Shown: piece after piece, positions 1 through 64,000 of the stretch
Numbering within the stretch: position 1 is the first letter of the stretch
Layout of the letters: every line of letters starts with the position of its first letter
Source of the DNA: Gammaproteobacteria bacterium
GTDB taxonomy: Bacteria > Pseudomonadota > Gammaproteobacteria > GCA-001735895
NCBI GenBank assembly: GCA_030066085.1
Contig: JASJCI010000038.1
Coordinates: 1-64,000, forward strand
Reading direction: 5' to 3'
Length of the DNA stretch: 64,000 nt
Made by a program: the position numbers and the translations under genes
Notes under the pieces: model-generated
The model's input: only the letters and a program-made list of their open reading frames with translations
Databases searched by the model: none
What the model was told of the DNA's origin: nothing

Positions 1-1
1 A

Positions 2-1027
2 CTGGGAATCACCGTCTCGGCAGGTTTCTGGGTGCAGCATCCGCGACATGGCTTCGACTACGGGGATAGCGCGAGCATCGAGCGGCAGCGAAACCTGCTG
101 CGTCAAGCCGTGCTCAAGTACAGGGATCATCCCGCGTTGTTGACCTGGGGTCTCGGCAACGAAATGGAAGCATTTGTTCCGGGAGGAACCGACGTTCGAA
201 TCTGGAAGGAGTTGAATCATCTCGCCGGCATGATCAAGCAACTCGATCCTGATCACCCGGTAATGACGGTATTATCCTCGGCGACGCCGGAAAAAATCGG
301 GGCAATCCACGAGCATTACCCGAACCTCGATATCCTCGGCGTCAATTCCTATGGCGGTGCCTCCAGAGTCGGGCAAAACCTGCTCGAATCGGGATGGCAC
401 GGCCCCTACATGCTGACCGAGTTCGGCGTCGCCGGGACCTGGGAAGTCAGCACCACGCCGTGGAATGCACCGATAGAGTCGGATCCGAGCACCAAGGCCG
501 GGGAAACCTATTTCGCCTACAAGCTCGACCGGGACAACAATGTCGGGCGCTCGCTCGGTTCTTACGTTTTTCTCTGGGGCGATAAACAGGAAGCGACCTT
601 TACCTGGTTCGGCATGTTCCTGCCGACGGGCGAAAAGCTGCCCCGCGTCGATGCGATGGCCTATGCCTGGACCGGCCAGTGGCCGGCCAACCGGGCGCCG
701 AAACTGCGCGCGCTGGAGACGCCGGCAGCCTTCAACCGGGTCAAGGCCGGCGCCCGTTTTCATGCTGAAGTGGACGTGATCGACCGCGAGGGTGACGAAC
801 TCAGCTATACCTGGGATGTTCGCGCGGAAAGTTCGGATCGCCGGGTTGGTGGCGATGCAGAAGCAGTCCCGCCATCGTTCCCGGAAGTCATCGAACAGGG
901 CCAGGGAACCCCTCGAATCGAGTTCAGGACACCCGCTAAACCAGGCGCCTACCGCGTATTCGTGACCGCCTTCGATGGACAGGGCGGCGCCGTGGTGCAC
1001 AACCTGCCATTTTTCGTCGAAGACTGA
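2..1027 (+). CDS. Glycoside hydrolase, clan A TIM-barrel type, 5'-truncated
   Basis: The reading frame is already open at base 2, so the N-terminus lies outside the window. About 340 residues are visible. The motif GLGNEMEAF carries the Asn-Glu pair typical of the acid/base in clan GH-A enzymes (GH2/GH5-like), and MLTEFG later supplies a likely nucleophile Glu. The last ~110 residues, after a TGQWPANRAPKL linker, look like an Ig/PKD-type beta-sandwich. The protein probably hydrolyses a beta-linked polysaccharide or oligosaccharide, and is likely exported, though the signal region is not visible. Substrate and exact family cannot be read from the fragment. It is followed by a palindromic repeat, not by a co-oriented gene. 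Confidence 0.75.
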   Translation: MGITVSAGFWVQHPRHGFDYGDSASIERQRNLLRQAVLKYRDHPALLTWGLGNEMEAFVPGGTDVRIWKELNHLAGMIKQLDPDHPVMTVLSSATPEKIGAIHEHYPNLDILGVNSYGGASRVGQNLLESGWHGPYMLTEFGVAGTWEVSTTPWNAPIESDPSTKAGETYFAYKLDRDNNVGRSLGSYVFLWGDKQEATFTWFGMFLPTGEKLPRVDAMAYAWTGQWPANRAPKLRALETPAAFNRVKAGARFHAEVDVIDREGDELSYTWDVRAESSDRRVGGDAEAVPPSFPEVIEQGQGTPRIEFRTPAKPGAYRVFVTAFDGQGGAVVHNLPFFVED

Positions 1028-1055
1028 AGCCGGCCACCAACCTGCCGTTCAAAAA

Positions 1056-1111
1056 CCGGGGTCGGATCACAGTTTCCGCGAATATTAGCCGAAACTGTGA
1101 TCTGACCCCGG
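1056..1111. repeat. 56-bp palindromic repeat (GGGGTCAGATCACAG type)
   Basis: Two 21-bp arms, 1056-1076 and 1091-1111, are inverted copies that match at 20 of 21 positions, around a 14-bp AT-richer loop. It sits between the convergent ends of the hydrolase and the DUF2141 gene. The arm begins CCGGGGTC and shares GGGGTCAGA with the inverted pair at 11330-11490. It may be a REP-like element that also works as a bidirectional terminator, but there is no U-tract. Confidence 0.8.
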
Positions 1112-1149
1112 ATTCGATTCACCTGTACCCTGCAGGCGAACGAGTTTGA

Positions 1150-1638
1150 TCAGTCGTAGTAGAACATTTCCAGCGACACACTGCCAGGCATGACGGCGGC
1201 TCGCTCGAACGGGGGCTCGTCATACGCCCCGCGCTGCCCGGAAGTGGACCAGCCTTCATCGTCATAAGCCCAGTTCGCGTTCTCGTCATGGTGCACGGTG
1301 ACCGCGTAAGGGCCTTCGGTCAGCTCCTGGAAATCGATAGTCATCGCACCCGTGACTGCCTGTTGCGACCGGTAGGCGACGTAAGACTCTGTACTGTAGC
1401 TTGCCAGCGCCTCGGCCTCGTCGTAAACGGTAACGACGATATTGCCAAGCTCGCTGCGGACACCAGACACGTCGACCCTGAGCCCTTCGTGAACGGGATC
1501 TCTATTACCCTGGGACGACGCCTTTGGTGAGCTGTCCGTGGCCGTCCTTACGCTGCTGGCGAGCCACCCGCCTCCGACCATGAGTGCCGCGGTAACCACC
1601 GCGGAGACTGCCAGGCTAGTGATCGGGCGAAGGCCCAT
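1150..1638 (-). CDS. DUF2141 family secreted or membrane-anchored protein
   Basis: A protein of 162 aa. The start at 1638 lies 2 nt after the stop of the upstream desaturase gene, so the two are translationally close; the frame stays open further upstream, but that part overlaps the desaturase and looks non-coding. Residues ~5-30 form a signal peptide or single membrane anchor. The rest is a beta-rich domain with ITVxHDENANWAYD-like text (here AVTVHHDENANWAYDDEG), the hallmark of DUF2141 proteins. Function is unknown for the family. The pairing with a fatty acid/sterol hydroxylase suggests an envelope or membrane-lipid role (inference). Confidence 0.75.
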   Translation of the reverse strand: MGLRPITSLAVSAVVTAALMVGGGWLASSVRTATDSSPKASSQGNRDPVHEGLRVDVSGVRSELGNIVVTVYDEAEALASYSTESYVAYRSQQAVTGAMTIDFQELTEGPYAVTVHHDENANWAYDDEGWSTSGQRGAYDEPPFERAAVMPGSVSLEMFYYD

Positions 1639-1640
1639 GG

Positions 1641-2546
1641 TTAGTCCGACGGAGCAGGATGCGTAGCCCGTGATGGCAACGGCGGTTCCCAGCCCGGCGG
1701 CATGACCAATCGGCGAAGCTTGTTTCCAAGGCCCGGCGTCTTGACGACATTGCGCAGCAGGTCGTAGTGACCGTGCAGGAAAACTATGACGGGGTTGACC
1801 GTGCCGATTTGCCGGGTAAGCCCGTAGACGACCGGCGAACGTTCTTCCGCGAAGGTTCCGAACAGCCGGTCCCAGACGATGAACATGCCGCCGTAGTTCC
1901 TGTCCAGGTACTCCGGGTTGGAACCGTGATGCACCCGGTGATGCGACGGCGTATTCATGACGAACTCGATTGGCCACGGGAGTTTCTTGACGATCTCGGT
2001 GTGCAGGAAGGTCTGGTACTGGAGCACGAACAAACTGCAGAAGAAGGCGACCAGGGGATCGAAGCCGATAATGACCAGCCAGACGTCGAACAGGATTGCC
2101 CAGGCATCATCGAGCGGTCCGAAACGATAGGCGACCGACATGTTGAAGTTCGGGGAGGAGTGATGAACTTCGTGTGTCGCCCAGGCCATGCCGACGCGGT
2201 GCGTGAAACGATGCCCCCAGTAATAGGTGAGGTCGGCCAGGATGATGCAGACGATAACGCTGACCCATGTCGTTTCGATTTCGAACAGCGCGAACTCGTG
2301 TGCGCCGTAAAAAACCGCGCCATACAGACTGTAGAACACGGTGTAACTGATGGTGAGGTAAGCCGCCTGGGTCAGCAGGTTGGTGCCGGAATCGCCGAGC
2401 AGTCGCCAGCTCATTTTGCCGCGAACCAGGTATTTCAATAGCTCGATGGCAAAGATGCCGATGGCGAGATAAACCACCCAGTCGTTGATGAATCCCTCGA
2501 GCGTCGACAGTGTGCCCGCGCTGACCGTGGCAAAGAAAGTCTCCAT
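1641..2546 (-). CDS. Sterol desaturase / fatty acid hydroxylase superfamily protein
   Basis: An integral membrane di-iron oxygenase of 301 aa. The histidine clusters are HRFTH (112-116), HEVHH (125-129) and HHRVHH (202-207), the expected eight-His pattern of the FA_hydroxylase family. Several hydrophobic segments flank them (about 22-40, 60-80, 95-110, 150-180). It probably hydroxylates or desaturates a lipid or hydrophobic substrate in the inner membrane; the substrate cannot be told. It is transcribed divergently from a TetR regulator with a palindrome in the shared 118-bp spacer, so it is the likely regulated target, with DUF2141 as second gene of the operon. Confidence 0.9.
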   Translation of the reverse strand: METFFATVSAGTLSTLEGFINDWVVYLAIGIFAIELLKYLVRGKMSWRLLGDSGTNLLTQAAYLTISYTVFYSLYGAVFYGAHEFALFEIETTWVSVIVCIILADLTYYWGHRFTHRVGMAWATHEVHHSSPNFNMSVAYRFGPLDDAWAILFDVWLVIIGFDPLVAFFCSLFVLQYQTFLHTEIVKKLPWPIEFVMNTPSHHRVHHGSNPEYLDRNYGGMFIVWDRLFGTFAEERSPVVYGLTRQIGTVNPVIVFLHGHYDLLRNVVKTPGLGNKLRRLVMPPGWEPPLPSRATHPAPSD

Positions 2547-2617
2547 CAGGCTATTCCCCGGCTGCTTTTTTCGCAGTTTTACTCAACAAGATGCCCAAGT
2601 TAATCGCTGACCTGTTT

Positions 2618-2635
2618 ATTGTCAATGTTGACAAT
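2618..2635. promoter_or_regulatory. Palindromic operator between desaturase and TetR genes
   Basis: ATTGTCAA-TG-TTGACAAT is a perfect 8-bp inverted repeat with a 2-bp centre, in an AT-rich stretch unlike the surrounding GC-rich DNA. It lies 30 bp before the TetR start and 72 bp before the divergent desaturase start. Size and position fit a TetR-family operator controlling both directions (inference); TTGACA inside it may also be a -35 box. Confidence 0.7.
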
Positions 2636-2664
2636 TTATTGCTTTGCTGGGATAACGACTCACC

Positions 2665-3246
2665 ATGGCCAGACCGAGTATCAAACAGGAACGTCGTAAC
2701 CAGATCCTGGACGCCTGCGAAATCTGCCTGGTTCGCTATGGTTACGCTGGTACGACGCTTAGCCGGGTAGCCGAGACGGCCGGGCTGGCGCGACCACTCA
2801 TTCGCCACAACCTCGGCAACCGGGAAGACCTGCTGGCGGCAACGGTCGAGCGCTTTATCAGCCGCTCGGACGAGGACATGGAAGACTGGCTGAGCGAGTT
2901 GCCCCGGGCTGATACTCTTGTCAACTTGATCGACTGGCTGTTCGATCCAGAAACCTCGGATCCTCATTTCATCGCGGTCTCAGGGGCCCTGGGTGTTGCG
3001 GCGATGACGGACGAAAACCTCGAGCAGGTGTTGCACCGATGGAACGACCGATTCGTCGACAGACTGGCGACGATTGTGATCGACTCGAATCCCGGGACCG
3101 AGGAAAGCGGTGCGATAACGGTTGCCGCCGGGATCGCGGCTATTTACCTAGGCTCGGAGCCGGGCACAAAATCCAGTTCCGCGCGGCCGTTTCGTCTGCA
3201 GTGCAAGGCAGCAGCGATACGGCTGACCGAGACGCTGGAGAAATAA
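2665..3246 (+). CDS. TetR/AcrR family transcriptional regulator
   Basis: A protein of 193 aa. The N-terminal ~50 residues form the TetR DNA-binding domain: ILDACEICLVRYGYAGTTLSRVAETAGL is followed by a recognition helix region RPLIRHNLGNREDLL. The rest is a helical ligand-binding domain without a recognisable specificity. It is divergent from the sterol desaturase/DUF2141 operon and likely represses that operon and itself through the palindrome at 2618-2635. The C-terminal sequence after residue ~165 is unusually basic and polar, and might reflect a shifted end; this is not provable here. Confidence 0.88.
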   Translation: MARPSIKQERRNQILDACEICLVRYGYAGTTLSRVAETAGLARPLIRHNLGNREDLLAATVERFISRSDEDMEDWLSELPRADTLVNLIDWLFDPETSDPHFIAVSGALGVAAMTDENLEQVLHRWNDRFVDRLATIVIDSNPGTEESGAITVAAGIAAIYLGSEPGTKSSSARPFRLQCKAAAIRLTETLEK

Positions 3247-3369
3247 CTGCGCCCCGATTTTCGGTATTGGATCCCGTGACAAACACAATCATGTCATCGG
3301 CGAGACCACGTGGGAAAACGATGGATTCGTTTAAAGCCTGGCTTAGCCGATAATTACCGGATTCCAGGA

Positions 3370-3663
3370 TTAACCGTCACAGTCGACCCAGACGTCGTCG
3401 GTCAGCGGGATCGACTGGCACAGCAGCACGTAATCCTGTTCGAGGTCGCGCTTCGACAACACCTTGTTTTTGCGCATTTTGATCTCGCCCGCGACCAGCT
3501 TGACCATGCAGGTGCCGCAGTGCGCATCCATGCACTGGAACGCCGGATCGAGGCCTTCCGCGAGCATACAGTCGAGCAGGGTTTCGCCCTCGCGGTATTC
3601 GACCTCGCATTCCTCGCCATCGAGCGTCGCGCGGAAGCTGGCGATGCCGGTACCCGCGGACAC
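3370..3663 (-). CDS. 2Fe-2S plant-type ferredoxin
   Basis: A protein of 97 aa starting at GTG 3663, 5 nt after the stop of the MOSC gene. The cysteines are spaced C-x4-C-x2-C (CMDAHCGTC) with the fourth in LLCQ about 35 residues later, the plant-type 2Fe-2S pattern. In E. coli YcbX and relatives a domain like this is fused to the C-terminus of a MOSC protein; here it is a separate gene directly downstream. It probably hands electrons to the MOSC protein or to the amine oxidase/dioxygenase encoded upstream (inference). Confidence 0.88.
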   Translation of the reverse strand: MSAGTGIASFRATLDGEECEVEYREGETLLDCMLAEGLDPAFQCMDAHCGTCMVKLVAGEIKMRKNKVLSKRDLEQDYVLLCQSIPLTDDVWVDCDG

Positions 3664-3668
3664 CGGGC

Positions 3669-4451
3669 CTATTCTTCCAGCAGCAGGATTTGATCCCCGG
3701 GCCTGACAGTACCCTCGATCAGTACCACGGCATACACCCCGGCGTAACCGTCGTGTTTGCGGGCAACGTGTTTCAGCAGGCGCGGCGTGGTCTCGCCGGT
3801 TTCCGGGTCGATGGTGATCATCTTGCAGCGAGGGTCGAGCGCGAGCAGCATGATTTCGAGTCGATCGCCGATCCTGAGCTTGCGATTGACCAGTTCGTTC
3901 TCGTAGAAGCCGGCGGCCGAGTCCCAGTCGACGTAAAAGTTGGCGCGAAAGCGACGCTGGTCGAGCGCCATTTCCAGTTCGCCCTCCAGTTGCTGCAGGG
4001 TTTGCAGCGAAAACAGCGACAGTGGCCGGCAGTCGACCGCGTTCTTCTGGGTAAAAACCAGCTGCAGCTGTCCGTCGGAGTAGTCGGCCAGGCGTTCCAG
4101 GAAAGCGGGATCATCTATGTCGTAGCGACTGCCGTCGGCCATCTTGACCGCCACCCTGAAAGATTCCGCATCCGGGTACGGCGGATTCAGCGCATCGGCG
4201 TGGGCGGCATCCAGCGCTTCCGGCAGCAGCGTTCGATTTTGCTGCTTGAAGCGCGCCTGGCACAACACCAGCTCTTCCTGTTCGCGGCCGGTATGCCACG
4301 GAAACTCGGGACCCGCGGCACTGGAGCGAACCGCATAGACTCGGTCTCCCATGACGCCGGTGTAGGCGACGAACACCTCGTCGACGGCTTCGCCGCGCAT
4401 GCTCTTGACCGGGTAGCGCCAGACGCTGTCCAGCCGACCAATCCTGTTCAT
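3669..4451 (-). CDS. MOSC domain protein (YcbX-like, without fused ferredoxin)
   Basis: A protein of 260 aa from ATG 4451 (GGGAAA upstream). An earlier in-frame ATG at 4505 would overlap the dioxygenase gene and adds unlike sequence. The N-terminal beta-barrel part reads VWRYPVKSMRGE, typical of MOSC_N. The C-terminal MOSC core has DPRCKMITID, with the conserved Cys that ligates the molybdenum cofactor in mARC/YcbX proteins. Members reduce N-hydroxylated compounds using an attached or separate ferredoxin. The adjacent ferredoxin gene, out of frame by the 5-nt gap, looks like the missing redox domain. Part of the leftward operon 6782-3370. Confidence 0.87.
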   Translation of the reverse strand: MNRIGRLDSVWRYPVKSMRGEAVDEVFVAYTGVMGDRVYAVRSSAAGPEFPWHTGREQEELVLCQARFKQQNRTLLPEALDAAHADALNPPYPDAESFRVAVKMADGSRYDIDDPAFLERLADYSDGQLQLVFTQKNAVDCRPLSLFSLQTLQQLEGELEMALDQRRFRANFYVDWDSAAGFYENELVNRKLRIGDRLEIMLLALDPRCKMITIDPETGETTPRLLKHVARKHDGYAGVYAVVLIEGTVRPGDQILLLEE

Positions 4452-4473
4452 CGCTTTTCCCGCAAGTCCGAAT

Positions 4474-5268
4474 TCACGCATCGTACCAGAGATCGTCCGG
4501 ATCATCCGGATACACCCCCAGGTAGGATCCGTGAGCCTGGTAACCCATCAATCGGCGAACAGGTTCGGGGTAACTGTCCGCTACTTCCCGCGGAATCGCC
4601 AGGTAGTGGTTTTCTTCCTGTCGCAGCCAGCCGAGGCTGTAGGTGTTGATCAGGCCGGTGCGCGGGCGGTCGCCGCGATTAGCGCCGCCGCCATGCACCA
4701 CCGAACCCAGGTAGAACAGTACCGACCCGGCCGACATGACCGCGGCGAGCGTGTCGCCCTGGTCGTATTCGGGTTGTTCGTCCTGGCCCTGGCTAGCGGG
4801 CACAACGCGGGTGGCGCCATTCTCCTCGGTGAAATCGTCGAGCGCCCACATCGCGCTGAACTGAAATTCCACGCCCGGTATCCTGATCGGATAGATATCG
4901 TCGTCGCGATGCAGTGCCTGCGCAGCTTCCCCCGGATGAATCTCGATCGCGGTGCAACTGCCGATGCGATAACTCTCGCAGTGCGGGCGCAGTATGGCGT
5001 CGGCAACCTCGAGCACGCGCGGGTGCGCGATCAGCTCGGCCGCACTGCGCGACAGCGCCAGGATACGTCCCAGCCGCAGCGTCGAATAGCCGTTGAAATC
5101 ATTCTGGAAACGATGCCCCTCGGCATCGAAGTGGGGTCGCAACTCCTGCTTGACGGCCTCCAGCAATTCCATCGACACCAGGTGCTCGACCACGGCCGCT
5201 CCCTGGTCGCGCAGGGCGGAGTGCAATTCGACAGCATCGACCCCGGCATCGAAAACTTGCAAGGACAT
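4474..5268 (-). CDS. Phytanoyl-CoA dioxygenase (PhyH) family oxygenase
   Basis: A protein of 264 aa. The 2-oxoglutarate/Fe(II) facial triad is visible: H120-R-D122 in ALHRDDD, a distal His at 192 in VVHGGGANR, and the 2OG-binding Arg in DRPRTG just after. Members hydroxylate aliphatic carbons in lipids, ectoine or secondary metabolites; the substrate here is unknown. Start ATG 5268 lies 5 nt after the stop of the amine oxidase gene, so the two are one transcription unit with MOSC and ferredoxin downstream. Confidence 0.88.
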   Translation of the reverse strand: MSLQVFDAGVDAVELHSALRDQGAAVVEHLVSMELLEAVKQELRPHFDAEGHRFQNDFNGYSTLRLGRILALSRSAAELIAHPRVLEVADAILRPHCESYRIGSCTAIEIHPGEAAQALHRDDDIYPIRIPGVEFQFSAMWALDDFTEENGATRVVPASQGQDEQPEYDQGDTLAAVMSAGSVLFYLGSVVHGGGANRGDRPRTGLINTYSLGWLRQEENHYLAIPREVADSYPEPVRRLMGYQAHGSYLGVYPDDPDDLWYDA

Positions 5269-5273
5269 CGAGG

Positions 5274-6782
5274 CTACGAGGGTTGAATCCGCGGCGGACT
5301 GGAGACGCCCCCGAGCAAGCCATGCACGTATTCGGCCGCCCGCCGGCCTTCCTGCAGCGCGCCCGGCACGCAGGCCGGGTTGCTCGGGTTGCTGCCCTCG
5401 CCGGCAAACATCAAGCGCTCGGCCACCGGCGTTCCCAATCGGCGACGCATATTATCCATGGCGGAGCGATAGGTTTCCGGTCCGGGAAACGAGTAACTCC
5501 CGCGCACGTAGGGATCCGCGGTCCAGTCCTGCAGCTGGACATCGATAATCGCCGAACTGGCCTTGCCGTCGAAGATCCGGTCGAGATCGGCGAGCAACGC
5601 ACGCACGATCTCGGCGTCGCCGGCCGCCCCGCCACCCGCCCTGCGCGCCGCGTCGGTCAGGTCCTGCGCGTCGTCTCCCATCGGGTAACACATGAGAATG
5701 TGATCGTCGCTGCCGGTCTTGTAGTGACTTGGCGCCCAGGCGCTGGACACCGGGCCGTCGGTAATCAGGTAGGCCATGCGCGCCTCCCAGAACGGCTCGG
5801 GAAAACGCAGCGCAACTTTCATGCCCCGGCCCATGCCGATAGCGCGATAGGCTTCGACCGTCGCCTCCGGCAGCGGAGGATTGAACGTAATGGTTTCACT
5901 TTGCAGCACGCCGATCGACGCGGTCACGATAACCTTGTGCGCGTGGGTCCGCGCACCGGTGGCATCGGTGACGACCACTGAATCGCCGCTGTAATCGATG
6001 GCTTCGACCGGGCGCTCGTAATCCACGTGCGGCAATACCTCCTGCCACCAGATGTTATCGAGCATGTCGCTGTAACCGAGGTTGGCGGGCGCCACCACGC
6101 GAATGTCGCTCGATAAAGTCCAGTTCCAGTCCTGCTGCGCGAGACTGGCGGCACCGATGCGATTCAGCGACGCGCCGTAAATCGAGTTGGCGATGGCATG
6201 TTCGTAGAGGTGATAAGCTCGATGATCGGGGCCGACGCCGTATCGCTCCAGGATGACATCTGCCATGGTAAGCGAGAAATCCCTGTGCTTGCCACGCCTG
6301 CCGTAATACTCCTGGTACTTCCAGAAATTGCGGATATCCGGATCCTGGTCGCAGCTGCCGCTGTCCTCCCAGCAGGTTTTATCGCCATCCATGGTCAGTA
6401 GCTGTTCGCCGACGTACGCCCGGGTGTAGACGTCTATTCCGTATCCATCTACTACCGCGTCGTATATCGGGTTGTCGCGGGCCAGGTAGTGTTCCTCGGC
6501 ACCCATTTCGATCCGTGTGCTGCCAAGCGTCCGGCTGTAAATCCGGCCGCCGTGGCGTGCCGTGGCTTCCAGCACCCGCACGCGATAGCCCTGCTGCAGC
6601 AGCGTTTTGGCCGCGTACAGACCAGCCATGCCGGCACCGACCACGATAACGTCGTAAGCCTTTTCGGCTTCGGCAGCGCGGCCGTTGGCGGGCCAGGCCG
6701 GCAGGGTCGAAGCCAAACCACCGCCCGCGATCAGCTTGGATAGCCGGCGCCGCTCTACATTATGTTCGCTGCCCTGGTTCAT
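5274..6782 (-). CDS. FAD-dependent amine oxidase, Tat-exported
   Basis: A protein of 502 aa. The N-terminus carries ERRRLSKLIAGGGLAST, a twin-arginine-like signal. It is followed by the dinucleotide-binding motif VVGAGMAGLYAAKTL and GGRIYSR, and the C-terminal FAGEGSNPSNPACVPGAL segment closes the FAD site: the layout of flavin monoamine oxidases and polyamine oxidases. It should oxidise an amine to an imine with release of H2O2, probably in the periplasm. It is the first gene of a four-gene operon with PhyH, MOSC and ferredoxin. The substrate is not predictable. Confidence 0.88.
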   Translation of the reverse strand: MNQGSEHNVERRRLSKLIAGGGLASTLPAWPANGRAAEAEKAYDVIVVGAGMAGLYAAKTLLQQGYRVRVLEATARHGGRIYSRTLGSTRIEMGAEEHYLARDNPIYDAVVDGYGIDVYTRAYVGEQLLTMDGDKTCWEDSGSCDQDPDIRNFWKYQEYYGRRGKHRDFSLTMADVILERYGVGPDHRAYHLYEHAIANSIYGASLNRIGAASLAQQDWNWTLSSDIRVVAPANLGYSDMLDNIWWQEVLPHVDYERPVEAIDYSGDSVVVTDATGARTHAHKVIVTASIGVLQSETITFNPPLPEATVEAYRAIGMGRGMKVALRFPEPFWEARMAYLITDGPVSSAWAPSHYKTGSDDHILMCYPMGDDAQDLTDAARRAGGGAAGDAEIVRALLADLDRIFDGKASSAIIDVQLQDWTADPYVRGSYSFPGPETYRSAMDNMRRRLGTPVAERLMFAGEGSNPSNPACVPGALQEGRRAAEYVHGLLGGVSSPPRIQPS

Positions 6783-7198
6783 CCTGCCTCCCGGAGTTTT
6801 ACCGCCGCGTTTTTTGCAGCGACCTGAAGTCGAACTCCCGCCTGTTGTGGATCTCTTCGATTTAACGGTGGGGCCGTCAGCAAAACAGCATTGCTGATCG
6901 CTAGACTCTGTGTGTATATAACATTACGTGCCCAGTTTCTCGATAGTTTACCCGTTCGCCGGACATCGTGTTTGCAGGCACAGGCAAAGGTGCTAGTCTA
7001 GGCGCCGTTCGTCAAGCGAACACCCAGGGTTAACAAAGAAATGATACCAACGCTCTAATCCGCGGCACGGATTCCGGTTCACCGGATCATCCGTCGCGCG
7101 CGTGCCCCGCCAGGGTCCGCTTCCCGCGAGCCGGACTCGCCTTTGCACGCACTGGTCTCTGGCGTCGATCTCCAACTGTTTATGGACCCTGTTAACCC
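6783..7198. other. 416-bp intergenic region, amine oxidase / ABC exporter
   Basis: This is the divergent control region between the leftward amine oxidase operon and the rightward exporter. No convincing small gene is seen. An AT-rich patch around 6891-6930 contains the only promoter-like signal (listed separately). A short inverted CCGG-rich stretch at 7070-7092 has no clear meaning. Confidence 0.5.
6891..6920 (+). promoter_or_regulatory. Candidate sigma70 promoter for ABC exporter
   Basis: TTGCTG (6891-6896) and TATATA (6915-6920) are separated by 18 bp in an otherwise GC-rich spacer. If used, the exporter message would have a leader of about 270 nt. Judged by eye only. Confidence 0.35.
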
Positions 7199-9022
7199 AT
7201 GTTTGCCTTCTTCGAAAAGCTGATCAAACCGTTCCCGCCGGAGCTGCCCGACCGGCCACCGGCAACGCTGTGGGCATTTTGCTGGCACTATACGCACGGC
7301 GTGTGGCCGTGGCTGCTGCTGATGTCGCTGCTGGTAGCGCTTATTGCGATAATCGAGGTCGCGCTGTTCGGCTTCCTCGGCAATATCATCGACTGGCTCG
7401 CCGACGCCGACCGGGCCACCTTCCTCGAACGCGAGGGCGACACGCTATTCCTGATTGGAGCGGTGGTTTTGCTCGCCCTGCCCTTACTGAGCCTGCTCGC
7501 CGCGCTGGTCATGCACCAGTCGCTTGCCGGCAACTACCCCATGCGTATCCGCTGGATGGCGCACCGCTACCTGCTGCGCCAGAGTTTTGGTTTTTACCAG
7601 GACGAGTTCGCCGGACGCGTCGCCACCAAGGTCATGCAAACCGCCCAGGGGGTGCAGGAAGCGGTGATGAAACTGGCCGATGTGCTGGTTTACGTCAGCG
7701 TTTACTTTCTCGGTGGCCTGGCGCTGGTGGCGACCTTCGATTTATGGATCATGCTGCCTTTCCTCGGGTGGCTGGCGCTGTACGTGATGCTGCTCGGCCT
7801 GCTGTTACCGAGACTGCATCGCGTCGCCGAGGAACAGGCAGACGCGCGCTCGGACATGACCGGCCGGGTCGTCGACAGTTACACCAATATCATCACGATC
7901 AAACTGTTTGCGCACGCACGCCAGGAAGAAGAGTACGCGCACGACAGCATGCGCGAATTCCTCGACCAGACCCACCGCCTGATGCGGCTCGAGACCTGGC
8001 TGGAAACATCGATAGACCTGCTCAACGCGTTGCTGCTGTTTGCCGTCGGTTTCGTTTCGATCTGGTCGTGGCTGTACGGCAATGCTACCGTCGGCGGCAT
8101 CGCCGTGGCCGTTGGCCTGGTGCTGCGCATGCACGGCATGTCGCACTGGATCATGTGGGAACTGTCCGAGCTGTTCGAGAATCTCGGCATGGCGCACGAC
8201 GGCATGAAGACGATCTCGAAGGTGCAAATGGTGACCGACGTGCCAGAGGCCCCCGAACTCGTCGTCAAGCGCGGTGCGATCGAATTCGATCACGTTCATT
8301 TTCACTACGGCATGCGCAGCGGCGTAATCGACGATTTGTCGCTCCAGATCGCACCGGGCGAAAAAGTCGGTATCGTCGGCCGCTCCGGTGCCGGCAAGAC
8401 CACGCTGATGAATGTACTACTGCGCCTGTTCGACCTCGAAGACGGACGGATCCTGATCGACGACCAGGATATCTCCCGCATCGACCAGGAAAGCCTGCGC
8501 GCCCGGATCGGCGTGGTCACGCAGGACACTTCGTTACTGCATCGAAGCGTACGCGAGAACATTGCCTACGGGCGCCAGGACGCGAGCGACGCCGAAATCG
8601 TGCGCGCTGCCAAACGTGCCAATGCGCACGATTTCATCCTCGGCCTCGCTGATCTCGACGGCAACAGCGGTTACGACGCGCAGGTCGGCGAGCGCGGCGC
8701 CAAGCTGTCCGGCGGCCAGCGCCAGCGGATTGCGATCGCGCGGGTATTCCTCAAGGATGCGCCGATCCTGGTGCTCGACGAGGCGACCTCGGCACTCGAT
8801 TCCGAGGTCGAGGCCGCTATCCAGGACAACCTGATGGAGCTGATGCAGGGCAAGACGGTCATCGCGATCGCGCACCGCCTGTCGACCATCTCGGCGCTCG
8901 ACCGGCTGGTGGTCATCGACCGCGGCCGCATCGTCGAGCAGGGCAGCCACGACGAGCTGGTGCGCGGCAACGGCCTGTACGCGGAGCTGTGGCAGCGTCA
9001 ATCCGGCGGGTTTATCGCCTGA
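7199..9022 (+). CDS. ABC exporter, fused membrane and ATPase domains
   Basis: A half-transporter of 607 aa. Residues ~1-330 hold the six-helix type I exporter domain. The nucleotide-binding domain follows, with Walker A GRSGAGKT (~394-401), signature LSGGQRQR, Walker B ILVLDEATSALD and H-loop IAHRLS. It should work as a homodimer in the inner membrane exporting a lipid, drug or peptide; the size and domain order match MsbA/MdlB-like exporters. No linked substrate gene is evident. It is monocistronic and convergent with the histidine kinase gene, 33 bp away. Confidence 0.93.
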   Translation: MFAFFEKLIKPFPPELPDRPPATLWAFCWHYTHGVWPWLLLMSLLVALIAIIEVALFGFLGNIIDWLADADRATFLEREGDTLFLIGAVVLLALPLLSLLAALVMHQSLAGNYPMRIRWMAHRYLLRQSFGFYQDEFAGRVATKVMQTAQGVQEAVMKLADVLVYVSVYFLGGLALVATFDLWIMLPFLGWLALYVMLLGLLLPRLHRVAEEQADARSDMTGRVVDSYTNIITIKLFAHARQEEEYAHDSMREFLDQTHRLMRLETWLETSIDLLNALLLFAVGFVSIWSWLYGNATVGGIAVAVGLVLRMHGMSHWIMWELSELFENLGMAHDGMKTISKVQMVTDVPEAPELVVKRGAIEFDHVHFHYGMRSGVIDDLSLQIAPGEKVGIVGRSGAGKTTLMNVLLRLFDLEDGRILIDDQDISRIDQESLRARIGVVTQDTSLLHRSVRENIAYGRQDASDAEIVRAAKRANAHDFILGLADLDGNSGYDAQVGERGAKLSGGQRQRIAIARVFLKDAPILVLDEATSALDSEVEAAIQDNLMELMQGKTVIAIAHRLSTISALDRLVVIDRGRIVEQGSHDELVRGNGLYAELWQRQSGGFIA

Positions 9023-9055
9023 GCGCTGGGGGGTCGCCGTCCCGCGCGCTACCGA

Positions 9056-10477
9056 TCAGGAGGCCTGGCGCAGTTTCTCCTCCGCCGGCAGGCGAAAACG
9101 GAAACGGGCGCCCTGCCCTTCGCCGTCCGACTCGACCCATACGCGGCCCTCGTGGACCTCGATGATGCGCTTGACCAGCGCGAGACCGATACCGGTGCCG
9201 TCGTAGGCGGTATCGAGTCGATTGAACAGGCCGAAGACCTGTTCCTGGAACTCGGGAGCAATACCGATACCGTTGTCGGTGATATCGCAGGTTACCTGGC
9301 CAGCGGCTTCGCTTGCGCTCACGCTGACCTCGGGACGCCCTGCCTCGCGACTGAACTTGATCGCGTTATCCAGCAGGTTTTGCGCTACCTCGCCCAGGCG
9401 CTGGCGATCACCCCAAACCCAGGGCATATCCGGCTGCAGGGTCAGTGTTACCCCGCTGTCCTGGATTTGCTTGGCGAGCAACCGGCGCGCCTGGTCGAAC
9501 AGTTCGTTCAACGCGACGGGTTCCATGTCGCTGATTACCCGTCCCACGCGCGAAAGTTCGAGCAGGTCCTCGAGCAACTGCGCCATGGTGTCGGTAGCCG
9601 AGGCGATAAACTCGAAATCGCGCTCGATACGCTCGTGCATACCCTCGTCGAGGTCCTTGCGCACCATGCCAAGGTAACCCTTGATCGTGACCAGCGGCGC
9701 TTTCAGGTCGTGTGACACCGTGTAGGAAAAACGCTCCAGCTCGGCATTTTTCTCCGACAGCTGCTCGATCAGCTCGCGCGCTTCCCGGGAGCGTGCCTGC
9801 AGGTTGTCCGCCATGCGGTCGAAGGTGTGCCCGAGATCGCCGATTTCATCCCGGCCGCCGACCCGGGCCCGGGCATCCGTTTCGCCCTGGGCGAAGCGCT
9901 GCGCCGCGTCGGTTACGCCCGCGAGGCGCCGCGTCAGCAGGAATCCCGCCGCCAGACCGACCAGCGCAATCAGCGCCATACCGGTTACCGCAATTGCGCT
10001 GCCGAGATTCCTCGCATCGGTCGTCGATTCCACCAGCGCCGCGTTCGAAATCTCGATCGCGAGCACGCCCAGTCGCTGCCGCTGGTTGCGAATTTCCTGC
10101 GTGCGCCATACCCGACGCGCCGAGGTTTCGGTATCGATCGTTTCGGTAGCTGAAAATGCGGTCGGAAACTTGCCGATGGACCCGGGCCGGGTGCCAGCGA
10201 CAATGATGCCGCGCGCATCGACCAGCATTACCTGCGCGATGCGCGAATCCTCGAGCAAATCGTTGAAATAAGGCTGCAGCTGGTCGTACTGACCGGTCTG
10301 CAGCGCAATGTGACTGATTCCGCCCATTACCGACAAAATGGCGCGCTCGCTGCTTTCAAACTGTTCGCGGGTCGAGGTTTCGGAATGATCGAGCGTAGCC
10401 CACAACACGGCTGTCATCATGATCGCCTCGAGCACGAAAATGATCAGGGCGATACGGTATTTGAGCGAGAAACGCAT
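9056..10477 (-). CDS. Membrane sensor histidine kinase
   Basis: A protein of 473 aa. TM1 is about residues 8-27, a periplasmic domain spans ~28-160, TM2 ~161-182, then HAMP (~183-236) and HisKA with the phospho-accepting H256 in YTVSHDLKAPL. HATPase_c follows with N box NLLDNAIKFS, G1 DNGIGIAP and G2 GTGIGLALVKRI. It autophosphorylates on sensing an envelope signal. No response regulator lies next to it. The gene starts 41 nt after the stop of a periplasmic binding protein gene in the same orientation, which suggests ligand sensing through that protein (inference). Confidence 0.93.
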   Translation of the reverse strand: MRFSLKYRIALIIFVLEAIMMTAVLWATLDHSETSTREQFESSERAILSVMGGISHIALQTGQYDQLQPYFNDLLEDSRIAQVMLVDARGIIVAGTRPGSIGKFPTAFSATETIDTETSARRVWRTQEIRNQRQRLGVLAIEISNAALVESTTDARNLGSAIAVTGMALIALVGLAAGFLLTRRLAGVTDAAQRFAQGETDARARVGGRDEIGDLGHTFDRMADNLQARSREARELIEQLSEKNAELERFSYTVSHDLKAPLVTIKGYLGMVRKDLDEGMHERIERDFEFIASATDTMAQLLEDLLELSRVGRVISDMEPVALNELFDQARRLLAKQIQDSGVTLTLQPDMPWVWGDRQRLGEVAQNLLDNAIKFSREAGRPEVSVSASEAAGQVTCDITDNGIGIAPEFQEQVFGLFNRLDTAYDGTGIGLALVKRIIEVHEGRVWVESDGEGQGARFRFRLPAEEKLRQAS

Positions 10478-10518
10478 AACCGGGGCAGTCGCGGGGGCGA
10501 GAGCGGGCTCTCGAACTC

Positions 10519-11259
10519 CTACTCGGCGACGAAGCTCGAGAACGGCGTCCCGATCTGGCGCTCGTAGATCTCGTCCACGGCCCCGTTTTCGAGCAGCTGG
10601 CCGATAACGCGATCGAATTCTCGCTGCGTCTCGCCGCGTTCGCGATTGAACGACAGGTACAGGCGATCGTAGGAAAACGGCGGCAGAATCGGGTGCACTT
10701 CCAGCGCGTTATCGCGCGAGTAAACGAAAGTACTGGCGAGGTCGGCAATAATGGCATCGAACTTACCGACCGCGAGGTCACGTACATTGCTCGGATCGTC
10801 TTTGCCGCGAATCACCTGCATATCCAGATCCTCGATCTGTGCCATCAGTCGATCGTTGTAGTTGTAGCCGGTCACGAGCCCTACCCGGCCGCCCCGTAAC
10901 TGGTCGTAACGACTGATATCGCGGCTGTTCGATACCCAGAAGGTATCGCTGTATAAACTGAAGCTCGCCGGACCCTGCAGGTATGCATCGCGCTTCGCTG
11001 CGTCGAGTAATGCATCGAATTCGCCCTGTTTTACCTTTTCCAGGCACTCCTCCCACTCGCGTTCTACGAAGCGCACCACTCGGTTCAGCTGGCTGGCGGC
11101 CCGTTCGACTACTTCGACCGAAATCCCGGTGGCACCGGCATCGGTCATGCGCGTGTAAGGCGGCCAGTTGTTGAAGCAGACCGTGAGGTTATCGTCGGTC
11201 GCGGCGTAGGCCCTGGGCAGAGACGCCAGGATAATCAGCAGCAGGATGATTCGAGACAT
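10519..11259 (-). CDS. Periplasmic solute-binding protein, PBPb (family 3) type
   Basis: A protein of 246 aa from ATG 11259, chosen because it opens a clear signal peptide (MSRIILLLIILASLPRAYA); the open frame upstream is repeat-like sequence. The body starts LTVCFNNWPPYTRM, has the GISVEVVERAASQL region and the FDALLDA, IADLAS and VYSRD segments of amino-acid-type binding proteins. No permease genes follow; instead a histidine kinase does. It may act as the ligand-sensing partner of that kinase rather than in transport (inference). Confidence 0.85.
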   Translation of the reverse strand: MSRIILLLIILASLPRAYAATDDNLTVCFNNWPPYTRMTDAGATGISVEVVERAASQLNRVVRFVEREWEECLEKVKQGEFDALLDAAKRDAYLQGPASFSLYSDTFWVSNSRDISRYDQLRGGRVGLVTGYNYNDRLMAQIEDLDMQVIRGKDDPSNVRDLAVGKFDAIIADLASTFVYSRDNALEVHPILPPFSYDRLYLSFNRERGETQREFDRVIGQLLENGAVDEIYERQIGTPFSSFVAE

Positions 11260-11329
11260 ATCGGAACAGAGACCGGAATTGGAGCGATGGAGCGGGATTC
11301 CCCAGACCTTGAATAGCTTAGCAGATTTT

Positions 11330-11490
11330 TCTGACCCCATTTCGTGTGTTCGGTTCCCTCGCACCGCACGGGCGCCATTGTAACCCGGGCGGATACGTTG
11401 CTCGATGCGGCCTGCCAAACCAGTGTTGCGTTCCATTTCACGAATAGCACCACCGCCCGGCGAAGGCAAAGGACTGAAAATGGGGTCAGA
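11330..11490. repeat. Inverted pair of GGGGTCAGA arms (13 bp) flanking ~135 bp
   Basis: TCTGACCCCATTT at 11330-11342 and AAATGGGGTCAGA at 11478-11490 are exact inverted copies, in the 324-bp non-coding stretch 11260-11583. The core GGGGTCAGA also occurs in the palindrome at 1056-1111. The enclosed DNA has no convincing gene. This may be a small non-autonomous element or the relic of a RAYT-type insertion (inference). The left arm lies ~70 bp before the solute-binding-protein start and so is in its promoter region. Confidence 0.65.
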
Positions 11491-11583
11491 TACAATGCCT
11501 GCACCCGTGGTGCCGACCGGCTGGGGCCAGTCGTTCATCCTCGCTGCGTCGTGGCGGCGAAGCCACCAATCAGCAACACCGGA

Positions 11584-12906
11584 TCAGGCGGCGCGCGCGC
11601 GGCGAACCTCGAGCCAGTCGCGCAGGCGCCACCAGTTGCCGACGATCGGCACGAACCAGGGATTGCCCGTGTACAGCGGGCGGCCCTGGTAGTCGAGCCC
11701 CTCGAAAGCACTGGTCCGAGGTGCACTGCCGAGAATCTTGCGGCCGACCTGCCGTCCCAGCCAGCTCATCATGACGATACCGCAGCCGCCGTTGCAGCCG
11801 ATCGCGTAATGCACGCCGTCGTGCATGCCGATCTTGGGCATGAAGTCGAAGGTGAACGCCATCAATCCCGACCACGCGTTGGTGACCCGGATATCGGCGA
11901 GCTGGGGAAACATTTCGCACAGCTGCCCGTGCAGGATGCGCGCACTCTCGGCGGGACCCAGCGGCGAAAAGCGCGCGCGCCCGCCGAACAGGATATGCTC
12001 GCCACCCGGTGCCGGCCGCGCGTAACAGACCACGCGCCGGGTATCGATTACCGGGCAACCCCTTGGCAGCACGGCACGCACACGCTCGGCTCCCAGGTGT
12101 TCGCTGGCAGAGATCGTGCTCGAAATCGGCATCAGGCGACGCTGGTGCCAGGGAGAAAGCGTATCGGTGTAGCCGTTGGTCGCGATTACCACCTCGCGTG
12201 CGCGCCATTCGCCGTGATCCGCCGCAACCCGCCTGAACTCGCCGTCCTCGGCGATGCCGAGCACGCGGTTGTTACCGACCAGGGTGACACCCGCGGCGCG
12301 ACAGAGATCGACCAGCCCGCGGTGATAGAGTGACGGGTGGATACTGCCGGCATCCTCGGTAAACATGCCGCCGTACCAGTAATCGCTGTCGACATAGTCG
12401 CGCTGATCCCCGCGCGGCACCATGTGGAAACGACTGCCGCCCGAACGGTTGTACTCGCGCGCTTTCGCCGCCAGCTTGTCGTAGGCGGCCGGCGTATGCG
12501 CGCCGACGAAGCGGCCGCCGTCCTCCAGGTGACACTCGATCGACTGTTCCCGCACCAGGTTCTTGAGATAAGCGTAGGCCTCGTCGGCTTCGTCGAAGAT
12601 GCGCGCGGCGTGATCGCGACCGACCAGCGCCTCGAGGTCGATCTGCTTGCTGACCCCGGCGCGCCCGGACAGCAGGCCGGCGGCGCGGGTACTCGCGCCC
12701 TCGCCGATACGCTGCGCATCCAGCACCGCGACCGACAAACCGCCGCGTGCGAGTTCATGCGCCGATGACAGGCCGGCGTAACCGCTGCCGACGACCAGCA
12801 CGTCGTAATCGCCGCCGCCTGGCCCGTCGCTTGTCTCGTACGGCGCCGCGTGCTGCCACCACCAGGGCGTTGCGCTGAATTCCGCAGCGAGAATATCGTT
12901 GCTCAT
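11584..12906 (-). CDS. DadA/PuuB-like FAD-dependent amine oxidoreductase
   Basis: About 440 aa. Starting at ATG 12906 or the in-frame TTG at 12915 gives nearly the same protein. FAD-binding VVGSGYAGLSSAHELA starts at residue ~36, after the WWWQHAAPYE N-terminus that is frequent in gamma-glutamylputrescine oxidase-like enzymes. C-terminal CNGGCGIVMMSWLG closes the FAD site. It oxidises a secondary or primary amine or a D-amino acid, with oxygen or quinone as acceptor. It lies downstream of the peroxiredoxin gene on the same strand (70-bp gap), which could remove peroxide formed by the oxidase (inference). Confidence 0.87.
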   Translation of the reverse strand: MSNDILAAEFSATPWWWQHAAPYETSDGPGGGDYDVLVVGSGYAGLSSAHELARGGLSVAVLDAQRIGEGASTRAAGLLSGRAGVSKQIDLEALVGRDHAARIFDEADEAYAYLKNLVREQSIECHLEDGGRFVGAHTPAAYDKLAAKAREYNRSGGSRFHMVPRGDQRDYVDSDYWYGGMFTEDAGSIHPSLYHRGLVDLCRAAGVTLVGNNRVLGIAEDGEFRRVAADHGEWRAREVVIATNGYTDTLSPWHQRRLMPISSTISASEHLGAERVRAVLPRGCPVIDTRRVVCYARPAPGGEHILFGGRARFSPLGPAESARILHGQLCEMFPQLADIRVTNAWSGLMAFTFDFMPKIGMHDGVHYAIGCNGGCGIVMMSWLGRQVGRKILGSAPRTSAFEGLDYQGRPLYTGNPWFVPIVGNWWRLRDWLEVRRARAA

Positions 12907-12988
12907 CGCCTTCAACCGGCCGCGTTCGAAACGTGGATCTTACATCAGTTCGGTAGCCGGCAGGCGCTGGCCTGCCAGCCGGCGCCGA

Positions 12989-13519
12989 TCAGCTGAGCTC
13001 GCCGCGCGCGGGATAATCCTTTTCCAGCGCGAACTTCAATGCGCCGAGGATTTCGCGGAAATGCGGCCGCGCGAACGGCATCGTGCTGACCTGGGCCCAG
13101 TAGAGCGTCTGCTCCGGACGCACGATGAACAGCCCGGGCTCGTTGAATTCGGCCGGTTCCTCGATCCCGATCGAGGTCAGCCCGCGGCCGGCGGAGCGAT
13201 GCAGGCCCCAGGCGCGCACCTGTTCGTCGGCCAGCCCGTAGGCGACGGGCAGGTCACCCAGTCCCCAGTCGGCTACCGCCTGCTCGGCGCGTTCGCGCGT
13301 GTCCTGGCTGAGCGCGATGACGCCGGTGCCGATCCCGGCGAAATCCGCCTGCAGCTTTGCCAGCTCGCCGATGTACTTGGAGCAGATCGGGCAGTGCAGC
13401 CCGCGGTAAAACACCAGGATGGTGAAGTTCTCGTTGTCCTGCGCGGCCAGCGACCAGGGACCGCCGAGGGTGTCGGCGTCGAGCGCGGGCACCGCTGCGC
13501 GGGGTTTCAGTACGATCAT
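12989..13519 (-). CDS. AhpC/TSA-family peroxiredoxin-like protein
   Basis: A protein of 176 aa starting at ATG 13519, with AGGAG 5 nt upstream. The thioredoxin-fold motif FYRGLHCPICSKY contains a C-x2-C pair at the place of the peroxidatic Cys of atypical peroxiredoxins. The rest (QADFAGIGTGVIALSQDTRERA) matches the AhpC/TSA superfamily. It probably reduces peroxide or an organic hydroperoxide in the cytoplasm. It is upstream of the FAD oxidase gene on the same strand and divergent from the flavin-reductase-like gene, sharing a 91-bp promoter region. Confidence 0.85.
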   Translation of the reverse strand: MIVLKPRAAVPALDADTLGGPWSLAAQDNENFTILVFYRGLHCPICSKYIGELAKLQADFAGIGTGVIALSQDTRERAEQAVADWGLGDLPVAYGLADEQVRAWGLHRSAGRGLTSIGIEEPAEFNEPGLFIVRPEQTLYWAQVSTMPFARPHFREILGALKFALEKDYPARGELS

Positions 13520-13610
13520 GGGTGACTCCTGTGGATTGTTGATTCGCGTCAATACGACATGCGGATGCCAGTGTTAGTTTTTTCGCAATGAAAAACAATG
13601 GGGCTGACGC

Positions 13611-14219
13611 ATGAATATCCGAAATCCAGCCGACCTGGTGGAACTGGATTGTGCGCAATCGATCTGGGAAAACTGCTTCACCGTGTTCCCGCTGGTGGTG
13701 GTCGGTACCCGCGAGGCCGACGGCAGCGACGACCTGGCGCCGAAACACATGGCGATGCCGCTGAGCTGGAAGAATCACTACGGCTTCGTCTGCACTCCGA
13801 GCCATCATACCTACAGCAACGTCCGTCGTGACGGCGTATTCGCGGTTACCTACATGCGACCGTCACAGACCGTGCTTGCGAGCCTGGCAGCAACACCGCG
13901 CTGCGACGACGGCTCCAAGCCGATAACGCAGGCGCTGCCGACCATCGCCGCGGAAAAGATCGACGCGCCACTGGTAGCCGACGGTTACCTGTTCCTCGAA
14001 TGCGAACTGGTCGATATCCGCGACGATCTCGACGACAACTCGCTGATCATCGGCCGCATCGTCGCCGCGCGCGTGGCGGCCGACGCGCTGCGCGACCACG
14101 AGCGCGACGACGAAGACCTGGTTTACAACACGCCGCTGCTGGCCTACCTCTATCCCGGCCGCTTCGCCGAGATTCGCGCCAGCACCCAGCTGCCCTTCCC
14201 CGCCGGTTTCAAGCGTTAA
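13611..14219 (+). CDS. Flavin reductase-like, FMN-binding split-barrel protein
   Basis: A protein of 202 aa. N-terminal FPLVVVGTREADGSDDLAPKHMAMPLSW is the split-barrel flavin reductase pattern, where the loop after 'GTR' contacts FMN. The sequence GVFAVTYMRPSQ continues the fold. It likely binds FMN and acts as an NAD(P)H:flavin or small-molecule oxidoreductase. It is the first gene of a rightward run (gap of 4 nt to the M20 gene) that continues through the DUF1611 and DadA-like genes, so it probably serves that catabolic cluster. Confidence 0.8.
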   Translation: MNIRNPADLVELDCAQSIWENCFTVFPLVVVGTREADGSDDLAPKHMAMPLSWKNHYGFVCTPSHHTYSNVRRDGVFAVTYMRPSQTVLASLAATPRCDDGSKPITQALPTIAAEKIDAPLVADGYLFLECELVDIRDDLDDNSLIIGRIVAARVAADALRDHERDDEDLVYNTPLLAYLYPGRFAEIRASTQLPFPAGFKR

Positions 14220-14223
14220 GACA

Positions 14224-15384
14224 ATGCAAGACGGTCAACAACTACTCGACCTGCTGCAGGACGCGAGCGGCTCCATGGCCGGCCTGCTCGGCGACCTGGT
14301 GCTGATGGAAACGCCGTCGACCGACGCCGCCAGCCAGCAACCGATCCTCGCGCGCCTGCAGGCGGAATTCGAAGCCATCGATTACCGCGTCATCCGCGTG
14401 CCGGGGCGCAACAGCGGCGGCCAGCTGTACGCCGCGCCGGGCGATCGCGCGCGGGGTCAGCCGGCGCAGGTGATGATCGGTCACTGCGATACCGTGTGGC
14501 CGATCGGCACCCTGCGCGAGATGCCGCTGGAGTGCGAAAAGAACATCCTGCGCGGCCCCGGCGTCTACGACATGAAGGCCGGCCTGGTCGAAATGCTGTT
14601 CGCGCTGCGCGCGATTCGCGAACTGGGCTGGCGCCCGAGTGTCGCGCCGCTGTGCTTCATCAACTCCGACGAGGAAATCGGCAGCCGTGAATCGACCCGC
14701 TACGTGCGCGCGCTGGCGCGCTGTGTCGACCGCTGCATGGTGCTCGAGCCGTCGCTCGGCCGCGACGGCAAGATCAAGACCGCGCGCAAGGGTGTCGGGC
14801 GCTTCGAAGTCATCGTGCGCGGCAAGGCGGCCCATGCCGGGCTCGATCCCGGCGCCGGCGCCAGCGCGATTCTCGAACTGTCGCACGTGATCCAGAAACT
14901 GTTCGAACTGAACGATCCGGAACAGGGCACCTCGGTCAACGTCGGCGTCATCGACGGCGGCATCCGGCCCAACATGGTGGCCCCCGAAAGTCGCGCGATC
15001 ATCGACGTGCGCGTGCCGACCCATGCCGACGCCGCGAGGGTCGAGCAGGCGATTCACGGCCTCGAATCGGTTACCCCGGGGGTAACCCTCGAGATCGTGG
15101 GCGCGATCGGTCGGCCGCCGATGGAACGGACCGAGCAAAACCAGCGCCTGTGGCACATCGCGCGCGACCTGGCCATCGATCACCTCGAACTCGAGCTCGA
15201 ACAGGGTATGGCCGGCGGCGGCTCCGACGGCAATACAACCAGTCTTTACACGGCGACGCTGGACGGCATGGGCGCGGTCGGCGACGGCGCGCACGCGCGC
15301 CACGAATTCGTCGATCTCGATCACTTACCGGAGCGTTGTGCGCTGCTCGCGATGCTGCTGATGGCACCACCCATGAAAAGCTGA
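14224..15384 (+). CDS. M20 family metallopeptidase (CPG2/ArgE-like)
   Basis: A protein of 386 aa. The di-zinc site is visible in order: IGHCDTVWP (His, Asp), GPGVYDMKAG (bridging Asp), SDEEIGS (catalytic Glu and Glu ligand) and VLEPSLG. The dimerisation lid domain sits around residues 190-300 (KAAHAGLDPGAGASAI). Close families are glutamate carboxypeptidase and N-acyl amino acid deacylases. In this setting it may deacylate an N-acyl amino acid or release one from a peptide. It is 4 nt after the flavin-reductase-like gene and 15 nt before the DUF1611 gene. Confidence 0.88.
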   Translation: MQDGQQLLDLLQDASGSMAGLLGDLVLMETPSTDAASQQPILARLQAEFEAIDYRVIRVPGRNSGGQLYAAPGDRARGQPAQVMIGHCDTVWPIGTLREMPLECEKNILRGPGVYDMKAGLVEMLFALRAIRELGWRPSVAPLCFINSDEEIGSRESTRYVRALARCVDRCMVLEPSLGRDGKIKTARKGVGRFEVIVRGKAAHAGLDPGAGASAILELSHVIQKLFELNDPEQGTSVNVGVIDGGIRPNMVAPESRAIIDVRVPTHADAARVEQAIHGLESVTPGVTLEIVGAIGRPPMERTEQNQRLWHIARDLAIDHLELELEQGMAGGGSDGNTTSLYTATLDGMGAVGDGAHARHEFVDLDHLPERCALLAMLLMAPPMKS

Positions 15385-15399
15385 CTCCTGGAGGCTACC

Positions 15400-16413
15400 A
15401 TGACCCGCCCTTTTCTTTCCTCCGTCACCCGCATTTCCGACCTGACCCACGACAATTTCGAAACCCGGGCCATCGAGCGCGCCGACTGGCAGCTCGGCGA
15501 CTACGTGGTCGGCCGCGTGCTCGACCCGCGCGGCCACCTGTCGCTGCTGGAACTGCCCGGCGGCCGCATGATCGAGGTCATGCAGGACGACCTGGTCGTC
15601 GGTACATGGGGCAGGCGCTCGGCCACGCTGGAGGCGGTCGGCGACTGGGAAGACATCGGTGACGACGGCGCTTTCAACGCCATGACCGCGGCCGGACTGT
15701 TCGGCAAGGTGACCTCGCGCTCGTCCTTCATCGGTTCGCCGATGCCGCTGCAGTACGTCGGCCACGTAACCCGCGACGGCGAAAAACTGACCATGCAGGG
15801 CTGTTTACGCGAAGTCCCGCGGGTGGAGTTCGACGTGCCCGTGATCCTGATCGTGGGCACGTCGATGTCGGCGGGCAAAACCATGTCCGGCCGGGTGATC
15901 GTCAACATGCTCTCGCGCATGGGCCTCAAGGTCGTCGGCGCCAAGCTGACCGGCGCGGCGCGCTACCGCGACATGCTGAGTTTCGCCGATGCCGGCGCCA
16001 GCGCGATATTCGATTTCGTCGATGCCGGGCTGCCGTCATCGTCGGTCGACGAAGCCGTCTACCGCGAGGCGCTGCCGCGCCTGCTGTCGCTGATCGCGGC
16101 CGAACGCCCGGACGTCGTCGTCGCCGAGGCCGGCGCGTCGCCGCTAGAGCCCTACAACGGCGACGTCGCCAAGGAAATGATTCGCGACCATGTGCGTTTC
16201 AAGCTGCTGTGCGCGCAGGATCCCTACGCCGTGGTCGGCGTGCAGCATGCGTTTCAACGCGCGCCCGACCTGGTCGCCGGCGGCGCCGCCAATACCACCG
16301 CGGCGATCGAACTGGTGCACAAGCTTTCCGGACTGCCGGCGCTGAACCTGATGGAACCGGCCAGCCGCGAGCAGCTCGGCTCGATGCTGCGCGAGGCGCT
16401 GGAGCTCGACTAG
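15400..16413 (+). CDS. DUF1611 P-loop protein, DgcN (D-Glu N-acetyltransferase)-like
   Basis: A protein of 337 aa with the two-domain DUF1611 layout. An N-terminal alpha/beta domain is followed by a P-loop domain with GTSMSAGKT at 153-161 and VVVAEAGASPLEPYNG later. Members described as DgcN N-acetylate D-glutamate using acetyl-CoA, in a pathway completed by an oxidoreductase. The next gene is a DadA-like FAD enzyme and the previous one an M20 hydrolase, so an N-acyl (D-)amino acid pathway is plausible; the actual substrate is inference. A good RBS (GGAGG at ~15389) precedes the start. Confidence 0.72.
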   Translation: MTRPFLSSVTRISDLTHDNFETRAIERADWQLGDYVVGRVLDPRGHLSLLELPGGRMIEVMQDDLVVGTWGRRSATLEAVGDWEDIGDDGAFNAMTAAGLFGKVTSRSSFIGSPMPLQYVGHVTRDGEKLTMQGCLREVPRVEFDVPVILIVGTSMSAGKTMSGRVIVNMLSRMGLKVVGAKLTGAARYRDMLSFADAGASAIFDFVDAGLPSSSVDEAVYREALPRLLSLIAAERPDVVVAEAGASPLEPYNGDVAKEMIRDHVRFKLLCAQDPYAVVGVQHAFQRAPDLVAGGAANTTAAIELVHKLSGLPALNLMEPASREQLGSMLREALELD

Positions 16414-16423
16414 CCTTAACTGG

Positions 16424-16451
16424 CCCCGGCGTCGCCCGAAGAACGCCGGGG
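16424..16451 (+). terminator. GC hairpin after DUF1611 gene
   Basis: CCCCGGCG (16424-16431) pairs perfectly with CGCCGGGG (16444-16451) across a 12-nt loop, 11 nt after the stop codon. There is only a weak T-run (ACTTT), so it may be an attenuator or mRNA-protecting hairpin rather than a full terminator. Confidence 0.45.
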
Positions 16452-16475
16452 ACGACTTTCACGCCGGCTCCAAAT

Positions 16476-16490
16476 CGCTATACACTAGCG
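16476..16490 (+). promoter_or_regulatory. Palindromic promoter-like site before DadA-like gene
   Basis: CGCTA-TACAC-TAGCG is a perfect 5-bp inverted repeat that contains TATACA, a plausible -10 box, 27 bp before the TTG start at 16517. No good -35 is visible. It suggests that the DadA-like/SDR genes can be transcribed separately from the genes upstream. Confidence 0.35.
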
Positions 16491-16516
16491 ACTTTTAGCT
16501 CGCCCCGGAAACCCGC

Positions 16517-17761
16517 TTGAAGGATTCCCCGCACATCGCCGTCGTCGGCGCCGGCATCGTCGGCCTGAGCTGCGCCCTGTGGCTGCAGAGGAAGGGCTTC
16601 ATGGTTACGCTGATCGACCCGGCCGAGCCGGGCAGCGGCACTTCGTCGGGTAATGCCTGCACCATCGCCGAGTACGGCTGCATGCCGGTCAACAGTCCCG
16701 ACCTGTTTCGTCGCCTGCCGCAGCTGCTGCTCTCGAGCGACAGCCCGCTGTCGCTGGACCTGCGCTATGCACTGTCCCATCCCGGCTGGATGCTGCAATT
16801 CCTGCTCAACTGTCGCGAAGCGAAAGTAGCGCGCATCACGCGCCTGCTCGGCAAACTGCTGGCGAAAACCAACGAGGGCCTCGACCCGCTGCTGGAGATG
16901 GCCGACGCGCAGGACCTCGTGCGCGCGTCGGGATTCCTGCGGCTGTACGCGACCGAGGCCGAATACCGCGCGGACCAGGCCGCCAACGAGATCCGCCGCG
17001 AACAGGGCAGCGAATTCGTCGAGGTCGACAGCGGCGAGATTCGCGACCTCGAGCCGAACCTGAAGATGGAATTCGCGCGCGGCGTGTTCTACGAGCACAT
17101 CCGCCAGACCATCAACCCGCACAGGTTGTGCCTGCGATACTTCGAGGCCTTTCGGCGCAACGGCGGCGACTACCGGCCACGACGCGCAAGCGCGATCGGA
17201 CATGCGCTGGACCAGGTCGAGGTCGAACTCGACGACGGCGACCGGGTCGGGGCCAACCGGGTGGTGATCGCCGCCGGCGCTTTTTCGAAGCAAATCGACG
17301 GTATCCCGGTGCAGCGCCTGCCGCTGGATACCGAGCGCGGCTACCACGTACATTACGACGGCCGGCAGTCGTTGCTGCAGCGGCCGGTGACCTGGCACAA
17401 GACCGGTTTTTACGCGGTTCCCACCGACGAGGGCATCCGCTGTGCCGGCACGGTCGAAATCGCCGGTTACCACGAGCGCAAGAATCCGCGTAACCTCGAC
17501 TACATCCAGCGCCACGCGCGGCAAATGCTCGACCTGCCGGAAACGCCGGACCGCGACTGGCTCGGCTTTCGCCCGACGCTGCCCGACTCGCTGCCGGTAA
17601 TCGGTTTCAGCACCGTTTCGGAGTACATCATCTACGCCTTCGGGCACCATCATCTCGGCCTGACGCTGGGCGGCATCACCGGCAAGCTGGTGGCGGAACT
17701 GGCAAACGGCGAGCAACCGAGCCACAATATCAAGCCCTTCCGGCCGGCCAGGTTTCTGTAA
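16517..17761 (+). CDS. DadA-like D-amino acid dehydrogenase/oxidase (FAD)
   Basis: A protein of 414 aa, TTG start. The N-terminus is the FAD-binding motif VVGAGIVGLSCALWLQRKG with GTSSGNACTIAEYG, typical for DadA. Near the C-terminus are DRDWLGFRPTLPDSLPVIG and GHHHLGLTLGGITGKL, both conserved in the D-amino acid dehydrogenase small-subunit family. It should deaminate a D-amino acid or N-substituted amino acid to the keto acid, passing electrons to the quinone pool at the membrane. It is followed within 2 nt by an SDR gene, and preceded by the DgcN-like gene. Confidence 0.88.
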   Translation: MKDSPHIAVVGAGIVGLSCALWLQRKGFMVTLIDPAEPGSGTSSGNACTIAEYGCMPVNSPDLFRRLPQLLLSSDSPLSLDLRYALSHPGWMLQFLLNCREAKVARITRLLGKLLAKTNEGLDPLLEMADAQDLVRASGFLRLYATEAEYRADQAANEIRREQGSEFVEVDSGEIRDLEPNLKMEFARGVFYEHIRQTINPHRLCLRYFEAFRRNGGDYRPRRASAIGHALDQVEVELDDGDRVGANRVVIAAGAFSKQIDGIPVQRLPLDTERGYHVHYDGRQSLLQRPVTWHKTGFYAVPTDEGIRCAGTVEIAGYHERKNPRNLDYIQRHARQMLDLPETPDRDWLGFRPTLPDSLPVIGFSTVSEYIIYAFGHHHLGLTLGGITGKLVAELANGEQPSHNIKPFRPARFL

Positions 17762-17763
17762 AC

Positions 17764-18528
17764 ATGCGTTTCGAAGACAAGAACGTGATCATCACCGGCG
17801 GCGTGGGCGGTATCGGCCAGGCGCTGGTCGAACTGTTTGCGCGCGAGGGTGCGCGGGTGCTGTTTGCCGATCGCAGCGCGGAAGACTGCGAAGATCTCGT
17901 GACCCGCCTGCACCGGCTGGGACTCGACGCCGAGTTCCTCAACGGCGACCTGCGGCAAAAGTCGCATTGCGAAGCCCTGGTAGCCGAAGCGGCCGATCGC
18001 CTCGGCGGCGTCGACATACTGCTGAATAACGCCGGCATCATCCCGCGCGGCACCATCGTCGAAACCAACGACGACATGTGGTTCAGCGCGCTCGACGTGA
18101 ACCTGACCGCGGCGTTTTTCCTGTGCCGCGCCGCCATTCCGCTGATGCGTGAAAAAGGCGGTGCGATCGTCAACACCTCGTCGACCTGGGGAGTTCATCC
18201 CGGTCCGGGCCACCTCGCCTACTGCACCAGCAAGGCGGCGCTCGCGGCCATGACCCGCTGTCTCGGCCGCGACCACGCGCCCGACGGCATCCGCGTCAAC
18301 GCGGTCTGCCCCAACGAGGTCGATACACCGATGTTGCGCAGCGGTTTTTTGCGGCGCGGGCTCAACCCGGACGACGCGATCGCCGAACTCGGCAAAACCG
18401 TGCCGCTCGGCCGCGTGGCGCAGCCCGCGGAGATCGCCGACGTCATCGCCTTTCTCGCCTCCGACGAAGCCCGCTACATCTGCGGCGAATGTGTCGAGGT
18501 GACCGGCGCCAAGCCGGTGTACGCCTGA
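17764..18528 (+). CDS. Short-chain dehydrogenase/reductase (classical SDR)
   Basis: A protein of 254 aa. NAD(P)-binding TGGVGGIG (residues 10-17), structural NNAG, catalytic Ser in NTSSTWG and Tyr/Lys in YCTSK are all present. Asp at the end of beta-2 (FADRS) suggests NAD preference. Starts 2 nt after the DadA-like stop and ends 3 nt before the next SDR, so the three genes are co-transcribed. It probably oxidises or reduces a hydroxyl/keto intermediate of the same catabolic route. The C-terminus (CGECVEVTGAKPVYA) is slightly unusual, but length is normal. Confidence 0.9.
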   Translation: MRFEDKNVIITGGVGGIGQALVELFAREGARVLFADRSAEDCEDLVTRLHRLGLDAEFLNGDLRQKSHCEALVAEAADRLGGVDILLNNAGIIPRGTIVETNDDMWFSALDVNLTAAFFLCRAAIPLMREKGGAIVNTSSTWGVHPGPGHLAYCTSKAALAAMTRCLGRDHAPDGIRVNAVCPNEVDTPMLRSGFLRRGLNPDDAIAELGKTVPLGRVAQPAEIADVIAFLASDEARYICGECVEVTGAKPVYA

Positions 18529-18531
18529 GCG

Positions 18532-19293
18532 GTGCGGTCGCTCGCGGGTAAACACGCCGTCGTCACCGGCGGCGGGCGCGGCATCGGCCTCGGCATCACG
18601 CAGGCACTGCAGGCCGCCGGCGCCAGTGTTTTCATCGTCCAGCGCAGGCCGCCGCCAGCGGAAGTCGCCGCGCAGCAGGGCATCCACTACATCGAAGCCG
18701 ATCTCGCCAGCACCGACGCGCTGGCCGGCATCGCCGAGCGCGTCGCGCAGATCACCGACAGGCTCGACCTGCTGGTCAACAACGCCGGCATCATGTTCGA
18801 GCGCAGGCTCGACGACATGCGCGCCGACGAGTGGAATCGCATGCTCGCGATCAACCTCACCGCACCGGTATTCCTGGCGCAGGCCCTGCTGCCCCTGTTA
18901 CGCGCGGCCGGCCGGGCCAGCATCGTCAACATCGGTTCGATCGAGGGCCTGGCCGCCAATCCCGAGCACAGCGCCTACTGCGCCAGCAAGGGCGCCATTC
19001 ACGCCCTGACCCGGGCGCTGGCGGTGGACCTCGGCAGCGACGGCATTCGCGTCAACGCCATCGCACCGGGCTGGATTCGCTCCGAGCTGTCCGACAATTA
19101 CATCGAGGCCCAGGACGACCCGCAGGCCGCGTGGCGGGGACTGACCGCGATGCACCCGGCCGGCCGGGTGGGCGACCCGGCCGATGTCGGCGCACTGGCG
19201 GTATACCTCGCCAGCGACGATTCGGCCTTCATGACCGGACAGGTGCTTGTCGTCGACGGTGGACGCACCAGCAAACTGCCCCTGCCGTTCTGA
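18532..19293 (+). CDS. Short-chain dehydrogenase/reductase (classical SDR)
   Basis: A protein of 253 aa with a GTG start 3 nt after the previous SDR. Motifs: TGGGRGIG near the N-terminus, NNAG, catalytic Ser in NIGSIEG, and YCASK. It ends VLVVDGGRTSKLPLPF, the usual SDR tail. It is only modestly similar by eye to the preceding SDR, so the pair probably performs two different steps or has different substrates. Last gene before a 253-bp gap and the ABC transporter operon. Confidence 0.9.
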   Translation: MRSLAGKHAVVTGGGRGIGLGITQALQAAGASVFIVQRRPPPAEVAAQQGIHYIEADLASTDALAGIAERVAQITDRLDLLVNNAGIMFERRLDDMRADEWNRMLAINLTAPVFLAQALLPLLRAAGRASIVNIGSIEGLAANPEHSAYCASKGAIHALTRALAVDLGSDGIRVNAIAPGWIRSELSDNYIEAQDDPQAAWRGLTAMHPAGRVGDPADVGALAVYLASDDSAFMTGQVLVVDGGRTSKLPLPF

Positions 19294-19417
19294 TGCAGTG
19301 AACGAGCACAGGGGCGTCGCGTTGCGCTCAGCCGAGCCGTCGGCGCGTCGGTCGCCCTGTTGCGCACACCGCGAATCTAACGGGCTTTCCAAAACCAGCC
19401 GTATTGGTTAAGGTATT

Positions 19418-19433
19418 CGCCCGGTTCCGGGCG
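19418..19433 (+). promoter_or_regulatory. Perfect GC hairpin in leader of amino-acid transporter
   Basis: CGCCCGG-TT-CCGGGCG, a 7-bp perfect stem, lies in the 253-bp spacer 19294-19546. A second weak repeat (AACCA...TGGTT) is at 19393-19409. It may end the SDR transcript or structure the transporter leader; no known riboswitch class was recognised. Confidence 0.35.
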
Positions 19434-19546
19434 GCGACACACGGCCCCCGGGCCCGTTTTCGAATAATACGGGTCGCATGAACTGCAACAACAAATAAAT
19501 CCAAGCATCCGGGTACAGAAAACATCCCGCAAACTCAGGAGGAACG

Positions 19547-20404
19547 ATGAAACAACCGATCAAATCACTGGCCGTCCTGGCCTCGTCAGCCGCACTGCTG
19601 TTCGCCAGCGGCGCCAGCCAGGCCGCCGGCCACTCGGGCCAGCAGTGCAGCAACGACGTCTGGAACAAGGTCATGCAGCGCGGCAAGATGGTCGTCGGCG
19701 TCAAGGCCGACTACAAGCCCTGGGGCTATCGCGATACCAGCGGCAATATCGTCGGCATGGAAGTCGACATGGCGCAGATTGCGGCCGACGCTATGGGCGT
19801 CGAGCTCGAGGTGGTCGCGGTGCAGTCGTCCAACCGCATGCAGTTCCTCGAGAACGGCAAGATCGACATGATGATCGCGACCATGTCGGATCGTCCCGAC
19901 CGGCGCAAGATCGTCGGCATTACGCAGCCGAACTATTACACCTCGGGCACCAATATCATGTCGCCCAAGGCGCTCGGCCTGACGAAATGGACCGATCTCA
20001 GCGGCAAGCCGGTGTGCGGCAAGCAGGGCGCGTTCTACAACAAGATCGTCACCGATCGTTACGACGCCAAGGTCATCGCCTTCACCGGCAACGCCGAGGC
20101 CAAGCAGGCGCTGCGCGACAAGAAGTGCATCGCCTGGGTCTACGACGATTCGTCGATCATGTCTGACCTGTCCTCGGGCAACTGGGACGACTTCGAAATG
20201 CCGCTCGCGAGCGAAGACGACAATCCCTGGGGCCTGGCGGTACCACTGGCCGAGAAAGACTGCATCTTCGGTAACTTCATGTCCGGCCTGACCTACAACC
20301 TGCACCAGTCCGGCAAGCTGATCGAGCTGGAGAAGAAGTGGGGTATTCAGCCGACGCAGTACCTGAAGGACAAGAACGAGCGTTTCGCCGACTGGATCCA
20401 GTAA
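19547..20404 (+). CDS. Amino-acid ABC transporter, periplasmic binding protein
   Basis: A protein of 285 aa with an AGGAGGA RBS. The signal peptide is about residues 1-26 (LLFASGASQAAGHS). The mature part shows family 3 binding-protein text: KMVVGVKADYKPWGY, DTSGNIVGMEVDMAQIAADAMG and MIATMSDRPDRRKIVGITQPNYY. It captures a polar amino acid or related amine in the periplasm for the two permeases and ATPase that follow. A 64-nt gap to the first permease contains a GC-rich imperfect repeat (CCGGCCGGGCCATCCGGCCGG at about 20428-20448) that may tune expression of the downstream genes. Confidence 0.92.
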   Translation: MKQPIKSLAVLASSAALLFASGASQAAGHSGQQCSNDVWNKVMQRGKMVVGVKADYKPWGYRDTSGNIVGMEVDMAQIAADAMGVELEVVAVQSSNRMQFLENGKIDMMIATMSDRPDRRKIVGITQPNYYTSGTNIMSPKALGLTKWTDLSGKPVCGKQGAFYNKIVTDRYDAKVIAFTGNAEAKQALRDKKCIAWVYDDSSIMSDLSSGNWDDFEMPLASEDDNPWGLAVPLAEKDCIFGNFMSGLTYNLHQSGKLIELEKKWGIQPTQYLKDKNERFADWIQ

Positions 20405-20468
20405 GCTGACACTCCGCTGCTGAAACGCCGGCCGGGCCATCCGGCCGGCGATTTCGGCGACCTCGTTA

Positions 20469-21221
20469 GTGAACGCATTCCAGCAATACTTCTACGACCT
20501 GGCGCAGGAATACCCGCGCTGGAATTTCATTTATTTCTACGACCCGTCGCAAACCGAGCGCGTCATCGACGGCCTCGGCATGACCGTGCAGCTGTCGGTG
20601 ATCTGCGTGATCTGCAGCGTCATCATCGGCGTCATCGGCGCGTGGATCCAGGGCGCGCACTCGGCGCTGGCGCGCAACCTGATGCAGGGGTACATCCAGT
20701 TCTTCCGCAACACGCCGCCGCTGATCCAGCTGATGTTCTTCTACTTCGCGCTGGGCCAGTTCACGCCAACCTACTCGCCCGACGGCTGGCTCGAGGTGCC
20801 GATCATTTCCAACGTCGGCTGGGCCATTATTTCACTGTCGTTTTTCGCCGGCGCGTTCAACGTCGAGATTTTCCGCGCCGGCATCGAGGCGGTGCCCGAG
20901 TCCACCCGCGAGGCGGCCGAGGCGCTCGGCATGAACCGCCTGCAGATCTACATCTACGTCGTGCTGCCGCTGGCGTTTCGCGTCAGCCTGCCGGCGCTCA
21001 ACAACAACCTGGTCAACCTGGTCAAGACCACCACGCAGGCGATCGCGATCGCCGTGCCCGAGCTGCTCTACCAGATGATCAGCATCTACAACGATTATTC
21101 GACCGCGCAGTACGCCTGCATGCTGTTCATGTTCATCGCCTACATCGTGCTGGTCGGCATCCTGGTGTTCGGCATGCACCGCTGGGAACGCGCGCTTAAA
21201 ATTCCGGGGTACGGCACGTGA
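20469..21221 (+). CDS. Amino-acid ABC transporter permease (HisMQ type)
   Basis: A protein of 250 aa with a GTG start. Five hydrophobic segments and the EAAEALGMNRLQIYIYVVLPLAF loop (EAA motif, here split by the usual G) mark an inner-membrane permease of the polar amino-acid family. GMTVQLSVICVICSVIIGVIG is the first conserved helix. It pairs with the overlapping second permease gene (GTGA, 4-nt overlap). Together with the ATPase they form the importer for the ligand of the upstream binding protein. Confidence 0.92.
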   Translation: MNAFQQYFYDLAQEYPRWNFIYFYDPSQTERVIDGLGMTVQLSVICVICSVIIGVIGAWIQGAHSALARNLMQGYIQFFRNTPPLIQLMFFYFALGQFTPTYSPDGWLEVPIISNVGWAIISLSFFAGAFNVEIFRAGIEAVPESTREAAEALGMNRLQIYIYVVLPLAFRVSLPALNNNLVNLVKTTTQAIAIAVPELLYQMISIYNDYSTAQYACMLFMFIAYIVLVGILVFGMHRWERALKIPGYGT

Positions 21222-22114
21222 AACCCGGCAACCGACAAAAACGGATCCTGCAGGGATCGACCGACCTGGCGGTGCTGAAGCCGTTCCGCTATTCCGCCGC
21301 CGGTGGCGCGTACGACCTGCAGTTCAGCCGCTGGCTGGCGGATTTTTCGCCGTGGCACCTGTTGCTGCTGATGCTCGCGGCCTGCCTGTGGCCGGGCATC
21401 GTGCTGGCGCAGAGCGGTTACACCACGGCGCAGGCCATGGACGCGCTGTGGCGCTGGCTGCCGTTCCTGGTCAGCAAGGGTTTCCTGCTCAACCTGATCG
21501 TCAGTTTCCTCACCATGCTGATCGGCACCCTGGCGGGCGTGCTACTGGGACTGGGGCAGATATCACCATTGCGCCCGCTGGCACGGCTGTGCTGGTTCCT
21601 GACCCAGCTGTTCCGCAACTCGCCGTGGCTGGTGCTGCTGTTCATCGTGATGCTGTCCTTCCCGTTCGAAATCACGATCGGCGACACGGTTTACCCGATT
21701 CCGGACTGGATCAAGGCGGTATTCGGGCTGGCGCTACCGATCATGGCCAACATCTCCGAGATTGTACGCGGTGCGATCCAGTCGGTGCCGACCGGCCAGT
21801 GGGAAGCGGCCGAATCGCTGGCCTACACCCGTCAGCAGACGCTGTGGCTGGTGATCCTGCCGCAGTGTTTCAAGCGCATGATCCCGCCGTGGATGAACTG
21901 GTACGCGATCCTGACCATGGCCACGCCGCTGATCTCGCTGCTCGGCGTCGAGGAGATCGTGACCCTGTCGCGCCAGGCGATGGAAGCCGAGGACAATCAC
22001 CCCGAGCTGCTGGTGCCGTTTTTCGGCTTCGCGCTGGTGATCTTTTTTGCCTACTGTTACCCCATCGCGCGCTACACGCTGAGGCTGGAAAAGCGCTTCG
22101 CGGTCAAGGGCTAA
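21218..22114 (+). CDS. Amino-acid ABC transporter permease (HisMQ type)
   Basis: A protein of 298 aa starting at GTG 21218 inside the stop of the previous permease. It has a longer N-terminal cytoplasmic stretch (~45 residues) than its partner, then five or six membrane helices, FFRNSPWLVLL-type text (LFRNSPWLVLLFIVML) and the EAAESLAYTRQQTLWLVILP loop that docks with the ATPase. This long form is the usual second subunit in GltJ/AapQM-like systems. Co-transcribed with the ATPase gene 16 nt downstream. Confidence 0.92.
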   Translation: MKPGNRQKRILQGSTDLAVLKPFRYSAAGGAYDLQFSRWLADFSPWHLLLLMLAACLWPGIVLAQSGYTTAQAMDALWRWLPFLVSKGFLLNLIVSFLTMLIGTLAGVLLGLGQISPLRPLARLCWFLTQLFRNSPWLVLLFIVMLSFPFEITIGDTVYPIPDWIKAVFGLALPIMANISEIVRGAIQSVPTGQWEAAESLAYTRQQTLWLVILPQCFKRMIPPWMNWYAILTMATPLISLLGVEEIVTLSRQAMEAEDNHPELLVPFFGFALVIFFAYCYPIARYTLRLEKRFAVKG

Positions 22115-22130
22115 CCCGGGAGCAATCGAC

Positions 22131-22886
22131 ATGACCGATACAGGCTGGACCCCCGATCAACCCCTGGTATCCATCCGGGACGTGCACAAGTCCTTCGGCG
22201 AGCTCGAGGTACTCAAGGGCGTTTCGCTCGACGTCATGAAGGGCGAGGTGATCTGCGTCATCGGCCCGTCGGGCTCGGGCAAGTCGACCCTGATCCGCTG
22301 CGTCAACGCGCTCAACCCGATCAACAGCGGATCGATCCTGGTCGAGGGCCAGGAAGTGAACGATCCACATCTCGACAAGCTCGAGCTGCGCAAGAAGGTC
22401 GGCATGGTGTTTCAGCAGTACAACCTGTTCCCGCACAAGACCGCGCTGGAAAACATCATGATGGCGCCGCTCAAGGTCCTCAAGCAGCCGCGCGAGGAAG
22501 TCGAGGAACGGTCGAGGGCGCTGATCAAGCGAGTCAACCTGGTCGGCAAGGAGAACAACTACCCCGGCGAACTGTCGGGCGGCCAGCAGCAGCGGGTCGC
22601 GATCGCGCGATCGCTGGCGATGGACCCGGACGTGATGCTGTTCGACGAGGTTACCGCGGCGCTGGACCCGGAAACGGTCAACGAAGTGCTGCTCGCGATC
22701 AAGGACCTGGCGCAACGCGGTATGACCTGTATCCTCGTGACCCACGAAATGGGCTTTGCGCGCGAGGTGGCCGATCATATCTATTTCACCGACCGCGGCA
22801 TCATCGTCGAACACGGGCCGCCGGCTACTTTCTTTTCCGACGCGAAGGATCCGCGCACGAAGGAATTCCTGAGCCAGATCCTGTAG
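22131..22886 (+). CDS. Amino-acid ABC transporter ATP-binding protein
   Basis: A protein of 251 aa. Walker A GPSGSGKST, Q-loop VFQQYNLFPHKT, signature LSGGQQQR, Walker B VMLFDEVTAALD and H-loop VTHE are all intact, as in GlnQ/HisP/ArtP. It powers the two upstream permeases. The usual Walker B 'DEPTSALD' reads DEVTAALD here, a variant that is common in this subfamily. Last gene of the operon; a GC hairpin (22888-22907) follows, without a U-tract. Confidence 0.93.
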   Translation: MTDTGWTPDQPLVSIRDVHKSFGELEVLKGVSLDVMKGEVICVIGPSGSGKSTLIRCVNALNPINSGSILVEGQEVNDPHLDKLELRKKVGMVFQQYNLFPHKTALENIMMAPLKVLKQPREEVEERSRALIKRVNLVGKENNYPGELSGGQQQRVAIARSLAMDPDVMLFDEVTAALDPETVNEVLLAIKDLAQRGMTCILVTHEMGFAREVADHIYFTDRGIIVEHGPPATFFSDAKDPRTKEFLSQIL

Positions 22887-22940
22887 CCGGTAATCGCCTT
22901 ACCCGGCAACGACACAAAGTTACGTCACTGCGGGCGCGGT

Positions 22941-22969
22941 GAAACAATCCGCGAACAAGCGCGTATAAT
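22941..22969 (+). promoter_or_regulatory. Candidate promoter for aminotransferase-BKACE operon
   Basis: TATAAT at 22964-22969 is a consensus -10 box. GAAACA at 22941-22946 with a 17-bp spacer is a weak -35. The predicted start is ~48 bp before the aminotransferase ATG. Confidence 0.45.
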
Positions 22970-23023
22970 TCCCCATAACTGCCAACGAACAGATCCCCCG
23001 GGTCAGAAACCGATCACCCCATC

Positions 23024-24352
23024 ATGAGCAACGTATTTCCGCGCAACTGCAAGAGCAAACTGCCGCTCGCCGTCCAGGGTGACGGCGTCTACCTGATCGA
23101 CAGCGCCGGCAAACACTACCTCGACGCCTCGGGCGGCGCGGCGGTGTCTTGCCTGGGCCACAGCGACGCACGTGTGGTCGAGGCGATCAAGACCCAGCTC
23201 GACCGGCTCGAATTCGCCCACACCGGCTTTTTCAGCAGCGTGCCGGCGGAAGCGCTGGCGGAACTGCTGATCAAGGAAGCGCCGGGGTCACTGGACCGGG
23301 TTTACTTCGTCTCCGGCGGCTCGGAAGCGGTCGAGGCCGCGATCAAGCTCGCGCGGCAGTATTTTCTCGAGATCGGCGAGCCCACACGGCATCGCGTGAT
23401 CGCGCGGCGCCAGTCCTATCACGGCAACACGCTGGGCGCGCTCGCCGCGGGCGGCAACCAGTGGCGACGCGAGCCCTTCGCGCCGCTGATGATCGAGACC
23501 TCGCACATCTCGCCCTGTTACACCTACCGCGGCCAGGAAAAAGACGAATCCGAGTTCGCTTACGGCCAGCGCGTGGCGAACGAGCTCGAGGCCGAAATTC
23601 AGCGCGCCGGCGCCGACGAGGTCATGGCGTTCATCGCCGAACCGGTGGTCGGCGCAACGCTGGGCGCAGTGCCGGCGGTAGAAGGATATTTCAAACGCAT
23701 TCGCGAGATCTGCGACCAGTACGGCGTGCTGCTGATACTCGACGAAGTCATGTGCGGCATGGGCCGTACCGGCAGCCTTTACGCCTGCGACCAGGATGGC
23801 ATCGCGCCCGACATCATGACGATTGCCAAGGGTCTCGGCGCCGGCTACCAGCCGATCGGTGCGATGTTGTGCACCGACACGATTTACCGCGCGATCGAAA
23901 AGGGCTCCGGTTTTTTTCAGCATGGCCATACCTATCTCGGTCACCCGGTAGCCTGCGCCGCCGCGCTCGCGGTGATCATGGAAATCCTCGAGCGCCGGCT
24001 GCTCGATCGCGTGCTGAGCCAGGGGGTGCAACTGCGCAAGGCGCTGGAAGAAAAATTCGGTGAACACCCGAACATCGGTGACATCCGCGGGCGCGGCCTG
24101 TTCTTCGGCATGGAGTTCGTGCGCGAGCGCAAGAGCAAGGCCCCCTTTCCGCCGCAACTCGGCTTCAACAAGCACTTCAAGCAGCACGCGTTCAAGGCCG
24201 GGCTGATCTGTTACCCGATGGGCGGCACGATCGACGGCCAGCAGGGCGACCACGTGCTGCTGGCGCCACCGTTCACGATCGACATCGGCCATATCGACGA
24301 AATCGTGACCAAGCTGGACAAGGCACTCAAGGCCACCCTGCGCTCGATCTGA
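23024..24352 (+). CDS. Class III PLP-dependent aminotransferase
   Basis: A protein of 442 aa. The PLP-site motifs are VYFVSGGSEAVEAAIKLARQYF, ILDEVMCGMGRTG (Asp contacting the pyridine N) and TIAKGLGAGYQP with the Schiff-base Lys. Length and motifs match omega-amino acid:pyruvate or acetylornithine-type transaminases. It probably removes an omega- or beta-amino group. The stop TGA overlaps the ATG of the BKACE gene by one base, implying coupled translation and consecutive steps in one pathway. Confidence 0.92.
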   Translation: MSNVFPRNCKSKLPLAVQGDGVYLIDSAGKHYLDASGGAAVSCLGHSDARVVEAIKTQLDRLEFAHTGFFSSVPAEALAELLIKEAPGSLDRVYFVSGGSEAVEAAIKLARQYFLEIGEPTRHRVIARRQSYHGNTLGALAAGGNQWRREPFAPLMIETSHISPCYTYRGQEKDESEFAYGQRVANELEAEIQRAGADEVMAFIAEPVVGATLGAVPAVEGYFKRIREICDQYGVLLILDEVMCGMGRTGSLYACDQDGIAPDIMTIAKGLGAGYQPIGAMLCTDTIYRAIEKGSGFFQHGHTYLGHPVACAAALAVIMEILERRLLDRVLSQGVQLRKALEEKFGEHPNIGDIRGRGLFFGMEFVRERKSKAPFPPQLGFNKHFKQHAFKAGLICYPMGGTIDGQQGDHVLLAPPFTIDIGHIDEIVTKLDKALKATLRSI

Positions 24353-25200
24353 TGTCGACCGCGATCATCATGGCGGCGCCCAACGGCGCGCGCAAGACCG
24401 GCCGCGATCACCCCAACCTGCCAGTGTCGATCGAGGCCACGGCAACCGAGGCGGCGGCCTGCCACGCGGCCGGTGCCAGCATCCTGCATGCCCATGTGCG
24501 TGGCCAACAGGACGAGCACGTGCTCGATGCGGGTCTCTACCGGGAACTGCTGGACGAGATGGCGCGACGCGTACCCGGCATGCTGGTGCAGATTACCTCG
24601 GAGGCGGTCGGGCGCTATGCACCGGCGGAACAGGTCGCGGTGGTGAAGGCGGTCAGACCGCGCATGGCCAGCATGTGCCTGCGAGAAATTACCGCCATGT
24701 TCACCGAAACCGACCGCGCGCGCGATTTTTTTGCCTGGTGCGACGACCACGCGGTGCACCTGCAGCACATCCTGTTTTCGGCCGACGAACTGCGGCATTT
24801 TCTCGCTTACCGCGAGCGCGGCATCGTGCCCGAATCGCAGCGCTGCCTGATGCTGGTGCTGGGACGCTACAGCGCGAACCAGGAATCCGACCCCGCCGAC
24901 CTGGATCCTTTCCTGCGGCACGACCTCGGCGAATTCGACTGGTTTACCTGCGCCTTTGGCAAGCGCGAACAGGACTGTGCCTTGTACGCCATCGAACGCG
25001 GCGGCAATGCCCGCGTGGGTTTCGAAAACAATCTCTACCTGCCCGACGGCAGCCGCGCGCACAGCAGCGCGGCGCTGGTCGCGAGCCTGGTCGAACGCCT
25101 GCGTGAACAGGGTATCGCGATCGCCGACGGCGACAGCGTGCGTCAGCGTCTCGGCGTGCGCAGCGCCCAGGCCAGCAGCGCGGTCGAAAATACGCAGTAA
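24352..25200 (+). CDS. BKACE family beta-keto acid cleavage enzyme
   Basis: A protein of 282 aa of the former DUF849 family (3-keto-5-aminohexanoate cleavage, Kce). The zinc ligands HAHVR (H48-x-H50) and the late VGFENN (Glu) are present, along with N-terminal AAPNGARKT. The family condenses a beta-keto acid with acetyl-CoA and releases acetoacetate plus a new acyl-CoA. Coupled to an aminotransferase, the likely substrate is the keto acid produced from a beta-amino or omega-amino acid; which one is not visible. Its 3' end overlaps the convergent MFS gene by 58 bp. Confidence 0.87.
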   Translation: MSTAIIMAAPNGARKTGRDHPNLPVSIEATATEAAACHAAGASILHAHVRGQQDEHVLDAGLYRELLDEMARRVPGMLVQITSEAVGRYAPAEQVAVVKAVRPRMASMCLREITAMFTETDRARDFFAWCDDHAVHLQHILFSADELRHFLAYRERGIVPESQRCLMLVLGRYSANQESDPADLDPFLRHDLGEFDWFTCAFGKREQDCALYAIERGGNARVGFENNLYLPDGSRAHSSAALVASLVERLREQGIAIADGDSVRQRLGVRSAQASSAVENTQ

Positions 25201-26366
25201 CCGGCGAAACACAGCATCACGAACGCAAACGAGTAACCCCGGGCCAGCAGCGTGCCCATGAAGGCCGGGCCGAGCGCGGTCGAAAACACGTTGATCGCGG
25301 TGGTCAGCGACTTGATCGCGCCGAGGTGGCGCGCACCGTACAGCTCCGGCCACAGCGCGGTGAACCCGGGGAAGTAGATACCGAAGCAAATACCCATGAG
25401 GCCGAGGTAGGGCCAGACCGCGAGTTCGTGATCCCACAGCGCCAGCACCACGAGAGCGGCGGCAAAGGGCAACAGGTAGAACGGGACCACGCGATGCGCG
25501 CTGAAGCGGTCGATCAGCGTGCCGGCATAAATCGTGATGCCGATCGTGACCAGCGAGTACACCCAGTAATTGCCGGTCAGCCACAGCAGGCTCCAGCCCT
25601 TGGCCGAGGTGATTTCGGCCGGAAAGAAAAACAGCGCGGTACCGATCGCGCCCGGCGCCAGCATCGCCGGCACCAGCAGGTAAAAGCGCGCCTCGGCCAG
25701 CATCTGCCAGCGGGTATAACCAGGCTGCCCCTGCCCGCTCTCGATCGCATCGTCCAGCTTGCGCGTATGCGCCGCGTGGCGCTCGCCGTGGCCCCGCAGC
25801 AACCACAGGGCAACGGGAATCGCGCAGGCAACCACCGCCGCTACCCCGAGATAGGTCTGCTGCCAGCCCCAGGTCTGCGCGGCGTATACCCCGGTGACCG
25901 GCAGTATGGCTTCACCGGTGGAAAAACCCATCGACGCCAGCGCAATTGCCTTGCCGCGGTCCGCGTCGTGGTAACGCGCCATCGACGTGATGCCGGTATG
26001 GCTGGTCAGACCCTGGCCGAACTGGCGCATCAGAAAAATCGCCAACACCAGCAACACCGGCGACGAGACCGTGGCCATGACCAGGCAGGCGCCCACCAAA
26101 CCGCAGAGCACGGCCGTGCTGAACCAGCGCAGGTCGTAACGATCGAGCAACGCGCCGCTCCAGTTCAGCACGAAGGCCGAGGCCAGCGTACCGAGCATGT
26201 AGATTCGACCCCAGCTGCCCGGATCGAGATCGAATTGCGCCTGGATATCCGCGCCGAAACTGCCGATGAAATAAGTCTGCCCCGCGCTCGACAGGAAAGC
26301 GAGAAAAAAACCGAAGGCGAGGAACCGCGGGTGTGCCCGCGCGAACCGCCAGTAGTCGATCAGCAT
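25143..26366 (-). CDS. MFS transporter (oxalate/formate antiporter-like topology)
   Basis: A protein of 407 aa with twelve hydrophobic segments. N-terminal FLAFLSSAGQTYFIGSFGADI and LGTLASAFVLNWSGALLDRYD are typical of major facilitator superfamily carriers of monocarboxylate or organic-acid type. It lies convergent with the BKACE gene, the two overlapping by 58 bp at their 3' ends, so read-through would produce antisense RNA. It may import or export an acid related to the neighbouring catabolic genes (inference). Confidence 0.88.
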   Translation of the reverse strand: MLIDYWRFARAHPRFLAFGFFLAFLSSAGQTYFIGSFGADIQAQFDLDPGSWGRIYMLGTLASAFVLNWSGALLDRYDLRWFSTAVLCGLVGACLVMATVSSPVLLVLAIFLMRQFGQGLTSHTGITSMARYHDADRGKAIALASMGFSTGEAILPVTGVYAAQTWGWQQTYLGVAAVVACAIPVALWLLRGHGERHAAHTRKLDDAIESGQGQPGYTRWQMLAEARFYLLVPAMLAPGAIGTALFFFPAEITSAKGWSLLWLTGNYWVYSLVTIGITIYAGTLIDRFSAHRVVPFYLLPFAAALVVLALWDHELAVWPYLGLMGICFGIYFPGFTALWPELYGARHLGAIKSLTTAINVFSTALGPAFMGTLLARGYSFAFVMLCFAGYCVFSTALLAWALRTPRR

Positions 26367-26479
26367 CGGGGCCCGGCCGGCGAATCAGGAATGAAGTCGC
26401 GCGACGATAGCAGGATTTGGCACGCAAAAACATCCCGCGGGTTAAACTGCGGGCGACCGAACCAGGTGACAGAATCCGT

Positions 26480-27082
26480 ATGGCTAAATTGTTTCCGGAC
26501 CCGGCGCAGCTGGACTATCGACCGCCGCCAGCACTGGCCTTGCTGGAGGAGGCGACCCGCAGACTCGACTTCGACATGCCATCGGTGGCGGAGACCGGGG
26601 CCCTGTTGCGCGCACTCGCGGGCAGGACATCATCGGCGCGGGTCCTCGAGCTCGGTACCGGTACCGGGCTCGCGACCTGCTGGCTGCTCGACGGGCTCGA
26701 TGCGCACGGCACACTCGTCACGCTCGACAACGATGGCGCGGTGCAGCAGCCGGCACGCGATTATCTCGGCGATGATCCCCGGCTGCACATCCTGACCGAG
26801 GACGGCGCGGACTACCTGCGGCGCGCGGCGGCCAGCAGTTTCGACCTGGTTTTTGCCGACGCATGGCCGGGCAAATTCGTCGACCTCGCCCGCGCCCTCG
26901 ACCTCCTCGCGCCGGACGGCATCTACGTCGGCGACGACCTGCTACCGCAGGACAACTGGCCCGAGGGACACGCAGCGCGCGTACCGCGGTTCATCGAGGC
27001 GGTGAGCGGGCGCACGGATCTCGAGGTCGAATACCGGGGATGGTCGAGCGGTATCCTGCTCGCGCGCCGACGGCGCGACTGA
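26480..27082 (+). CDS. SAM-dependent O-methyltransferase-like protein
   Basis: A protein of 200 aa from ATG 26480 (AGGTGA 11 nt upstream); an open extension back to 26417 looks non-coding. SAM-binding motif I is VLELGTGTGLATCWLL, then VTLDNDG and DLVFADAWPGKF, and DGIYVGDDLLPQ. The pattern resembles the caffeoyl-CoA O-methyltransferase-like group. Substrate unknown. Monocistronic, convergent with the secreted protein gene 8 bp away. Confidence 0.8.
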   Translation: MAKLFPDPAQLDYRPPPALALLEEATRRLDFDMPSVAETGALLRALAGRTSSARVLELGTGTGLATCWLLDGLDAHGTLVTLDNDGAVQQPARDYLGDDPRLHILTEDGADYLRRAAASSFDLVFADAWPGKFVDLARALDLLAPDGIYVGDDLLPQDNWPEGHAARVPRFIEAVSGRTDLEVEYRGWSSGILLARRRRD

Positions 27083-27090
27083 AACTGCGC

Positions 27091-27660
27091 TCAGGGTACT
27101 GCGAGCTGCCAGCGGGCGCGCGCAGCTTCGATCGCGCTGCAGTCGGCGACGAACAGCGCCCGCCAGCGATCGGCACTGGAATAGGTAGTCGCCGAGCGTT
27201 CACCCACCGCGAGGCACAGATCGCTCCCCGCAAGCGTCAGCCGCCCGTCCGCATGCAGGACGAAACGCTGCAGCGCCGGGGTCTCGAAAAAGGGCCCGCT
27301 TTCGTCGCAGGGGCGTAACAGCACCGACGCACCGGGCAGCGCACGCGCATTGACGCCGGCCACGGTAATGCAGCGATCGACGGCAGGAAAATGCAGCTGG
27401 CCGTTGTCACGCATGACGACGGCGCTGTCCACGGTCAGCGCCGGCTTGCAGTTGTGCGCGAATAGCGGCAGGTCGACCCGCAGCCATTGGCCGACACCGA
27501 GAATGTCCACGCAGTAGCCGTCCATCGGCCGATCGAGTACAGCCACCAGGCGCAGGTGACGGAGTTGCGCTTCGCTCGCGCTCGCCGGTATGCAGTACAG
27601 CAACGCCAGCGCCGACAGAAATATCCCGGCAATGGTCGCGAGCGGCAATTTGATACGCAT
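27091..27660 (-). CDS. Secreted protein, possible ricin-type beta-trefoil
   Basis: A protein of 189 aa from ATG 27660. Residues 1-29 are a signal peptide (LLYCIPASASEAQ). The mature part repeats the text (Y/D)xC(V/I/L)xV: GYCVDI, DRCITVAG, SDLCLAVG, each followed by an L..C or W pattern (VLLRPCDE, FVADC). This spacing suggests a beta-trefoil lectin-like fold with three repeats, but the assignment is by eye. Cysteines suggest disulfides in the envelope. Divergent from the small conserved-looking gene at 27761. Confidence 0.6.
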   Translation of the reverse strand: MRIKLPLATIAGIFLSALALLYCIPASASEAQLRHLRLVAVLDRPMDGYCVDILGVGQWLRVDLPLFAHNCKPALTVDSAVVMRDNGQLHFPAVDRCITVAGVNARALPGASVLLRPCDESGPFFETPALQRFVLHADGRLTLAGSDLCLAVGERSATTYSSADRWRALFVADCSAIEAARARWQLAVP

Positions 27661-27760
27661 GGCTGCAGGTCTCCGCGTGCTCGGCAGGCCGGCCATTATC
27701 CAGTATCATCCGGCCTGGCGTCGACATGAATACGCACTACCCCGGCTGACGGAGAAATAC

Positions 27761-28117
27761 ATGGCAGGAATAGGCCCGGTCACGACCAACCGCAGCGATT
27801 TGCTCCGCCGTGCCGGCGTACGGCCGGTGATCAGCAACCCGCAGAACGAGCTCGAGATTTTCTGCAGCCTGTGCGTCGGCCGGGTCTATTACCGCGAACG
27901 CAACCGGACGCTGTATTTCGTCGACTCGCCGGCGCTGTCGATCAGCGATATCGTCAAGCAGGTGTTTCGCGGCCTCGACCAGCAGGCCCGCTTCGGTCAG
28001 CTCTACATGGATGAACACCGGCTGTTCCGCGCCGCGTCGTTCATCCAGCTCGACAAACCCCAGCGCCGTGCGCTGTTCGCGGCTTTCGCGCTGTCGGGAA
28101 TCCACATTACCCGCTGA
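27761..28117 (+). CDS. Conserved-looking hypothetical protein, 118 aa
   Basis: Start ATG 27761 with GGAG 6 nt upstream; the frame is open before it but only by chance. The protein has a CSLC pair (FCSLCVGRVYY) and a basic, well-mixed composition, and no signal peptide or membrane segment. No family was recognised. It precedes the MoxR gene by 106 bp in the same direction and may be part of the same transcription unit. Confidence 0.6.
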   Translation: MAGIGPVTTNRSDLLRRAGVRPVISNPQNELEIFCSLCVGRVYYRERNRTLYFVDSPALSISDIVKQVFRGLDQQARFGQLYMDEHRLFRAASFIQLDKPQRRALFAAFALSGIHITR

Positions 28118-28223
28118 ACCGCAGCGCCACCAGGAAGTCGCCGCGAGCCTCTATCCCCACGGAGTGATTGACCGCCCCGCTTCGCGACCACACACTAGAC
28201 CGTTTTAACCAACCCGATCGAAC

Positions 28224-29255
28224 ATGCGACCAGCTCACATCACCGCGGTAATCGAACAGGAATTCAGCAGCACCCAGCAGGGATATCACACGCCGGTCAT
28301 GCTGTGGGGGCCGCCCGGCGTCGGCAAATCGCAGATCGTCGCCCAGGTCGCGGAAAATCACGCCGCCGCGCTGGTCGACATCCGCCTGTCGCAAATGGAG
28401 CCGAGCGACCTGCGCGGCATCCCGTTCAAGCAGGGCGACAAGGTGGAGTGGGCGATACCGGCAATGCTGCCGGATGTCGCCGCGCACGGTGAAGCCGGCA
28501 TCCTGTTCATCGATGAAATTACCTCGGCGCCGCCAAGCGTCTCGGCCGCGGCCTACCAGTTGATCCTCGACCGCCGGCTCGGCGAATACCGCGTGCCCGA
28601 TCACTGGGCGATCGTCGCCGCCGGCAACCGCCAGGGTGACCGCGGCGTCACCTACAGCATGCCCGCGCCGCTGGCCAATCGCTTCTCGCATTACGAGGTC
28701 GAGGTCAATCTCGACGACTGGGCGCAGTGGGCCTATCACCACGCCATCGACGAGCGCATCATCGGCTTCCTGCGCTTTCGCCCCGACCTGCTGTTCGACT
28801 TCAACCCGGAACACAACCCGGTGGCTTTCCCGTCGCCGCGTTCGTGGGAATTCGCCCATCGCGCGCTGCACAAGTTCGCCGAGCGCCCCGACCTGCTGCC
28901 GGGCGGACTCGAGGCCTGCGTCGGCAAGGCCGCCGGTGTCGAGCTGTTCGCGTTCATCCAGAGCCTGCAAAACCTGCCCGACATCGATGCCATCCTGCGC
29001 GGCGAATCGCGCCAGTGTCCAGACGAAATCGATCTGCAGTACGCGGTTGCAACCGCGCTGGTGACGCGCGCCGCGCGCGCGGACGGCGACGCCGCGCTGC
29101 TCGGCCATGTGCTCGACTACGCCAGCTGTTTCAAACAGCGCGAAATGGGTGTGATGCTGGTTTCCGACCTGCATCGCGCGGTTGGCCAGGACCTGTTCGC
29201 GGTACCGCAGTTCGCCGACTGGGCGCAGCAAATCGGGGACATCCTGGTGTACTGA
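28224..29255 (+). CDS. MoxR-type AAA+ ATPase
   Basis: A protein of 343 aa. Walker A GPPGVGKSQ (residues ~29-37), Walker B GILFIDEIT and sensor region WAIVAAGNRQGDRG define a MoxR-family AAA+ protein. These chaperones remodel metalloenzyme complexes together with a VWA-domain partner. The next gene, 2 nt after the stop, encodes precisely such a VWA protein. The complex's client is unknown; the third gene resembles DsrS. The region KDVEV-like linker seen in longer family members is absent, so this is the short form. Confidence 0.88.
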   Translation: MRPAHITAVIEQEFSSTQQGYHTPVMLWGPPGVGKSQIVAQVAENHAAALVDIRLSQMEPSDLRGIPFKQGDKVEWAIPAMLPDVAAHGEAGILFIDEITSAPPSVSAAAYQLILDRRLGEYRVPDHWAIVAAGNRQGDRGVTYSMPAPLANRFSHYEVEVNLDDWAQWAYHHAIDERIIGFLRFRPDLLFDFNPEHNPVAFPSPRSWEFAHRALHKFAERPDLLPGGLEACVGKAAGVELFAFIQSLQNLPDIDAILRGESRQCPDEIDLQYAVATALVTRAARADGDAALLGHVLDYASCFKQREMGVMLVSDLHRAVGQDLFAVPQFADWAQQIGDILVY

Positions 29256-29257
29256 GC

Positions 29258-30385
29258 GTGGATGCAACGACCAAGATGGCCGCGGCGCGCACGCGCCTGA
29301 TCCTCGACAAACCGTTTCTCGGCGCACTGGCGCTGCGCCTGCCGCTGGTCGAAGCCGACGCCAGCTGGTGCCAGTCGACCTGGAGCAACGGCAAGTCGCT
29401 GTATTACAACCCCGCCTACATCGACGCGCTCGACGTCGACCAAACCCAGTTCGCGCTGTCGCGCGAAGCGCTGCACTGCGCGCTGCTGCACTTCTACCGG
29501 CGCGGCAGCCGCACGCAGAACCTGTGGGACAACGCCTGCGACTACGCGGTCAATCCGCTGCTGATCGACGACGGCCTGAAACCGACCCACGACACCGTGT
29601 ACCTGCCCGAGTTCGCCGGCATGACCGCCGAGGAGATCTACCCGCTGCTGCAGGACAACCTGCAGCAGGACGAATCGCAGGCTAGCGGCAGCGACGGCGG
29701 CAGCGGCAGCGAGGATCAGCGCCCGCGCGACAGCCGGCCCGACCCCGGCGAAATGGATACGCTGGCGGCACAGTGGCGCCAGCGCATGGCCGCGGCGGCG
29801 CAACAGGCGCAGCAGGCCGGCAAGCTGAGCCCGGAGATGGCGCGCCTGGTCGACTTTTTCCTGCAGCCGAAACTGCCGTGGCGCGCGCTGCTGGCGCAAC
29901 ACCTCACCGCCACCGCGCGCAACGACTACAGCTACACTCGCCCGTCGAGCCGGCGCGGCGACCCGGCGGTATTTCCGGGACTGCGCAGCGACGAGGTCGA
30001 GCTGGTGGTCGCGGTCGACACCAGCGGTTCGATTCGCGACGACGAAGTCGAGCAGTTCTTCGCCGAAATCGACGCGATCAAGGGCCAGGTACGCGCGCGC
30101 ATCACGCTGCTGTGCTGCGATTGCGAGATCGTCACGGGATTCCCGCTGGTGTTCGAACCCTGGGACGAATTTCGCCACGATATCGACGTCAAGGGCGGCG
30201 GCGGTACGGATTTTCGGCCGGTGTTCGACTGGGTCGAACGCCAGGATCGGCCGCCGGATACGCTGGTCTACTTCACCGATGCACGGGGTCGCTTCCCGCC
30301 GAGCGAGCCGCACTGGCCGACGCTGTGGCTGGTCAAGGGCGGCAGCGACGTGCCCTTCGGCGTACGCATCCAGCTGAACGACTGA
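29258..30385 (+). CDS. VWA-like metallopeptidase-domain protein (DUF2201)
   Basis: A protein of 375 aa from GTG 29258. The N-terminal half has REALHCALLHFYRRG, the His-containing helix of the DUF2201 'putative metallopeptidase' domain, followed by a Q/S/G/D-rich linker (residues ~130-170). The C-terminal VWA-like domain shows the metal-site text VAVDTSGSIRDDE and KGGGGTDFRPVFDW. The N-terminal helix lacks a clean HExxH, so peptidase activity is doubtful. It is the expected partner of the MoxR ATPase upstream, and is followed 4 nt later by the DsrS-like gene. Confidence 0.85.
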   Translation: MDATTKMAAARTRLILDKPFLGALALRLPLVEADASWCQSTWSNGKSLYYNPAYIDALDVDQTQFALSREALHCALLHFYRRGSRTQNLWDNACDYAVNPLLIDDGLKPTHDTVYLPEFAGMTAEEIYPLLQDNLQQDESQASGSDGGSGSEDQRPRDSRPDPGEMDTLAAQWRQRMAAAAQQAQQAGKLSPEMARLVDFFLQPKLPWRALLAQHLTATARNDYSYTRPSSRRGDPAVFPGLRSDEVELVVAVDTSGSIRDDEVEQFFAEIDAIKGQVRARITLLCCDCEIVTGFPLVFEPWDEFRHDIDVKGGGGTDFRPVFDWVERQDRPPDTLVYFTDARGRFPPSEPHWPTLWLVKGGSDVPFGVRIQLND

Positions 30386-30389
30386 TTCC

Positions 30390-31538
30390 TTGGCCGAACC
30401 CGCCGATATTTCCCCCGAAGACAGCCTGCGCCTCAACGTGCTGCTGGCGCAGGCGCCCGAGGCGATTCGCATCGACGAGGCACGCATGGTCGTGCACGCG
30501 TTGACGCCGAAAGGCGAGGCACGCATCGAGCTGAATCCGAATGCCGCCGACGAGACCTACCTGCGACGGGTCAAGTCGCTGCTGTCGAGCCATGCCACCG
30601 GGTCGCCGGGCGGTTACCCGGTGTTTCTCGATCGCTGGACCCGCATGGGGCAGGCGCGCGATCAAATGCTCGAACAGCTGCTGCTGCTCGGCGAGAGCGA
30701 GGCCGTGGTGGCGGTCGTCCACGCGCCAGGCCTGGACGCGCGGCTCGCGCGACGCGCCTGGTGGGCGATGCCGGACGCGGCCAACGCGCGCGCGATGTTG
30801 CGCCATGCCGCGGTAGCCGAGAGCGAGATCGGGCGCGAGCTGGCGATTTTCCTGCTCGAATTTTTGCCCTTCGAGGAAAAACCTGTCGACCAGCTCGAAT
30901 CGGTGCGCCTGCTGCTGCAACCCGGGCTGGTCGATGCCGCGACCCGCGACAGGCTATGGCGGCAGGCGCAAAACCGTCGCGGTATGCTGGTCGGGTTCAT
31001 CCATGCCGCGAGCGATGACCTGCCGCTCGATCTGCCCGCGCACCCGGCGCTCGAGCGCTGTCGCGCCGCCGTCCACGACAGCCACGACGCGGCCGAACTG
31101 GCAACGCTGGCAAAGATCCTCGCGCCGGCCGGCCAGGCCTGCGTTGCAACCTGCATCGCCGCGCTGGAAAAACTGCCCGACCAGGAAGTTGCGGTCTCGC
31201 TGTTCCAGGCGATGGCGCGGTATTTCGCCAGCGCCCGCGTAGTCGAAGGTCAGTGGCGCGATGCCGGCGAGCTGGAGCGGGCGGTCGCCGCCTGTCCGTC
31301 ACCGCGAGCGCAGGGCCTCGAGCAACAACTCGATTCGCTGCGCTTCCTGTCCGCGATCTCGGTTTCGCTGCTCGACCCGATTTTTGCGCGTACCGACTCG
31401 ATCGGCAGCGGTATGCGGCGCAAACTGCAGCCCGTAACCGATCGCATCCTGTATCACCTCGAGCGGCTCGGCCCGGGCAGCGGCATAACGGCTGTCGACA
31501 CGGGCCGCCGTCGCGGGCGCCGCTCGCGCCAGGCGTAA
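30390..31538 (+). CDS. Helical-repeat protein, possibly DsrS-like
   Basis: A protein of 382 aa, TTG start 4 nt after the VWA gene. It is almost wholly alpha-helical by composition (many Leu/Ala/Arg), with HEAT-like stretches (EAVVAVVHAPGLDARLARRAW; ELATLAKILAPAGQACVATC). The tail (GRRRGRRSRQA) is basic. From memory, proteins annotated DsrS (a cytosolic protein linked to sulfur oxidisers) look like this and sit beside MoxR/VWA genes, but I could not check. Function unknown; probably a scaffold or client of the MoxR-VWA complex. Confidence 0.55.
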   Translation: MAEPADISPEDSLRLNVLLAQAPEAIRIDEARMVVHALTPKGEARIELNPNAADETYLRRVKSLLSSHATGSPGGYPVFLDRWTRMGQARDQMLEQLLLLGESEAVVAVVHAPGLDARLARRAWWAMPDAANARAMLRHAAVAESEIGRELAIFLLEFLPFEEKPVDQLESVRLLLQPGLVDAATRDRLWRQAQNRRGMLVGFIHAASDDLPLDLPAHPALERCRAAVHDSHDAAELATLAKILAPAGQACVATCIAALEKLPDQEVAVSLFQAMARYFASARVVEGQWRDAGELERAVAACPSPRAQGLEQQLDSLRFLSAISVSLLDPIFARTDSIGSGMRRKLQPVTDRILYHLERLGPGSGITAVDTGRRRGRRSRQA

Positions 31539-31542
31539 CCGC

Positions 31543-31971
31543 TCAGCGGCCGCCGCCGCGCGACATCGCTGCTTTGCGCGCCTTGTTCCAGTAGCGGAAG
31601 AATCGCCCGAGATCGGGTTCGCGCGCCAGCTCGACGAACGGGGTATCGGCTACCTCCACGACGTCGAAGTCACGCTGCAGGTGCTCGATGCGGTTTTGCA
31701 GCAGCTGGTTCGGTGTCGCCGGCACGTAGATCGACCCGCCGTGCTGACGCGCGAGCCGCGCCAGGCAGGTCTGCTGGTCGCCATGCAGGATGGTCACCGG
31801 CAGTTCCACCAGGCTCTCGTAAATGAACACCAGCCGCTTGAAGCCGTAATCCATGGCCTGCAGGTACGCATCGTCCCAGACGAAGAAAGCCGGGCTGCCG
31901 TCGCCCGCCGCGGCAAATACCGGGTGATCGCTGCGCAGCGCATCCTCGTGCAGCCAGATCAGTCCGCTCAT
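31543..31971 (-). CDS. Photolyase N-terminal alpha/beta domain-like protein
   Basis: A protein of 142 aa. It contains GLIWLHEDALRSDHPVFAA, KRLVFIYESLVELP and VTILHGDQQTCLARLARQHG, which follow the layout of the Rossmann-like antenna domain of photolyases/cryptochromes (W..D.LR..D.P; F..E.L..L; ..G.....L..L). It has no FAD domain: that is the upstream gene, whose stop overlaps this ATG (ATGA, 4 nt). The two probably assemble into one split photolyase-like protein. The C-terminus (RYWNKARKAAMSRGGGR) is basic. Confidence 0.65.
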   Translation of the reverse strand: MSGLIWLHEDALRSDHPVFAAAGDGSPAFFVWDDAYLQAMDYGFKRLVFIYESLVELPVTILHGDQQTCLARLARQHGGSIYVPATPNQLLQNRIEHLQRDFDVVEVADTPFVELAREPDLGRFFRYWNKARKAAMSRGGGR

Positions 31972-32762
31972 GCCGCCACCTCGAGGCGCGGAAACAGGCG
32001 CGCCGAGAGTTCCTCGTAGGAGGCATCGAGCACGGCGTTGTCGCGCGCCGACGTGTTGATGTCGGCGCTGGCGTACTTGCGCAGGTTATCGAGATTGAAG
32101 ATGTAGGGTCGGTTAGCGAAAGTGCTCGCGACCCATTGCCAGGACAGGTTGTTGCTGGCCGGGTCGCCGTCGACCAGGTGATGCAGGAACCAGCGTGCAC
32201 CGGCCTGCCAGCGGATGCGTCGCCAGTGCACGACGTAGGCGGCGAGGTACATGCGGCAATGGTTATGCAGGTAGCCGGTGCGCAGCAGGGTCGCGATGAA
32301 CTGGTCGATCGCGCCGACGCCGGTTTCGCCCGCGGCGATGTCGGCCGGCAGCCCGGTGGCATAGTCGGCCGCGGAGAAGCCGGTCTTGTAGGGCTCGACG
32401 TCATTCCAGATACGTTCGGGATGGCGCGCATACACGCGTTGCCAGTAGTCGCGCCAGGCGAGTTCCTGGACCAGCTTTTCGACCCTCGCGGGCTGCTCGG
32501 AGCGCGCCAGCGCCTCGTTGCGCACTTCGTCCAGCGTCAGTATGCCGTGGCGAATGTAGGGTGACAGGCAGGTCACGGCGCCGTCGAGGAAGTTGCGGGT
32601 GCGGCCGTAGGCTACCGGGTCCATGACGCGCAGGCGTTCCGCCGCCGGGGCAGCGCCGCCGATCATCGGGCTGACATCGCGCCGGTCCAGCCAGGGGCTC
32701 AGCCCGGCGACCTGTTCGACCAGTTGCTCGCGACTATCGAAGTCGCGCGGCAGTTCTTTCAT
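31968..32762 (-). CDS. Stand-alone photolyase/cryptochrome FAD-binding domain
   Basis: A protein of 264 aa consisting only of the C-terminal helical domain. It carries CLSPYIRHGILTL, ELAWRDYWQRVYARHP, TGYLHNHCRMYLAAYV and DGDPASNNLSWQWVASTFANRPY, all FAD-pocket segments of the family; DPASNN-SWQW is characteristic. No N-terminal antenna domain is present. ATGA overlaps both with the full-length photolyase gene before it and with the 142-aa antenna-like gene after it. The protein may bind FAD as a light sensor or repair enzyme working with that small partner (inference). Confidence 0.8.
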   Translation of the reverse strand: MKELPRDFDSREQLVEQVAGLSPWLDRRDVSPMIGGAAPAAERLRVMDPVAYGRTRNFLDGAVTCLSPYIRHGILTLDEVRNEALARSEQPARVEKLVQELAWRDYWQRVYARHPERIWNDVEPYKTGFSAADYATGLPADIAAGETGVGAIDQFIATLLRTGYLHNHCRMYLAAYVVHWRRIRWQAGARWFLHHLVDGDPASNNLSWQWVASTFANRPYIFNLDNLRKYASADINTSARDNAVLDASYEELSARLFPRLEVAA

Positions 32763-34297
32763 GACATTACACCTCTCGGCCGCGCGCCGGGGCGTCGGCG
32801 CGCAGCGAAACCATTGCGCCGGCGTGCGCCGTTAGCACGACCTGAACCGGGACGTACGTGGGTTGCAAGGATGCGCGCGGATTCCGCCCTGACCGCCGGA
32901 CGCTTGCGCCAGGCCCACAGGTGCTGGCGGGCGTGGCGCGAGGCGCTCTCGATATCCACCACCGGCGGCGGATAATCCAGGTCGTACATCTGCCGCTCCA
33001 GCGCCGTGATCTTCCACGGGCTATGCAGCAGGTCGGTCGGCAATCCCGCAAGTTCGGGACACCACCGGCGAATGAATTCGCCGTCGGGATCCTGCTCGAG
33101 CGACTGCTTGAGCGGGTTATAGATGCGGATGGTGTTGGTGCCGGTAACGCCGGCCTGCATCTGCACCTGCGAGTAGTGGATGCCCGGTTCGAAATCGAGA
33201 AACAGGCGCGCCAGGTGGGGCGCGGCGCGACGCCAGTCGATCTGCAGCTGGTGGCAGACGAAGCTGACCAGCATCGCGCGCATGCGAAAATTGATGTAAC
33301 CGGTCGCGGCCAGGCAGCGCATGCAGGCATCGACCAGCGGGTAGCCGGTGTTGCCGTCACACCAGCGCTGCAGCTCGGTTTCGCTGGCCGCGTCCTCGCG
33401 CCACGGGTAGTCGGCGTAGCCCCGGTTGACCGGGCGAAACTCCATGTCGGCCTCGCTTTCGAATTTCTGGATGAAATGACAGTGCCAGTGCAGTCGCGAC
33501 GACAGCGCCGCCAGCGCGCGCCGCCAGCCCGGACGCCTCCAGTGACGCAGCAGTTCCTGGTAGGCCTGGCGCAGGCTGAGGTTGCCCCAGGCGAGATAGG
33601 GCGACAGCCGCGAGCAAGTCTCGCGGCTTTGCCCCGGGCGCGAAATCCCGCGGTGGTAGTCCTGCCCGCGGCCGCGGTAAAAATCTTGCAGCACCTCGAG
33701 CGCCCTGCTTTCGCCGCCTGCCTGCATCAACGAATCTTCTGCCAGCCAGTCGGCCGGGATTTCGAAACGCAGCTCTGCTGGCAGCTCGACGAAACGAGTG
33801 CTGCCGAGCGCCGGCTGTTGGAGCGGCGCGCGCATGACCCGGTCCCAGTGACGATCCCAGTCTTCGCGATCGGGTTTGGCGCGGGTTACGGCGCCGACGG
33901 GATACTCGCGCCACTCGATCCCGTGCGCGGCACACCAGCGACCGACCGCTCGATCGCGCTCCCAGGTCAGTCGCAGCCCGACCTCTTCGTGGCTGAACAG
34001 CGTATCTATCGCGTAATGTCGATGCAGCGCCTCGAGACAGTCGAGCGCGTTGCCGTGCATGACACCGATGCGGACGTCGAAAGCTTCGAGCTGGCGGTCG
34101 AGATCGGCAAGCGACTGGCTGACGAAGCGCCAGTGGCGCGTCGCGTAATGTTCATCGTCCAGCAGTTCGGGCTCGAACACGTACAGCAGCAGCAGCGGCA
34201 GCGACTGCCCGCTGGCCGCGGCGAGTGGCGCGTGGTCCTGCAGCCGCAGATCGCGCTTGAACCAGGCGACGTTGATTGTTTCCCGCGCAGACTTCAC
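32759..34297 (-). CDS. Deoxyribodipyrimidine photolyase / cryptochrome family protein
   Basis: A protein of 512 aa from GTG 34297 (a longer open frame upstream is low-complexity and not photolyase-like). N-terminal NVAWFKRDLRLQDHAPLA starts the antenna domain. The FAD domain has CSRLSPYLAWGNLSLRQ, WHCHFIQKFE, GYPLVDACMRCL and FRMRAMLVSF. These are the motifs of the class I-like photolyase group that repairs UV pyrimidine dimers with blue light. First of three overlapping leftward genes and divergent (276-bp spacer) from the ligase-Lhr-Nei operon. Confidence 0.9.
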   Translation of the reverse strand: MKSARETINVAWFKRDLRLQDHAPLAAASGQSLPLLLLYVFEPELLDDEHYATRHWRFVSQSLADLDRQLEAFDVRIGVMHGNALDCLEALHRHYAIDTLFSHEEVGLRLTWERDRAVGRWCAAHGIEWREYPVGAVTRAKPDREDWDRHWDRVMRAPLQQPALGSTRFVELPAELRFEIPADWLAEDSLMQAGGESRALEVLQDFYRGRGQDYHRGISRPGQSRETCSRLSPYLAWGNLSLRQAYQELLRHWRRPGWRRALAALSSRLHWHCHFIQKFESEADMEFRPVNRGYADYPWREDAASETELQRWCDGNTGYPLVDACMRCLAATGYINFRMRAMLVSFVCHQLQIDWRRAAPHLARLFLDFEPGIHYSQVQMQAGVTGTNTIRIYNPLKQSLEQDPDGEFIRRWCPELAGLPTDLLHSPWKITALERQMYDLDYPPPVVDIESASRHARQHLWAWRKRPAVRAESARILATHVRPGSGRANGARRRNGFAARRRPGARPRGVMS

Positions 34298-34573
34298 CGA
34301 ATCTCGATACCGGTTTGTTGTTGATAAACGGTGCGCGCCCGGTAGCCTGCCCGTGGTTGGGGCAGATGCGCGCTTAACCCTGATTGTACGTACCGTCGGC
34401 GCGATTGGTTTTAATTCGATTCCGTCAGCGGCGCGCGATGCCGCTATAATGCGGGTCCCGACCGGGTCGCCAGTTAGCTGGCAACCCGACGAACAACCAT
34501 GGCTGCCGGCGGCCCGGCTCATGGCGGCACTGGCCTGCCCGATCCAGCCGCAACGGGAAAGCGTACAAGATCC
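34298..34573. other. Divergent control region, photolyase / DNA ligase
   Basis: A 276-bp spacer between two DNA-repair operons. TATAAT lies at about 34444-34449 (in CGCTATAATGCGGG) and is a good -10 for the rightward ligase operon; TTGTACG at ~34384 faces the same way but is too far to be its -35. No LexA-type CTG-N10-CAG box was recognised. Confidence 0.45.
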
Positions 34574-36133
34574 ATGTCCATGCAGCTCGCCAATCTCGTC
34601 GACGTCTCCCGGGGTGTCGCGGCCACGCGCAGCCGGCTCAAAAAGAGAGCCCTGCTGCGTGATTGCCTGCGCGCGGCCACCGTCGACGAGATCGCGCTGG
34701 TAGTGAATTATCTCGGCGGCAGCCTGCCGCAGGGACGCATCGGGCTGGGCCCGGCGATCGTGCGCCAGCTGGCGGACGAACCGGTCGCCGCTACCTCGTC
34801 GCTGACACTGGCCGACGTCGACCGGACCTTCGCCACGATCGCCGCTACCCGCGGCAGCGGTGCACAGCAGCGCAGGCGGGATGAGCTGGGCGGACTGTTC
34901 CAGCGCGCGACCGCGGACGAGCGTGACTTCCTCGCGCGCCTGGTTCTCGGCGAAATCCGCCAGGGCGCGCTGGAAGGCGTCATCATCGAGGGTATCGCCG
35001 ATGCCGTCGAAATCCCGGTCGACGATATCCGCCGGGCGGTCATGCTGGCGTCGGACCCGGCACCGGTGGCCGAGGCCGCGATGGCCGAGGGCAGCGCCGG
35101 CCTCGACCGTTTTCGCCTGTCGCCGATGTCACCGGTCAGGCCGATGCTGGCGCAGCCGGCCGACGGGATCGAAGACGCACTCGAAGCCCTCGGCGAAGCC
35201 GCGCTCGAATACAAGCTCGACGGAGCGCGGGTACAGATTCACCGCGTGGGCCGCGACGTGAAAATTTTCTCCCGGCGCCTGCACGACGTGACCGGCAGCC
35301 TGCCCGACGTGGTCGAAAGCATGCTGGCGCAACCGAGCGAACGCTTCGTCGTCGACGGCGAGGTCATCGCCCTGCGTGAAGACGGGCGACCGCATCCGTT
35401 CCAGGTCACGATGCGCCGCTTCGGCCGCAAGAGCGACGTCGACAGGCTGCGCGCGCAACTGCCGTTGAACGTGTTCCTGTTCGACTGTTTGCACCGCGAC
35501 GGCGATGACCTGATCGACCGCCCCTACCGCGAGCGTTCGGCCCTGCTCGCGGACGCCGCCGACGAAGCCGTGCTGGTCCCGCGCCTGGTAACCGCCAGTA
35601 GCGATGAAGCCGCGACCTTCCTCGCCGGCGCCTTCGCGCGCGGCCACGAGGGTGTCATGGCGAAATCGCCCGACAGCCTGTACGCGGCGGGTAATCGCGG
35701 CGCCGACTGGCTCAAGATCAAGCAGGCACACTCGCTGGACCTGGTCGTACTGGCAGCCGAGTGGGGCAGCGGCCGACGCGAAGGCTGGCTGTCCAACCTG
35801 CATCTGGGCGCGCGCGATCCGCACAGCGGCGGCTTCGTCATGCTCGGTAAAACCTTCAAGGGCCTGACCGACAAGATGCTCGCGGCGCAGACCAGGGCGC
35901 TGCTGGCGCTGGAGCTCGGGCGCGAGGATCAGGTCGTGCACGTGCGCCCCGAGCTGGTGGTCGAGATCGCGGTCAACGAAATCCAGGCCAGCCCGCAGTA
36001 CCCCGCCGGCATGGCGCTGCGTTTCGCGCGCGTGAAGCGCTATCGCAACGACAAGGCCGCCGCCGAAGCGGACACGATCGACACGGTGCGCGCGCTGTTC
36101 GACGCCCAGGCCGGCGGCGGTGATCGTGGCTAG
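34574..36133 (+). CDS. ATP-dependent DNA ligase
   Basis: A protein of 519 aa from ATG 34574. An N-terminal DNA-binding domain is followed by the nucleotidyltransferase core: YKLDGARVQIHR with the adenylated Lys (~213), FSRRLHDVTG, VVDGEVIA, FLFDCLHRDG, EGVMAKSPDSLY and WLKIKQ, in the canonical order I, Ia, III, IIIa, IV, V, then an OB domain. It seals nicks using ATP, in addition to the essential NAD-dependent LigA expected elsewhere. Its 3' end overlaps the Lhr gene, consistent with the known genetic linkage of bacterial ATP ligases with Lhr helicases. Confidence 0.93.
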   Translation: MSMQLANLVDVSRGVAATRSRLKKRALLRDCLRAATVDEIALVVNYLGGSLPQGRIGLGPAIVRQLADEPVAATSSLTLADVDRTFATIAATRGSGAQQRRRDELGGLFQRATADERDFLARLVLGEIRQGALEGVIIEGIADAVEIPVDDIRRAVMLASDPAPVAEAAMAEGSAGLDRFRLSPMSPVRPMLAQPADGIEDALEALGEAALEYKLDGARVQIHRVGRDVKIFSRRLHDVTGSLPDVVESMLAQPSERFVVDGEVIALREDGRPHPFQVTMRRFGRKSDVDRLRAQLPLNVFLFDCLHRDGDDLIDRPYRERSALLADAADEAVLVPRLVTASSDEAATFLAGAFARGHEGVMAKSPDSLYAAGNRGADWLKIKQAHSLDLVVLAAEWGSGRREGWLSNLHLGARDPHSGGFVMLGKTFKGLTDKMLAAQTRALLALELGREDQVVHVRPELVVEIAVNEIQASPQYPAGMALRFARVKRYRNDKAAAEADTIDTVRALFDAQAGGGDRG

Positions 36134-39100
36134 GCCAGTGTTCGGCGACGCGACCCGGCGTTGGTTCGACGACAGCTTCTCCGCGCCGACGCAGGTGCAG
36201 ACCCGCGGCTGGGCGCAGATCACATCAGAGCGGCATGCCCTGCTAGTGGCGCCAACCGGCAGCGGCAAGACCCTGGCCGCGTTCCTGGCCGGCATCGACC
36301 GCCTCGGTGCGCTGCCGGCCGACACCCGGCCGGGAGTGCGGCTGCTATACGTTTCGCCGCTGAAGGCGCTGGTGCACGACATCGAGCGCAACCTGCGCGC
36401 GCCGCTGGTCGGCATCAGCCGCGTCGCCGGCCGCCTCGAGCTGCCGTTCCGCCAGCCCGGGGTGGCTATCCGCACCGGCGACACGCCGCAGCGCGAACGC
36501 CAGCAACAGCGCAAGCATCCCGCCGACATCCTGGTGACGACGCCGGAATCGCTCTACCTCATGCTCGGCTCGCAGGCAGCCGCAACGCTGACCTCGGTCG
36601 AGACGATCATCGTCGACGAAATCCACGCGCTGGCAGCAACCAAGCGCGGCGCCCATCTCGCGCTGTCACTGGAACGCCTGGCCGAGATCGCGGAGCGGGA
36701 CCCGCAGCGTATCGGCCTGTCGGCGACGGTGCGGCCACTGGCAGCCGTTGCCCGTTATCTCGGCGGCGACCGCGAGGTCGAAATCGTCGACTGTTCGGCC
36801 AAACCATCGCTCGACCTGAGCGTGCGGGTACCCGTGCCCGACATGCACAACCCGCCGGCGGCCGACGCCGCGGCGCCGCGCGGCGGATCGATTCTCGGTG
36901 AACTCTACGCACGCGAGGTCGGGACGCCGCCGAGCGAGCGCGGCATCTGGCCATTGATCTACCCCGAGCTGCTGGCGGCCATCCGCGCCAACCGCTCGAC
37001 CATCATTTTCGTCAACAGCCGCGGGCTGTGCGAACGCCTCGCGCACAAGCTCAACGAGCTCGCGGAAGAGGAACTGGTGCGCGCGCATCACGGCAGCATT
37101 TCGCACGAGAAGCGCGCCGAAATCGAGGAGGGCCTCAAGTCGGGCGCGATTCGCGGCATCGTCGCCACCAGTTCGCTCGAACTCGGCATCGACATGGGCG
37201 CGATCGACCTGGTGCTGCTGGTCGAATCGCCCGGCTCGGTAGCGCGCGGCCTGCAGCGCGTCGGGCGCGCCGGTCACGGGGTCGGCGAAACCAGCGTCGG
37301 CTGTATCTACCCCAAGTTCCGCGGTGACCTGCTCGAGAGCGCGGTGGTTGCCGAACGCATGCTCGAAGCCGAACTCGATGCAATCGAGATTCCAATGAAC
37401 GTGCTCGACGTGCTGTCGCAGCAAATCGTCGCCATGTGCTGCCAGCAAGCCATGTCGGTCGACGATATCGAGCGCGTCGTCCGGCGCGCCTGGTCGTACC
37501 GCGAACTGTCGCGCAACGCGCTCGAAGCCGTGCTCGACATGCTCTCCGGCCACTACCCTTCGTCCGACTTCGCCGATCTGCAGCCGCTGCTGTCCTGGGA
37601 CCGCAGCCGCGACCTGCTGTCGCCGCGGCGCGGCACGGCGCTGGTCACGCGCATGAACGCGGGCACCATCCCCGACCGCGGCGCTTTCAGCGTCCATCTC
37701 GGTGAAGAAGGCCCGCGGGTGGGCGAACTGGACGAGGAAATGGTGTTCGAAACCCGCGCCGGCGACAACATCACGCTCGGCGCCAGCACCTGGAAGGTCG
37801 AAGCGATCACGCGCGATCGCGTGATCGTGTCGCCGGCGCCGGGCGAACCGGGACGCCTGCCTTTCTGGCGCGGCGACGGTCCCGGAAGACCGCTCGAACT
37901 CGGCCGTGCGCTGGGTGCCTTCCTGCGCAGGGTCGGCCGCTTCGGCGAAGAAAAAGCGCGCGAGTGGCTCGAGCAGAACACGCCGCTCGATCACTTCGCG
38001 GCGCAAAATCTCGCCGCCTACATCAGCGAACAAAAGCAGGAAACCGGCAGCCTGCCGACCGACCGTTCGATTACCATCGAGCGCTTCCGCGACGAGCTCG
38101 GTGACTGGCGGCTATGCATCCTGACCCCGTTCGGCGCGCGCATCCACGCCCCCTGGGCGATGGCGCTGCAGCGTACGCTGGGCGATATCAGCGGCTACGA
38201 GATGCAGGTCATGTATACCGACGACGGCATCGTGCTGCGCTTCGCCGACGTCGAGGAACTGCCGGATGTCGACGCGCTGATCCCCGATCCCGACGAACTC
38301 GAGGAACTGATCACCGAACAGCTGGCGACAACCTCCATGTTCGCCGGCCTGTTCCGCGAAAACGCGGTGCGCTCGCTGCTGCTGCGCCGGCGACGGCCCG
38401 GACAGCGCGCGCCCCTGTGGGCGCAGCGTCTCAAGGCACAGAACCTGCTCGCCACGGTACAGCGATACCCTGATTTCCCGATCGTGATCGAAACCTATCG
38501 CCAGGCGCTGGCCGACGTATTCGACCTGCCCGCGCTGAAGCAGCTGCTGCACGACGTTCGCAGCCGCACGATCGCGCTCGACGACGTCGAAACACGCTCG
38601 GCATCGCCGTTTGCCCGTTCGCTGGTATTCGCCTGGGTGGCAGCTTACCTGTACGAGCAGGACGCCCCGCTGGCCGAACGCAAGGCGCAGGCCCTGACGC
38701 TGGATCGGAGCCTGCTCGGCGAACTGCTCGGCCAGGCGGAACTGCGCGAACTGATCGACGCCGACGTGCTCGCGGAACTCGAGGCAGAACTGCAGTTCCT
38801 GGCGGATGACTACCGCGCGCGTGATGCCGACGAGGTGCACGACCTGCTGCGCCGACTCGGCGACCTCGGCGAAGCCGAACTGCTTGCGCGCAGCGGCGAG
38901 CGGGCTGCCGACTGGATTGCCGATCTCGTGAGCCAGCGGCGAGTGGTCGCGGTCAGGCTGGCCGGCGAACAGCGCTGGATCGCGGCCGAGGACGCCGCCC
39001 TGTATCGCGATGCGCTCGGCGCGGTACCGCCGGTCGGGCTGCCCGACAGTTTCCTGCAGCCGGTCGAAGCGCCACTGGAGGCCTTGTGCAAACGCTTCGC

Positions 39101-40592
39101 GCGCCATCGCGGACCCTTCGTAACCGGCGACATCTGCCGCCGCTTCGACCTGCGCGCCGCGCAGGTCACGCCGGTACTGGAAACGCTACTGGCGAACGGT
39201 GTACTGGTCAGGGGCGAAATCCGCCCGGGCGGCGCCGAACTGGAATGGTGCGATGCCGAGGTGCTGCGGCGGCTCAAGCGGCGCAACCTGGCGCGGCTGC
39301 GTAACGAGGTCGCGGCGGTCGACAGCGCGACCCTGGCGCTGTTCCAACCGGCCTGGCACGGTTTCGACGAAAGTCGGGGCGGGCAGGACCGCCTGCTCGA
39401 AGCCATTGGTCAGCTGCAGGATCTGCCGTTGCCCTGGTCACTGCTCAGCACGACCCTGCTACCGCGGCGCGTCTCCGGTTTTCGCCTCGAGCAGCTGGAT
39501 ATGCTGGCGGCGAGCGGCGCGGTCGTCTGGGTCGGACGCGGTGCCAGCGGTGCGCGCGACGGGCGCGTCGCGCTCTACCTGCGCGAACAGGTGCGCGAAT
39601 TGCTGCAGGTCGAAGCCGACTTCGAGCCGCCGTCCGGGTTACACGCTGCCATTCTCGATTGCCTGGCGCGCAACGGCGCGTCGTTCCTGGTCGAGATCGG
39701 CGACCACGCCGCCGCGCAGGGTCAACCGGCGAGCGCAAGGGAACTGACCGCCGCCATCTGGGACCTGGTCTGGGCCGGGCAAATTACCAACGACACCTTC
39801 GGACCGCTGCGCGGACTGGCGCATGCCCGGCCGCGCAGCGGTCGCCGCGCGCGGGCCGGCGGCGGCCTCGCCACCGGCGGCCGCTGGTCGCTGGTATCCG
39901 GCCTGCTGCCAGCGGAACCGAACCCGACCCGGCAAGCCCTCGCACGGGCACGGCTATTGCTCGATCGCTACGGCGTGGTCAGCCGCAAGTGTGCGCAGGC
40001 CGAGGAAATCCCGGGCGGCTTTACCCCGCTGTATCGCGTCTACCGTGAAATGGAAGAACAGGGTCGCGTCAGGCGCGGTCATTTCGTCGACGGTCTCGAG
40101 GGCGCCCAGTTCGCGTGGGCCGGCGCGGTCGACCGGCTGCGCGCGGCGCGCCAGGATGCCGAGGAGCGGGACGTTACGGTGCGCGCGGAAGATATCCGCG
40201 TCCTGGCGGCGATGGATCCCGCCAATCCCTGGGGATCGATCCTGCCCTGGCCGCTGGTCGGCAATCCGCAGCAGGCCCGGCCGCGGCGGATGCCGGGCGC
40301 CTGGGTGCTGCTGGCGCGCGGGCGTCCCGTGCTCTACGTCGGCGCCCGCGGCAGCGCGCTGATCACCTTCCCGGAAACCATACGCGACGAAGCCGGCGCG
40401 CTCGATGCCGCGATCGAAACCTTGCGCCGACTGCCGAAAGGAGCCACGCGCAAGCTGCTGGTCATCCACAAGATCGATGGCGAGGACGTAAAGCACTCGC
40501 AACTCCTGCCGCGCTTTCTCGCGGCCGGTTACGCGACCGACTACCAGGGCCTGATCGATACCGCGCCACCCGCACGCGCACCGGCGGGCTGA
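36120..40592 (+). CDS. lhr: Full-length Lhr-type ATP-dependent helicase
   Basis: A protein of 1490 aa. Starts at GTG 36120, 14 nt inside the ligase gene; GTG 36126 is an alternative. Superfamily 2 motifs: APTGSGKT (~45-52), DEIH (~164-167), LSATVRP, then IFVNSRG and QRVGRAGHG in RecA domain 2. The Lhr-Core winged-helix and beta-barrel region reaches about residue 860. The remaining ~600 residues are the Lhr C-terminal domain, found in long forms such as those of mycobacteria and E. coli, and linked to DNA glycosylase activity in E. coli. A 3'-to-5' helicase for DNA repair. Confidence 0.93.
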   Translation: MIVARPVFGDATRRWFDDSFSAPTQVQTRGWAQITSERHALLVAPTGSGKTLAAFLAGIDRLGALPADTRPGVRLLYVSPLKALVHDIERNLRAPLVGISRVAGRLELPFRQPGVAIRTGDTPQRERQQQRKHPADILVTTPESLYLMLGSQAAATLTSVETIIVDEIHALAATKRGAHLALSLERLAEIAERDPQRIGLSATVRPLAAVARYLGGDREVEIVDCSAKPSLDLSVRVPVPDMHNPPAADAAAPRGGSILGELYAREVGTPPSERGIWPLIYPELLAAIRANRSTIIFVNSRGLCERLAHKLNELAEEELVRAHHGSISHEKRAEIEEGLKSGAIRGIVATSSLELGIDMGAIDLVLLVESPGSVARGLQRVGRAGHGVGETSVGCIYPKFRGDLLESAVVAERMLEAELDAIEIPMNVLDVLSQQIVAMCCQQAMSVDDIERVVRRAWSYRELSRNALEAVLDMLSGHYPSSDFADLQPLLSWDRSRDLLSPRRGTALVTRMNAGTIPDRGAFSVHLGEEGPRVGELDEEMVFETRAGDNITLGASTWKVEAITRDRVIVSPAPGEPGRLPFWRGDGPGRPLELGRALGAFLRRVGRFGEEKAREWLEQNTPLDHFAAQNLAAYISEQKQETGSLPTDRSITIERFRDELGDWRLCILTPFGARIHAPWAMALQRTLGDISGYEMQVMYTDDGIVLRFADVEELPDVDALIPDPDELEELITEQLATTSMFAGLFRENAVRSLLLRRRRPGQRAPLWAQRLKAQNLLATVQRYPDFPIVIETYRQALADVFDLPALKQLLHDVRSRTIALDDVETRSASPFARSLVFAWVAAYLYEQDAPLAERKAQALTLDRSLLGELLGQAELRELIDADVLAELEAELQFLADDYRARDADEVHDLLRRLGDLGEAELLARSGERAADWIADLVSQRRVVAVRLAGEQRWIAAEDAALYRDALGAVPPVGLPDSFLQPVEAPLEALCKRFARHRGPFVTGDICRRFDLRAAQVTPVLETLLANGVLVRGEIRPGGAELEWCDAEVLRRLKRRNLARLRNEVAAVDSATLALFQPAWHGFDESRGGQDRLLEAIGQLQDLPLPWSLLSTTLLPRRVSGFRLEQLDMLAASGAVVWVGRGASGARDGRVALYLREQVRELLQVEADFEPPSGLHAAILDCLARNGASFLVEIGDHAAAQGQPASARELTAAIWDLVWAGQITNDTFGPLRGLAHARPRSGRRARAGGGLATGGRWSLVSGLLPAEPNPTRQALARARLLLDRYGVVSRKCAQAEEIPGGFTPLYRVYREMEEQGRVRRGHFVDGLEGAQFAWAGAVDRLRAARQDAEERDVTVRAEDIRVLAAMDPANPWGSILPWPLVGNPQQARPRRMPGAWVLLARGRPVLYVGARGSALITFPETIRDEAGALDAAIETLRRLPKGATRKLLVIHKIDGEDVKHSQLLPRFLAAGYATDYQGLIDTAPPARAPAG

Positions 40593-40595
40593 GAC

Positions 40596-41417
40596 GTGCC
40601 CGAAGGCGACACCATTCACAAGATCGCGAACTTTCTCGCGCCCCGTCTCGCTGACCAGACCGTGGTCGACCTGCGTCTCGCCGATAAAAACGCGGCTCGT
40701 AAATGTATCGGTCAGCGGGTGGCCGACGTCGCCGCGCGCGGCAAACACCTGTTTATCGAGTTCGACAACGGCCTGGCGCTGCGCAGCCATCTCGGCATGC
40801 ACGGCTCCTGGCATCGCTACCCCGTGGGCAGCGACTGGCAGCGGCCGGCGGTGCAACTGTCGGTGGCACTCGCGACCGCCGACTGGGAATACGTCTGCTT
40901 CAACGCGAAGGAGGTCGAGATCGTGCGCAGCCCGAGCGTGCGCGAACGCATCGTGCACGGCCGCCTCGGGCCCGACCTGATTGCCGACGATGTCGATCCG
41001 GCCTACCTCGCCCGGCGCGCGCGCGAGTTCGTCGAGCCCGACGAATTGCTCGCCGATGCACTGCTCGATCAACGCATCGCCTGTGGGATCGGCAATGTCT
41101 ACAAGTCCGAGATCATGTTCATCGAAGGTCATGCACCCGCTACCCGGCTCGGCGAACTCGACGACCGCCAGCTCGGCCGCTGTTTCGCGCTCGCGGCGAA
41201 GCTGCTGCGGCGCAATCTCGGCGGCGGCCGCAGGGTGACCCGTTTCGAATCCGACCAGGCCGGCAGCCTGTGGGTCTACGGCCGCACCGACCTGCCCTGC
41301 CTGCGCTGCGACACGCCGATCGCAAGCCGCAGGCTCGGCCGGCATCATCGCGGTACCTACTGGTGCCCGGCCTGCCAGGACCCGGCTGCCACCGACCAAC
41401 GGGCCGACAGCGGCTAA
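40596..41417 (+). CDS. nei: Nei/Fpg family DNA glycosylase-AP lyase (endonuclease VIII)
   Basis: A protein of 273 aa, GTG start 3 nt after the Lhr stop. It begins MPEGDTIHK, where the mature Pro and Glu3 are the catalytic residues. The central Lys is in NVYKSEI (helix-two-turn-helix, ACGIGNVYKSE), and the C-terminal zinc finger is LPCLRCDTPI...YWCPACQD. It excises oxidised pyrimidines and cuts the strand by beta/delta elimination. The order ligase, helicase, glycosylase gives base excision and sealing functions in one operon. Confidence 0.93.
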   Translation: MPEGDTIHKIANFLAPRLADQTVVDLRLADKNAARKCIGQRVADVAARGKHLFIEFDNGLALRSHLGMHGSWHRYPVGSDWQRPAVQLSVALATADWEYVCFNAKEVEIVRSPSVRERIVHGRLGPDLIADDVDPAYLARRAREFVEPDELLADALLDQRIACGIGNVYKSEIMFIEGHAPATRLGELDDRQLGRCFALAAKLLRRNLGGGRRVTRFESDQAGSLWVYGRTDLPCLRCDTPIASRRLGRHHRGTYWCPACQDPAATDQRADSG

Positions 41418-41523
41418 ATCAGCGCCGCACGGCGCGATGATCCCAAATGCGGTCGGTCAACGTATTAACACGCATACCTGATTCGAATTGCAGCAGCCGG
41501 CCAGCGCCGGCAGGACGAATAGC

Positions 41524-42489
41524 ATGACCACAGCCCAAACGACAGCAACCGGGATCCAGTCAGTCGGCGTTTTCGGCGGCACCGGCTACGTCGGCAGTTA
41601 CCTGGTGGATGCCCTGCTGGCGCAGGGCTTTCACCCCGTTTTACTGGTGCGGCCAGGCAGCGAAGCGCGCGTCGAACAGCGCGATCGCTGCACCCTCGTC
41701 AGTGGCGACATCGATGACGAGGCGGCTATCCGCCAGGTCGCCGAGGCCAGCGACGCGCTGATTTACAATATCGGTATCCTGCGCGAGTTCCCGCAGCGCG
41801 GGATCAGTTTTCACGGCCTGCAGGAAGAAGCCGCGCGCCGCACCATGGACGCGGCGGTTGCCGCCGGCGTGCGCCGGTTCCTGCTGATGAGCGCCAACGG
41901 CGTCGAAGCCGGGCTGACGCCGTATCAGCGCAGCAAGCACGCGGCCGAACGTTACCTGCAGGGGCTGGAGCTGGACTGGACCATATTCCGGCCCTCGGTG
42001 CTGTTCGGCGATCCGCGCGGGCGGATGGAATTCGCCACCCAGCTGAGCGCCGAGATCATCGACTCGCCGCTGCCGGCGCCACTGTTTCACAACGGTCTGC
42101 TGCCCTTCGGCGCCGGTAACTTCACCATGTCGCCGGTGCATGTCGCCGACGTTGCCGCGGCCTTCGTCGCGGCGCTGCGCGATCCGGCGACCATCGGCAA
42201 AACCTTCCATCTCGGCGGTCCCGAGACCATCAGCTGGCGCGAAATCCTGACTCGCCTCGCCGCGGCGCGCGGTCGCAGCAAGCTGATGCTGCCGGCGCCG
42301 GCGCTCGGCGTGATGGCGGCGGCGGCGCTGCTCGACCGCTTCGAATCGTTTCCGATCACGCGCGACCAGGTTCGTATGCTGCTGGTGGGTAACGCCTGCG
42401 CGCCGGACGATCTCGAGGCCCTCGGCATCGATCCCCGGCCGTTTTCCGCGGACGGACTCCACTACCTCGAACCACGCGCAGCCGCCTGA
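41524..42489 (+). CDS. NAD(P)-binding atypical SDR (NDUFA9/NmrA-like)
   Basis: A protein of 321 aa from ATG 41524. The Rossmann motif GVFGGTGYVGSYL opens the protein, and RFLLMSANGVE with YQRSKHAAERYL gives the partly conserved Y-x3-K site. The family covers complex I NDUFA9-like and epimerase-type atypical SDRs, some acting in quinone or carotenoid metabolism. No role can be assigned. Transcribed rightwards after Nei with a 106-bp gap, and followed by the non-coding region with the candidate small RNA. Confidence 0.82.
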   Translation: MTTAQTTATGIQSVGVFGGTGYVGSYLVDALLAQGFHPVLLVRPGSEARVEQRDRCTLVSGDIDDEAAIRQVAEASDALIYNIGILREFPQRGISFHGLQEEAARRTMDAAVAAGVRRFLLMSANGVEAGLTPYQRSKHAAERYLQGLELDWTIFRPSVLFGDPRGRMEFATQLSAEIIDSPLPAPLFHNGLLPFGAGNFTMSPVHVADVAAAFVAALRDPATIGKTFHLGGPETISWREILTRLAAARGRSKLMLPAPALGVMAAAALLDRFESFPITRDQVRMLLVGNACAPDDLEALGIDPRPFSADGLHYLEPRAAA

Positions 42490-42743
42490 CCCAGGCCTGG
42501 ACATGGCGGCGCAATCGGGCGCGATCGCCGCTGGTTCCGCGCTCGGCGGTGCGATTTGATCAGCTTGCTCCCTGCGCATGACTTCCCGTCGGGGTATTCC
42601 CCGGGAACGGCGGGCACAGCTCCGGGCAGTAAAAGCGACTTCGTCCATCCGCTGCCCGCGAGTACTTGTCCGGAACCGGATTCTCGACACTGATTAGCTT
42701 GCGGACGTGATCCGGAATTTTTCCCCCGGCGTATACAGAATGA
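42490..42743. other. Non-coding region upstream of candidate small RNA
   Basis: 254 bp with no convincing gene. It holds two inverted repeats: a CCCG/CGGG-rich hairpin about 42586-42614 and CGGGCAG (42623-42629) with CTGCCCG (42652-42658). The first may end the preceding transcript. TATACA at 42732-42737 is a -10-like box for the RNA element that follows; no good -35 was found. Confidence 0.5.
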
Positions 42744-42867
42744 TTGCGCGGTGCGTTGCGGTTTCGTAGCCGGACAGACACCTACCCAGCCCACCAGGTT
42801 GGCTAATTCGTCCCCCTCCTCCAAGAATTAGCCTTTCCCGGTACGAAGACGCACCGCGCTTTTTTTT
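42744..42867 (+). ncRNA. Candidate structured small RNA with C-rich loop and terminator
   Basis: Nested pairing is visible. Outer stem: 42746-42756 with 42849-42859 (11 bp, perfect). Middle stem: TTCGTA+CCGG (42763-42773) with CCGG+TACGAA (42838-42847), 10 bp with one bulged G. Inner hairpin: GGCTAATTC (42801-42809) with GAATTAGCC (42825-42833), perfect. The 15-nt apical loop contains CCCCCTCCTCC (42812-42822), complementary to Shine-Dalgarno sequences. Eight T residues follow at 42860-42867. A -10-like TATACA ends 7 nt before the predicted start. Length ~124 nt. Not recognised as SRP RNA, 6S or tmRNA. It could otherwise be an unusually long terminator. Confidence 0.55.
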
Positions 42868-42895
42868 ACCCGTTGACTTAAACCAGCCCCCTGGC

Positions 42896-43525
42896 TTACC
42901 GCAGGTAGCCGATGACCGAGGCGAAATGGCAGGTGCTGCCGGCCAGGACAAAAAAATGCCAGATGCCGTGGGCATGGGTCAGGCGCTTGAGCGCGTCGAG
43001 CACGTAGAACACGACTCCGGTGGTGTAGGCGATACCACCCGCTACCAGCAACAGGACACCGCCGCGCGATATCGCGGCTTCGACGCTGTCGAAATCGAAC
43101 GCGATCGCCCAGCCCATGCCGAGGTAAATGATCAGCTGGCCGATTTTAACCACGCGACCGCGCAGAAATATCTCGCTCAGGATACCGGCGGCCGCCAGGC
43201 CCCAGACGATACCCAGGATCAGGAAGCCGTTGCCGTCGCGCAGGCCGATCAGCATGTAGGGTGTGTAGGTGCCCGCGATCAACAGGTAGATCGCGACATG
43301 ATCCAGCAGCTTGAACAGGCGCTTCAGCCGGGGAATGTAAAAGCTGTGGTACAGCGTCGACATGGTATAGAGCATGACCAGCGTCAGGCCGAAAACGGAG
43401 AAGCCGACCAGCGTCCACAGGTCGCGTGACTGGATGCCGACCGTGAGCAGCGCGCCGAAACCCACCAGCGCGAGCACGGCACCGACGAGATGGCTGATGG
43501 CGTTTAGTTTTTCTCCGTGATACAT
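42896..43525 (-). CDS. Hemolysin III / PAQR family membrane protein
   Basis: A protein of 209 aa with seven hydrophobic segments. Motifs: EKLNAISHLVGA at the start, STLYHSF, LDHVAIYLLIAGTYTP and a late GIWHFFVLAGSTCHF. These are the conserved Ser, His and Asp positions of PAQR/YqfA proteins, which form a metal-dependent hydrolase-like core in the membrane. The function in bacteria is unclear and is tied to membrane lipid balance in related YqfA work. Convergent with the candidate small RNA, whose T-run ends 29 bp from this stop codon. Confidence 0.9.
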   Translation of the reverse strand: MYHGEKLNAISHLVGAVLALVGFGALLTVGIQSRDLWTLVGFSVFGLTLVMLYTMSTLYHSFYIPRLKRLFKLLDHVAIYLLIAGTYTPYMLIGLRDGNGFLILGIVWGLAAAGILSEIFLRGRVVKIGQLIIYLGMGWAIAFDFDSVEAAISRGGVLLLVAGGIAYTTGVVFYVLDALKRLTHAHGIWHFFVLAGSTCHFASVIGYLR

Positions 43526-43580
43526 GCCCGCATCATTGGCGATTTTGAAAATAGTTTCAAGTAGAAACTTTTAGTTCGGG

Positions 43581-43757
43581 GTGATACCCCTGTATCGCGA
43601 CCAGCGGGAACCGGTCATCGAGACCCTGCGGCAGCTCAAAAACTTCGGCAGCTGGACGATGATGGGTGATGGCATCTCCGCGCAAGGCGTCCACAACGAC
43701 AGCGTCGAAATCGCGCTTCGAAGGCTCGACCCGGCGATGAAGGTCGGCAAACCCTAG
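43581..43757 (+). CDS. Small ORF, 58 aa, or gene remnant
   Basis: GTG-initiated frame reading VIPLYRDQREPVIETLRQLK with later SWTMMGDGISAQGVHNDSVE. Codon use resembles neighbouring genes and the sequence looks protein-like, but there is no clear RBS and it is convergent with, and overlaps by 4 nt, the gene at 43754. It may be the tail of a decayed gene. Confidence 0.3.
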   Translation: MIPLYRDQREPVIETLRQLKNFGSWTMMGDGISAQGVHNDSVEIALRRLDPAMKVGKP

Positions 43758-44041
43758 TTCGACTCGTGCGCAATCACCCGATATCCGCCCATCGCAGGAG
43801 GTTCGGTAAGGAAGCCACTAAACTCCGCCCAGATTTTTCCAACCTGTTCCTGGTTCGCATTAGACGTTTGTTCAGATTCCACGACGGAGACAACGACACC
43901 GTTGCCATCGGCATCGATCGCATTCGTGAATGAAATCATGCCCTCCATTGCCATAATCGTTGGCATCATATCCTGTAGCTTCGCCTCCGCAGCGGGTACG
44001 GATTCCGGCTTCATCTTATAGGTAGTAATACGTGCAAACAT
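43754..44041 (-). CDS. Small monooxygenase-like (ABM/dabb-type) protein
   Basis: A protein of 95 aa starting at ATG 44041 with GAGGAGG 7 nt upstream, a strong RBS. MFARITTYKMKPESVPAAEAKL begins like an alpha/beta barrel of the antibiotic-biosynthesis-monooxygenase or stress-responsive type, with VVSVVESEQTSNANQEQVGKIW following. Such proteins are small dimers of varied function. The upstream lipoprotein gene is 83 nt away on the same strand. Confidence 0.7.
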   Translation of the reverse strand: MFARITTYKMKPESVPAAEAKLQDMMPTIMAMEGMISFTNAIDADGNGVVVSVVESEQTSNANQEQVGKIWAEFSGFLTEPPAMGGYRVIAHESN

Positions 44042-44123
44042 TTGTCGTCCTCCTCTTTCAGGTAGTTGATTCTGGACGTATCGGGAGCCCCAGGCAACTT
44101 GACCCGGTATCGCCCGACGCTTC

Positions 44124-45671
44124 TCAATCACCGGTTTGGTCACCGGCGCCGGTGGCCGGGTACTGGTCCGCGGCGCGCAGGCGGAAGCGTTTTTCGACCA
44201 GGTCCGGATCGTCGAAATGGCGCCGGCCGACGAACGCGGTGGCCTGGCTGCCGGCCTGGCGCATCGCCCCGGCACTGCGAATTCCCATCGGCCAGAACAG
44301 AAAACGCTCGCCGCGCGCGGTGCCGGGCACCAGCCCATCCTCGCCGAACAGGCTGCGTGCTCCGCCATCCGGCAACGGCAGCGAACGCAGGTCGTCGTAG
44401 TCGGCAAAAAGATAGTCGACGTCGCCATCGACTTCTGCCGGCCAGGCGTTGCGCAGGTAATGCGTGCGTGACTGCAGGCTGACGACCAGGCGCTGGCCGG
44501 CAGCGATACGCGGCAGGCTGGCCGCCGTGAACGCCCACTCGATCGACGCGGCAGGTGCCGCGATCGGTTCCACTCGCGGCGTGGTGAAAAACATGTGGTA
44601 ACAACCGCAGGGATGGATGCTGTCGAACAGCACCGGCTCGCCGTCGGGCGCCAGCGTTACGCGCCAGGCAAGGCCGTCGAGCCGGCCGGCCAGCAGGTCC
44701 AGCCAGTGCGCGGCCGGCCGCTCCGGGAACCAGGCGACGTACACCAGCTGCAGCAGGCTGCGGTTGTCGACGCGGGTATAGTCGATGCGGGTATAGACGG
44801 TCGGACGGGCCAGGTCGATGCCCGGTACCGGCCCGCCGTTCCAGTAGGGCTGGCCGATGCGATCGAAATCGCCGGCGGTCTCGATTTCGAACACCGGTGC
44901 GTAGGTGGCGAACAGGCGCGACCGCTGCTCCCGCGACAACTGCGCGATACCGAGGGGATGACGCGCCGCGCGTGCCAGCAGATCGCGCACTTCCGCCCGC
45001 GTGTAACCGTCGACGTCCGCCGGGCGATAACGCAGCAGATCGGCGACGGGCGCCTTGCCGCGCCGCACCGCCTCGATTTCCGCCGCGGCCCTTTCCTGCC
45101 AGTTCTCGACCCCGGCATGAAACGGCAAACGGGTCAGCTCGTACAGCCCGAGCGCCCGCTTGAGCGAGCTGTAATCGTCATCGACCCGCGCACGGCGCGC
45201 AAGTACTTCGCTGTATTCGCCCGCGGGCAAATCGACGCGCGCCAGCTGCATGGCACATTCCTGCAGGCGGGTCAGCAGGGCGTCGCGGCCGGCGTCATCC
45301 AGCGCGCGCACGGCCGGGTCGGGCAGATTGTCGATTTCGATCCGGCGGCCGATGACATCCAGTTCGCGCAGGCGTTGGAGCCAGGCCGCGTTGGTCGCGG
45401 CATCGTCGCCGGCTTGCTGGCGGAAGGACGCGCTGAAACGATCGACGCGCAGGTAGGGAAATCCATCGATGCGGCGCGCGCCGATATCGGCCACGCCCGC
45501 GGCGGCTATCGCGCGGTCGAGCGCGCGGAACCAGTGCGCACATTCGCGCAGCGCGCTGTCGCCGGCTTCGAGATGCTCCCGGTGCGGCGCCTGGATAGCG
45601 GCGCAACCGGCCAGGCTCGCCAGCACGAGCAGCAGCGGACCGATTTTTGCGAATGCCGGTTGCTTCTTCAT
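44124..45671 (-). CDS. Large uncharacterised lipoprotein
   Basis: A protein of 515 aa from ATG 45671. Signal peptide with lipobox LASLAGC (residues ~15-22), so probably lipid-anchored on the periplasmic side. The mature part has a helical N-terminal half and a beta-rich C-terminal half with SIHPCGCYHMFFTTP and RSLFGEDGLVPGTARGERFLFWPMG. No family was recognised. The CxC-x-H arrangement in HPCGCYH could bind metal. It lies 100 bp downstream of soxG in the same direction but is probably a separate unit. Confidence 0.7.
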   Translation of the reverse strand: MKKQPAFAKIGPLLLVLASLAGCAAIQAPHREHLEAGDSALRECAHWFRALDRAIAAAGVADIGARRIDGFPYLRVDRFSASFRQQAGDDAATNAAWLQRLRELDVIGRRIEIDNLPDPAVRALDDAGRDALLTRLQECAMQLARVDLPAGEYSEVLARRARVDDDYSSLKRALGLYELTRLPFHAGVENWQERAAAEIEAVRRGKAPVADLLRYRPADVDGYTRAEVRDLLARAARHPLGIAQLSREQRSRLFATYAPVFEIETAGDFDRIGQPYWNGGPVPGIDLARPTVYTRIDYTRVDNRSLLQLVYVAWFPERPAAHWLDLLAGRLDGLAWRVTLAPDGEPVLFDSIHPCGCYHMFFTTPRVEPIAAPAASIEWAFTAASLPRIAAGQRLVVSLQSRTHYLRNAWPAEVDGDVDYLFADYDDLRSLPLPDGGARSLFGEDGLVPGTARGERFLFWPMGIRSAGAMRQAGSQATAFVGRRHFDDPDLVEKRFRLRAADQYPATGAGDQTGD

Positions 45672-45770
45672 GCGGTTGACTCGATGTGCGCGCGTTTGAT
45701 CAGGTGTCACGCGCTGTTAGCGCGGCAACAGGCGCCGGGGCGGTCTGTGCCACTCGACGCCGGCGCCGCG

Positions 45771-46349
45771 CTATTCGAGCGCGATCGCCGCGTCCTGTAA
45801 CCAGGTCAGCAGGTAGTCGGCGAAACTGCGCCGGATGATCACTTCGAAACCGGCTCCGTCGGCCAGCGGCGACAGCGTCATGCCGGCCTTGGCCAGCCGC
45901 GTCTGCGCACACTGCCCGGGCTGGAACACGCGCGCATGCAGGTCGAACGGGCAATCGGTCGCAAGCAGTTCGCCGGCACGCTCGCCGCTGACGTGAATCA
46001 TCGTCAGGCCGCTGGAATTGTCGACTACCGAACTGAATACGCCGGCGAGCGCCTTTTCCAGTTTCGTCTTCAGGGCGGCCTGCTGGCCGGGCGGCGTCAC
46101 GATCAGCCATTCGTCCGGGCCCAGCCAGTAGATGCGGTTGTCGCCGGCATCGAGCACGGTATTGGCCGCGGTCGGTACCTCGACACCGAGCACCTTGAGG
46201 CAGGCGGCGACAAAGCCGGTGTGCCCGGGCCGGCCACGCAGGTTGAGGTAACCGTTGAACGCCTTTTCCTCGATGCGCGGCGCGTTGCCCGCGGGCTCGC
46301 CGAGCTCGATTTGCACCAGGGGGGATTCCTGCTGGAACAGGTCAGACAT
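45771..46349 (-). CDS. soxG: Sarcosine oxidase gamma subunit
   Basis: A protein of 192 aa. It overlaps the 3' end of soxA by 8 nt. The YWLGPDEWLIVTPPGQQAAL segment and SFADYLLTWLQDAAIALE tail match the SoxG/GcvT-like gamma subunit. It completes the heterotetramer that oxidatively demethylates sarcosine to glycine, giving H2O2 and 5,10-methylene-THF. No glyA, purU or folD gene follows, unlike many sox operons. Confidence 0.9.
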   Translation of the reverse strand: MSDLFQQESPLVQIELGEPAGNAPRIEEKAFNGYLNLRGRPGHTGFVAACLKVLGVEVPTAANTVLDAGDNRIYWLGPDEWLIVTPPGQQAALKTKLEKALAGVFSSVVDNSSGLTMIHVSGERAGELLATDCPFDLHARVFQPGQCAQTRLAKAGMTLSPLADGAGFEVIIRRSFADYLLTWLQDAAIALE

Positions 46350-49300
46350 TTTGCTTCTCCCCGTCCTTGTCGTAGAACAGCGGTTCGGTAATCGTCGCCT
46401 GGATTACGCGGCCGCTGGCGAGCGGCGCGTACACCGTCTCGCCCATGCGCGCGCGGCCGCCCTTGACCAGCGCCAGCGCGATCGAGTGGCCGCAGCAGGC
46501 GCTGAAATAACTGGAGCTGACGTGCCCCACCATCGGCACCGGCTTCGGCGCTCGCGGGTCGTCGACCAGCTGCGCGCCCTCGGGAATCACGCTTTGCGGA
46601 TCCTCGGTCAGCAGGCCTACCAGCTGCTTGCGGTCCTTGCGCACCGAGTCGGGACGCGACAGCGAGCGCTTGCCGATGAAATCGGCCTTGGTTTTCGACA
46701 GCGCCCAGCCCAGGCCCAGGTCGTCGACCGTCACCGAGCCGTCGGTATCCTGGCCGACGATCACGTAACCCTTTTCCGCGCGCAGCACGTGCATGGTTTC
46801 GGTACCGTAAGGCGTGATGTCGAAGGGCTCGCCAGCCTGCATCAGCTTTTCCCACATGAAACGACCGTGGTTGGCCGGCACGTTGACTTCGTAGGCGAGT
46901 TCGCCGGAGAAGCTGATGCGATTGACGCGGCACTCGACGTCCTCGATGGTGCCGGCGCGGGTTGCCATGAACGGAAACGCCTCGGCGCTGAAATCGATTC
47001 CGTCGACCACCGCGGACACGACCTCGCGGCTCTTCGGCCCGACCACCGCGGCGGTCGCCCAGTGATCGGTCACGGAGGTCAGGAACACCTCCATTTGCGG
47101 CCACTCGGTCTGCAGCCAGCGCTCCATCCACGCGAACACGCCGGCCGCGCCACCGGTGGTGGTATGCATGAAGAAGTGGTCCTCGGCCAGGCGCAGCGTG
47201 ACGCCGTCGTCCATGACCATGCCATCCTCGCCGAGCATGAAACCGTAACGGCCCTTGCCGACCTCGAGTTTCTGCCAGTTGTTGGTGTAGATCATCTCGA
47301 GAAACTCGGCCGAGTCCTTGCCGCGAATCTCGATTTTGCCCAGCGTCGATGCATCGAGAATGCCGACACTGTCGCGGATCGCAAGGCATTCGCGGTTGAC
47401 CGCGGCGTGCATGTCTTCGCCCGCTTGCGGGTAGTACCAAGGACGTTTCCACTGGCCGACATCTTCGAACTCGGCGCCGTTTTCCTCGTGCCAGGCATGC
47501 ATTGCGGTCTTGCGCACCGGGTCGAACAGCTTGTCACCCAGGTTCTGGCCGGCAAAGGCACCGAAAGTGATCGGGGTGTAGTTCGGCCGGTAGGTCGTGG
47601 TACCGGTTTCGGCAATCGTCTGGCCGAGCGCTTCGGCGAGGATCGCCATGCCGTTGATGTTGCCGAGCTTGCCCTGGTCGGTGCCGAAGCCCATCGCGGT
47701 GTAACGCTTGACGTGTTCGACCGAGTGGAAACCTTCGCGCGTCGCGAGCTGGATATCGGCCGCACCGACATCGTTCTGCATGTCGACGAAAGCCTTGGGA
47801 CCGCGGCCGCGGGCATAATGCGACGGTACGTTCCACAACGGCAGTATCGCTTCGCTGACCACCGGGTCGGTTTCCGGGACCTGCAGCACGACGTCGAAGC
47901 CGCAGGCGCGAACCGCGTCCGCCCCGGCGCTCGCACCCTCGGCGAGACATCCCGCCAGGTCGAGCGTACCGTTGGCGCCGCCAACGGAGCACTGTGCCTG
48001 GGCCGACTGTCCCGGCCGGAACATGGCCGTTTCATCGTCCCACACCGGCCGCCCGCCGGACTGCGCGTGCAGGTGTACCGCCGGGCTCCAGCCGCCGGAC
48101 AGCGCGAGCAGGTCGCAGGCAATCGTTTTGGCATTGCCGCTGACCGTGGTGCCGTCGCTCGACATGCGCATGACCTGCACCGAACGCAGCTGTTTGTGAC
48201 CGCCGGTATCGACCACGACGTGGCCGTTCATGACCTGGATGCCGGCGCTGCGCACGGTATTGGCAAGTTCGCTGGACGAATCCGCACGCGCGTCAACCAC
48301 CGCGACAACCTCGACCCCGGCCGCCTTCAGGTCCAACGCCGCCTGGTAGGCGCTGTCGTTGTTGGTGAAGATGACCGCCTGCTTGCCGGGCTGCACGCCG
48401 TAGCGGTTGCAATAGATCGAGACCGCCGACGCCTGCATGATGCCGGGGCGATCGTTGTTGGCGAACACCAGCGGGCGCTCCTGCGCGCCGGTCGCGAGAA
48501 TCACCTGGTGCGCGCGCACCTGCCACAGCTTTTCGCGCGCACCGCTGCGTTCCGCCAGCGGCAGATGGTCGGTCAGGCGCTGCTGGATCGTCAGGAAATT
48601 GTAGTCGTGGTAGCCGAACACGGTACCGCGCGGCAGCAGCGTGACCTCGGGCAGGCTCTCGAGCTCGGCCACCGCACCCGCGATCCAGTCGCTCGCCTCG
48701 ACAGCGTCGATCCGTGCCCGGCTGCCGAGGGTCTGGCCGCCGAATTCAGCCTGCTCGTCGGCCAGGATCACGCGCGCGCCCGCGCGCGCCGCGGTCAGCG
48801 CGGCCGCAAGCCCGCTGACGCCGCCGCCGACCACCAGCAGGTCGCAGTGACGGTGCGCGTGATCATAGCGATCAGGATCCAGTTCGCGCGGCGGTTCGCC
48901 CAGCCCCGACGCCTTGCGAATAAAGTGTTCGTACTTCATCCACATCGAGCCCGGCCACATGAAGGTCTTGTAGTAGAAACCGGCCGGCATCAGGCGGGCA
49001 AACAGGCTGTTGACCGACATCAGGTCGAAGTCCAGGCTCGGCCAGGCGTTGACCGGCTCGGCAACCAGGTGATCGTAGAGTTCGACCTGGGTACCGCGCG
49101 CGTTCGGGATCGTGCGCGCGCCCTTTTCGACCTGGAAAATCGCGTTGGGCTCCTCGGCGCCCGCGGTCAGGATGCCGCGCGGGCGATGATATTTCCACGA
49201 GCGGCCGACAAAATGCACGCCGTTGGCGAGCAGCGCCGAACACAGCGTATCGCCGGCATAGCCGGTGTAGACCTCGCCGTTGAAGGTGAACTGCAGCGGT

Positions 49301-49350
49301 CGATCGCGATCGATACGACCACCCTCGGCGGTACGAAACGGTTGCGTCAT
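46342..49350 (-). CDS. soxA: Sarcosine oxidase alpha subunit
   Basis: A protein of 1002 aa, normal for SoxA. N-terminal ferredoxin-like region (YTGYAGDTLCSALLANGV), then the NAD-binding LLVVGGGVSGLAAALTAARAG. The C-terminal ~400 residues form a GcvT-like folate-binding domain (RDSVGILDASTLGKIEIRG). It carries the THF site of the heterotetramer. It overlaps soxD by 4 nt and soxG by 8 nt, so all three are translationally coupled. Confidence 0.95.
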   Translation of the reverse strand: MTQPFRTAEGGRIDRDRPLQFTFNGEVYTGYAGDTLCSALLANGVHFVGRSWKYHRPRGILTAGAEEPNAIFQVEKGARTIPNARGTQVELYDHLVAEPVNAWPSLDFDLMSVNSLFARLMPAGFYYKTFMWPGSMWMKYEHFIRKASGLGEPPRELDPDRYDHAHRHCDLLVVGGGVSGLAAALTAARAGARVILADEQAEFGGQTLGSRARIDAVEASDWIAGAVAELESLPEVTLLPRGTVFGYHDYNFLTIQQRLTDHLPLAERSGAREKLWQVRAHQVILATGAQERPLVFANNDRPGIMQASAVSIYCNRYGVQPGKQAVIFTNNDSAYQAALDLKAAGVEVVAVVDARADSSSELANTVRSAGIQVMNGHVVVDTGGHKQLRSVQVMRMSSDGTTVSGNAKTIACDLLALSGGWSPAVHLHAQSGGRPVWDDETAMFRPGQSAQAQCSVGGANGTLDLAGCLAEGASAGADAVRACGFDVVLQVPETDPVVSEAILPLWNVPSHYARGRGPKAFVDMQNDVGAADIQLATREGFHSVEHVKRYTAMGFGTDQGKLGNINGMAILAEALGQTIAETGTTTYRPNYTPITFGAFAGQNLGDKLFDPVRKTAMHAWHEENGAEFEDVGQWKRPWYYPQAGEDMHAAVNRECLAIRDSVGILDASTLGKIEIRGKDSAEFLEMIYTNNWQKLEVGKGRYGFMLGEDGMVMDDGVTLRLAEDHFFMHTTTGGAAGVFAWMERWLQTEWPQMEVFLTSVTDHWATAAVVGPKSREVVSAVVDGIDFSAEAFPFMATRAGTIEDVECRVNRISFSGELAYEVNVPANHGRFMWEKLMQAGEPFDITPYGTETMHVLRAEKGYVIVGQDTDGSVTVDDLGLGWALSKTKADFIGKRSLSRPDSVRKDRKQLVGLLTEDPQSVIPEGAQLVDDPRAPKPVPMVGHVSSSYFSACCGHSIALALVKGGRARMGETVYAPLASGRVIQATITEPLFYDKDGEKQNV

Positions 49351-49631
49351 TTACCGGCCTCGCTCGGGGGTGTTTCACCGATCTTGTAGGTGCCGCTGAT
49401 CTCGTAGGTCACCGTGTCGCGTTCGACGTTGAAGTACCGTCGGCAGCCGGCGGCGTGATTCCACTGCTCGCGGTGCAGGCCTTTCGGATTCTTGCGCATG
49501 AACAGGTAGTCCGCCCATTCTTCGTCGGTCAGCTTTTCGGTTTCCAGCGGGCGCGCGATGTGGGCTTCGCCGGCATAAGAGAATTCGGTCTCGTCGCGTA
49601 CACCGCACCACGGACACTCTATAAGCAGCAT
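49347..49631 (-). CDS. soxD: Sarcosine oxidase delta subunit
   Basis: A protein of 94 aa from ATG 49631 with GGAGG 8 nt upstream. The zinc ligands are in ECPWCG and later the H..GC pair (NHAAGCRRYF). The small delta subunit binds zinc and stabilises the complex. It starts 18 nt from the edge of the palindromic element at 49650-49829; its RBS is only 4 nt from that element. Confidence 0.93.
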   Translation of the reverse strand: MLLIECPWCGVRDETEFSYAGEAHIARPLETEKLTDEEWADYLFMRKNPKGLHREQWNHAAGCRRYFNVERDTVTYEISGTYKIGETPPSEAGK

Positions 49632-49649
49632 TTGTGGAATCCTCCGATC

Positions 49650-49829
49650 AGCCGTGATGGCTCGCCACACTTCGTAGCGAGGGCGCCGAGATGCCGATGT
49701 GGCGTGGTGCACGGACCAGAAGACGGCGCAGGCGCAGCAGAGCCTGCGTTGAGCCGTCTGGCGGGAGTAGGCCGCGCCACAGCGAGTATATCGGCGTCCG
49801 CAGTAGAAGGGTGGCGAGTCATCACGGCT
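49650..49829. repeat. 180-bp palindromic element between soxB and soxD
   Basis: The two ends are 19-bp inverted copies with one mismatch: AGCCGTGATG at 49650 and CATCACGGCT ending 49829. The pairing continues inward through CTCGCCAC, CTTC, CGCCGA, TGTGGCG and the central GACGGC...GCCGTC, so almost the whole 180 bp folds into one imperfect hairpin. It overlaps the soxB stop by 2 nt and ends 4 nt before the soxD RBS. It looks like a MITE-type insertion. No target-site duplication is obvious. Confidence 0.8.
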
Positions 49830-51078
49830 AGTGGGCGACGCCGGCGGCGCCGTGTTCGTCGATCAGGTAACCGGTGACGAAGCGGTCGAGCGCAAACGGC
49901 CGGTTGAGTTCGTGCGGTTGGCCGATGGCGACGTTGTGCGCGAACACCCAGCCGGAGCCGGGGGTGGCCTTGAACCCGCCGGTGCCCCAGCCGCAGTTGA
50001 AATACAGCCCCTTGACCGGGGTGTTACCGATGATCGGGCAGGCGTCGGGAGCGGTGTCGACGATGCCGCCCCACTGGCGATTCATGCGTACCCGGCGCAG
50101 GATCGGGAACATTTCGCAGATCGCGGCGACGGTATGCTCGATGGTCGGGAAGCTGCCGCGCTGGCCGTAGCCGTTGTAGCTGTCGATACCGGCGCCGATG
50201 ACGAGGTCGCCCTTGTCGGACTGGCTGATGTAGCCATGCACCGCGTTCGACATGATGACGGTATGAATGATCGGCTTGATCGGTTCCGAAACCAGCGCCT
50301 GCAGCGGGTGGCTCTCGATCGGCATGCGAAAACCGGCCATGTCGGCCAGCACCGAGCAGTGGCCGGCGACAACCACGCCGATCTTCTTCGCCTTGATACT
50401 GCCGCGCGTGGTTTCGACCCCGGTGACGGCACCATTTTCCTGGCGGATCGCGGTGACCTCGCAGTTCTGGATGATGTCGACACCCATGCGGTCCGCGCCG
50501 CGAGCGAATCCCCAGGCGACCGCGTCGTGACGCGCAACACCGCCGCGCGGCTGGAACGACGAACCGAGAATCGGGTAACGGTTGCCCTGGTCGATGTTGA
50601 TCTCGGGGATCGCGGCCTTGATCTGCTGCGGGGTGACCACGTGGCCATCGATGCCGTTGAGGCGGTTGGCGTTGACGCGGCGCTCGATATCGCGCATGTC
50701 CTGCAGCGTATGTCCGAGGTTGTACACGCCGCGCTGGCTGAACATGACGTTGTAGTTGAGATCCTGGCTCAGGCCTTCCCACAGCTGCATCGATTTCTCG
50801 TACAGGTGTGCCGACTCGTCCCACAGGTAATTGGAACGCACGATGGTGGTGTTGCGGCCGGTATTGCCGCCGCCGATCCAGCCTTTTTCGAGCACGGCGA
50901 TGTTGGTCATGCCGTGCTCTTTCGCGAGGTAATAGGCGCTGGCAAGCCCGTGACCGCCGCCGCCGATGATAAGCGCGTCGTATTCGGCCTTCGGCTGCGG
51001 GCTGCGCCAGGCCGCGGCCCAGTTCTCGTGGTAACTGACCGCGTTGCGTACCAGCGAAAATATCGAGTACTTGCTCAT
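49828..51078 (-). CDS. soxB: Sarcosine oxidase beta subunit
   Basis: A protein of 416 aa. FAD-binding [18 protein letters not shown], then [13 protein letters not shown], and [15 protein letters not shown], whose His is the known attachment point of the covalent FMN in heterotetrameric sarcosine oxidases. C-terminal [17 protein letters not shown] closes the FAD site. It is the flavin-containing catalytic subunit and the first gene of the leftward soxBDAG operon. Confidence 0.95.
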
Positions 51079-51332
51079 CGAGGGTCCCGAAAAATCAAGG
51101 CGCGTAGGATATCAAGCCAGTCCCGGCGGTCAAAGCCGCGAAAGCGGCGCGAGTCGGATAAAAACAAGTAGATGGCGCATCTGATACACCCCTAAACGCC
51201 TGATACACCGAGGTATTTAATAGCCCGGCCGCGATCGAACCGCGAGCTTCGCGCGCTGCTGCTGCAGCCCGGACCCACCGGGCCTGGAAGCACGGCATCC
51301 GGGCATGTCGCGGGACTTACCACCCTGCTGGG

Positions 51333-51585
51333 CCCCGCGATCAAGTCGCGGGGCGACAACGGGACTTGTCACGACGCGATTCGGCCGGGTCGCGCAGGTT
51401 AGGGTATCTGTTGCTGGCCCCATACTTGCGAGGTTGACCTGGGCCCCGCGATCAAGTCGCGGGGCGACAACGGGACTTGTCGCAACGCGCTTCGGTCGGG
51501 TCGCGCAGGTTAGGGTATCCGTAGCTAGCAGCATGCTTGCGGGGTTGACCCGGGCCCCGCGATCAAGTCGCGGGGCGACAGTGGC
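51333..51585. repeat. 111-bp tandem repeat with REP-like hairpin, ~2.3 copies
   Basis: A 21-bp hairpin with 8-bp arms CCCCGCGA/TCGCGGGG around a TCAAG loop recurs at 51333-51353, 51444-51464 and 51555-51575, each 111 bp apart. The intervening DNA is also conserved (CGACAACGGGACTTGT, GGGTCGCGCAGGTTAGGGTA), so it is a true tandem repeat, not a CRISPR. It fills the 575-bp region 51079-51653, divergent control region of soxB and the EamA gene. No gene is seen there. Confidence 0.85.
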
Positions 51586-51653
51586 GAAAATTCGTTAGAC
51601 ATTCGTGATGGTTGGCCTAGACTGCCCGGCTTTGGGCATACCGCGGGCACCAC

Positions 51654-52553
51654 ATGTTTCACGGCAATTCCAGCGCCCGCGCGATGGCGTTGATGATCAG
51701 CGCCATGCTGATGCTGCCCGGTATCGATGCTATCGCCAAGTGGCTGGCGGGTTCGGTTTCGTCGGGCCAGGTGAGCTGGAGCCGATTCCTGTTCCAGGTC
51801 GTGCTGATGTCGCCGCTGCTGCTGCGCACGCGCGGTCCCTGGCTGACCGCGAGCCTGTGGCTGCATGCCGCGCGCGGGGCGATGATCGCCGGGGCCACGC
51901 TGTTTTTCTTCAGCGGCCTGGCCTACCTGCCGCTGGCCGACGCGATCGCGATCTTTTTCGTCGAACCCTTGCTGGTGACCGCGCTGTCGGCCCTGCTGCT
52001 CGGCGAGGTTATTCACTGGCGGCGGATCTCGGCCATCTGTATCGGCTTCGTCGGCGCGCTGATCGTGATTCGCCCCACTTTCGCCGAGGTGGGCCTGCCG
52101 GCACTGTACCCGCTGGCCGCCGCCACCTGTTATGCCTTTTACATCCTGCTGACCCGTAAACTGGTCAAGGGCGAAGACCCGATCCGACTGCAGTTTTTCG
52201 CCGGTATTTTCGGCTTTCTCGTCATGAGCATCGCGCTTGCCCTCGGCAGCGCCGGCGGCGTCGACATACTCGCCGCGGCACCGCCGACCGCGAGCGAATG
52301 GATGTTACTCGCACTGCTCGGCCTGATTGCAACCGTTTGCCACCTGCTGGTGGTTTACGCCTACCGGCTGGTACCGATCTCGGTACTGGCGCCGTTCCAG
52401 TACGTCGAAATCATCGGCGCCACCCTGCTCGGGCTGGTTATCTTCGGTGACTTTCCGCAGGTGACTACCTGGGTCGGCATCGCGATCATCGTCGGCTCGG
52501 GAATTTACATGTTTCATCGCGAGGCCCGCATGTCGCGCCCGGACGCACCCTGA
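51654..52553 (+). CDS. EamA/DMT superfamily transporter
   Basis: A protein of 299 aa with ten hydrophobic segments in two repeats of about 140 residues. The second half starts PALYPLAAATCYAFYILLTRK. FFFSGLAYLPLADAIAIFFVEPLLV and VLAPFQYVEIIGATLLGLVIFGD are the family's repeat signatures. Such proteins export amino acids or metabolites. It is transcribed away from soxB, across the tandem repeats, and is not obviously linked to sarcosine metabolism. Confidence 0.9.
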   Translation: MFHGNSSARAMALMISAMLMLPGIDAIAKWLAGSVSSGQVSWSRFLFQVVLMSPLLLRTRGPWLTASLWLHAARGAMIAGATLFFFSGLAYLPLADAIAIFFVEPLLVTALSALLLGEVIHWRRISAICIGFVGALIVIRPTFAEVGLPALYPLAAATCYAFYILLTRKLVKGEDPIRLQFFAGIFGFLVMSIALALGSAGGVDILAAAPPTASEWMLLALLGLIATVCHLLVVYAYRLVPISVLAPFQYVEIIGATLLGLVIFGDFPQVTTWVGIAIIVGSGIYMFHREARMSRPDAP

Positions 52554-52696
52554 GTAGCGGCGTAAACGCAACGCGCGCGCCTCCTGCGCGGCGCGCCTGG
52601 CCGATTTCACCGGCAGCGTCTTGCGGCCTCTCGCGCCATCGGTTCTAATGACTGCGGACGCAGTATCTTTCGCTCTGACGCAACCGGAGAACAACG

Positions 52697-53968
52697 ATGG
52701 AAATCGAAACCAAAGCGGTACACGCGGGCTACTCGCCGGATCCGACCACCAACGCGGTGGCGGTACCCATCTACCAGACCACGGCCTACGCCTTCGACAA
52801 TGCGCAGCACGGTGCCGACCTGTTCAACCTGTCGGTGCTCGGCAACATCTACACCCGTATCATGAACCCGACCAACGACGTGCTCGAGCAGCGCATCGCG
52901 GCAATGGAGGGCGGCGTCGCGGCGCTCGCGCTGTCATCGGGCCAGGCGGCGACAACCTACGCGATCCAGACCATTGCCGAGGCCGGCGACAACTTCATCA
53001 GCATGTCGACGCTCTACGGCGGCACCTACAACCTGTTCGCGCATACCTTCCCGCAAATGGGTATCGAGGTTCGTTTCGCCGACCCGGAAAACCTCGACTC
53101 GATGGCCGCGCTGATCGACGACAGGACCAAGGCGGTTTATTGCGAGTCGCTCGGTAACCCGGCGGGCAACATCGTCGACATAGCAAAAGTCTGCGAAATA
53201 GCCCATGCCCACGGCGTTGCGGTCATCGTCGACAACACGGTGCCGTCACCCTGCCTGTGCCGCCCGATCGAGCACGGCGCCGATATCGTGGTGCATTCGC
53301 TGACCAAGTACATCGGCGGCCACGGCACGATCATCGGCGGCGTCATCGTCGATTCCAACAATTTCGACTGGGTCGCCAACAAGGAGCGCTACAGGCGCCT
53401 GAACGAGCCGGACGTGTCCTACCACGGTGTCGTGTTCACCGAAACCGGCCTGCCGCCCTACATCCTGCGCGCACGCGTGGTGCCGCTGCGCAACATGGGC
53501 GCCGCGCTGGCGCCGATGAACGCGTTTCTCGCGCTGCAGGGGCTCGAAACCCTGCCGCTGCGGATGGAGCGCATCTGCGACAACACGCTGGCGGTGGCGC
53601 AGTATCTCGAGGGGCACGCCCAGGTCGAATGGGTGCGTTACGCCGGCCTCGACAGCAGTCCGCACAAGGCGCTGGCGGACAGGTACTGCGACGGCAAGGC
53701 CTCGGGTATCCTGTCCTTCGGCATCAAGGGCGGTCTCGAGGGTGGTACGAAGTTCCTCGATGCACTGCAGTTGATCACCCGCCTGGTGAATATCGGCGAC
53801 GCCAAGTCGCTCGCGACCCATCCCGCGTCGACCACGCATCGGCAATTGTCTCCCGAGGAACTGGCGTCGTCGGGCGTTTCGCCTGAACTCGTGCGCCTGT
53901 CGATCGGTATCGAGAACGTGAACGATATCATCGCCGACATCGACCAGGCGCTCGACGCAGCAAAATAG
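52697..53968 (+). CDS. metY: O-acetylhomoserine aminocarboxypropyltransferase
   Basis: A protein of 423 aa of the Cys/Met-metabolism PLP family. SLTKYIGGHGTIIGG contains the PLP Lys; other motifs are RIMNPTNDVLEQRIAAMEGG and IVDNTVPSPCLCRPIEHGAD. The length (longer than MetB/MetC) and the C-terminal HPASTTHRQLSPEE segment point to MetY, which makes homocysteine from O-acetylhomoserine and sulfide. It has an AACCGGAGA RBS. A terminator follows 30 bp after the stop. Confidence 0.88.
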   Translation: MEIETKAVHAGYSPDPTTNAVAVPIYQTTAYAFDNAQHGADLFNLSVLGNIYTRIMNPTNDVLEQRIAAMEGGVAALALSSGQAATTYAIQTIAEAGDNFISMSTLYGGTYNLFAHTFPQMGIEVRFADPENLDSMAALIDDRTKAVYCESLGNPAGNIVDIAKVCEIAHAHGVAVIVDNTVPSPCLCRPIEHGADIVVHSLTKYIGGHGTIIGGVIVDSNNFDWVANKERYRRLNEPDVSYHGVVFTETGLPPYILRARVVPLRNMGAALAPMNAFLALQGLETLPLRMERICDNTLAVAQYLEGHAQVEWVRYAGLDSSPHKALADRYCDGKASGILSFGIKGGLEGGTKFLDALQLITRLVNIGDAKSLATHPASTTHRQLSPEELASSGVSPELVRLSIGIENVNDIIADIDQALDAAK

Positions 53969-53997
53969 GGTCTCCACGGGGGCGCCTCGAGCGCGCA

Positions 53998-54028
53998 AGG
54001 GGATGGGGTTTGTTCCATCCCCTTTTTT
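53998..54028 (+). terminator. Rho-independent terminator after metY
   Basis: AGGGGATGG (53998-54006) pairs with CCATCCCCT (54015-54023), a 9-bp stem with an 8-nt loop, followed by TTTTT. It ends the metY transcript. Confidence 0.88.
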
Positions 54029-54043
54029 CTGCCGGGCGTCTGG

Positions 54044-54159
54044 AGATTGCTTCGGCCCCTGCGGGGCCTCGCAATGACGGCAGGGATTTCGTCGCAGCGG
54101 GGCCCAGGCTCCATCGCCGCCGCCTCGTCATTGCGAGGCCCGACGGGCCGCAGCAATCT
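54044..54159. repeat. Inverted REP pair (BIME-like), ~116 bp
   Basis: AGATTGCTTCGGCCC...CCTCGCAATGACG at 54044-54079 is repeated inverted as CGTCATTGCGAGG...GGGCCGCAGCAATCT at 54125-54159. The arm contains GC-rich hairpins. This matches a widespread proteobacterial class of intergenic repeats. It lies downstream of the metY terminator, between convergent genes. Confidence 0.8.
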
Positions 54160-54267
54160 TCATGTTGATGCCGCGCTAAGACCACGAACCTGTTTTTTGC
54201 GCCCCCGGGGACGCTGACGTGTCCGTGCGCGGAACGAGCTGCTCGCGCAAAGGCAGTTAGCGGGGAA

Positions 54268-54924
54268 CTAGCAGATGATGCCCTGCTGCCAGGAATGGTC
54301 GATCCTGTCGGGGAACTCGGGACAGATCGGCGCACCGGCAACGTAGACGCGCTCGAGGAAGGGTTTGCGTTCCGCCCTGGCAAGCTGCCGGCGAAAGATG
54401 TTTTCTTCCTCGATCGCCTGCCGCTCGGAGCGCGCGTAGGCCCAGGTGCCGTTCATCATGTGCATCGCGTGCGCGAGCTCGTGATACAGGTTCACGACCG
54501 CGCGATACTCGATGCGGCTGCGGCTGCGATCGAATACCCAGTGACTGCCGCCGTCCGGAATATTGAAGTTGAAATAGATATCGATCGATTCGCCGATGCC
54601 GTTGATCAGGTTGGACGACATCGGCGCCGACGCCTTGCCGGAGGAGATCATCGAATCGGCGGAGTGAAAGATCATCAGCTTGTGCCCCGAGTCCTGGATC
54701 GAGACCAGGGTCTGGTAACCTTTCGGGATTTCGGCTACCTGGGTCAGCCAGCGGCGCATCTTGCGGATCTGCTGTGGCGTGCCGTGCAGGGAAATGTTGT
54801 GGCCGTAGGGTTTCCTCTCCGGATCGGAGATTTCGTGCAGGGGTACCAGGCCAATGTCAAAACTCATAACCGTCGTGGAGACTATCAGCCCGGCAGCCAG
54901 TATCAGTATGCTGCCTATACGCAT
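54268..54924 (-). CDS. M91 (NleD-like) zinc metallopeptidase, probably secreted
   Basis: A protein of 218 aa. A signal peptide-like segment occupies residues ~1-21 (ILILAAGLIVSTTVMSF). The zinc motif HELAHAMHMMNG is at ~150-160, and EEENIFRRQL follows about 25 residues later, where the third ligand region of the M91 family lies. The family includes NleD, an effector that cleaves host MAP kinases; other members are uncharacterised secreted peptidases. Here the target is unknown. An 8-bp palindrome lies ~60-80 bp upstream of the start. Confidence 0.7.
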   Translation of the reverse strand: MRIGSILILAAGLIVSTTVMSFDIGLVPLHEISDPERKPYGHNISLHGTPQQIRKMRRWLTQVAEIPKGYQTLVSIQDSGHKLMIFHSADSMISSGKASAPMSSNLINGIGESIDIYFNFNIPDGGSHWVFDRSRSRIEYRAVVNLYHELAHAMHMMNGTWAYARSERQAIEEENIFRRQLARAERKPFLERVYVAGAPICPEFPDRIDHSWQQGIIC

Positions 54925-54982
54925 TATTCCCTCGCGTCACGACTTCTGTCACACCGCTGTTATCGACTTGCAGCACAACACC

Positions 54983-55006
54983 GATGTATATACAAAGTTA
55001 TACATC
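54983..55006. promoter_or_regulatory. Palindrome upstream of M91 peptidase gene
   Basis: GATGTATA (54983-54990) and TATACATC (54999-55006) form a perfect inverted repeat with 8 nt between, in a clearly AT-rich stretch. It sits 59-82 bp before the peptidase start and is probably an operator or a double -10/-35 control site. The remaining region 54925-55213 shows no gene. Confidence 0.6.
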
Positions 55007-55213
55007 ATATTCGGCAGATTGCAAAAAAACTTGAAAATTCGGGAAAAAACGCACCATTTTTCAACCACATGGGCGTGCAGGCACGGGTTAACCCATAGGC
55101 CTGTCAGCGCCCGTTGCAGTGCGTATGGAGAAATACATGTCGGTCCGCGGCAAAAACGCGCGGCGGATCAGTCGATCCTGCGGCGACACGAATCGCCGCC
55201 CGCAGCGAGAAAT

Positions 55214-55642
55214 TCAGGAGGCGATATACTGCCGCATCGCTTCGGCTTCGGCCTGGATCTCGTTGATCCGGCAGCGGACCAGGTCGCGGATACTGATAAA
55301 ACCGACCAGGTCGTCGCCATCGAACACCGGCAGGTGGCGAATGTGACGATCGTTCATCATCGCCAGCACCTCGTTGACGGTATCGCTGGCGGAACACTGG
55401 ATAATATCGCGCGTCATGAGTTCGGACACCGCGACATCGTGTAAATCCGCGCCATACGGCTCCATGCTGCGGACGATGTCACGCTCGGAAAAAATACCGA
55501 CGATCTCACCGTTTTCGTCCTCGACCAGCAAAGCGCCGATATGGTGCTCGGTCAGCACGGTCGCGGCCTCGGCAACGCACGCATCGGCCCGGATCTTGTG
55601 AATTTCGCCGTCCTTACCTTGAACGAGTGCAGCCAGCTTCAT
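55214..55642 (-). CDS. Tandem CBS-domain protein
   Basis: A protein of 142 aa from ATG 55642 with GGAGGGG upstream; the in-frame start at 55678 lies in a palindrome and adds unlike sequence. Two CBS motifs are visible: ILTEHHIGALLVEDENGEIVGIFSERDIVRS and the second with VFDGDDLVGFISIRDLVR. These bind adenine nucleotides and sense energy charge. No enzymatic domain is fused. It lies 257 bp downstream of dppF; a second CBS protein lies on the other side of the dpp operon. Confidence 0.9.
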   Translation of the reverse strand: MKLAALVQGKDGEIHKIRADACVAEAATVLTEHHIGALLVEDENGEIVGIFSERDIVRSMEPYGADLHDVAVSELMTRDIIQCSASDTVNEVLAMMNDRHIRHLPVFDGDDLVGFISIRDLVRCRINEIQAEAEAMRQYIAS

Positions 55643-55677
55643 CGAACTTCCCCTCCGTTTGCCCTGTTTTTTTGTCA

Positions 55678-55697
55678 TGCCGGCCGCGCGGCCGGCA
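55678..55697. repeat. Perfect 20-bp GC palindrome near CBS gene start
   Basis: TGCCGGCCGC is followed directly by its own reverse complement. It sits between dppF and the CBS gene, 36 bp before the CBS start on that strand. It is a hairpin candidate, not a terminator because no T-run follows on the leftward strand. Confidence 0.55.
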
Positions 55698-55898
55698 GCT
55701 TCGTATCACTATCGCTCAAACGACAGGCTGGAGCAAGTGGGTATCGCCGGCGATTTCCGGCGGATCGACCGCAGCGTCCGGGCGAAACCCGGGGAGATCG
55801 AAGCGCGCGCGGGTTTTCCCCGCAGCAACGCGCAACAAAAAGGCGGGGATCGCGGAATCCTGCGCCGCCGGGGCGGTCGAGGTCATCTGGCCCGCGGA

Positions 55899-56699
55899 CT
55901 AGGGCAGGCTATCGGCAAAATCCTCGAACGCATCGATGGCCGCGCGGTCATAGCCGCGGCTCGCGGTCAACAGCTGCCGGGTATAGGCCTTGCCGGGGCT
56001 GCGCTCACGCAGCTGCTCGACGTCGAGGGTTTCGACCACGCGACCGTGCTGCATGACCGTCAGCGCGTCACACAGATAGGCCACCACCGCGAGATTGTGG
56101 CTGACCAGCAGGTAGGTCAGGTCGTGTTCGCGCTGCAGGCGCCGCAGCAGGTTGAGCACCTCGGCCTGTACCGAGACGTCGAGCGCCGAGGTCGGCTCGT
56201 CCAGCAGCACCACCTCGGGATCGGTGATCAGCGCGCGCGCGATCGACACGCGCTGGCGCTGCCCACCTGAAATCTGGTGCGGGTAGCGAAAACGAAACGA
56301 TGCATCCAGGCCGACCTCTTCCAGCGCCGCGACCACGCGCGCCTCGACCTGGTCCAGCCGATGCACGCGTGCGGGTTCGGCGACGATGGCATCGACCGTG
56401 TGCCGCGGATGCAGCGAACCGTACGGATCCTGGAATACCATCTGTACCCGCCGGCGAAACGCGCGCGAACGGAGCTGGCCATGCAGCACCTCGTCGCCGA
56501 TACGCAGCGAGCCCTCGACCCGCGCAACCCGGCCCAGCAAACCCGCCAGCGCCCGCAGCACCGTGGTTTTGCCCGAACCCGACTCTCCGACCAGGCCGTA
56601 AGCCTGGCCCCTGTTGATGCTCAGCGAAAAATCCTTGACCGCGTGAAACGCCCGCTGGCCATGGCCGAAGGTTACCTCGAGACCGCCGAGTTCGATCAC
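55899..56699 (-). CDS. dppF: Oligopeptide/dipeptide ABC transporter ATPase (DppF type)
   Basis: A protein of 266 aa. Walker [11 protein letters not shown]-loop [13 protein letters not shown], signature ISGGQRQR, Walker [13 protein letters not shown] and H-loop VSHN are intact. It is the second ATPase of the transporter. Starts with a 4-nt overlap with dppD. Typical Dpp systems keep the same order (ABCDF). Length is shorter than many DppF proteins; the C-terminal oligopeptide-transporter extension seems absent. Confidence 0.9.
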
Positions 56700-57553
56700 G
56701 CCGAATCCTCCGCGTCGACCAGCCAGGCGGGGTCACGGCGCAGCACCGGCAGCTCGCGCGAGCGCCGGTCGAAATCGGGCAGGCAGTCGAGCAGGCCGCG
56801 GGTGTAGGGGTGACTGGCGTTTTCGAGTTCGGCGGCAGCACAGGTCTCAAGTACGCGCCCGCCGTACATGACCAGGATACGATCGCAGAACGACGCGACC
56901 AGGTTCAGATCGTGGCTGATCAGGAGCAGGCCCATGCCGCGGGATTCGATCATATCGTCGAGCACTGCCAGCACCTGCAGCTGAACGGTCACGTCGAGCG
57001 CCGAGGTCGGCTCGTCGGCGATGATCACGGCCGGCTCCGGGATCATCATCATCGCGATCATGATGCGCTGGCCCATACCGCCGGATACCTCGTGCGGATA
57101 GGCGCGGTAAACCCGCTCGGGGTCGCGAATGCGCACCGCGCGCAGCATCTCCAGCGTGCGCTCGCGCGCGGCCGCGCGTGATGCCGCGTGATGCACGCGA
57201 AAGGCTTCCTCGATCTGCGCGCCGATGTTCATCACCGGGTTCAGCGAGTACTTCGGATCCTGCATGATCATCGAGATACCGCCGCCGCGAATCGCGCGCA
57301 TGCGCTTTTCGTTCGCGGCAAGCAGGTCGATGCCGTCGAACTCCAGCCGCCGTGCGCGGCGCTCGCCACCGGCGGCGGTCAGGCCGAGAATGGCGCGGCC
57401 GGTCTGCGACTTGCCCGAGCCGGACTCGCCGACGATGCCGAGCTTTTCCCGCCCCAGTTCGAAGCTGACGCCGTTGACCGCGTGCACGCGACCGGTCGGC
57501 GTCGGATACTCGACGTGCAGGTCCTCGACGATGAGCAGGGGCGTGTCGGCCAT
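56696..57553 (-). CDS. dppD: Oligopeptide/dipeptide ABC transporter ATPase (DppD type)
   Basis: A protein of 285 aa. Walker A GESGSGKS, a signature VSGGM (variant of LSGGQ, as usual in DppD), Walker [13 protein letters not shown] and the H-loop ISHD are intact. The peptide transporter C-terminal segment (YTRGLLDCLPDF) that marks the family is present. It overlaps dppF by 4 nt and follows dppC by 3 nt, so it is translationally coupled. Confidence 0.92.
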   Translation of the reverse strand: MADTPLLIVEDLHVEYPTPTGRVHAVNGVSFELGREKLGIVGESGSGKSQTGRAILGLTAAGGERRARRLEFDGIDLLAANEKRMRAIRGGGISMIMQDPKYSLNPVMNIGAQIEEAFRVHHAASRAAARERTLEMLRAVRIRDPERVYRAYPHEVSGGMGQRIMIAMMMIPEPAVIIADEPTSALDVTVQLQVLAVLDDMIESRGMGLLLISHDLNLVASFCDRILVMYGGRVLETCAAAELENASHPYTRGLLDCLPDFDRRSRELPVLRRDPAWLVDAEDSA

Positions 57554-57556
57554 GTC

Positions 57557-58465
57557 TCAGGCCCCGCTCTTCGGATCGAACACGTCGCGCAGACCGTCAC
57601 CGAGCAGGTTGAAACCGAGGCTGACCACGAGGATCGCGATGCCGGGGATGGTGGGTACCCACCACTGGTCGATCAGGTACTGGCGGCCGAGCGATATCAT
57701 CGCGCCCCACTCCGGTGTCGGCGGCTGTGCGCCGAGACCGAGAAACCCGAGCCCCGCTGCGGTCAGGATAATCCCGGCCATGTCCAGCGTCAGGCGCACG
57801 ATGACCGACGACAGGCACAGCGGCGTCACGTGGCGCGCGAGGATGCCGGCGGTGCTCACGCCCTGCACCTGCGCGGCGAGGATGAATTCGCTGCGGCGGA
57901 TCGTCAGCGCCTCGGCACGCGCTATGCGCGCAAACGGCGACCAGGTCGTCAGCGCAATCGCCAGCACCGCGTTTTCCAGCCCCGGACCCAGCACCGCGAC
58001 GAAGGCCATCGCCAGGATCAGGCGCGGAAACGCGAGGAAGATATCGGTCAGGCGCATCAGCAGCGTATCGACCACCCCGCCGACGTAGCCGGCAACCACG
58101 CCGATCAGCAGCCCGATCGGCACGACGATGATCGTGACCAGGCCGACGATATAGAGCGTGATGCGCGAACCCCAGACGATGCGATCGTAGATATCGCGGC
58201 CGAGGTCGTCGGTGCCGAACCAGTGCGCGGCGCTCGGCGGCTGCAGCCGGTTCGGCAGGTCGGGCTCGAGGCCGTCGGTAGCGGTGATCCAGGGAGCGAA
58301 CAGCGCCACCAGTACCAGGCCGGCGACGATCAGGAGCCCGAGCATCGCGATCGGGTTCGCGCGAAACGCGAGCCAGCCGAGATAAAAACGCTGCGCACGC
58401 GCTTGCCAGCTCGAACGCGGTGTTGCCGCCAGCAGCCAGTCGCGCAGCGTCGATCCGGCAGCCAT
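57557..58465 (-). CDS. dppC: Peptide ABC transporter permease (DppC type)
   Basis: A protein of 302 aa from ATG 58465, which overlaps the dppB stop by one base. An open extension upstream within dppB is ignored. The N-terminal cytoplasmic arm and first helix (NPIAMLGLLIVAGLVLVALFAPW) are followed by the DDLGRDIYDRIVWGSR segment specific to DppC/OppC and the ATPase-docking loop. Five or six membrane helices. Works with DppB in the inner membrane. Confidence 0.92.
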   Translation of the reverse strand: MAAGSTLRDWLLAATPRSSWQARAQRFYLGWLAFRANPIAMLGLLIVAGLVLVALFAPWITATDGLEPDLPNRLQPPSAAHWFGTDDLGRDIYDRIVWGSRITLYIVGLVTIIVVPIGLLIGVVAGYVGGVVDTLLMRLTDIFLAFPRLILAMAFVAVLGPGLENAVLAIALTTWSPFARIARAEALTIRRSEFILAAQVQGVSTAGILARHVTPLCLSSVIVRLTLDMAGIILTAAGLGFLGLGAQPPTPEWGAMISLGRQYLIDQWWVPTIPGIAILVVSLGFNLLGDGLRDVFDPKSGA

Positions 58466-59529
58466 CAGCGCACCCTCGGATCGACCAGGCGATAAAGCAG
58501 GTCCGACAGCAGGTTGATGCCGACGAAACAGATCCCGACCACGATGGTGCCGCCGAGCACCGCGTTCATGTCGTTGTTGAACAGCGAGCGCGTGATGTAC
58601 TGGCCGATGCCGGGCCACGAGAACACGGTTTCGGTCAGCACTGAACCCTCGAGCAGCGATGCGTAGGTCAGGCCGATGATCGTGATCAGCTGCACCAGCA
58701 CGTTGCGGAAGGCATGGCGCCAGATCACCTGCGATTCCGGGATCCCCTTGACCCGCGCGGTGAGAATGTATTCCTGGCCGAGCTGATCGAGCATGAAACT
58801 GCGCGTCATGCGCGCGATATAGGCCAGTGCGAAGGTGCCCAGGATCGACGCGGGCAAGACCAGGTGCGACAGCGCGTTGTCGAAGATCTCCCATTCGCCG
58901 GCCAGCGCCGCGTCCAGCAACAGGATCCCGCTGCGCGCTTCGACGATGCCGTCGAAATACACGTCCAGGCGCCCGGGCCCCGCCACCCAGTCGAGCCTGG
59001 CGTAGAACACCAGCAGCGCCACCAGGCCGAGCCAGAATATCGGCGCCGAGTAGCCCAGCAGGGCGATGACGCGCACGATGTGGTCGGGCCAGCGGCCGCG
59101 GTGCACGGCGGCGAAAACCCCCATCGGTACGCCGACGAATACCCCGAGCAGGGTGGCGACGGTGGCGAGTTCGAGCGTGGCCGGGAAGAAACGCAGGATA
59201 TCCTCGGCTACCGGTCGCGCGGTCATGATCGAGGTGCCGAGATCGCCGTCGAACAACTGCTGCAGGTAACGCAGGTACTGCACGTATACCGGCTGATCGA
59301 GGCCGAGCTCGCGGTAGACCTGCTGGTAGACCTCTTCGGATGCGCGATCGCCGACGATCGCGAGTACCGGGTCGACCGGCATGACCCGGCCGATGACGAA
59401 GGTAATCGCGGTCAGGCCGACGAAGGTCAGCAGCAGGCTCGACAGGAATCCCGCGATACTGACCAGTGCCGGCGCCCGCGAGCGACTGCCTGCCGCCCCG
59501 GGCCGCTCACTGGCAGCGCTACCGCCCAC
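58465..59529 (-). CDS. dppB: Peptide ABC transporter permease (DppB type)
   Basis: A protein of 354 aa, GTG start at 59529, 12 nt after the binding-protein stop. First helix LLLTFVGLTAITFVIGRVMPVDP, then the typical VMPVDPVLAIVGD periplasmic region, YLRYLQQLFDGDLGTS, and the conserved RMTRSFMLDQLGQEYILTAR loop. It forms half of the translocation channel with DppC. About 25 extra basic residues precede the first helix. Confidence 0.92.
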   Translation of the reverse strand: MGGSAASERPGAAGSRSRAPALVSIAGFLSSLLLTFVGLTAITFVIGRVMPVDPVLAIVGDRASEEVYQQVYRELGLDQPVYVQYLRYLQQLFDGDLGTSIMTARPVAEDILRFFPATLELATVATLLGVFVGVPMGVFAAVHRGRWPDHIVRVIALLGYSAPIFWLGLVALLVFYARLDWVAGPGRLDVYFDGIVEARSGILLLDAALAGEWEIFDNALSHLVLPASILGTFALAYIARMTRSFMLDQLGQEYILTARVKGIPESQVIWRHAFRNVLVQLITIIGLTYASLLEGSVLTETVFSWPGIGQYITRSLFNNDMNAVLGGTIVVGICFVGINLLSDLLYRLVDPRVR

Positions 59530-59541
59530 GGTAAGCGGCGA

Positions 59542-61137
59542 CTACTGCTTGACCACGTTGCGGTAGAACACCAGGTCGAAGTTGGAACCGGACACGAACC
59601 CGTCCAGGTTGGCGCGGCGCGCGACCTGCTCGTTTTGCTGGAACATGATCACGTACGGCCCTTGCCGCTGCAGCAGGCGCTGCAGTTCCAGGTATTGCTG
59701 CTTGCGCTGGTCGAGGTCGAGTTCGTTGCGCGCGCTGACCGCCAGCGCGTTGCTTTCAGGATTCATCCAGGCGTTACGCCAGGCGAGCACGCCGGTCAGT
59801 TTCGCTTCCAGCCGATTGTCCGGATTGTGCGCGAAGGCATCGGCGTTCGAATGCGGGTCGACGTAATCCGGCGACCAGCGCGCGAGGATGATGTCGTGTT
59901 CGCGCGCGCGGTACTTCGGCCACAGGGTCTTGCCCTCGAGCGTAATGATGTTGGCGCGGATGCCGCCACGGGCAAGATCCGCCTGCACCGCCTGCGCGAT
60001 CTCGGGAAACGGCGAATTGGTCAGCGTGTGGATCGTGATGTCGAAACCGTCGCCGTGACCCGCCGCCTGCAGCAGTTCCCGCGCCCGCTCGACGTCCTTG
60101 CGATAGGGCGTCTCCTCGAGCGCGGCCCACAGCCCGCCGGGCCAGAAGGCCTGGTGAACGACGAACTGCCCGGCCAGGAACGAGTCGGCCATGCCCTGGT
60201 AGTCGACCAGGTTGCGCATCGCCTGCACCACCTCGGTCTTGCCCAGCACCGGGTGCCCGGCGTTCGCGGCCATGTAGACGATGGTGCCCTTGGGATAGCC
60301 ATCGATGCGAATCTCGTCGTTGTTCATGATGCCCTTGACCTGGTCCGGCGTGAGGTTGCGCGCCATGTCGACATCACCTTTTTCCAGCAGCAGGCGCTGC
60401 GACGAGGGCTCGGCAACGTGGCGAATGATGACCCTTTGCATCCCCGGCGCGCCGTGACGGTAATCCGCGTTGGCCTCGAGACTGACCAGCTCGTTCGACT
60501 TCCAGCTGCCGAGGCGAAACGCGCCCGAACCCGCGCTGTTGGTCTTCAGCCATTCGTAGCCAAGGTCGCCGTCCTGTTCGTGCGACATCACCAGTTCCTT
60601 GTCGATCACCGAAGCCACGCCCGCGGACAGCGCGTTCAGGACCAGGCCGGGCGAAAAGTCCTCGGTAATCGTCACCGAGACGAAGCGATCGTCGAGTGCG
60701 CGGATCAATTGATCGACATTGCCCGCGTTCCAGCCGAACTGGGTCAGGATGAAGGCCGGGGTCTTGTTGAGCTTGACCACGCGCCGCAGCGACCAGGCGA
60801 CGTCCTCGGCGCGCACCGGGTTGCCGGAATGGAACCTGAGCCCGGGGCGGATGGTCAACAGGATGGTCTTGCCGTCTTTTCTGACTTCCCACTTTTCGGC
60901 CACGCCGCCGACCAGGGTTTGCAGATCCTCGGGTTCGAACATCATGATGCGGTCGTAGATATTGGCGATGATTTCGCCGGTCGTGAGCTCGAACACCTCG
61001 GCCGGGTCGAGCGTGATGATATCGGCGATATCCTTGGCCATGACGAAGGTGTTTTTCGGCGTCGCCGCCTGCACCGGTGTTACCGCGGCCAGCATCAGGA
61101 CGATGGCTGCGGTGACGAGACGTGGTATCTGCTTCAT
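59542..61137 (-). CDS. dppA: Peptide/opine-type ABC transporter binding protein (SBP family 5)
   Basis: A protein of 531 aa. Signal peptide about 1-24 (ending AATPVQA-like VTPVQA). The mature protein has LDPAEVFELTTGEIIANIYD, FHSGNPVRAEDVAWSLRRV and the DGFVSGSNFDLVFYRNVVK tail of family 5 solute-binding proteins. It binds peptides or another organic ligand and starts the leftward dppABCDF operon. The ligand cannot be read. Divergent from the CBS gene at 61348 with a 210-bp spacer. Confidence 0.92.
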   Translation of the reverse strand: MKQIPRLVTAAIVLMLAAVTPVQAATPKNTFVMAKDIADIITLDPAEVFELTTGEIIANIYDRIMMFEPEDLQTLVGGVAEKWEVRKDGKTILLTIRPGLRFHSGNPVRAEDVAWSLRRVVKLNKTPAFILTQFGWNAGNVDQLIRALDDRFVSVTITEDFSPGLVLNALSAGVASVIDKELVMSHEQDGDLGYEWLKTNSAGSGAFRLGSWKSNELVSLEANADYRHGAPGMQRVIIRHVAEPSSQRLLLEKGDVDMARNLTPDQVKGIMNNDEIRIDGYPKGTIVYMAANAGHPVLGKTEVVQAMRNLVDYQGMADSFLAGQFVVHQAFWPGGLWAALEETPYRKDVERARELLQAAGHGDGFDITIHTLTNSPFPEIAQAVQADLARGGIRANIITLEGKTLWPKYRAREHDIILARWSPDYVDPHSNADAFAHNPDNRLEAKLTGVLAWRNAWMNPESNALAVSARNELDLDQRKQQYLELQRLLQRQGPYVIMFQQNEQVARRANLDGFVSGSNFDLVFYRNVVKQ

Positions 61138-61347
61138 CGCGTTCCCCCGGGGGTTCGAGCGCCCCTTCAGTGATCGACATCAGGCGCCCGCGGCCCAGTC
61201 GCCGGCGCCGCGATGATGGTACCACAATCGTCCGCAACACCGGCGTCGATCCGGCAGCGGTGTCGGTTTCAATTGATCTGCATCTAATCGGGACGATGCG
61301 CCGGGCGATATGCTGTTATCCTGAAACAGAAAAACTGAGGAGGCTGT

Positions 61348-61770
61348 ATGAACGTCAAGGTCGAAGAACTGATGACCCGCTCGGTCGTCACCGCACAACC
61401 GCACCACAGTGTCGAACACGTGCGCCAGATGCTGGAAAACAACTCGATCAGCGCGGTGCCCGTAGTCGATGGTGACGGACATCCAATCGGCATCGTTTCC
61501 AATACCGACCTGGTGGCCGATCTCAAACCGCACACGCCGATCAATCACGTCATGACGGAAAAGGTATACACCGTACCGCAGTACGACGATACCAGTATCG
61601 CCGCGCGTATCATGCGCAACCACGGTATTCACCGCGTGGTGGTCACCCACGAACACAAGGTTGTCGGCATGCTGAGCGCGTTCGACCTGCTCAAGCTGGT
61701 CGAAAGCCACCGCTACGTGGCCAAGAATCCGCCGACGCCGTCGAAACGCAAGGGCAACAAGCGCGCGTAG
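61348..61770 (+). CDS. Tandem CBS-domain protein
   Basis: A protein of 140 aa with AGGAGG 7 nt upstream. Two CBS repeats: QMLENNSISAVPVVDGDGHPIGIVSNTDLVADL and ARIMRNHGIHRVVVTHEHKVVGMLSAFDLLKLV. The C-terminus is basic (SKRKGNKRA). It binds adenine nucleotides and may regulate a partner. Divergent from dppA, so it mirrors the CBS gene at the other end of the dpp operon; the two proteins are only distantly alike by eye. Confidence 0.9.
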   Translation: MNVKVEELMTRSVVTAQPHHSVEHVRQMLENNSISAVPVVDGDGHPIGIVSNTDLVADLKPHTPINHVMTEKVYTVPQYDDTSIAARIMRNHGIHRVVVTHEHKVVGMLSAFDLLKLVESHRYVAKNPPTPSKRKGNKRA

Positions 61771-61789
61771 GCCGGTCGTCGGCAGACCC

Positions 61790-61903
61790 GTGATCACGGC
61801 CGACAGCGCGCTCTACCGGGTGGTCGCCCGCGAGCTCGGGCTCGAGTTCAATCCGGCGATGTCCTCGCTCGCGCGGCTTGCCATGCCGGAGTCGTCGATA
61901 TGA
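61790..61903 (+). CDS. Small ORF, 37 aa, overlapping methyltransferase start
   Basis: GTG-initiated, reading VITADSALYRVVARELGLEF and ending in a TGA that overlaps the next ATG by 4 nt (ATGA), which is the arrangement of coupled genes. It has an amphipathic, protein-like composition. It may be a leader peptide or a chance ORF. Confidence 0.3.
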   Translation: MITADSALYRVVARELGLEFNPAMSSLARLAMPESSI

Positions 61904-62532
61904 AGGACAAGCGCCCCGATACCGATAAATTCGACGCGCGCCTGGCGGCGGTCTACCGCGAGCGCACGGACAAGCAGCAGCACTACGACGACTGGGCCAG
62001 CAGCTACGATTCGGACCTGGTCGACGACCTGGATTACGTTGCCTGGCGGGCCGCCGGCGACCTGTTCGCCGAGCGGGTCGACGCGCGCGACCAGCCGATC
62101 CTCGACGTCGCCTGCGGCACCGGCCTGGTCGGTGAATACCTGCGGGACCTCGGTTTCGACCAGATCGACGGCGCCGACTTTTCCGGCGAGATGCTGGCGG
62201 TCGCGGCACGGCGCAACGTGTACCGCGAGCTGTGGCAGCACGACTTCACCCGTCCGCGCCGGCCCGAACCCGGCTATGCCGCGCTGATTTGCGTCGGCAT
62301 GTTTTCCTTTACCACGCCGCGGATCTCCGACCTGCCGCACGTGGTCGACTGCGTGCGTCCCGGGGGCCTGTGCGTGATCACCGTCAACGGCGCTGCCTGG
62401 CGCGAGCTCGATCTCGAGACGGGGGCGCGGCGCGCGGCCGCCGAGCACGGCTTCACCATCACCGAAATGATTACCATCGACTACATCCGTGAACAGGATA
62501 TCGATGCGCGGGTACTCGTCATCCGGCGGTAA
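61900..62532 (+). CDS. Class I SAM-dependent methyltransferase
   Basis: A protein of 210 aa. SAM motif I LDVACGTGLVGEYL is at ~69-82, with YDSDLVDDLDY in the region before it and the FTTPRISDLPHVVDCVRPGGL core after. It resembles the small UbiE/Williams-Beuren-type methyltransferases. The substrate is unknown. It is co-directional with the cytochrome c gene 78 bp downstream. Confidence 0.85.
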   Translation: MKDKRPDTDKFDARLAAVYRERTDKQQHYDDWASSYDSDLVDDLDYVAWRAAGDLFAERVDARDQPILDVACGTGLVGEYLRDLGFDQIDGADFSGEMLAVAARRNVYRELWQHDFTRPRRPEPGYAALICVGMFSFTTPRISDLPHVVDCVRPGGLCVITVNGAAWRELDLETGARRAAAEHGFTITEMITIDYIREQDIDARVLVIRR

Positions 62533-62610
62533 CGTCAAGTTGCGGCAGATCAATAACCGCCGGGTATCGACGGTTTATCCTGATCGGATCAGAAAGAGGA
62601 GAGGTATCGA

Positions 62611-63315
62611 TTGCCGATGAGCGCGCGCGCCAAACTCGGTTTTGCGCTGGCCCTGCTGTTGTTGCTGGCAGCCAACACGGCGCGCGCGCTGGAACCGATC
62701 ACCGTCACCCTCGAATTCCAGCCCGACCTTGCTGACGGTCGCTACAGTTACGATATCTGCGCGCGCTGCCACCTGCCCGAGGCCTGGGGCAACGACGACG
62801 GTACCTACCCGCAGCTCGCCGGGCAACACGTCAACGTGTTGATGAAGCAGTTGCTCGATATTCGCAGCGGGCGGCGCTCGAACCCGGCGATGCAGCCCTT
62901 CGTGCAGCAGCGCACGATCGGCGGCTACCAGGATCTCGCCAACGTGGTTGCCTACATCTCGACGCTGCCGATGAATCCACGGCACGCGAAAGGCCCGTGG
63001 CCGCCGGGCAGCCCCGAGCACGCCGAGGGCGAGGCCGTGTACGCAACCTATTGCCAGTCCTGCCACGGTGCCGGCGGCGAGGGCGACAATACGCGCGCCT
63101 ACCCGCGGCTGCAGGGACAGCACTACAGCTACATGGCGCGCCAGGCGCGGCTCGCGCGCGATAACCTGCGGCGCGTCGACGCGAGCATGTCGGCGCTGTT
63201 CACGGCGGTTTCGGCTACGGATTTCGACCGCGCGCTGAACTACATCTCGCATCTGCCGCTGCCGGCGGCGGACGTCGCGCCGGGCGTCGACTGGCGCAAC
63301 CCGGATTTCCAGTGA
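62611..63315 (+). CDS. fccA: Diheme cytochrome c subunit of flavocytochrome c (FccA-like)
   Basis: A protein of 234 aa from TTG 62611, with ATG 62617 as alternative. Signal peptide ~1-25 (LLLLAANTARALE). Two heme c sites: CARCH (~51-55) and CQSCH (~150-154), the diheme pattern of the FccA/SoxE subunit. It accepts electrons from the FAD subunit when sulfide is oxidised in the periplasm. The stop overlaps the FccB start by 4 nt, which supports the pair. Confidence 0.87.
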   Translation: MPMSARAKLGFALALLLLLAANTARALEPITVTLEFQPDLADGRYSYDICARCHLPEAWGNDDGTYPQLAGQHVNVLMKQLLDIRSGRRSNPAMQPFVQQRTIGGYQDLANVVAYISTLPMNPRHAKGPWPPGSPEHAEGEAVYATYCQSCHGAGGEGDNTRAYPRLQGQHYSYMARQARLARDNLRRVDASMSALFTAVSATDFDRALNYISHLPLPAADVAPGVDWRNPDFQ

Positions 63316-64000
63316 GCGGGGGCAAGGGCGTGAAGCGCAACGGTATCAGTCGGCGTGGTTTCCTCAAATCCGGCGGCGCTACGCTGGCCGGCGGCGCAAT
63401 CGGTATCGGCGCGGCAGGCACTGCCGTCGCCAGTTCCGAATCCTCGCCACCGGCCATCGCCCGCTTGCTGCGCAAGGCGACGCTGCCAGCGGCAAGCGGC
63501 GCGCGCGTGGTCGTGGTCGGCGGTGGCTGGTCGGGGCTGACGCTGGCGAAGTACCTGAAACGCTTCAACCCCGATTTCGACGTGGTGCTGATCGACCGCC
63601 AGTCGGCGTTCGTCTCTTTCCCCGTCAGCAACGCCTGGCTGGCCGACCAGGTCGATCTCGATTTCCTCAGCCACAGCTTTTTCGATGCGGCCAACAATCA
63701 CGGTTACCGTTTCATGGCGGCTACCGTGCTCGGTTTCGATCGCGATAGCCGCCGCGTGTTTACCGAGCAGGGTTACGTCGATTACGACTACCTCGTGCTC
63801 GCGCCCGGAATCGAGTACGACTACCCGCGCATCGGCGTCGACGACCCCGAAGCCCAGGAGCTGCTGTTTCATCGCTACCCCGGCGGATTTGTCACCAGCT
63901 CCGAGCTGCTGACGATCAAGCGCAAGATCCACCGCTTTCGCGGCGGCACCTTCGTGCTGACCGTTCCGAGCGGCGATTACCGCTGCGCCGCGGCCCCTTA
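63312..64000 (+). CDS. fccB: Flavocytochrome c sulfide dehydrogenase FAD subunit, 3'-truncated
   Basis: About 229 residues are visible before the window end. Tat signal SRRGFLKSGG (residues ~13-22) and FAD-binding VVVVGGGWSGLTLAKYL at ~67-83. A Cys in GDYRCAAAP at the edge of the window corresponds to the first redox-active Cys of the SQR/FccB family. The enzyme oxidises sulfide to polysulfide or sulfur, and passes electrons to FccA. GTG start, overlapping fccA by 4 nt. Confidence 0.88.
   Translation, partial: MSGGKGVKRNGISRRGFLKSGGATLAGGAIGIGAAGTAVASSESSPPAIARLLRKATLPAASGARVVVVGGGWSGLTLAKYLKRFNPDFDVVLIDRQSAFVSFPVSNAWLADQVDLDFLSHSFFDAANNHGYRFMAATVLGFDRDSRRVFTEQGYVDYDYLVLAPGIEYDYPRIGVDDPEAQELLFHRYPGGFVTSSELLTIKRKIHRFRGGTFVLTVPSGDYRCAAAP

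Follow-up and report, generated by a model that had tools for sequence, protein, structure and literature searches.

The 64,000 nucleotides of contig JASJCI010000038.1 that were analyzed here (the window), from a gammaproteobacterial genome, contain a strongly folding stretch that lies between two convergent genes and ends in a run of eight thymines (T8). The locus raises the question of what this stretch is: the gene of a small RNA, the leader of a neighboring gene, or a terminator. If it is a small RNA, the further questions are what would switch it on and on what it would act. Features of the locus are collected in Table 1.

Table 1. Positions of the predicted RNA, its structural elements, its promoter motif, and its neighbors in the window
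Feature	Position	Strand	Remarks
Promoter motif TGATCC-N16-CGTA, RpoE-ChrR (ECF11) type	42708–42733	+	-35 at 42708–42713, -10 at 42730–42733; sole exact match in the window
Predicted small RNA	42740–42867	+	Inferred start ~42740, give or take a few nt; ends in T8
Closing stem P1, 11 bp	42746–42756/42849–42859	+	Helix 1: paired cells, 92.6%; two-sided changes, 5 of 12 pairs
Second stem, 10 bp, G42769 bulged	42763–42773/42838–42847	+	Helix 2: paired cells, 90.5%; two-sided changes, 6 of 10 pairs
Apical stem, 9 bp	42801–42809/42825–42833	+	Helix 3: paired cells, 75.4%
C-rich pyrimidine tract TCCCCCTCCTCC	42811–42822	+	Predicted mRNA-pairing site; mean unpaired probability 1.00
P1 3′ arm and T8, terminator-like end	42849–42867 (T8, 42860–42867)	+	
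Upstream neighbor, epimerase/SDR-like gene	41524–42489	+	Homolog also upstream of the RNA copy in G023
Convergent neighbor, TrhA/hemolysin III family gene	42896–43525	-	NF011669, 224 bits (cut-off, 80)

The predicted RNA is ~128 nt long. Stems of 11, 10 (with one bulge), and 9 bp followed by T8 had been reported in a first-pass annotation made from the sequence alone, together with the apical loop GTCCCCCTCCTCCAA, and all of these elements are present. The minimum free energy (MFE) of the window RNA is -50.6 kcal/mol, compared to a mean of -32.5 kcal/mol for shuffled sequences (z = -4.99), and none of 200 shuffles folded as well. A terminator scan of positions 42400–43000 returned no sites because it takes loops of 3–8 nt only, whereas the stem preceding T8 closes the whole RNA. 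The locus also differs from a simple intrinsic terminator, which would consist of a short-loop hairpin and a T-run with neither a promoter nor a conserved interior. The window copy has a frame of nine codons close to its 5′ end, and different peptides are encoded at this place in the relatives; no conserved peptide was recognized in this comparison, made by eye only.

Homologs were sought with covariance models in a set of 31 genomes of the genus, in which G000 is the genome of the window and the other G numbers are congeneric genomes. With a model of the single window sequence (R1), the own genome proved to contain another copy (47.9 bits, E = 5.7e-8), and five congeners contained one each (E = 9.6e-6 to 0.0066). 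A model of these seven copies (R2: the window, the second own-genome copy, and the five congeners) identified an eighth in G017 (65 bits). The promoter was included in neither model. The third model (R3), constructed with the promoter from the seven non-window copies and independent of the window sequence, recovered the window copy with a score of 58.3 bits (E = 1.2e-10 in 107,824 bases). Seven of the 31 congeneric genomes thus carry eight copies, two in G000 and one each in G015, G017, G023, G025, G029, and G030. The six carriers other than G000 are all labeled gammaproteobacteria, and G029 is the Olavius algarvensis Gamma 3 endosymbiont. Olavius is a marine worm, which makes this carrier a worm symbiont. 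BLASTN of 191 bases against 57 genomes, own included, returned short chance pieces only. A one-sequence covariance model was therefore able to detect an RNA family that BLASTN missed.

No copy was identified in 24 of the 31 congeners by covariance search, and a sample of 369 genomes from the class, searched with stricter filters and few candidates scored per genome, yielded a match in the own genome only. By eye, no relative was seen 3′ of trhA among 22 of 24 matched loci or 3′ of the epimerase gene in three relatives; the G023 copy, found later by R1, lies ~740 nt past its epimerase gene. A pattern scan of the named genomes yielded eight stretches, and since the pattern required the common closing stem, window-like copies would be missed. 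Six of these stretches belong to the six carriers other than G000, and the remaining two (L113 and L116) were chance. Weak matches in G014 (19.2 bits) and, as an echo on the minus strand, in G023 (20.5 bits) were also counted as chance. Sub-threshold matches in G021 and G033 (19.6 and 18.5 bits) and a 16.6-bit echo of the copy in the window were left out of the count of eight, and the final eight-copy alignment was made without two minus-strand echoes. Rfam 15 produced no match at the gathering score in the whole window. At looser E-values, the folded stretch had a single 8.9-bit match to BTH_s1 on the opposite strand, and the six homologous loci had five sub-threshold microRNA matches, located in L055 and away from the RNA.

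Compensatory changes in the stems among relatives, which the first-pass annotation had named as a check, are present. In an alignment of the eight copies fitted to the model, which leans towards its own structure, 87.3% of cells pair, compared to 41%–48% when partners are slid by 1–3 columns. Both sides changed in 14 of 31 pairs (reached by 8 of 500 shuffles), and 28 cells have changes on both sides (reached by 0 of 500 shuffles). A plain MAFFT alignment of seven copies, with a somewhat different structure, has 83.8% of cells paired, compared to 41%–45% when slid; covariation is weak in this alignment, with five pairs changed on both sides (matched by 105 of 500 shuffles). From these alignments, the closing and second stems appear well supported and the apical part uncertain. 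Relatives have a short hairpin before the tract (helix 4 in the MAFFT alignment; 82.9% of cells paired, three of six pairs changed on both sides) that competes with the 9-bp apical hairpin of the window. The apical hairpin form is found in both own-genome copies and is not clear in the other six. MFE folds place the tract in a hairpin loop in the two own-genome copies only; it runs single-stranded next to a short hairpin in G015, G023, G025, and G029 and pairs in part in G030. G017 adopts a different MFE fold that is not the rod. The T-run follows P1 in the other copies too and is weakest in G017.

A pyrimidine run of 9–17 nt with 7–11 C is present in all eight copies. Its mean unpaired probability is 0.61–1.00, compared to 0.23–0.39 for the remainder of each RNA. 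Conservation of a C-rich loop, a further check named in the first-pass annotation, thus holds for the tract itself but not for its position in a hairpin loop, which is limited to the two own-genome copies. The description of this loop as anti-Shine-Dalgarno fits in part: CCUCC occurs in six of eight tracts but CCUCCU in just three, and "C-rich" is the better term. When each copy is judged by itself, the length of the run is unusual in five cases (3 to 58 of 2,000 shuffles) and not unusual in three (126, 301, and 445 of 2,000 shuffles). The tract is conserved in composition more than in sequence and would thereby suit pairing with purine-rich ribosome-binding sites in general.

An exact TGATCC-N16-CGTA motif lies upstream of every copy, at a distance of 8–12 nt from the closing stem, even though the promoter was part of neither R1 nor R2. 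A TATACA box annotated in the first pass is present (42732–42737), but it overlaps the CGTA and fits better as a portion of an ECF-type -10 element; a sigma-70 scan of positions 42400–43000 found no sites. The exact motif occurs 24 times in the own genome, where base counting predicts ~8 by chance, so some of the 24 sites are due to chance, and several fall within long reading frames. There are 371 motif sites in the 31 genomes (summed by hand), compared to 24 for the reversed pattern, a control that is biased low by the CTAG in the reversed motif, a tetranucleotide that is scarce in many bacterial genomes. The own genome encodes an ECF sigma factor (TIGR02937, 87.6 bits, above the cut-off) followed by chrR (TIGR02451, 192.4 bits; cut-off, 124.5) behind an exact motif at L098, a sigma-chrR pair that was checked in this genome only. 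The exact motif also precedes a rubredoxin gene, a fasciclin gene, and both RNA copies in this genome. The RNA family is likely part of the RpoE-ChrR regulon. Published promoters are similar: that of Pos19 in Rhodobacter sphaeroides, given as TGATCC(N15)GCGTA, has the same spacing (PMC5036791), those of Shewanella RpoE2 contain TGATCC together with either CGTATT or CGTAAT, and for two genes the starts have been mapped (PMC4336711), and those of PSPTO_1043 in Pseudomonas syringae follow the same pattern (PMC5507510). The extended, lineage-specific ECF11 regulon is described as including numerous genes of unknown function (PMC6852236).

Several other motif sites were recorded. At L098/L099 (G000:C44 131030–131084), two back-to-back exact motifs are located between the ECF sigma-chrR and SnoaL-like/SDR gene pairs, forming a divergent, probably self-regulating promoter region; similar back-to-back motif pairs occur in G004, G013, G017, G026, G028, and G029. 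A sigma factor gene of the rpoH type, with regions 2 and 4 of sigma-70 in Pfam, lies 147 nt downstream of an exact motif at L088 (G000:C9 34404–34429), in parallel to rpoHII of Rhodobacter. A gene for a BLUF blue-light sensor starts 8 nt after the exact motif at L100 (G000:C45 4399–4424), a possible link between blue light and the RpoE-type regulon. At L108 and L109 (G000:C78 2956–3454), tandem, closely similar genes for small secreted proteins each have an exact motif before them. Rhodobacter rpoHII and the fasciclin gene RSP_1409 appear in one table of a photooxidative-stress paper (PMC7074977).

The main rival explanation is that the RNA acts in cis, as the leader of the adjacent downstream gene: RpoE would drive an attenuator that controls this gene through the terminator-like stem and the C-rich stretch, and the window copy would be a displaced relic. 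A same-strand gene does follow the T-run in seven of the eight copies, the window copy being the sole exception (fasciclin in four, OxyR-like in two, and SOUL-like in one; assigned by eye, with some domains checked). The fasciclin genes follow the second G000 copy and those of G023, G029, and G030 (Pfam checked in three, G029 by eye), and in G030 (L052) the fasciclin gene is followed in turn by an OxyR-like gene (by eye). OxyR-like genes come directly after the RNA in G015 (L054) and G017 (L110); the latter scores 246 bits against NF008361, below the cut-off of 329. The gene that follows the RNA in G025 is presumably SOUL-like, and a photolyase-domain gene is nearby. Good pairing of the tract with GGAGGAU, the fasciclin ribosome-binding site, also favors a leader. 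However, the window copy keeps every element with no same-strand gene downstream. The genes that follow the other copies are mutually unrelated, and neither oxyR start pairs with the tract. The fasciclin gene also has a separate promoter motif past the T-run, exact TGATCC-N16-CGTA in G000 and TGAACC-N16-CGTA in G023, G029, and G030 (by eye). We therefore consider a cis-acting leader unlikely. The fasciclin ribosome-binding site AUCCnGGAGGAU is found in four of four starts (L090, L052, L053, and L055) and could fold with its GGA in a small loop. This is a form favored by CsrA/RsmA proteins.

The proposal of a stand-alone small RNA, made in the first-pass annotation, is very probably correct, given seven homologs, compensatory stem changes, an own promoter motif, an end in a T-run, and the tract in eight of eight copies. 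The copies are best read as a new small-RNA family whose function we infer. Pairing energies between the two own-genome tracts and 15 gene starts were compared to shuffles, with the rpoE start set 3 nt late. Pairing is clearly above shuffles for the four fasciclin starts (GGAGGAU) and, with one tract, for the SnoaL start, slightly above for the chrR and rpoH starts, and not above for the remaining starts, including two oxyR starts. These energies are suggestive only, as any strong ribosome-binding site would score likewise. An Hfq gene is present in the own genome (100.2 bits).

In the proposed mechanism, singlet oxygen or peroxides would release the ECF11 sigma factor RpoE from its anti-sigma factor ChrR, and freed RpoE would transcribe positions 42740–42867 from the TGATCC-N16-CGTA promoter. 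The C-rich tract, predicted to be unpaired, would then pair with G-rich ribosome-binding sites of mRNAs and repress their translation. On balance, we think that the stretch probably is the gene of such a small regulatory RNA, transcribed by RpoE on exposure to singlet oxygen or peroxide and repressing mRNAs by pairing through its C-rich tract. The sigma factor that would read the promoter and the inducer are assigned from the published motif, and action in trans by C-rich/G-rich pairing would follow the examples of sX13 and GsrN. A broader version is offered tentatively, and we hold it to be rather doubtful: the RNA may be a singlet-oxygen-induced translation brake whose tract imitates the 3′ end of 16S rRNA. 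Once RpoE is freed, the RNA would vie with ribosomes for many mRNAs at once through their strong Shine-Dalgarno sites, and its action on the fasciclin mRNA, a member of the same regulon, would complete an incoherent feed-forward loop. The brake would work in gammaproteobacteria under light or oxygen stress, symbionts among them.

Alternatively, the RNA might bind a protein or sponge up other RNAs instead of pairing with ribosome-binding sites. High structure and a tract that keeps its composition over its exact sequence would be consistent with this, but known protein-binding RNA families are unmatched at Rfam cut-offs, and exposed C-rich tracts are described as acting on G-rich mRNA motifs in sX13 and GsrN (PMC3771888, PMC5869019), making this alternative quite improbable. 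A mere terminator with no RNA function would fit the location between convergent genes and the T8 on the plus strand, but it is very hard to reconcile with seven homologs that lie beside other genes, an exact promoter motif in all eight copies, conserved inner stems and C-rich tract, and an interior of ~90 nt that would be superfluous.

We searched the open-licence literature for the predicted regulatory RNA and for related systems. Among the matches listed, there was no report of this RNA, and small RNAs tied to ChrR or RpoE were from Rhodobacter, besides work on a Neisseria anti-sigma factor. The available text of the ECF11 papers on Shewanella and P. syringae does not use the term sRNA and has "small RNA" solely in a cited title (PMC4336711, PMC5507510). 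If the preferred reading is true, a C-rich RNA family under an RpoE-type promoter, near oxyR-, photolyase-, and fasciclin-type genes, would provide a post-transcriptional arm for the gammaproteobacterial singlet-oxygen response.

C-rich motifs are also carried by the CcsR ("cuckoo") and UCCUCC-type RNAs of alphaproteobacteria, which the first-pass annotation named for comparison. The window RNA is like these in its C-rich motif and its predicted photooxidative stress context, and it has no Rfam match. Unlike the window RNA, which would depend on RpoE, CcsR1 depends on RpoHI/RpoHII (PMC5036791). The sX13 RNA of Xanthomonas is gammaproteobacterial, 115 nt long, and strongly structured, and its C-rich loops repress mRNAs with G-rich motifs near their translation starts (PMC3771888). 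It differs in having three stem-loops with three C-rich loops, whereas the window RNA is one rod with one tract; it is also Hfq-independent, and the available text mentions no promoter link to RpoE-ChrR (PMC3771888). GsrN of Caulobacter is controlled by a stress sigma factor, pairs a C-rich loop with G-rich mRNA sites, and is tied to peroxide survival (PMC5869019). Its sigma factor is the general-stress ECF factor EcfG, not RpoE-ChrR, and it is described as activating katG (PMC5869019); we found no Rfam match or other link between GsrN and the window RNA. Pos19 (RSs0019) of R. sphaeroides, likened here by description, is a small RNA with the same motif and spacing, RpoE dependence, and a Rho-independent terminator (PMC5036791). 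It is, however, 219 nt long, alphaproteobacterial, and encodes a small protein (PMC5036791), whereas the window RNA, at its shorter predicted length, is gammaproteobacterial and has no conserved peptide by eye. With an accessible C-rich tract, a promoter motif, and a T-run, the window RNA has the makeup of an sX13- or GsrN-type RNA, its transcription being predicted. By analogy, it would resemble GsrN and sX13 in how it works and Pos19 in how it is switched on.
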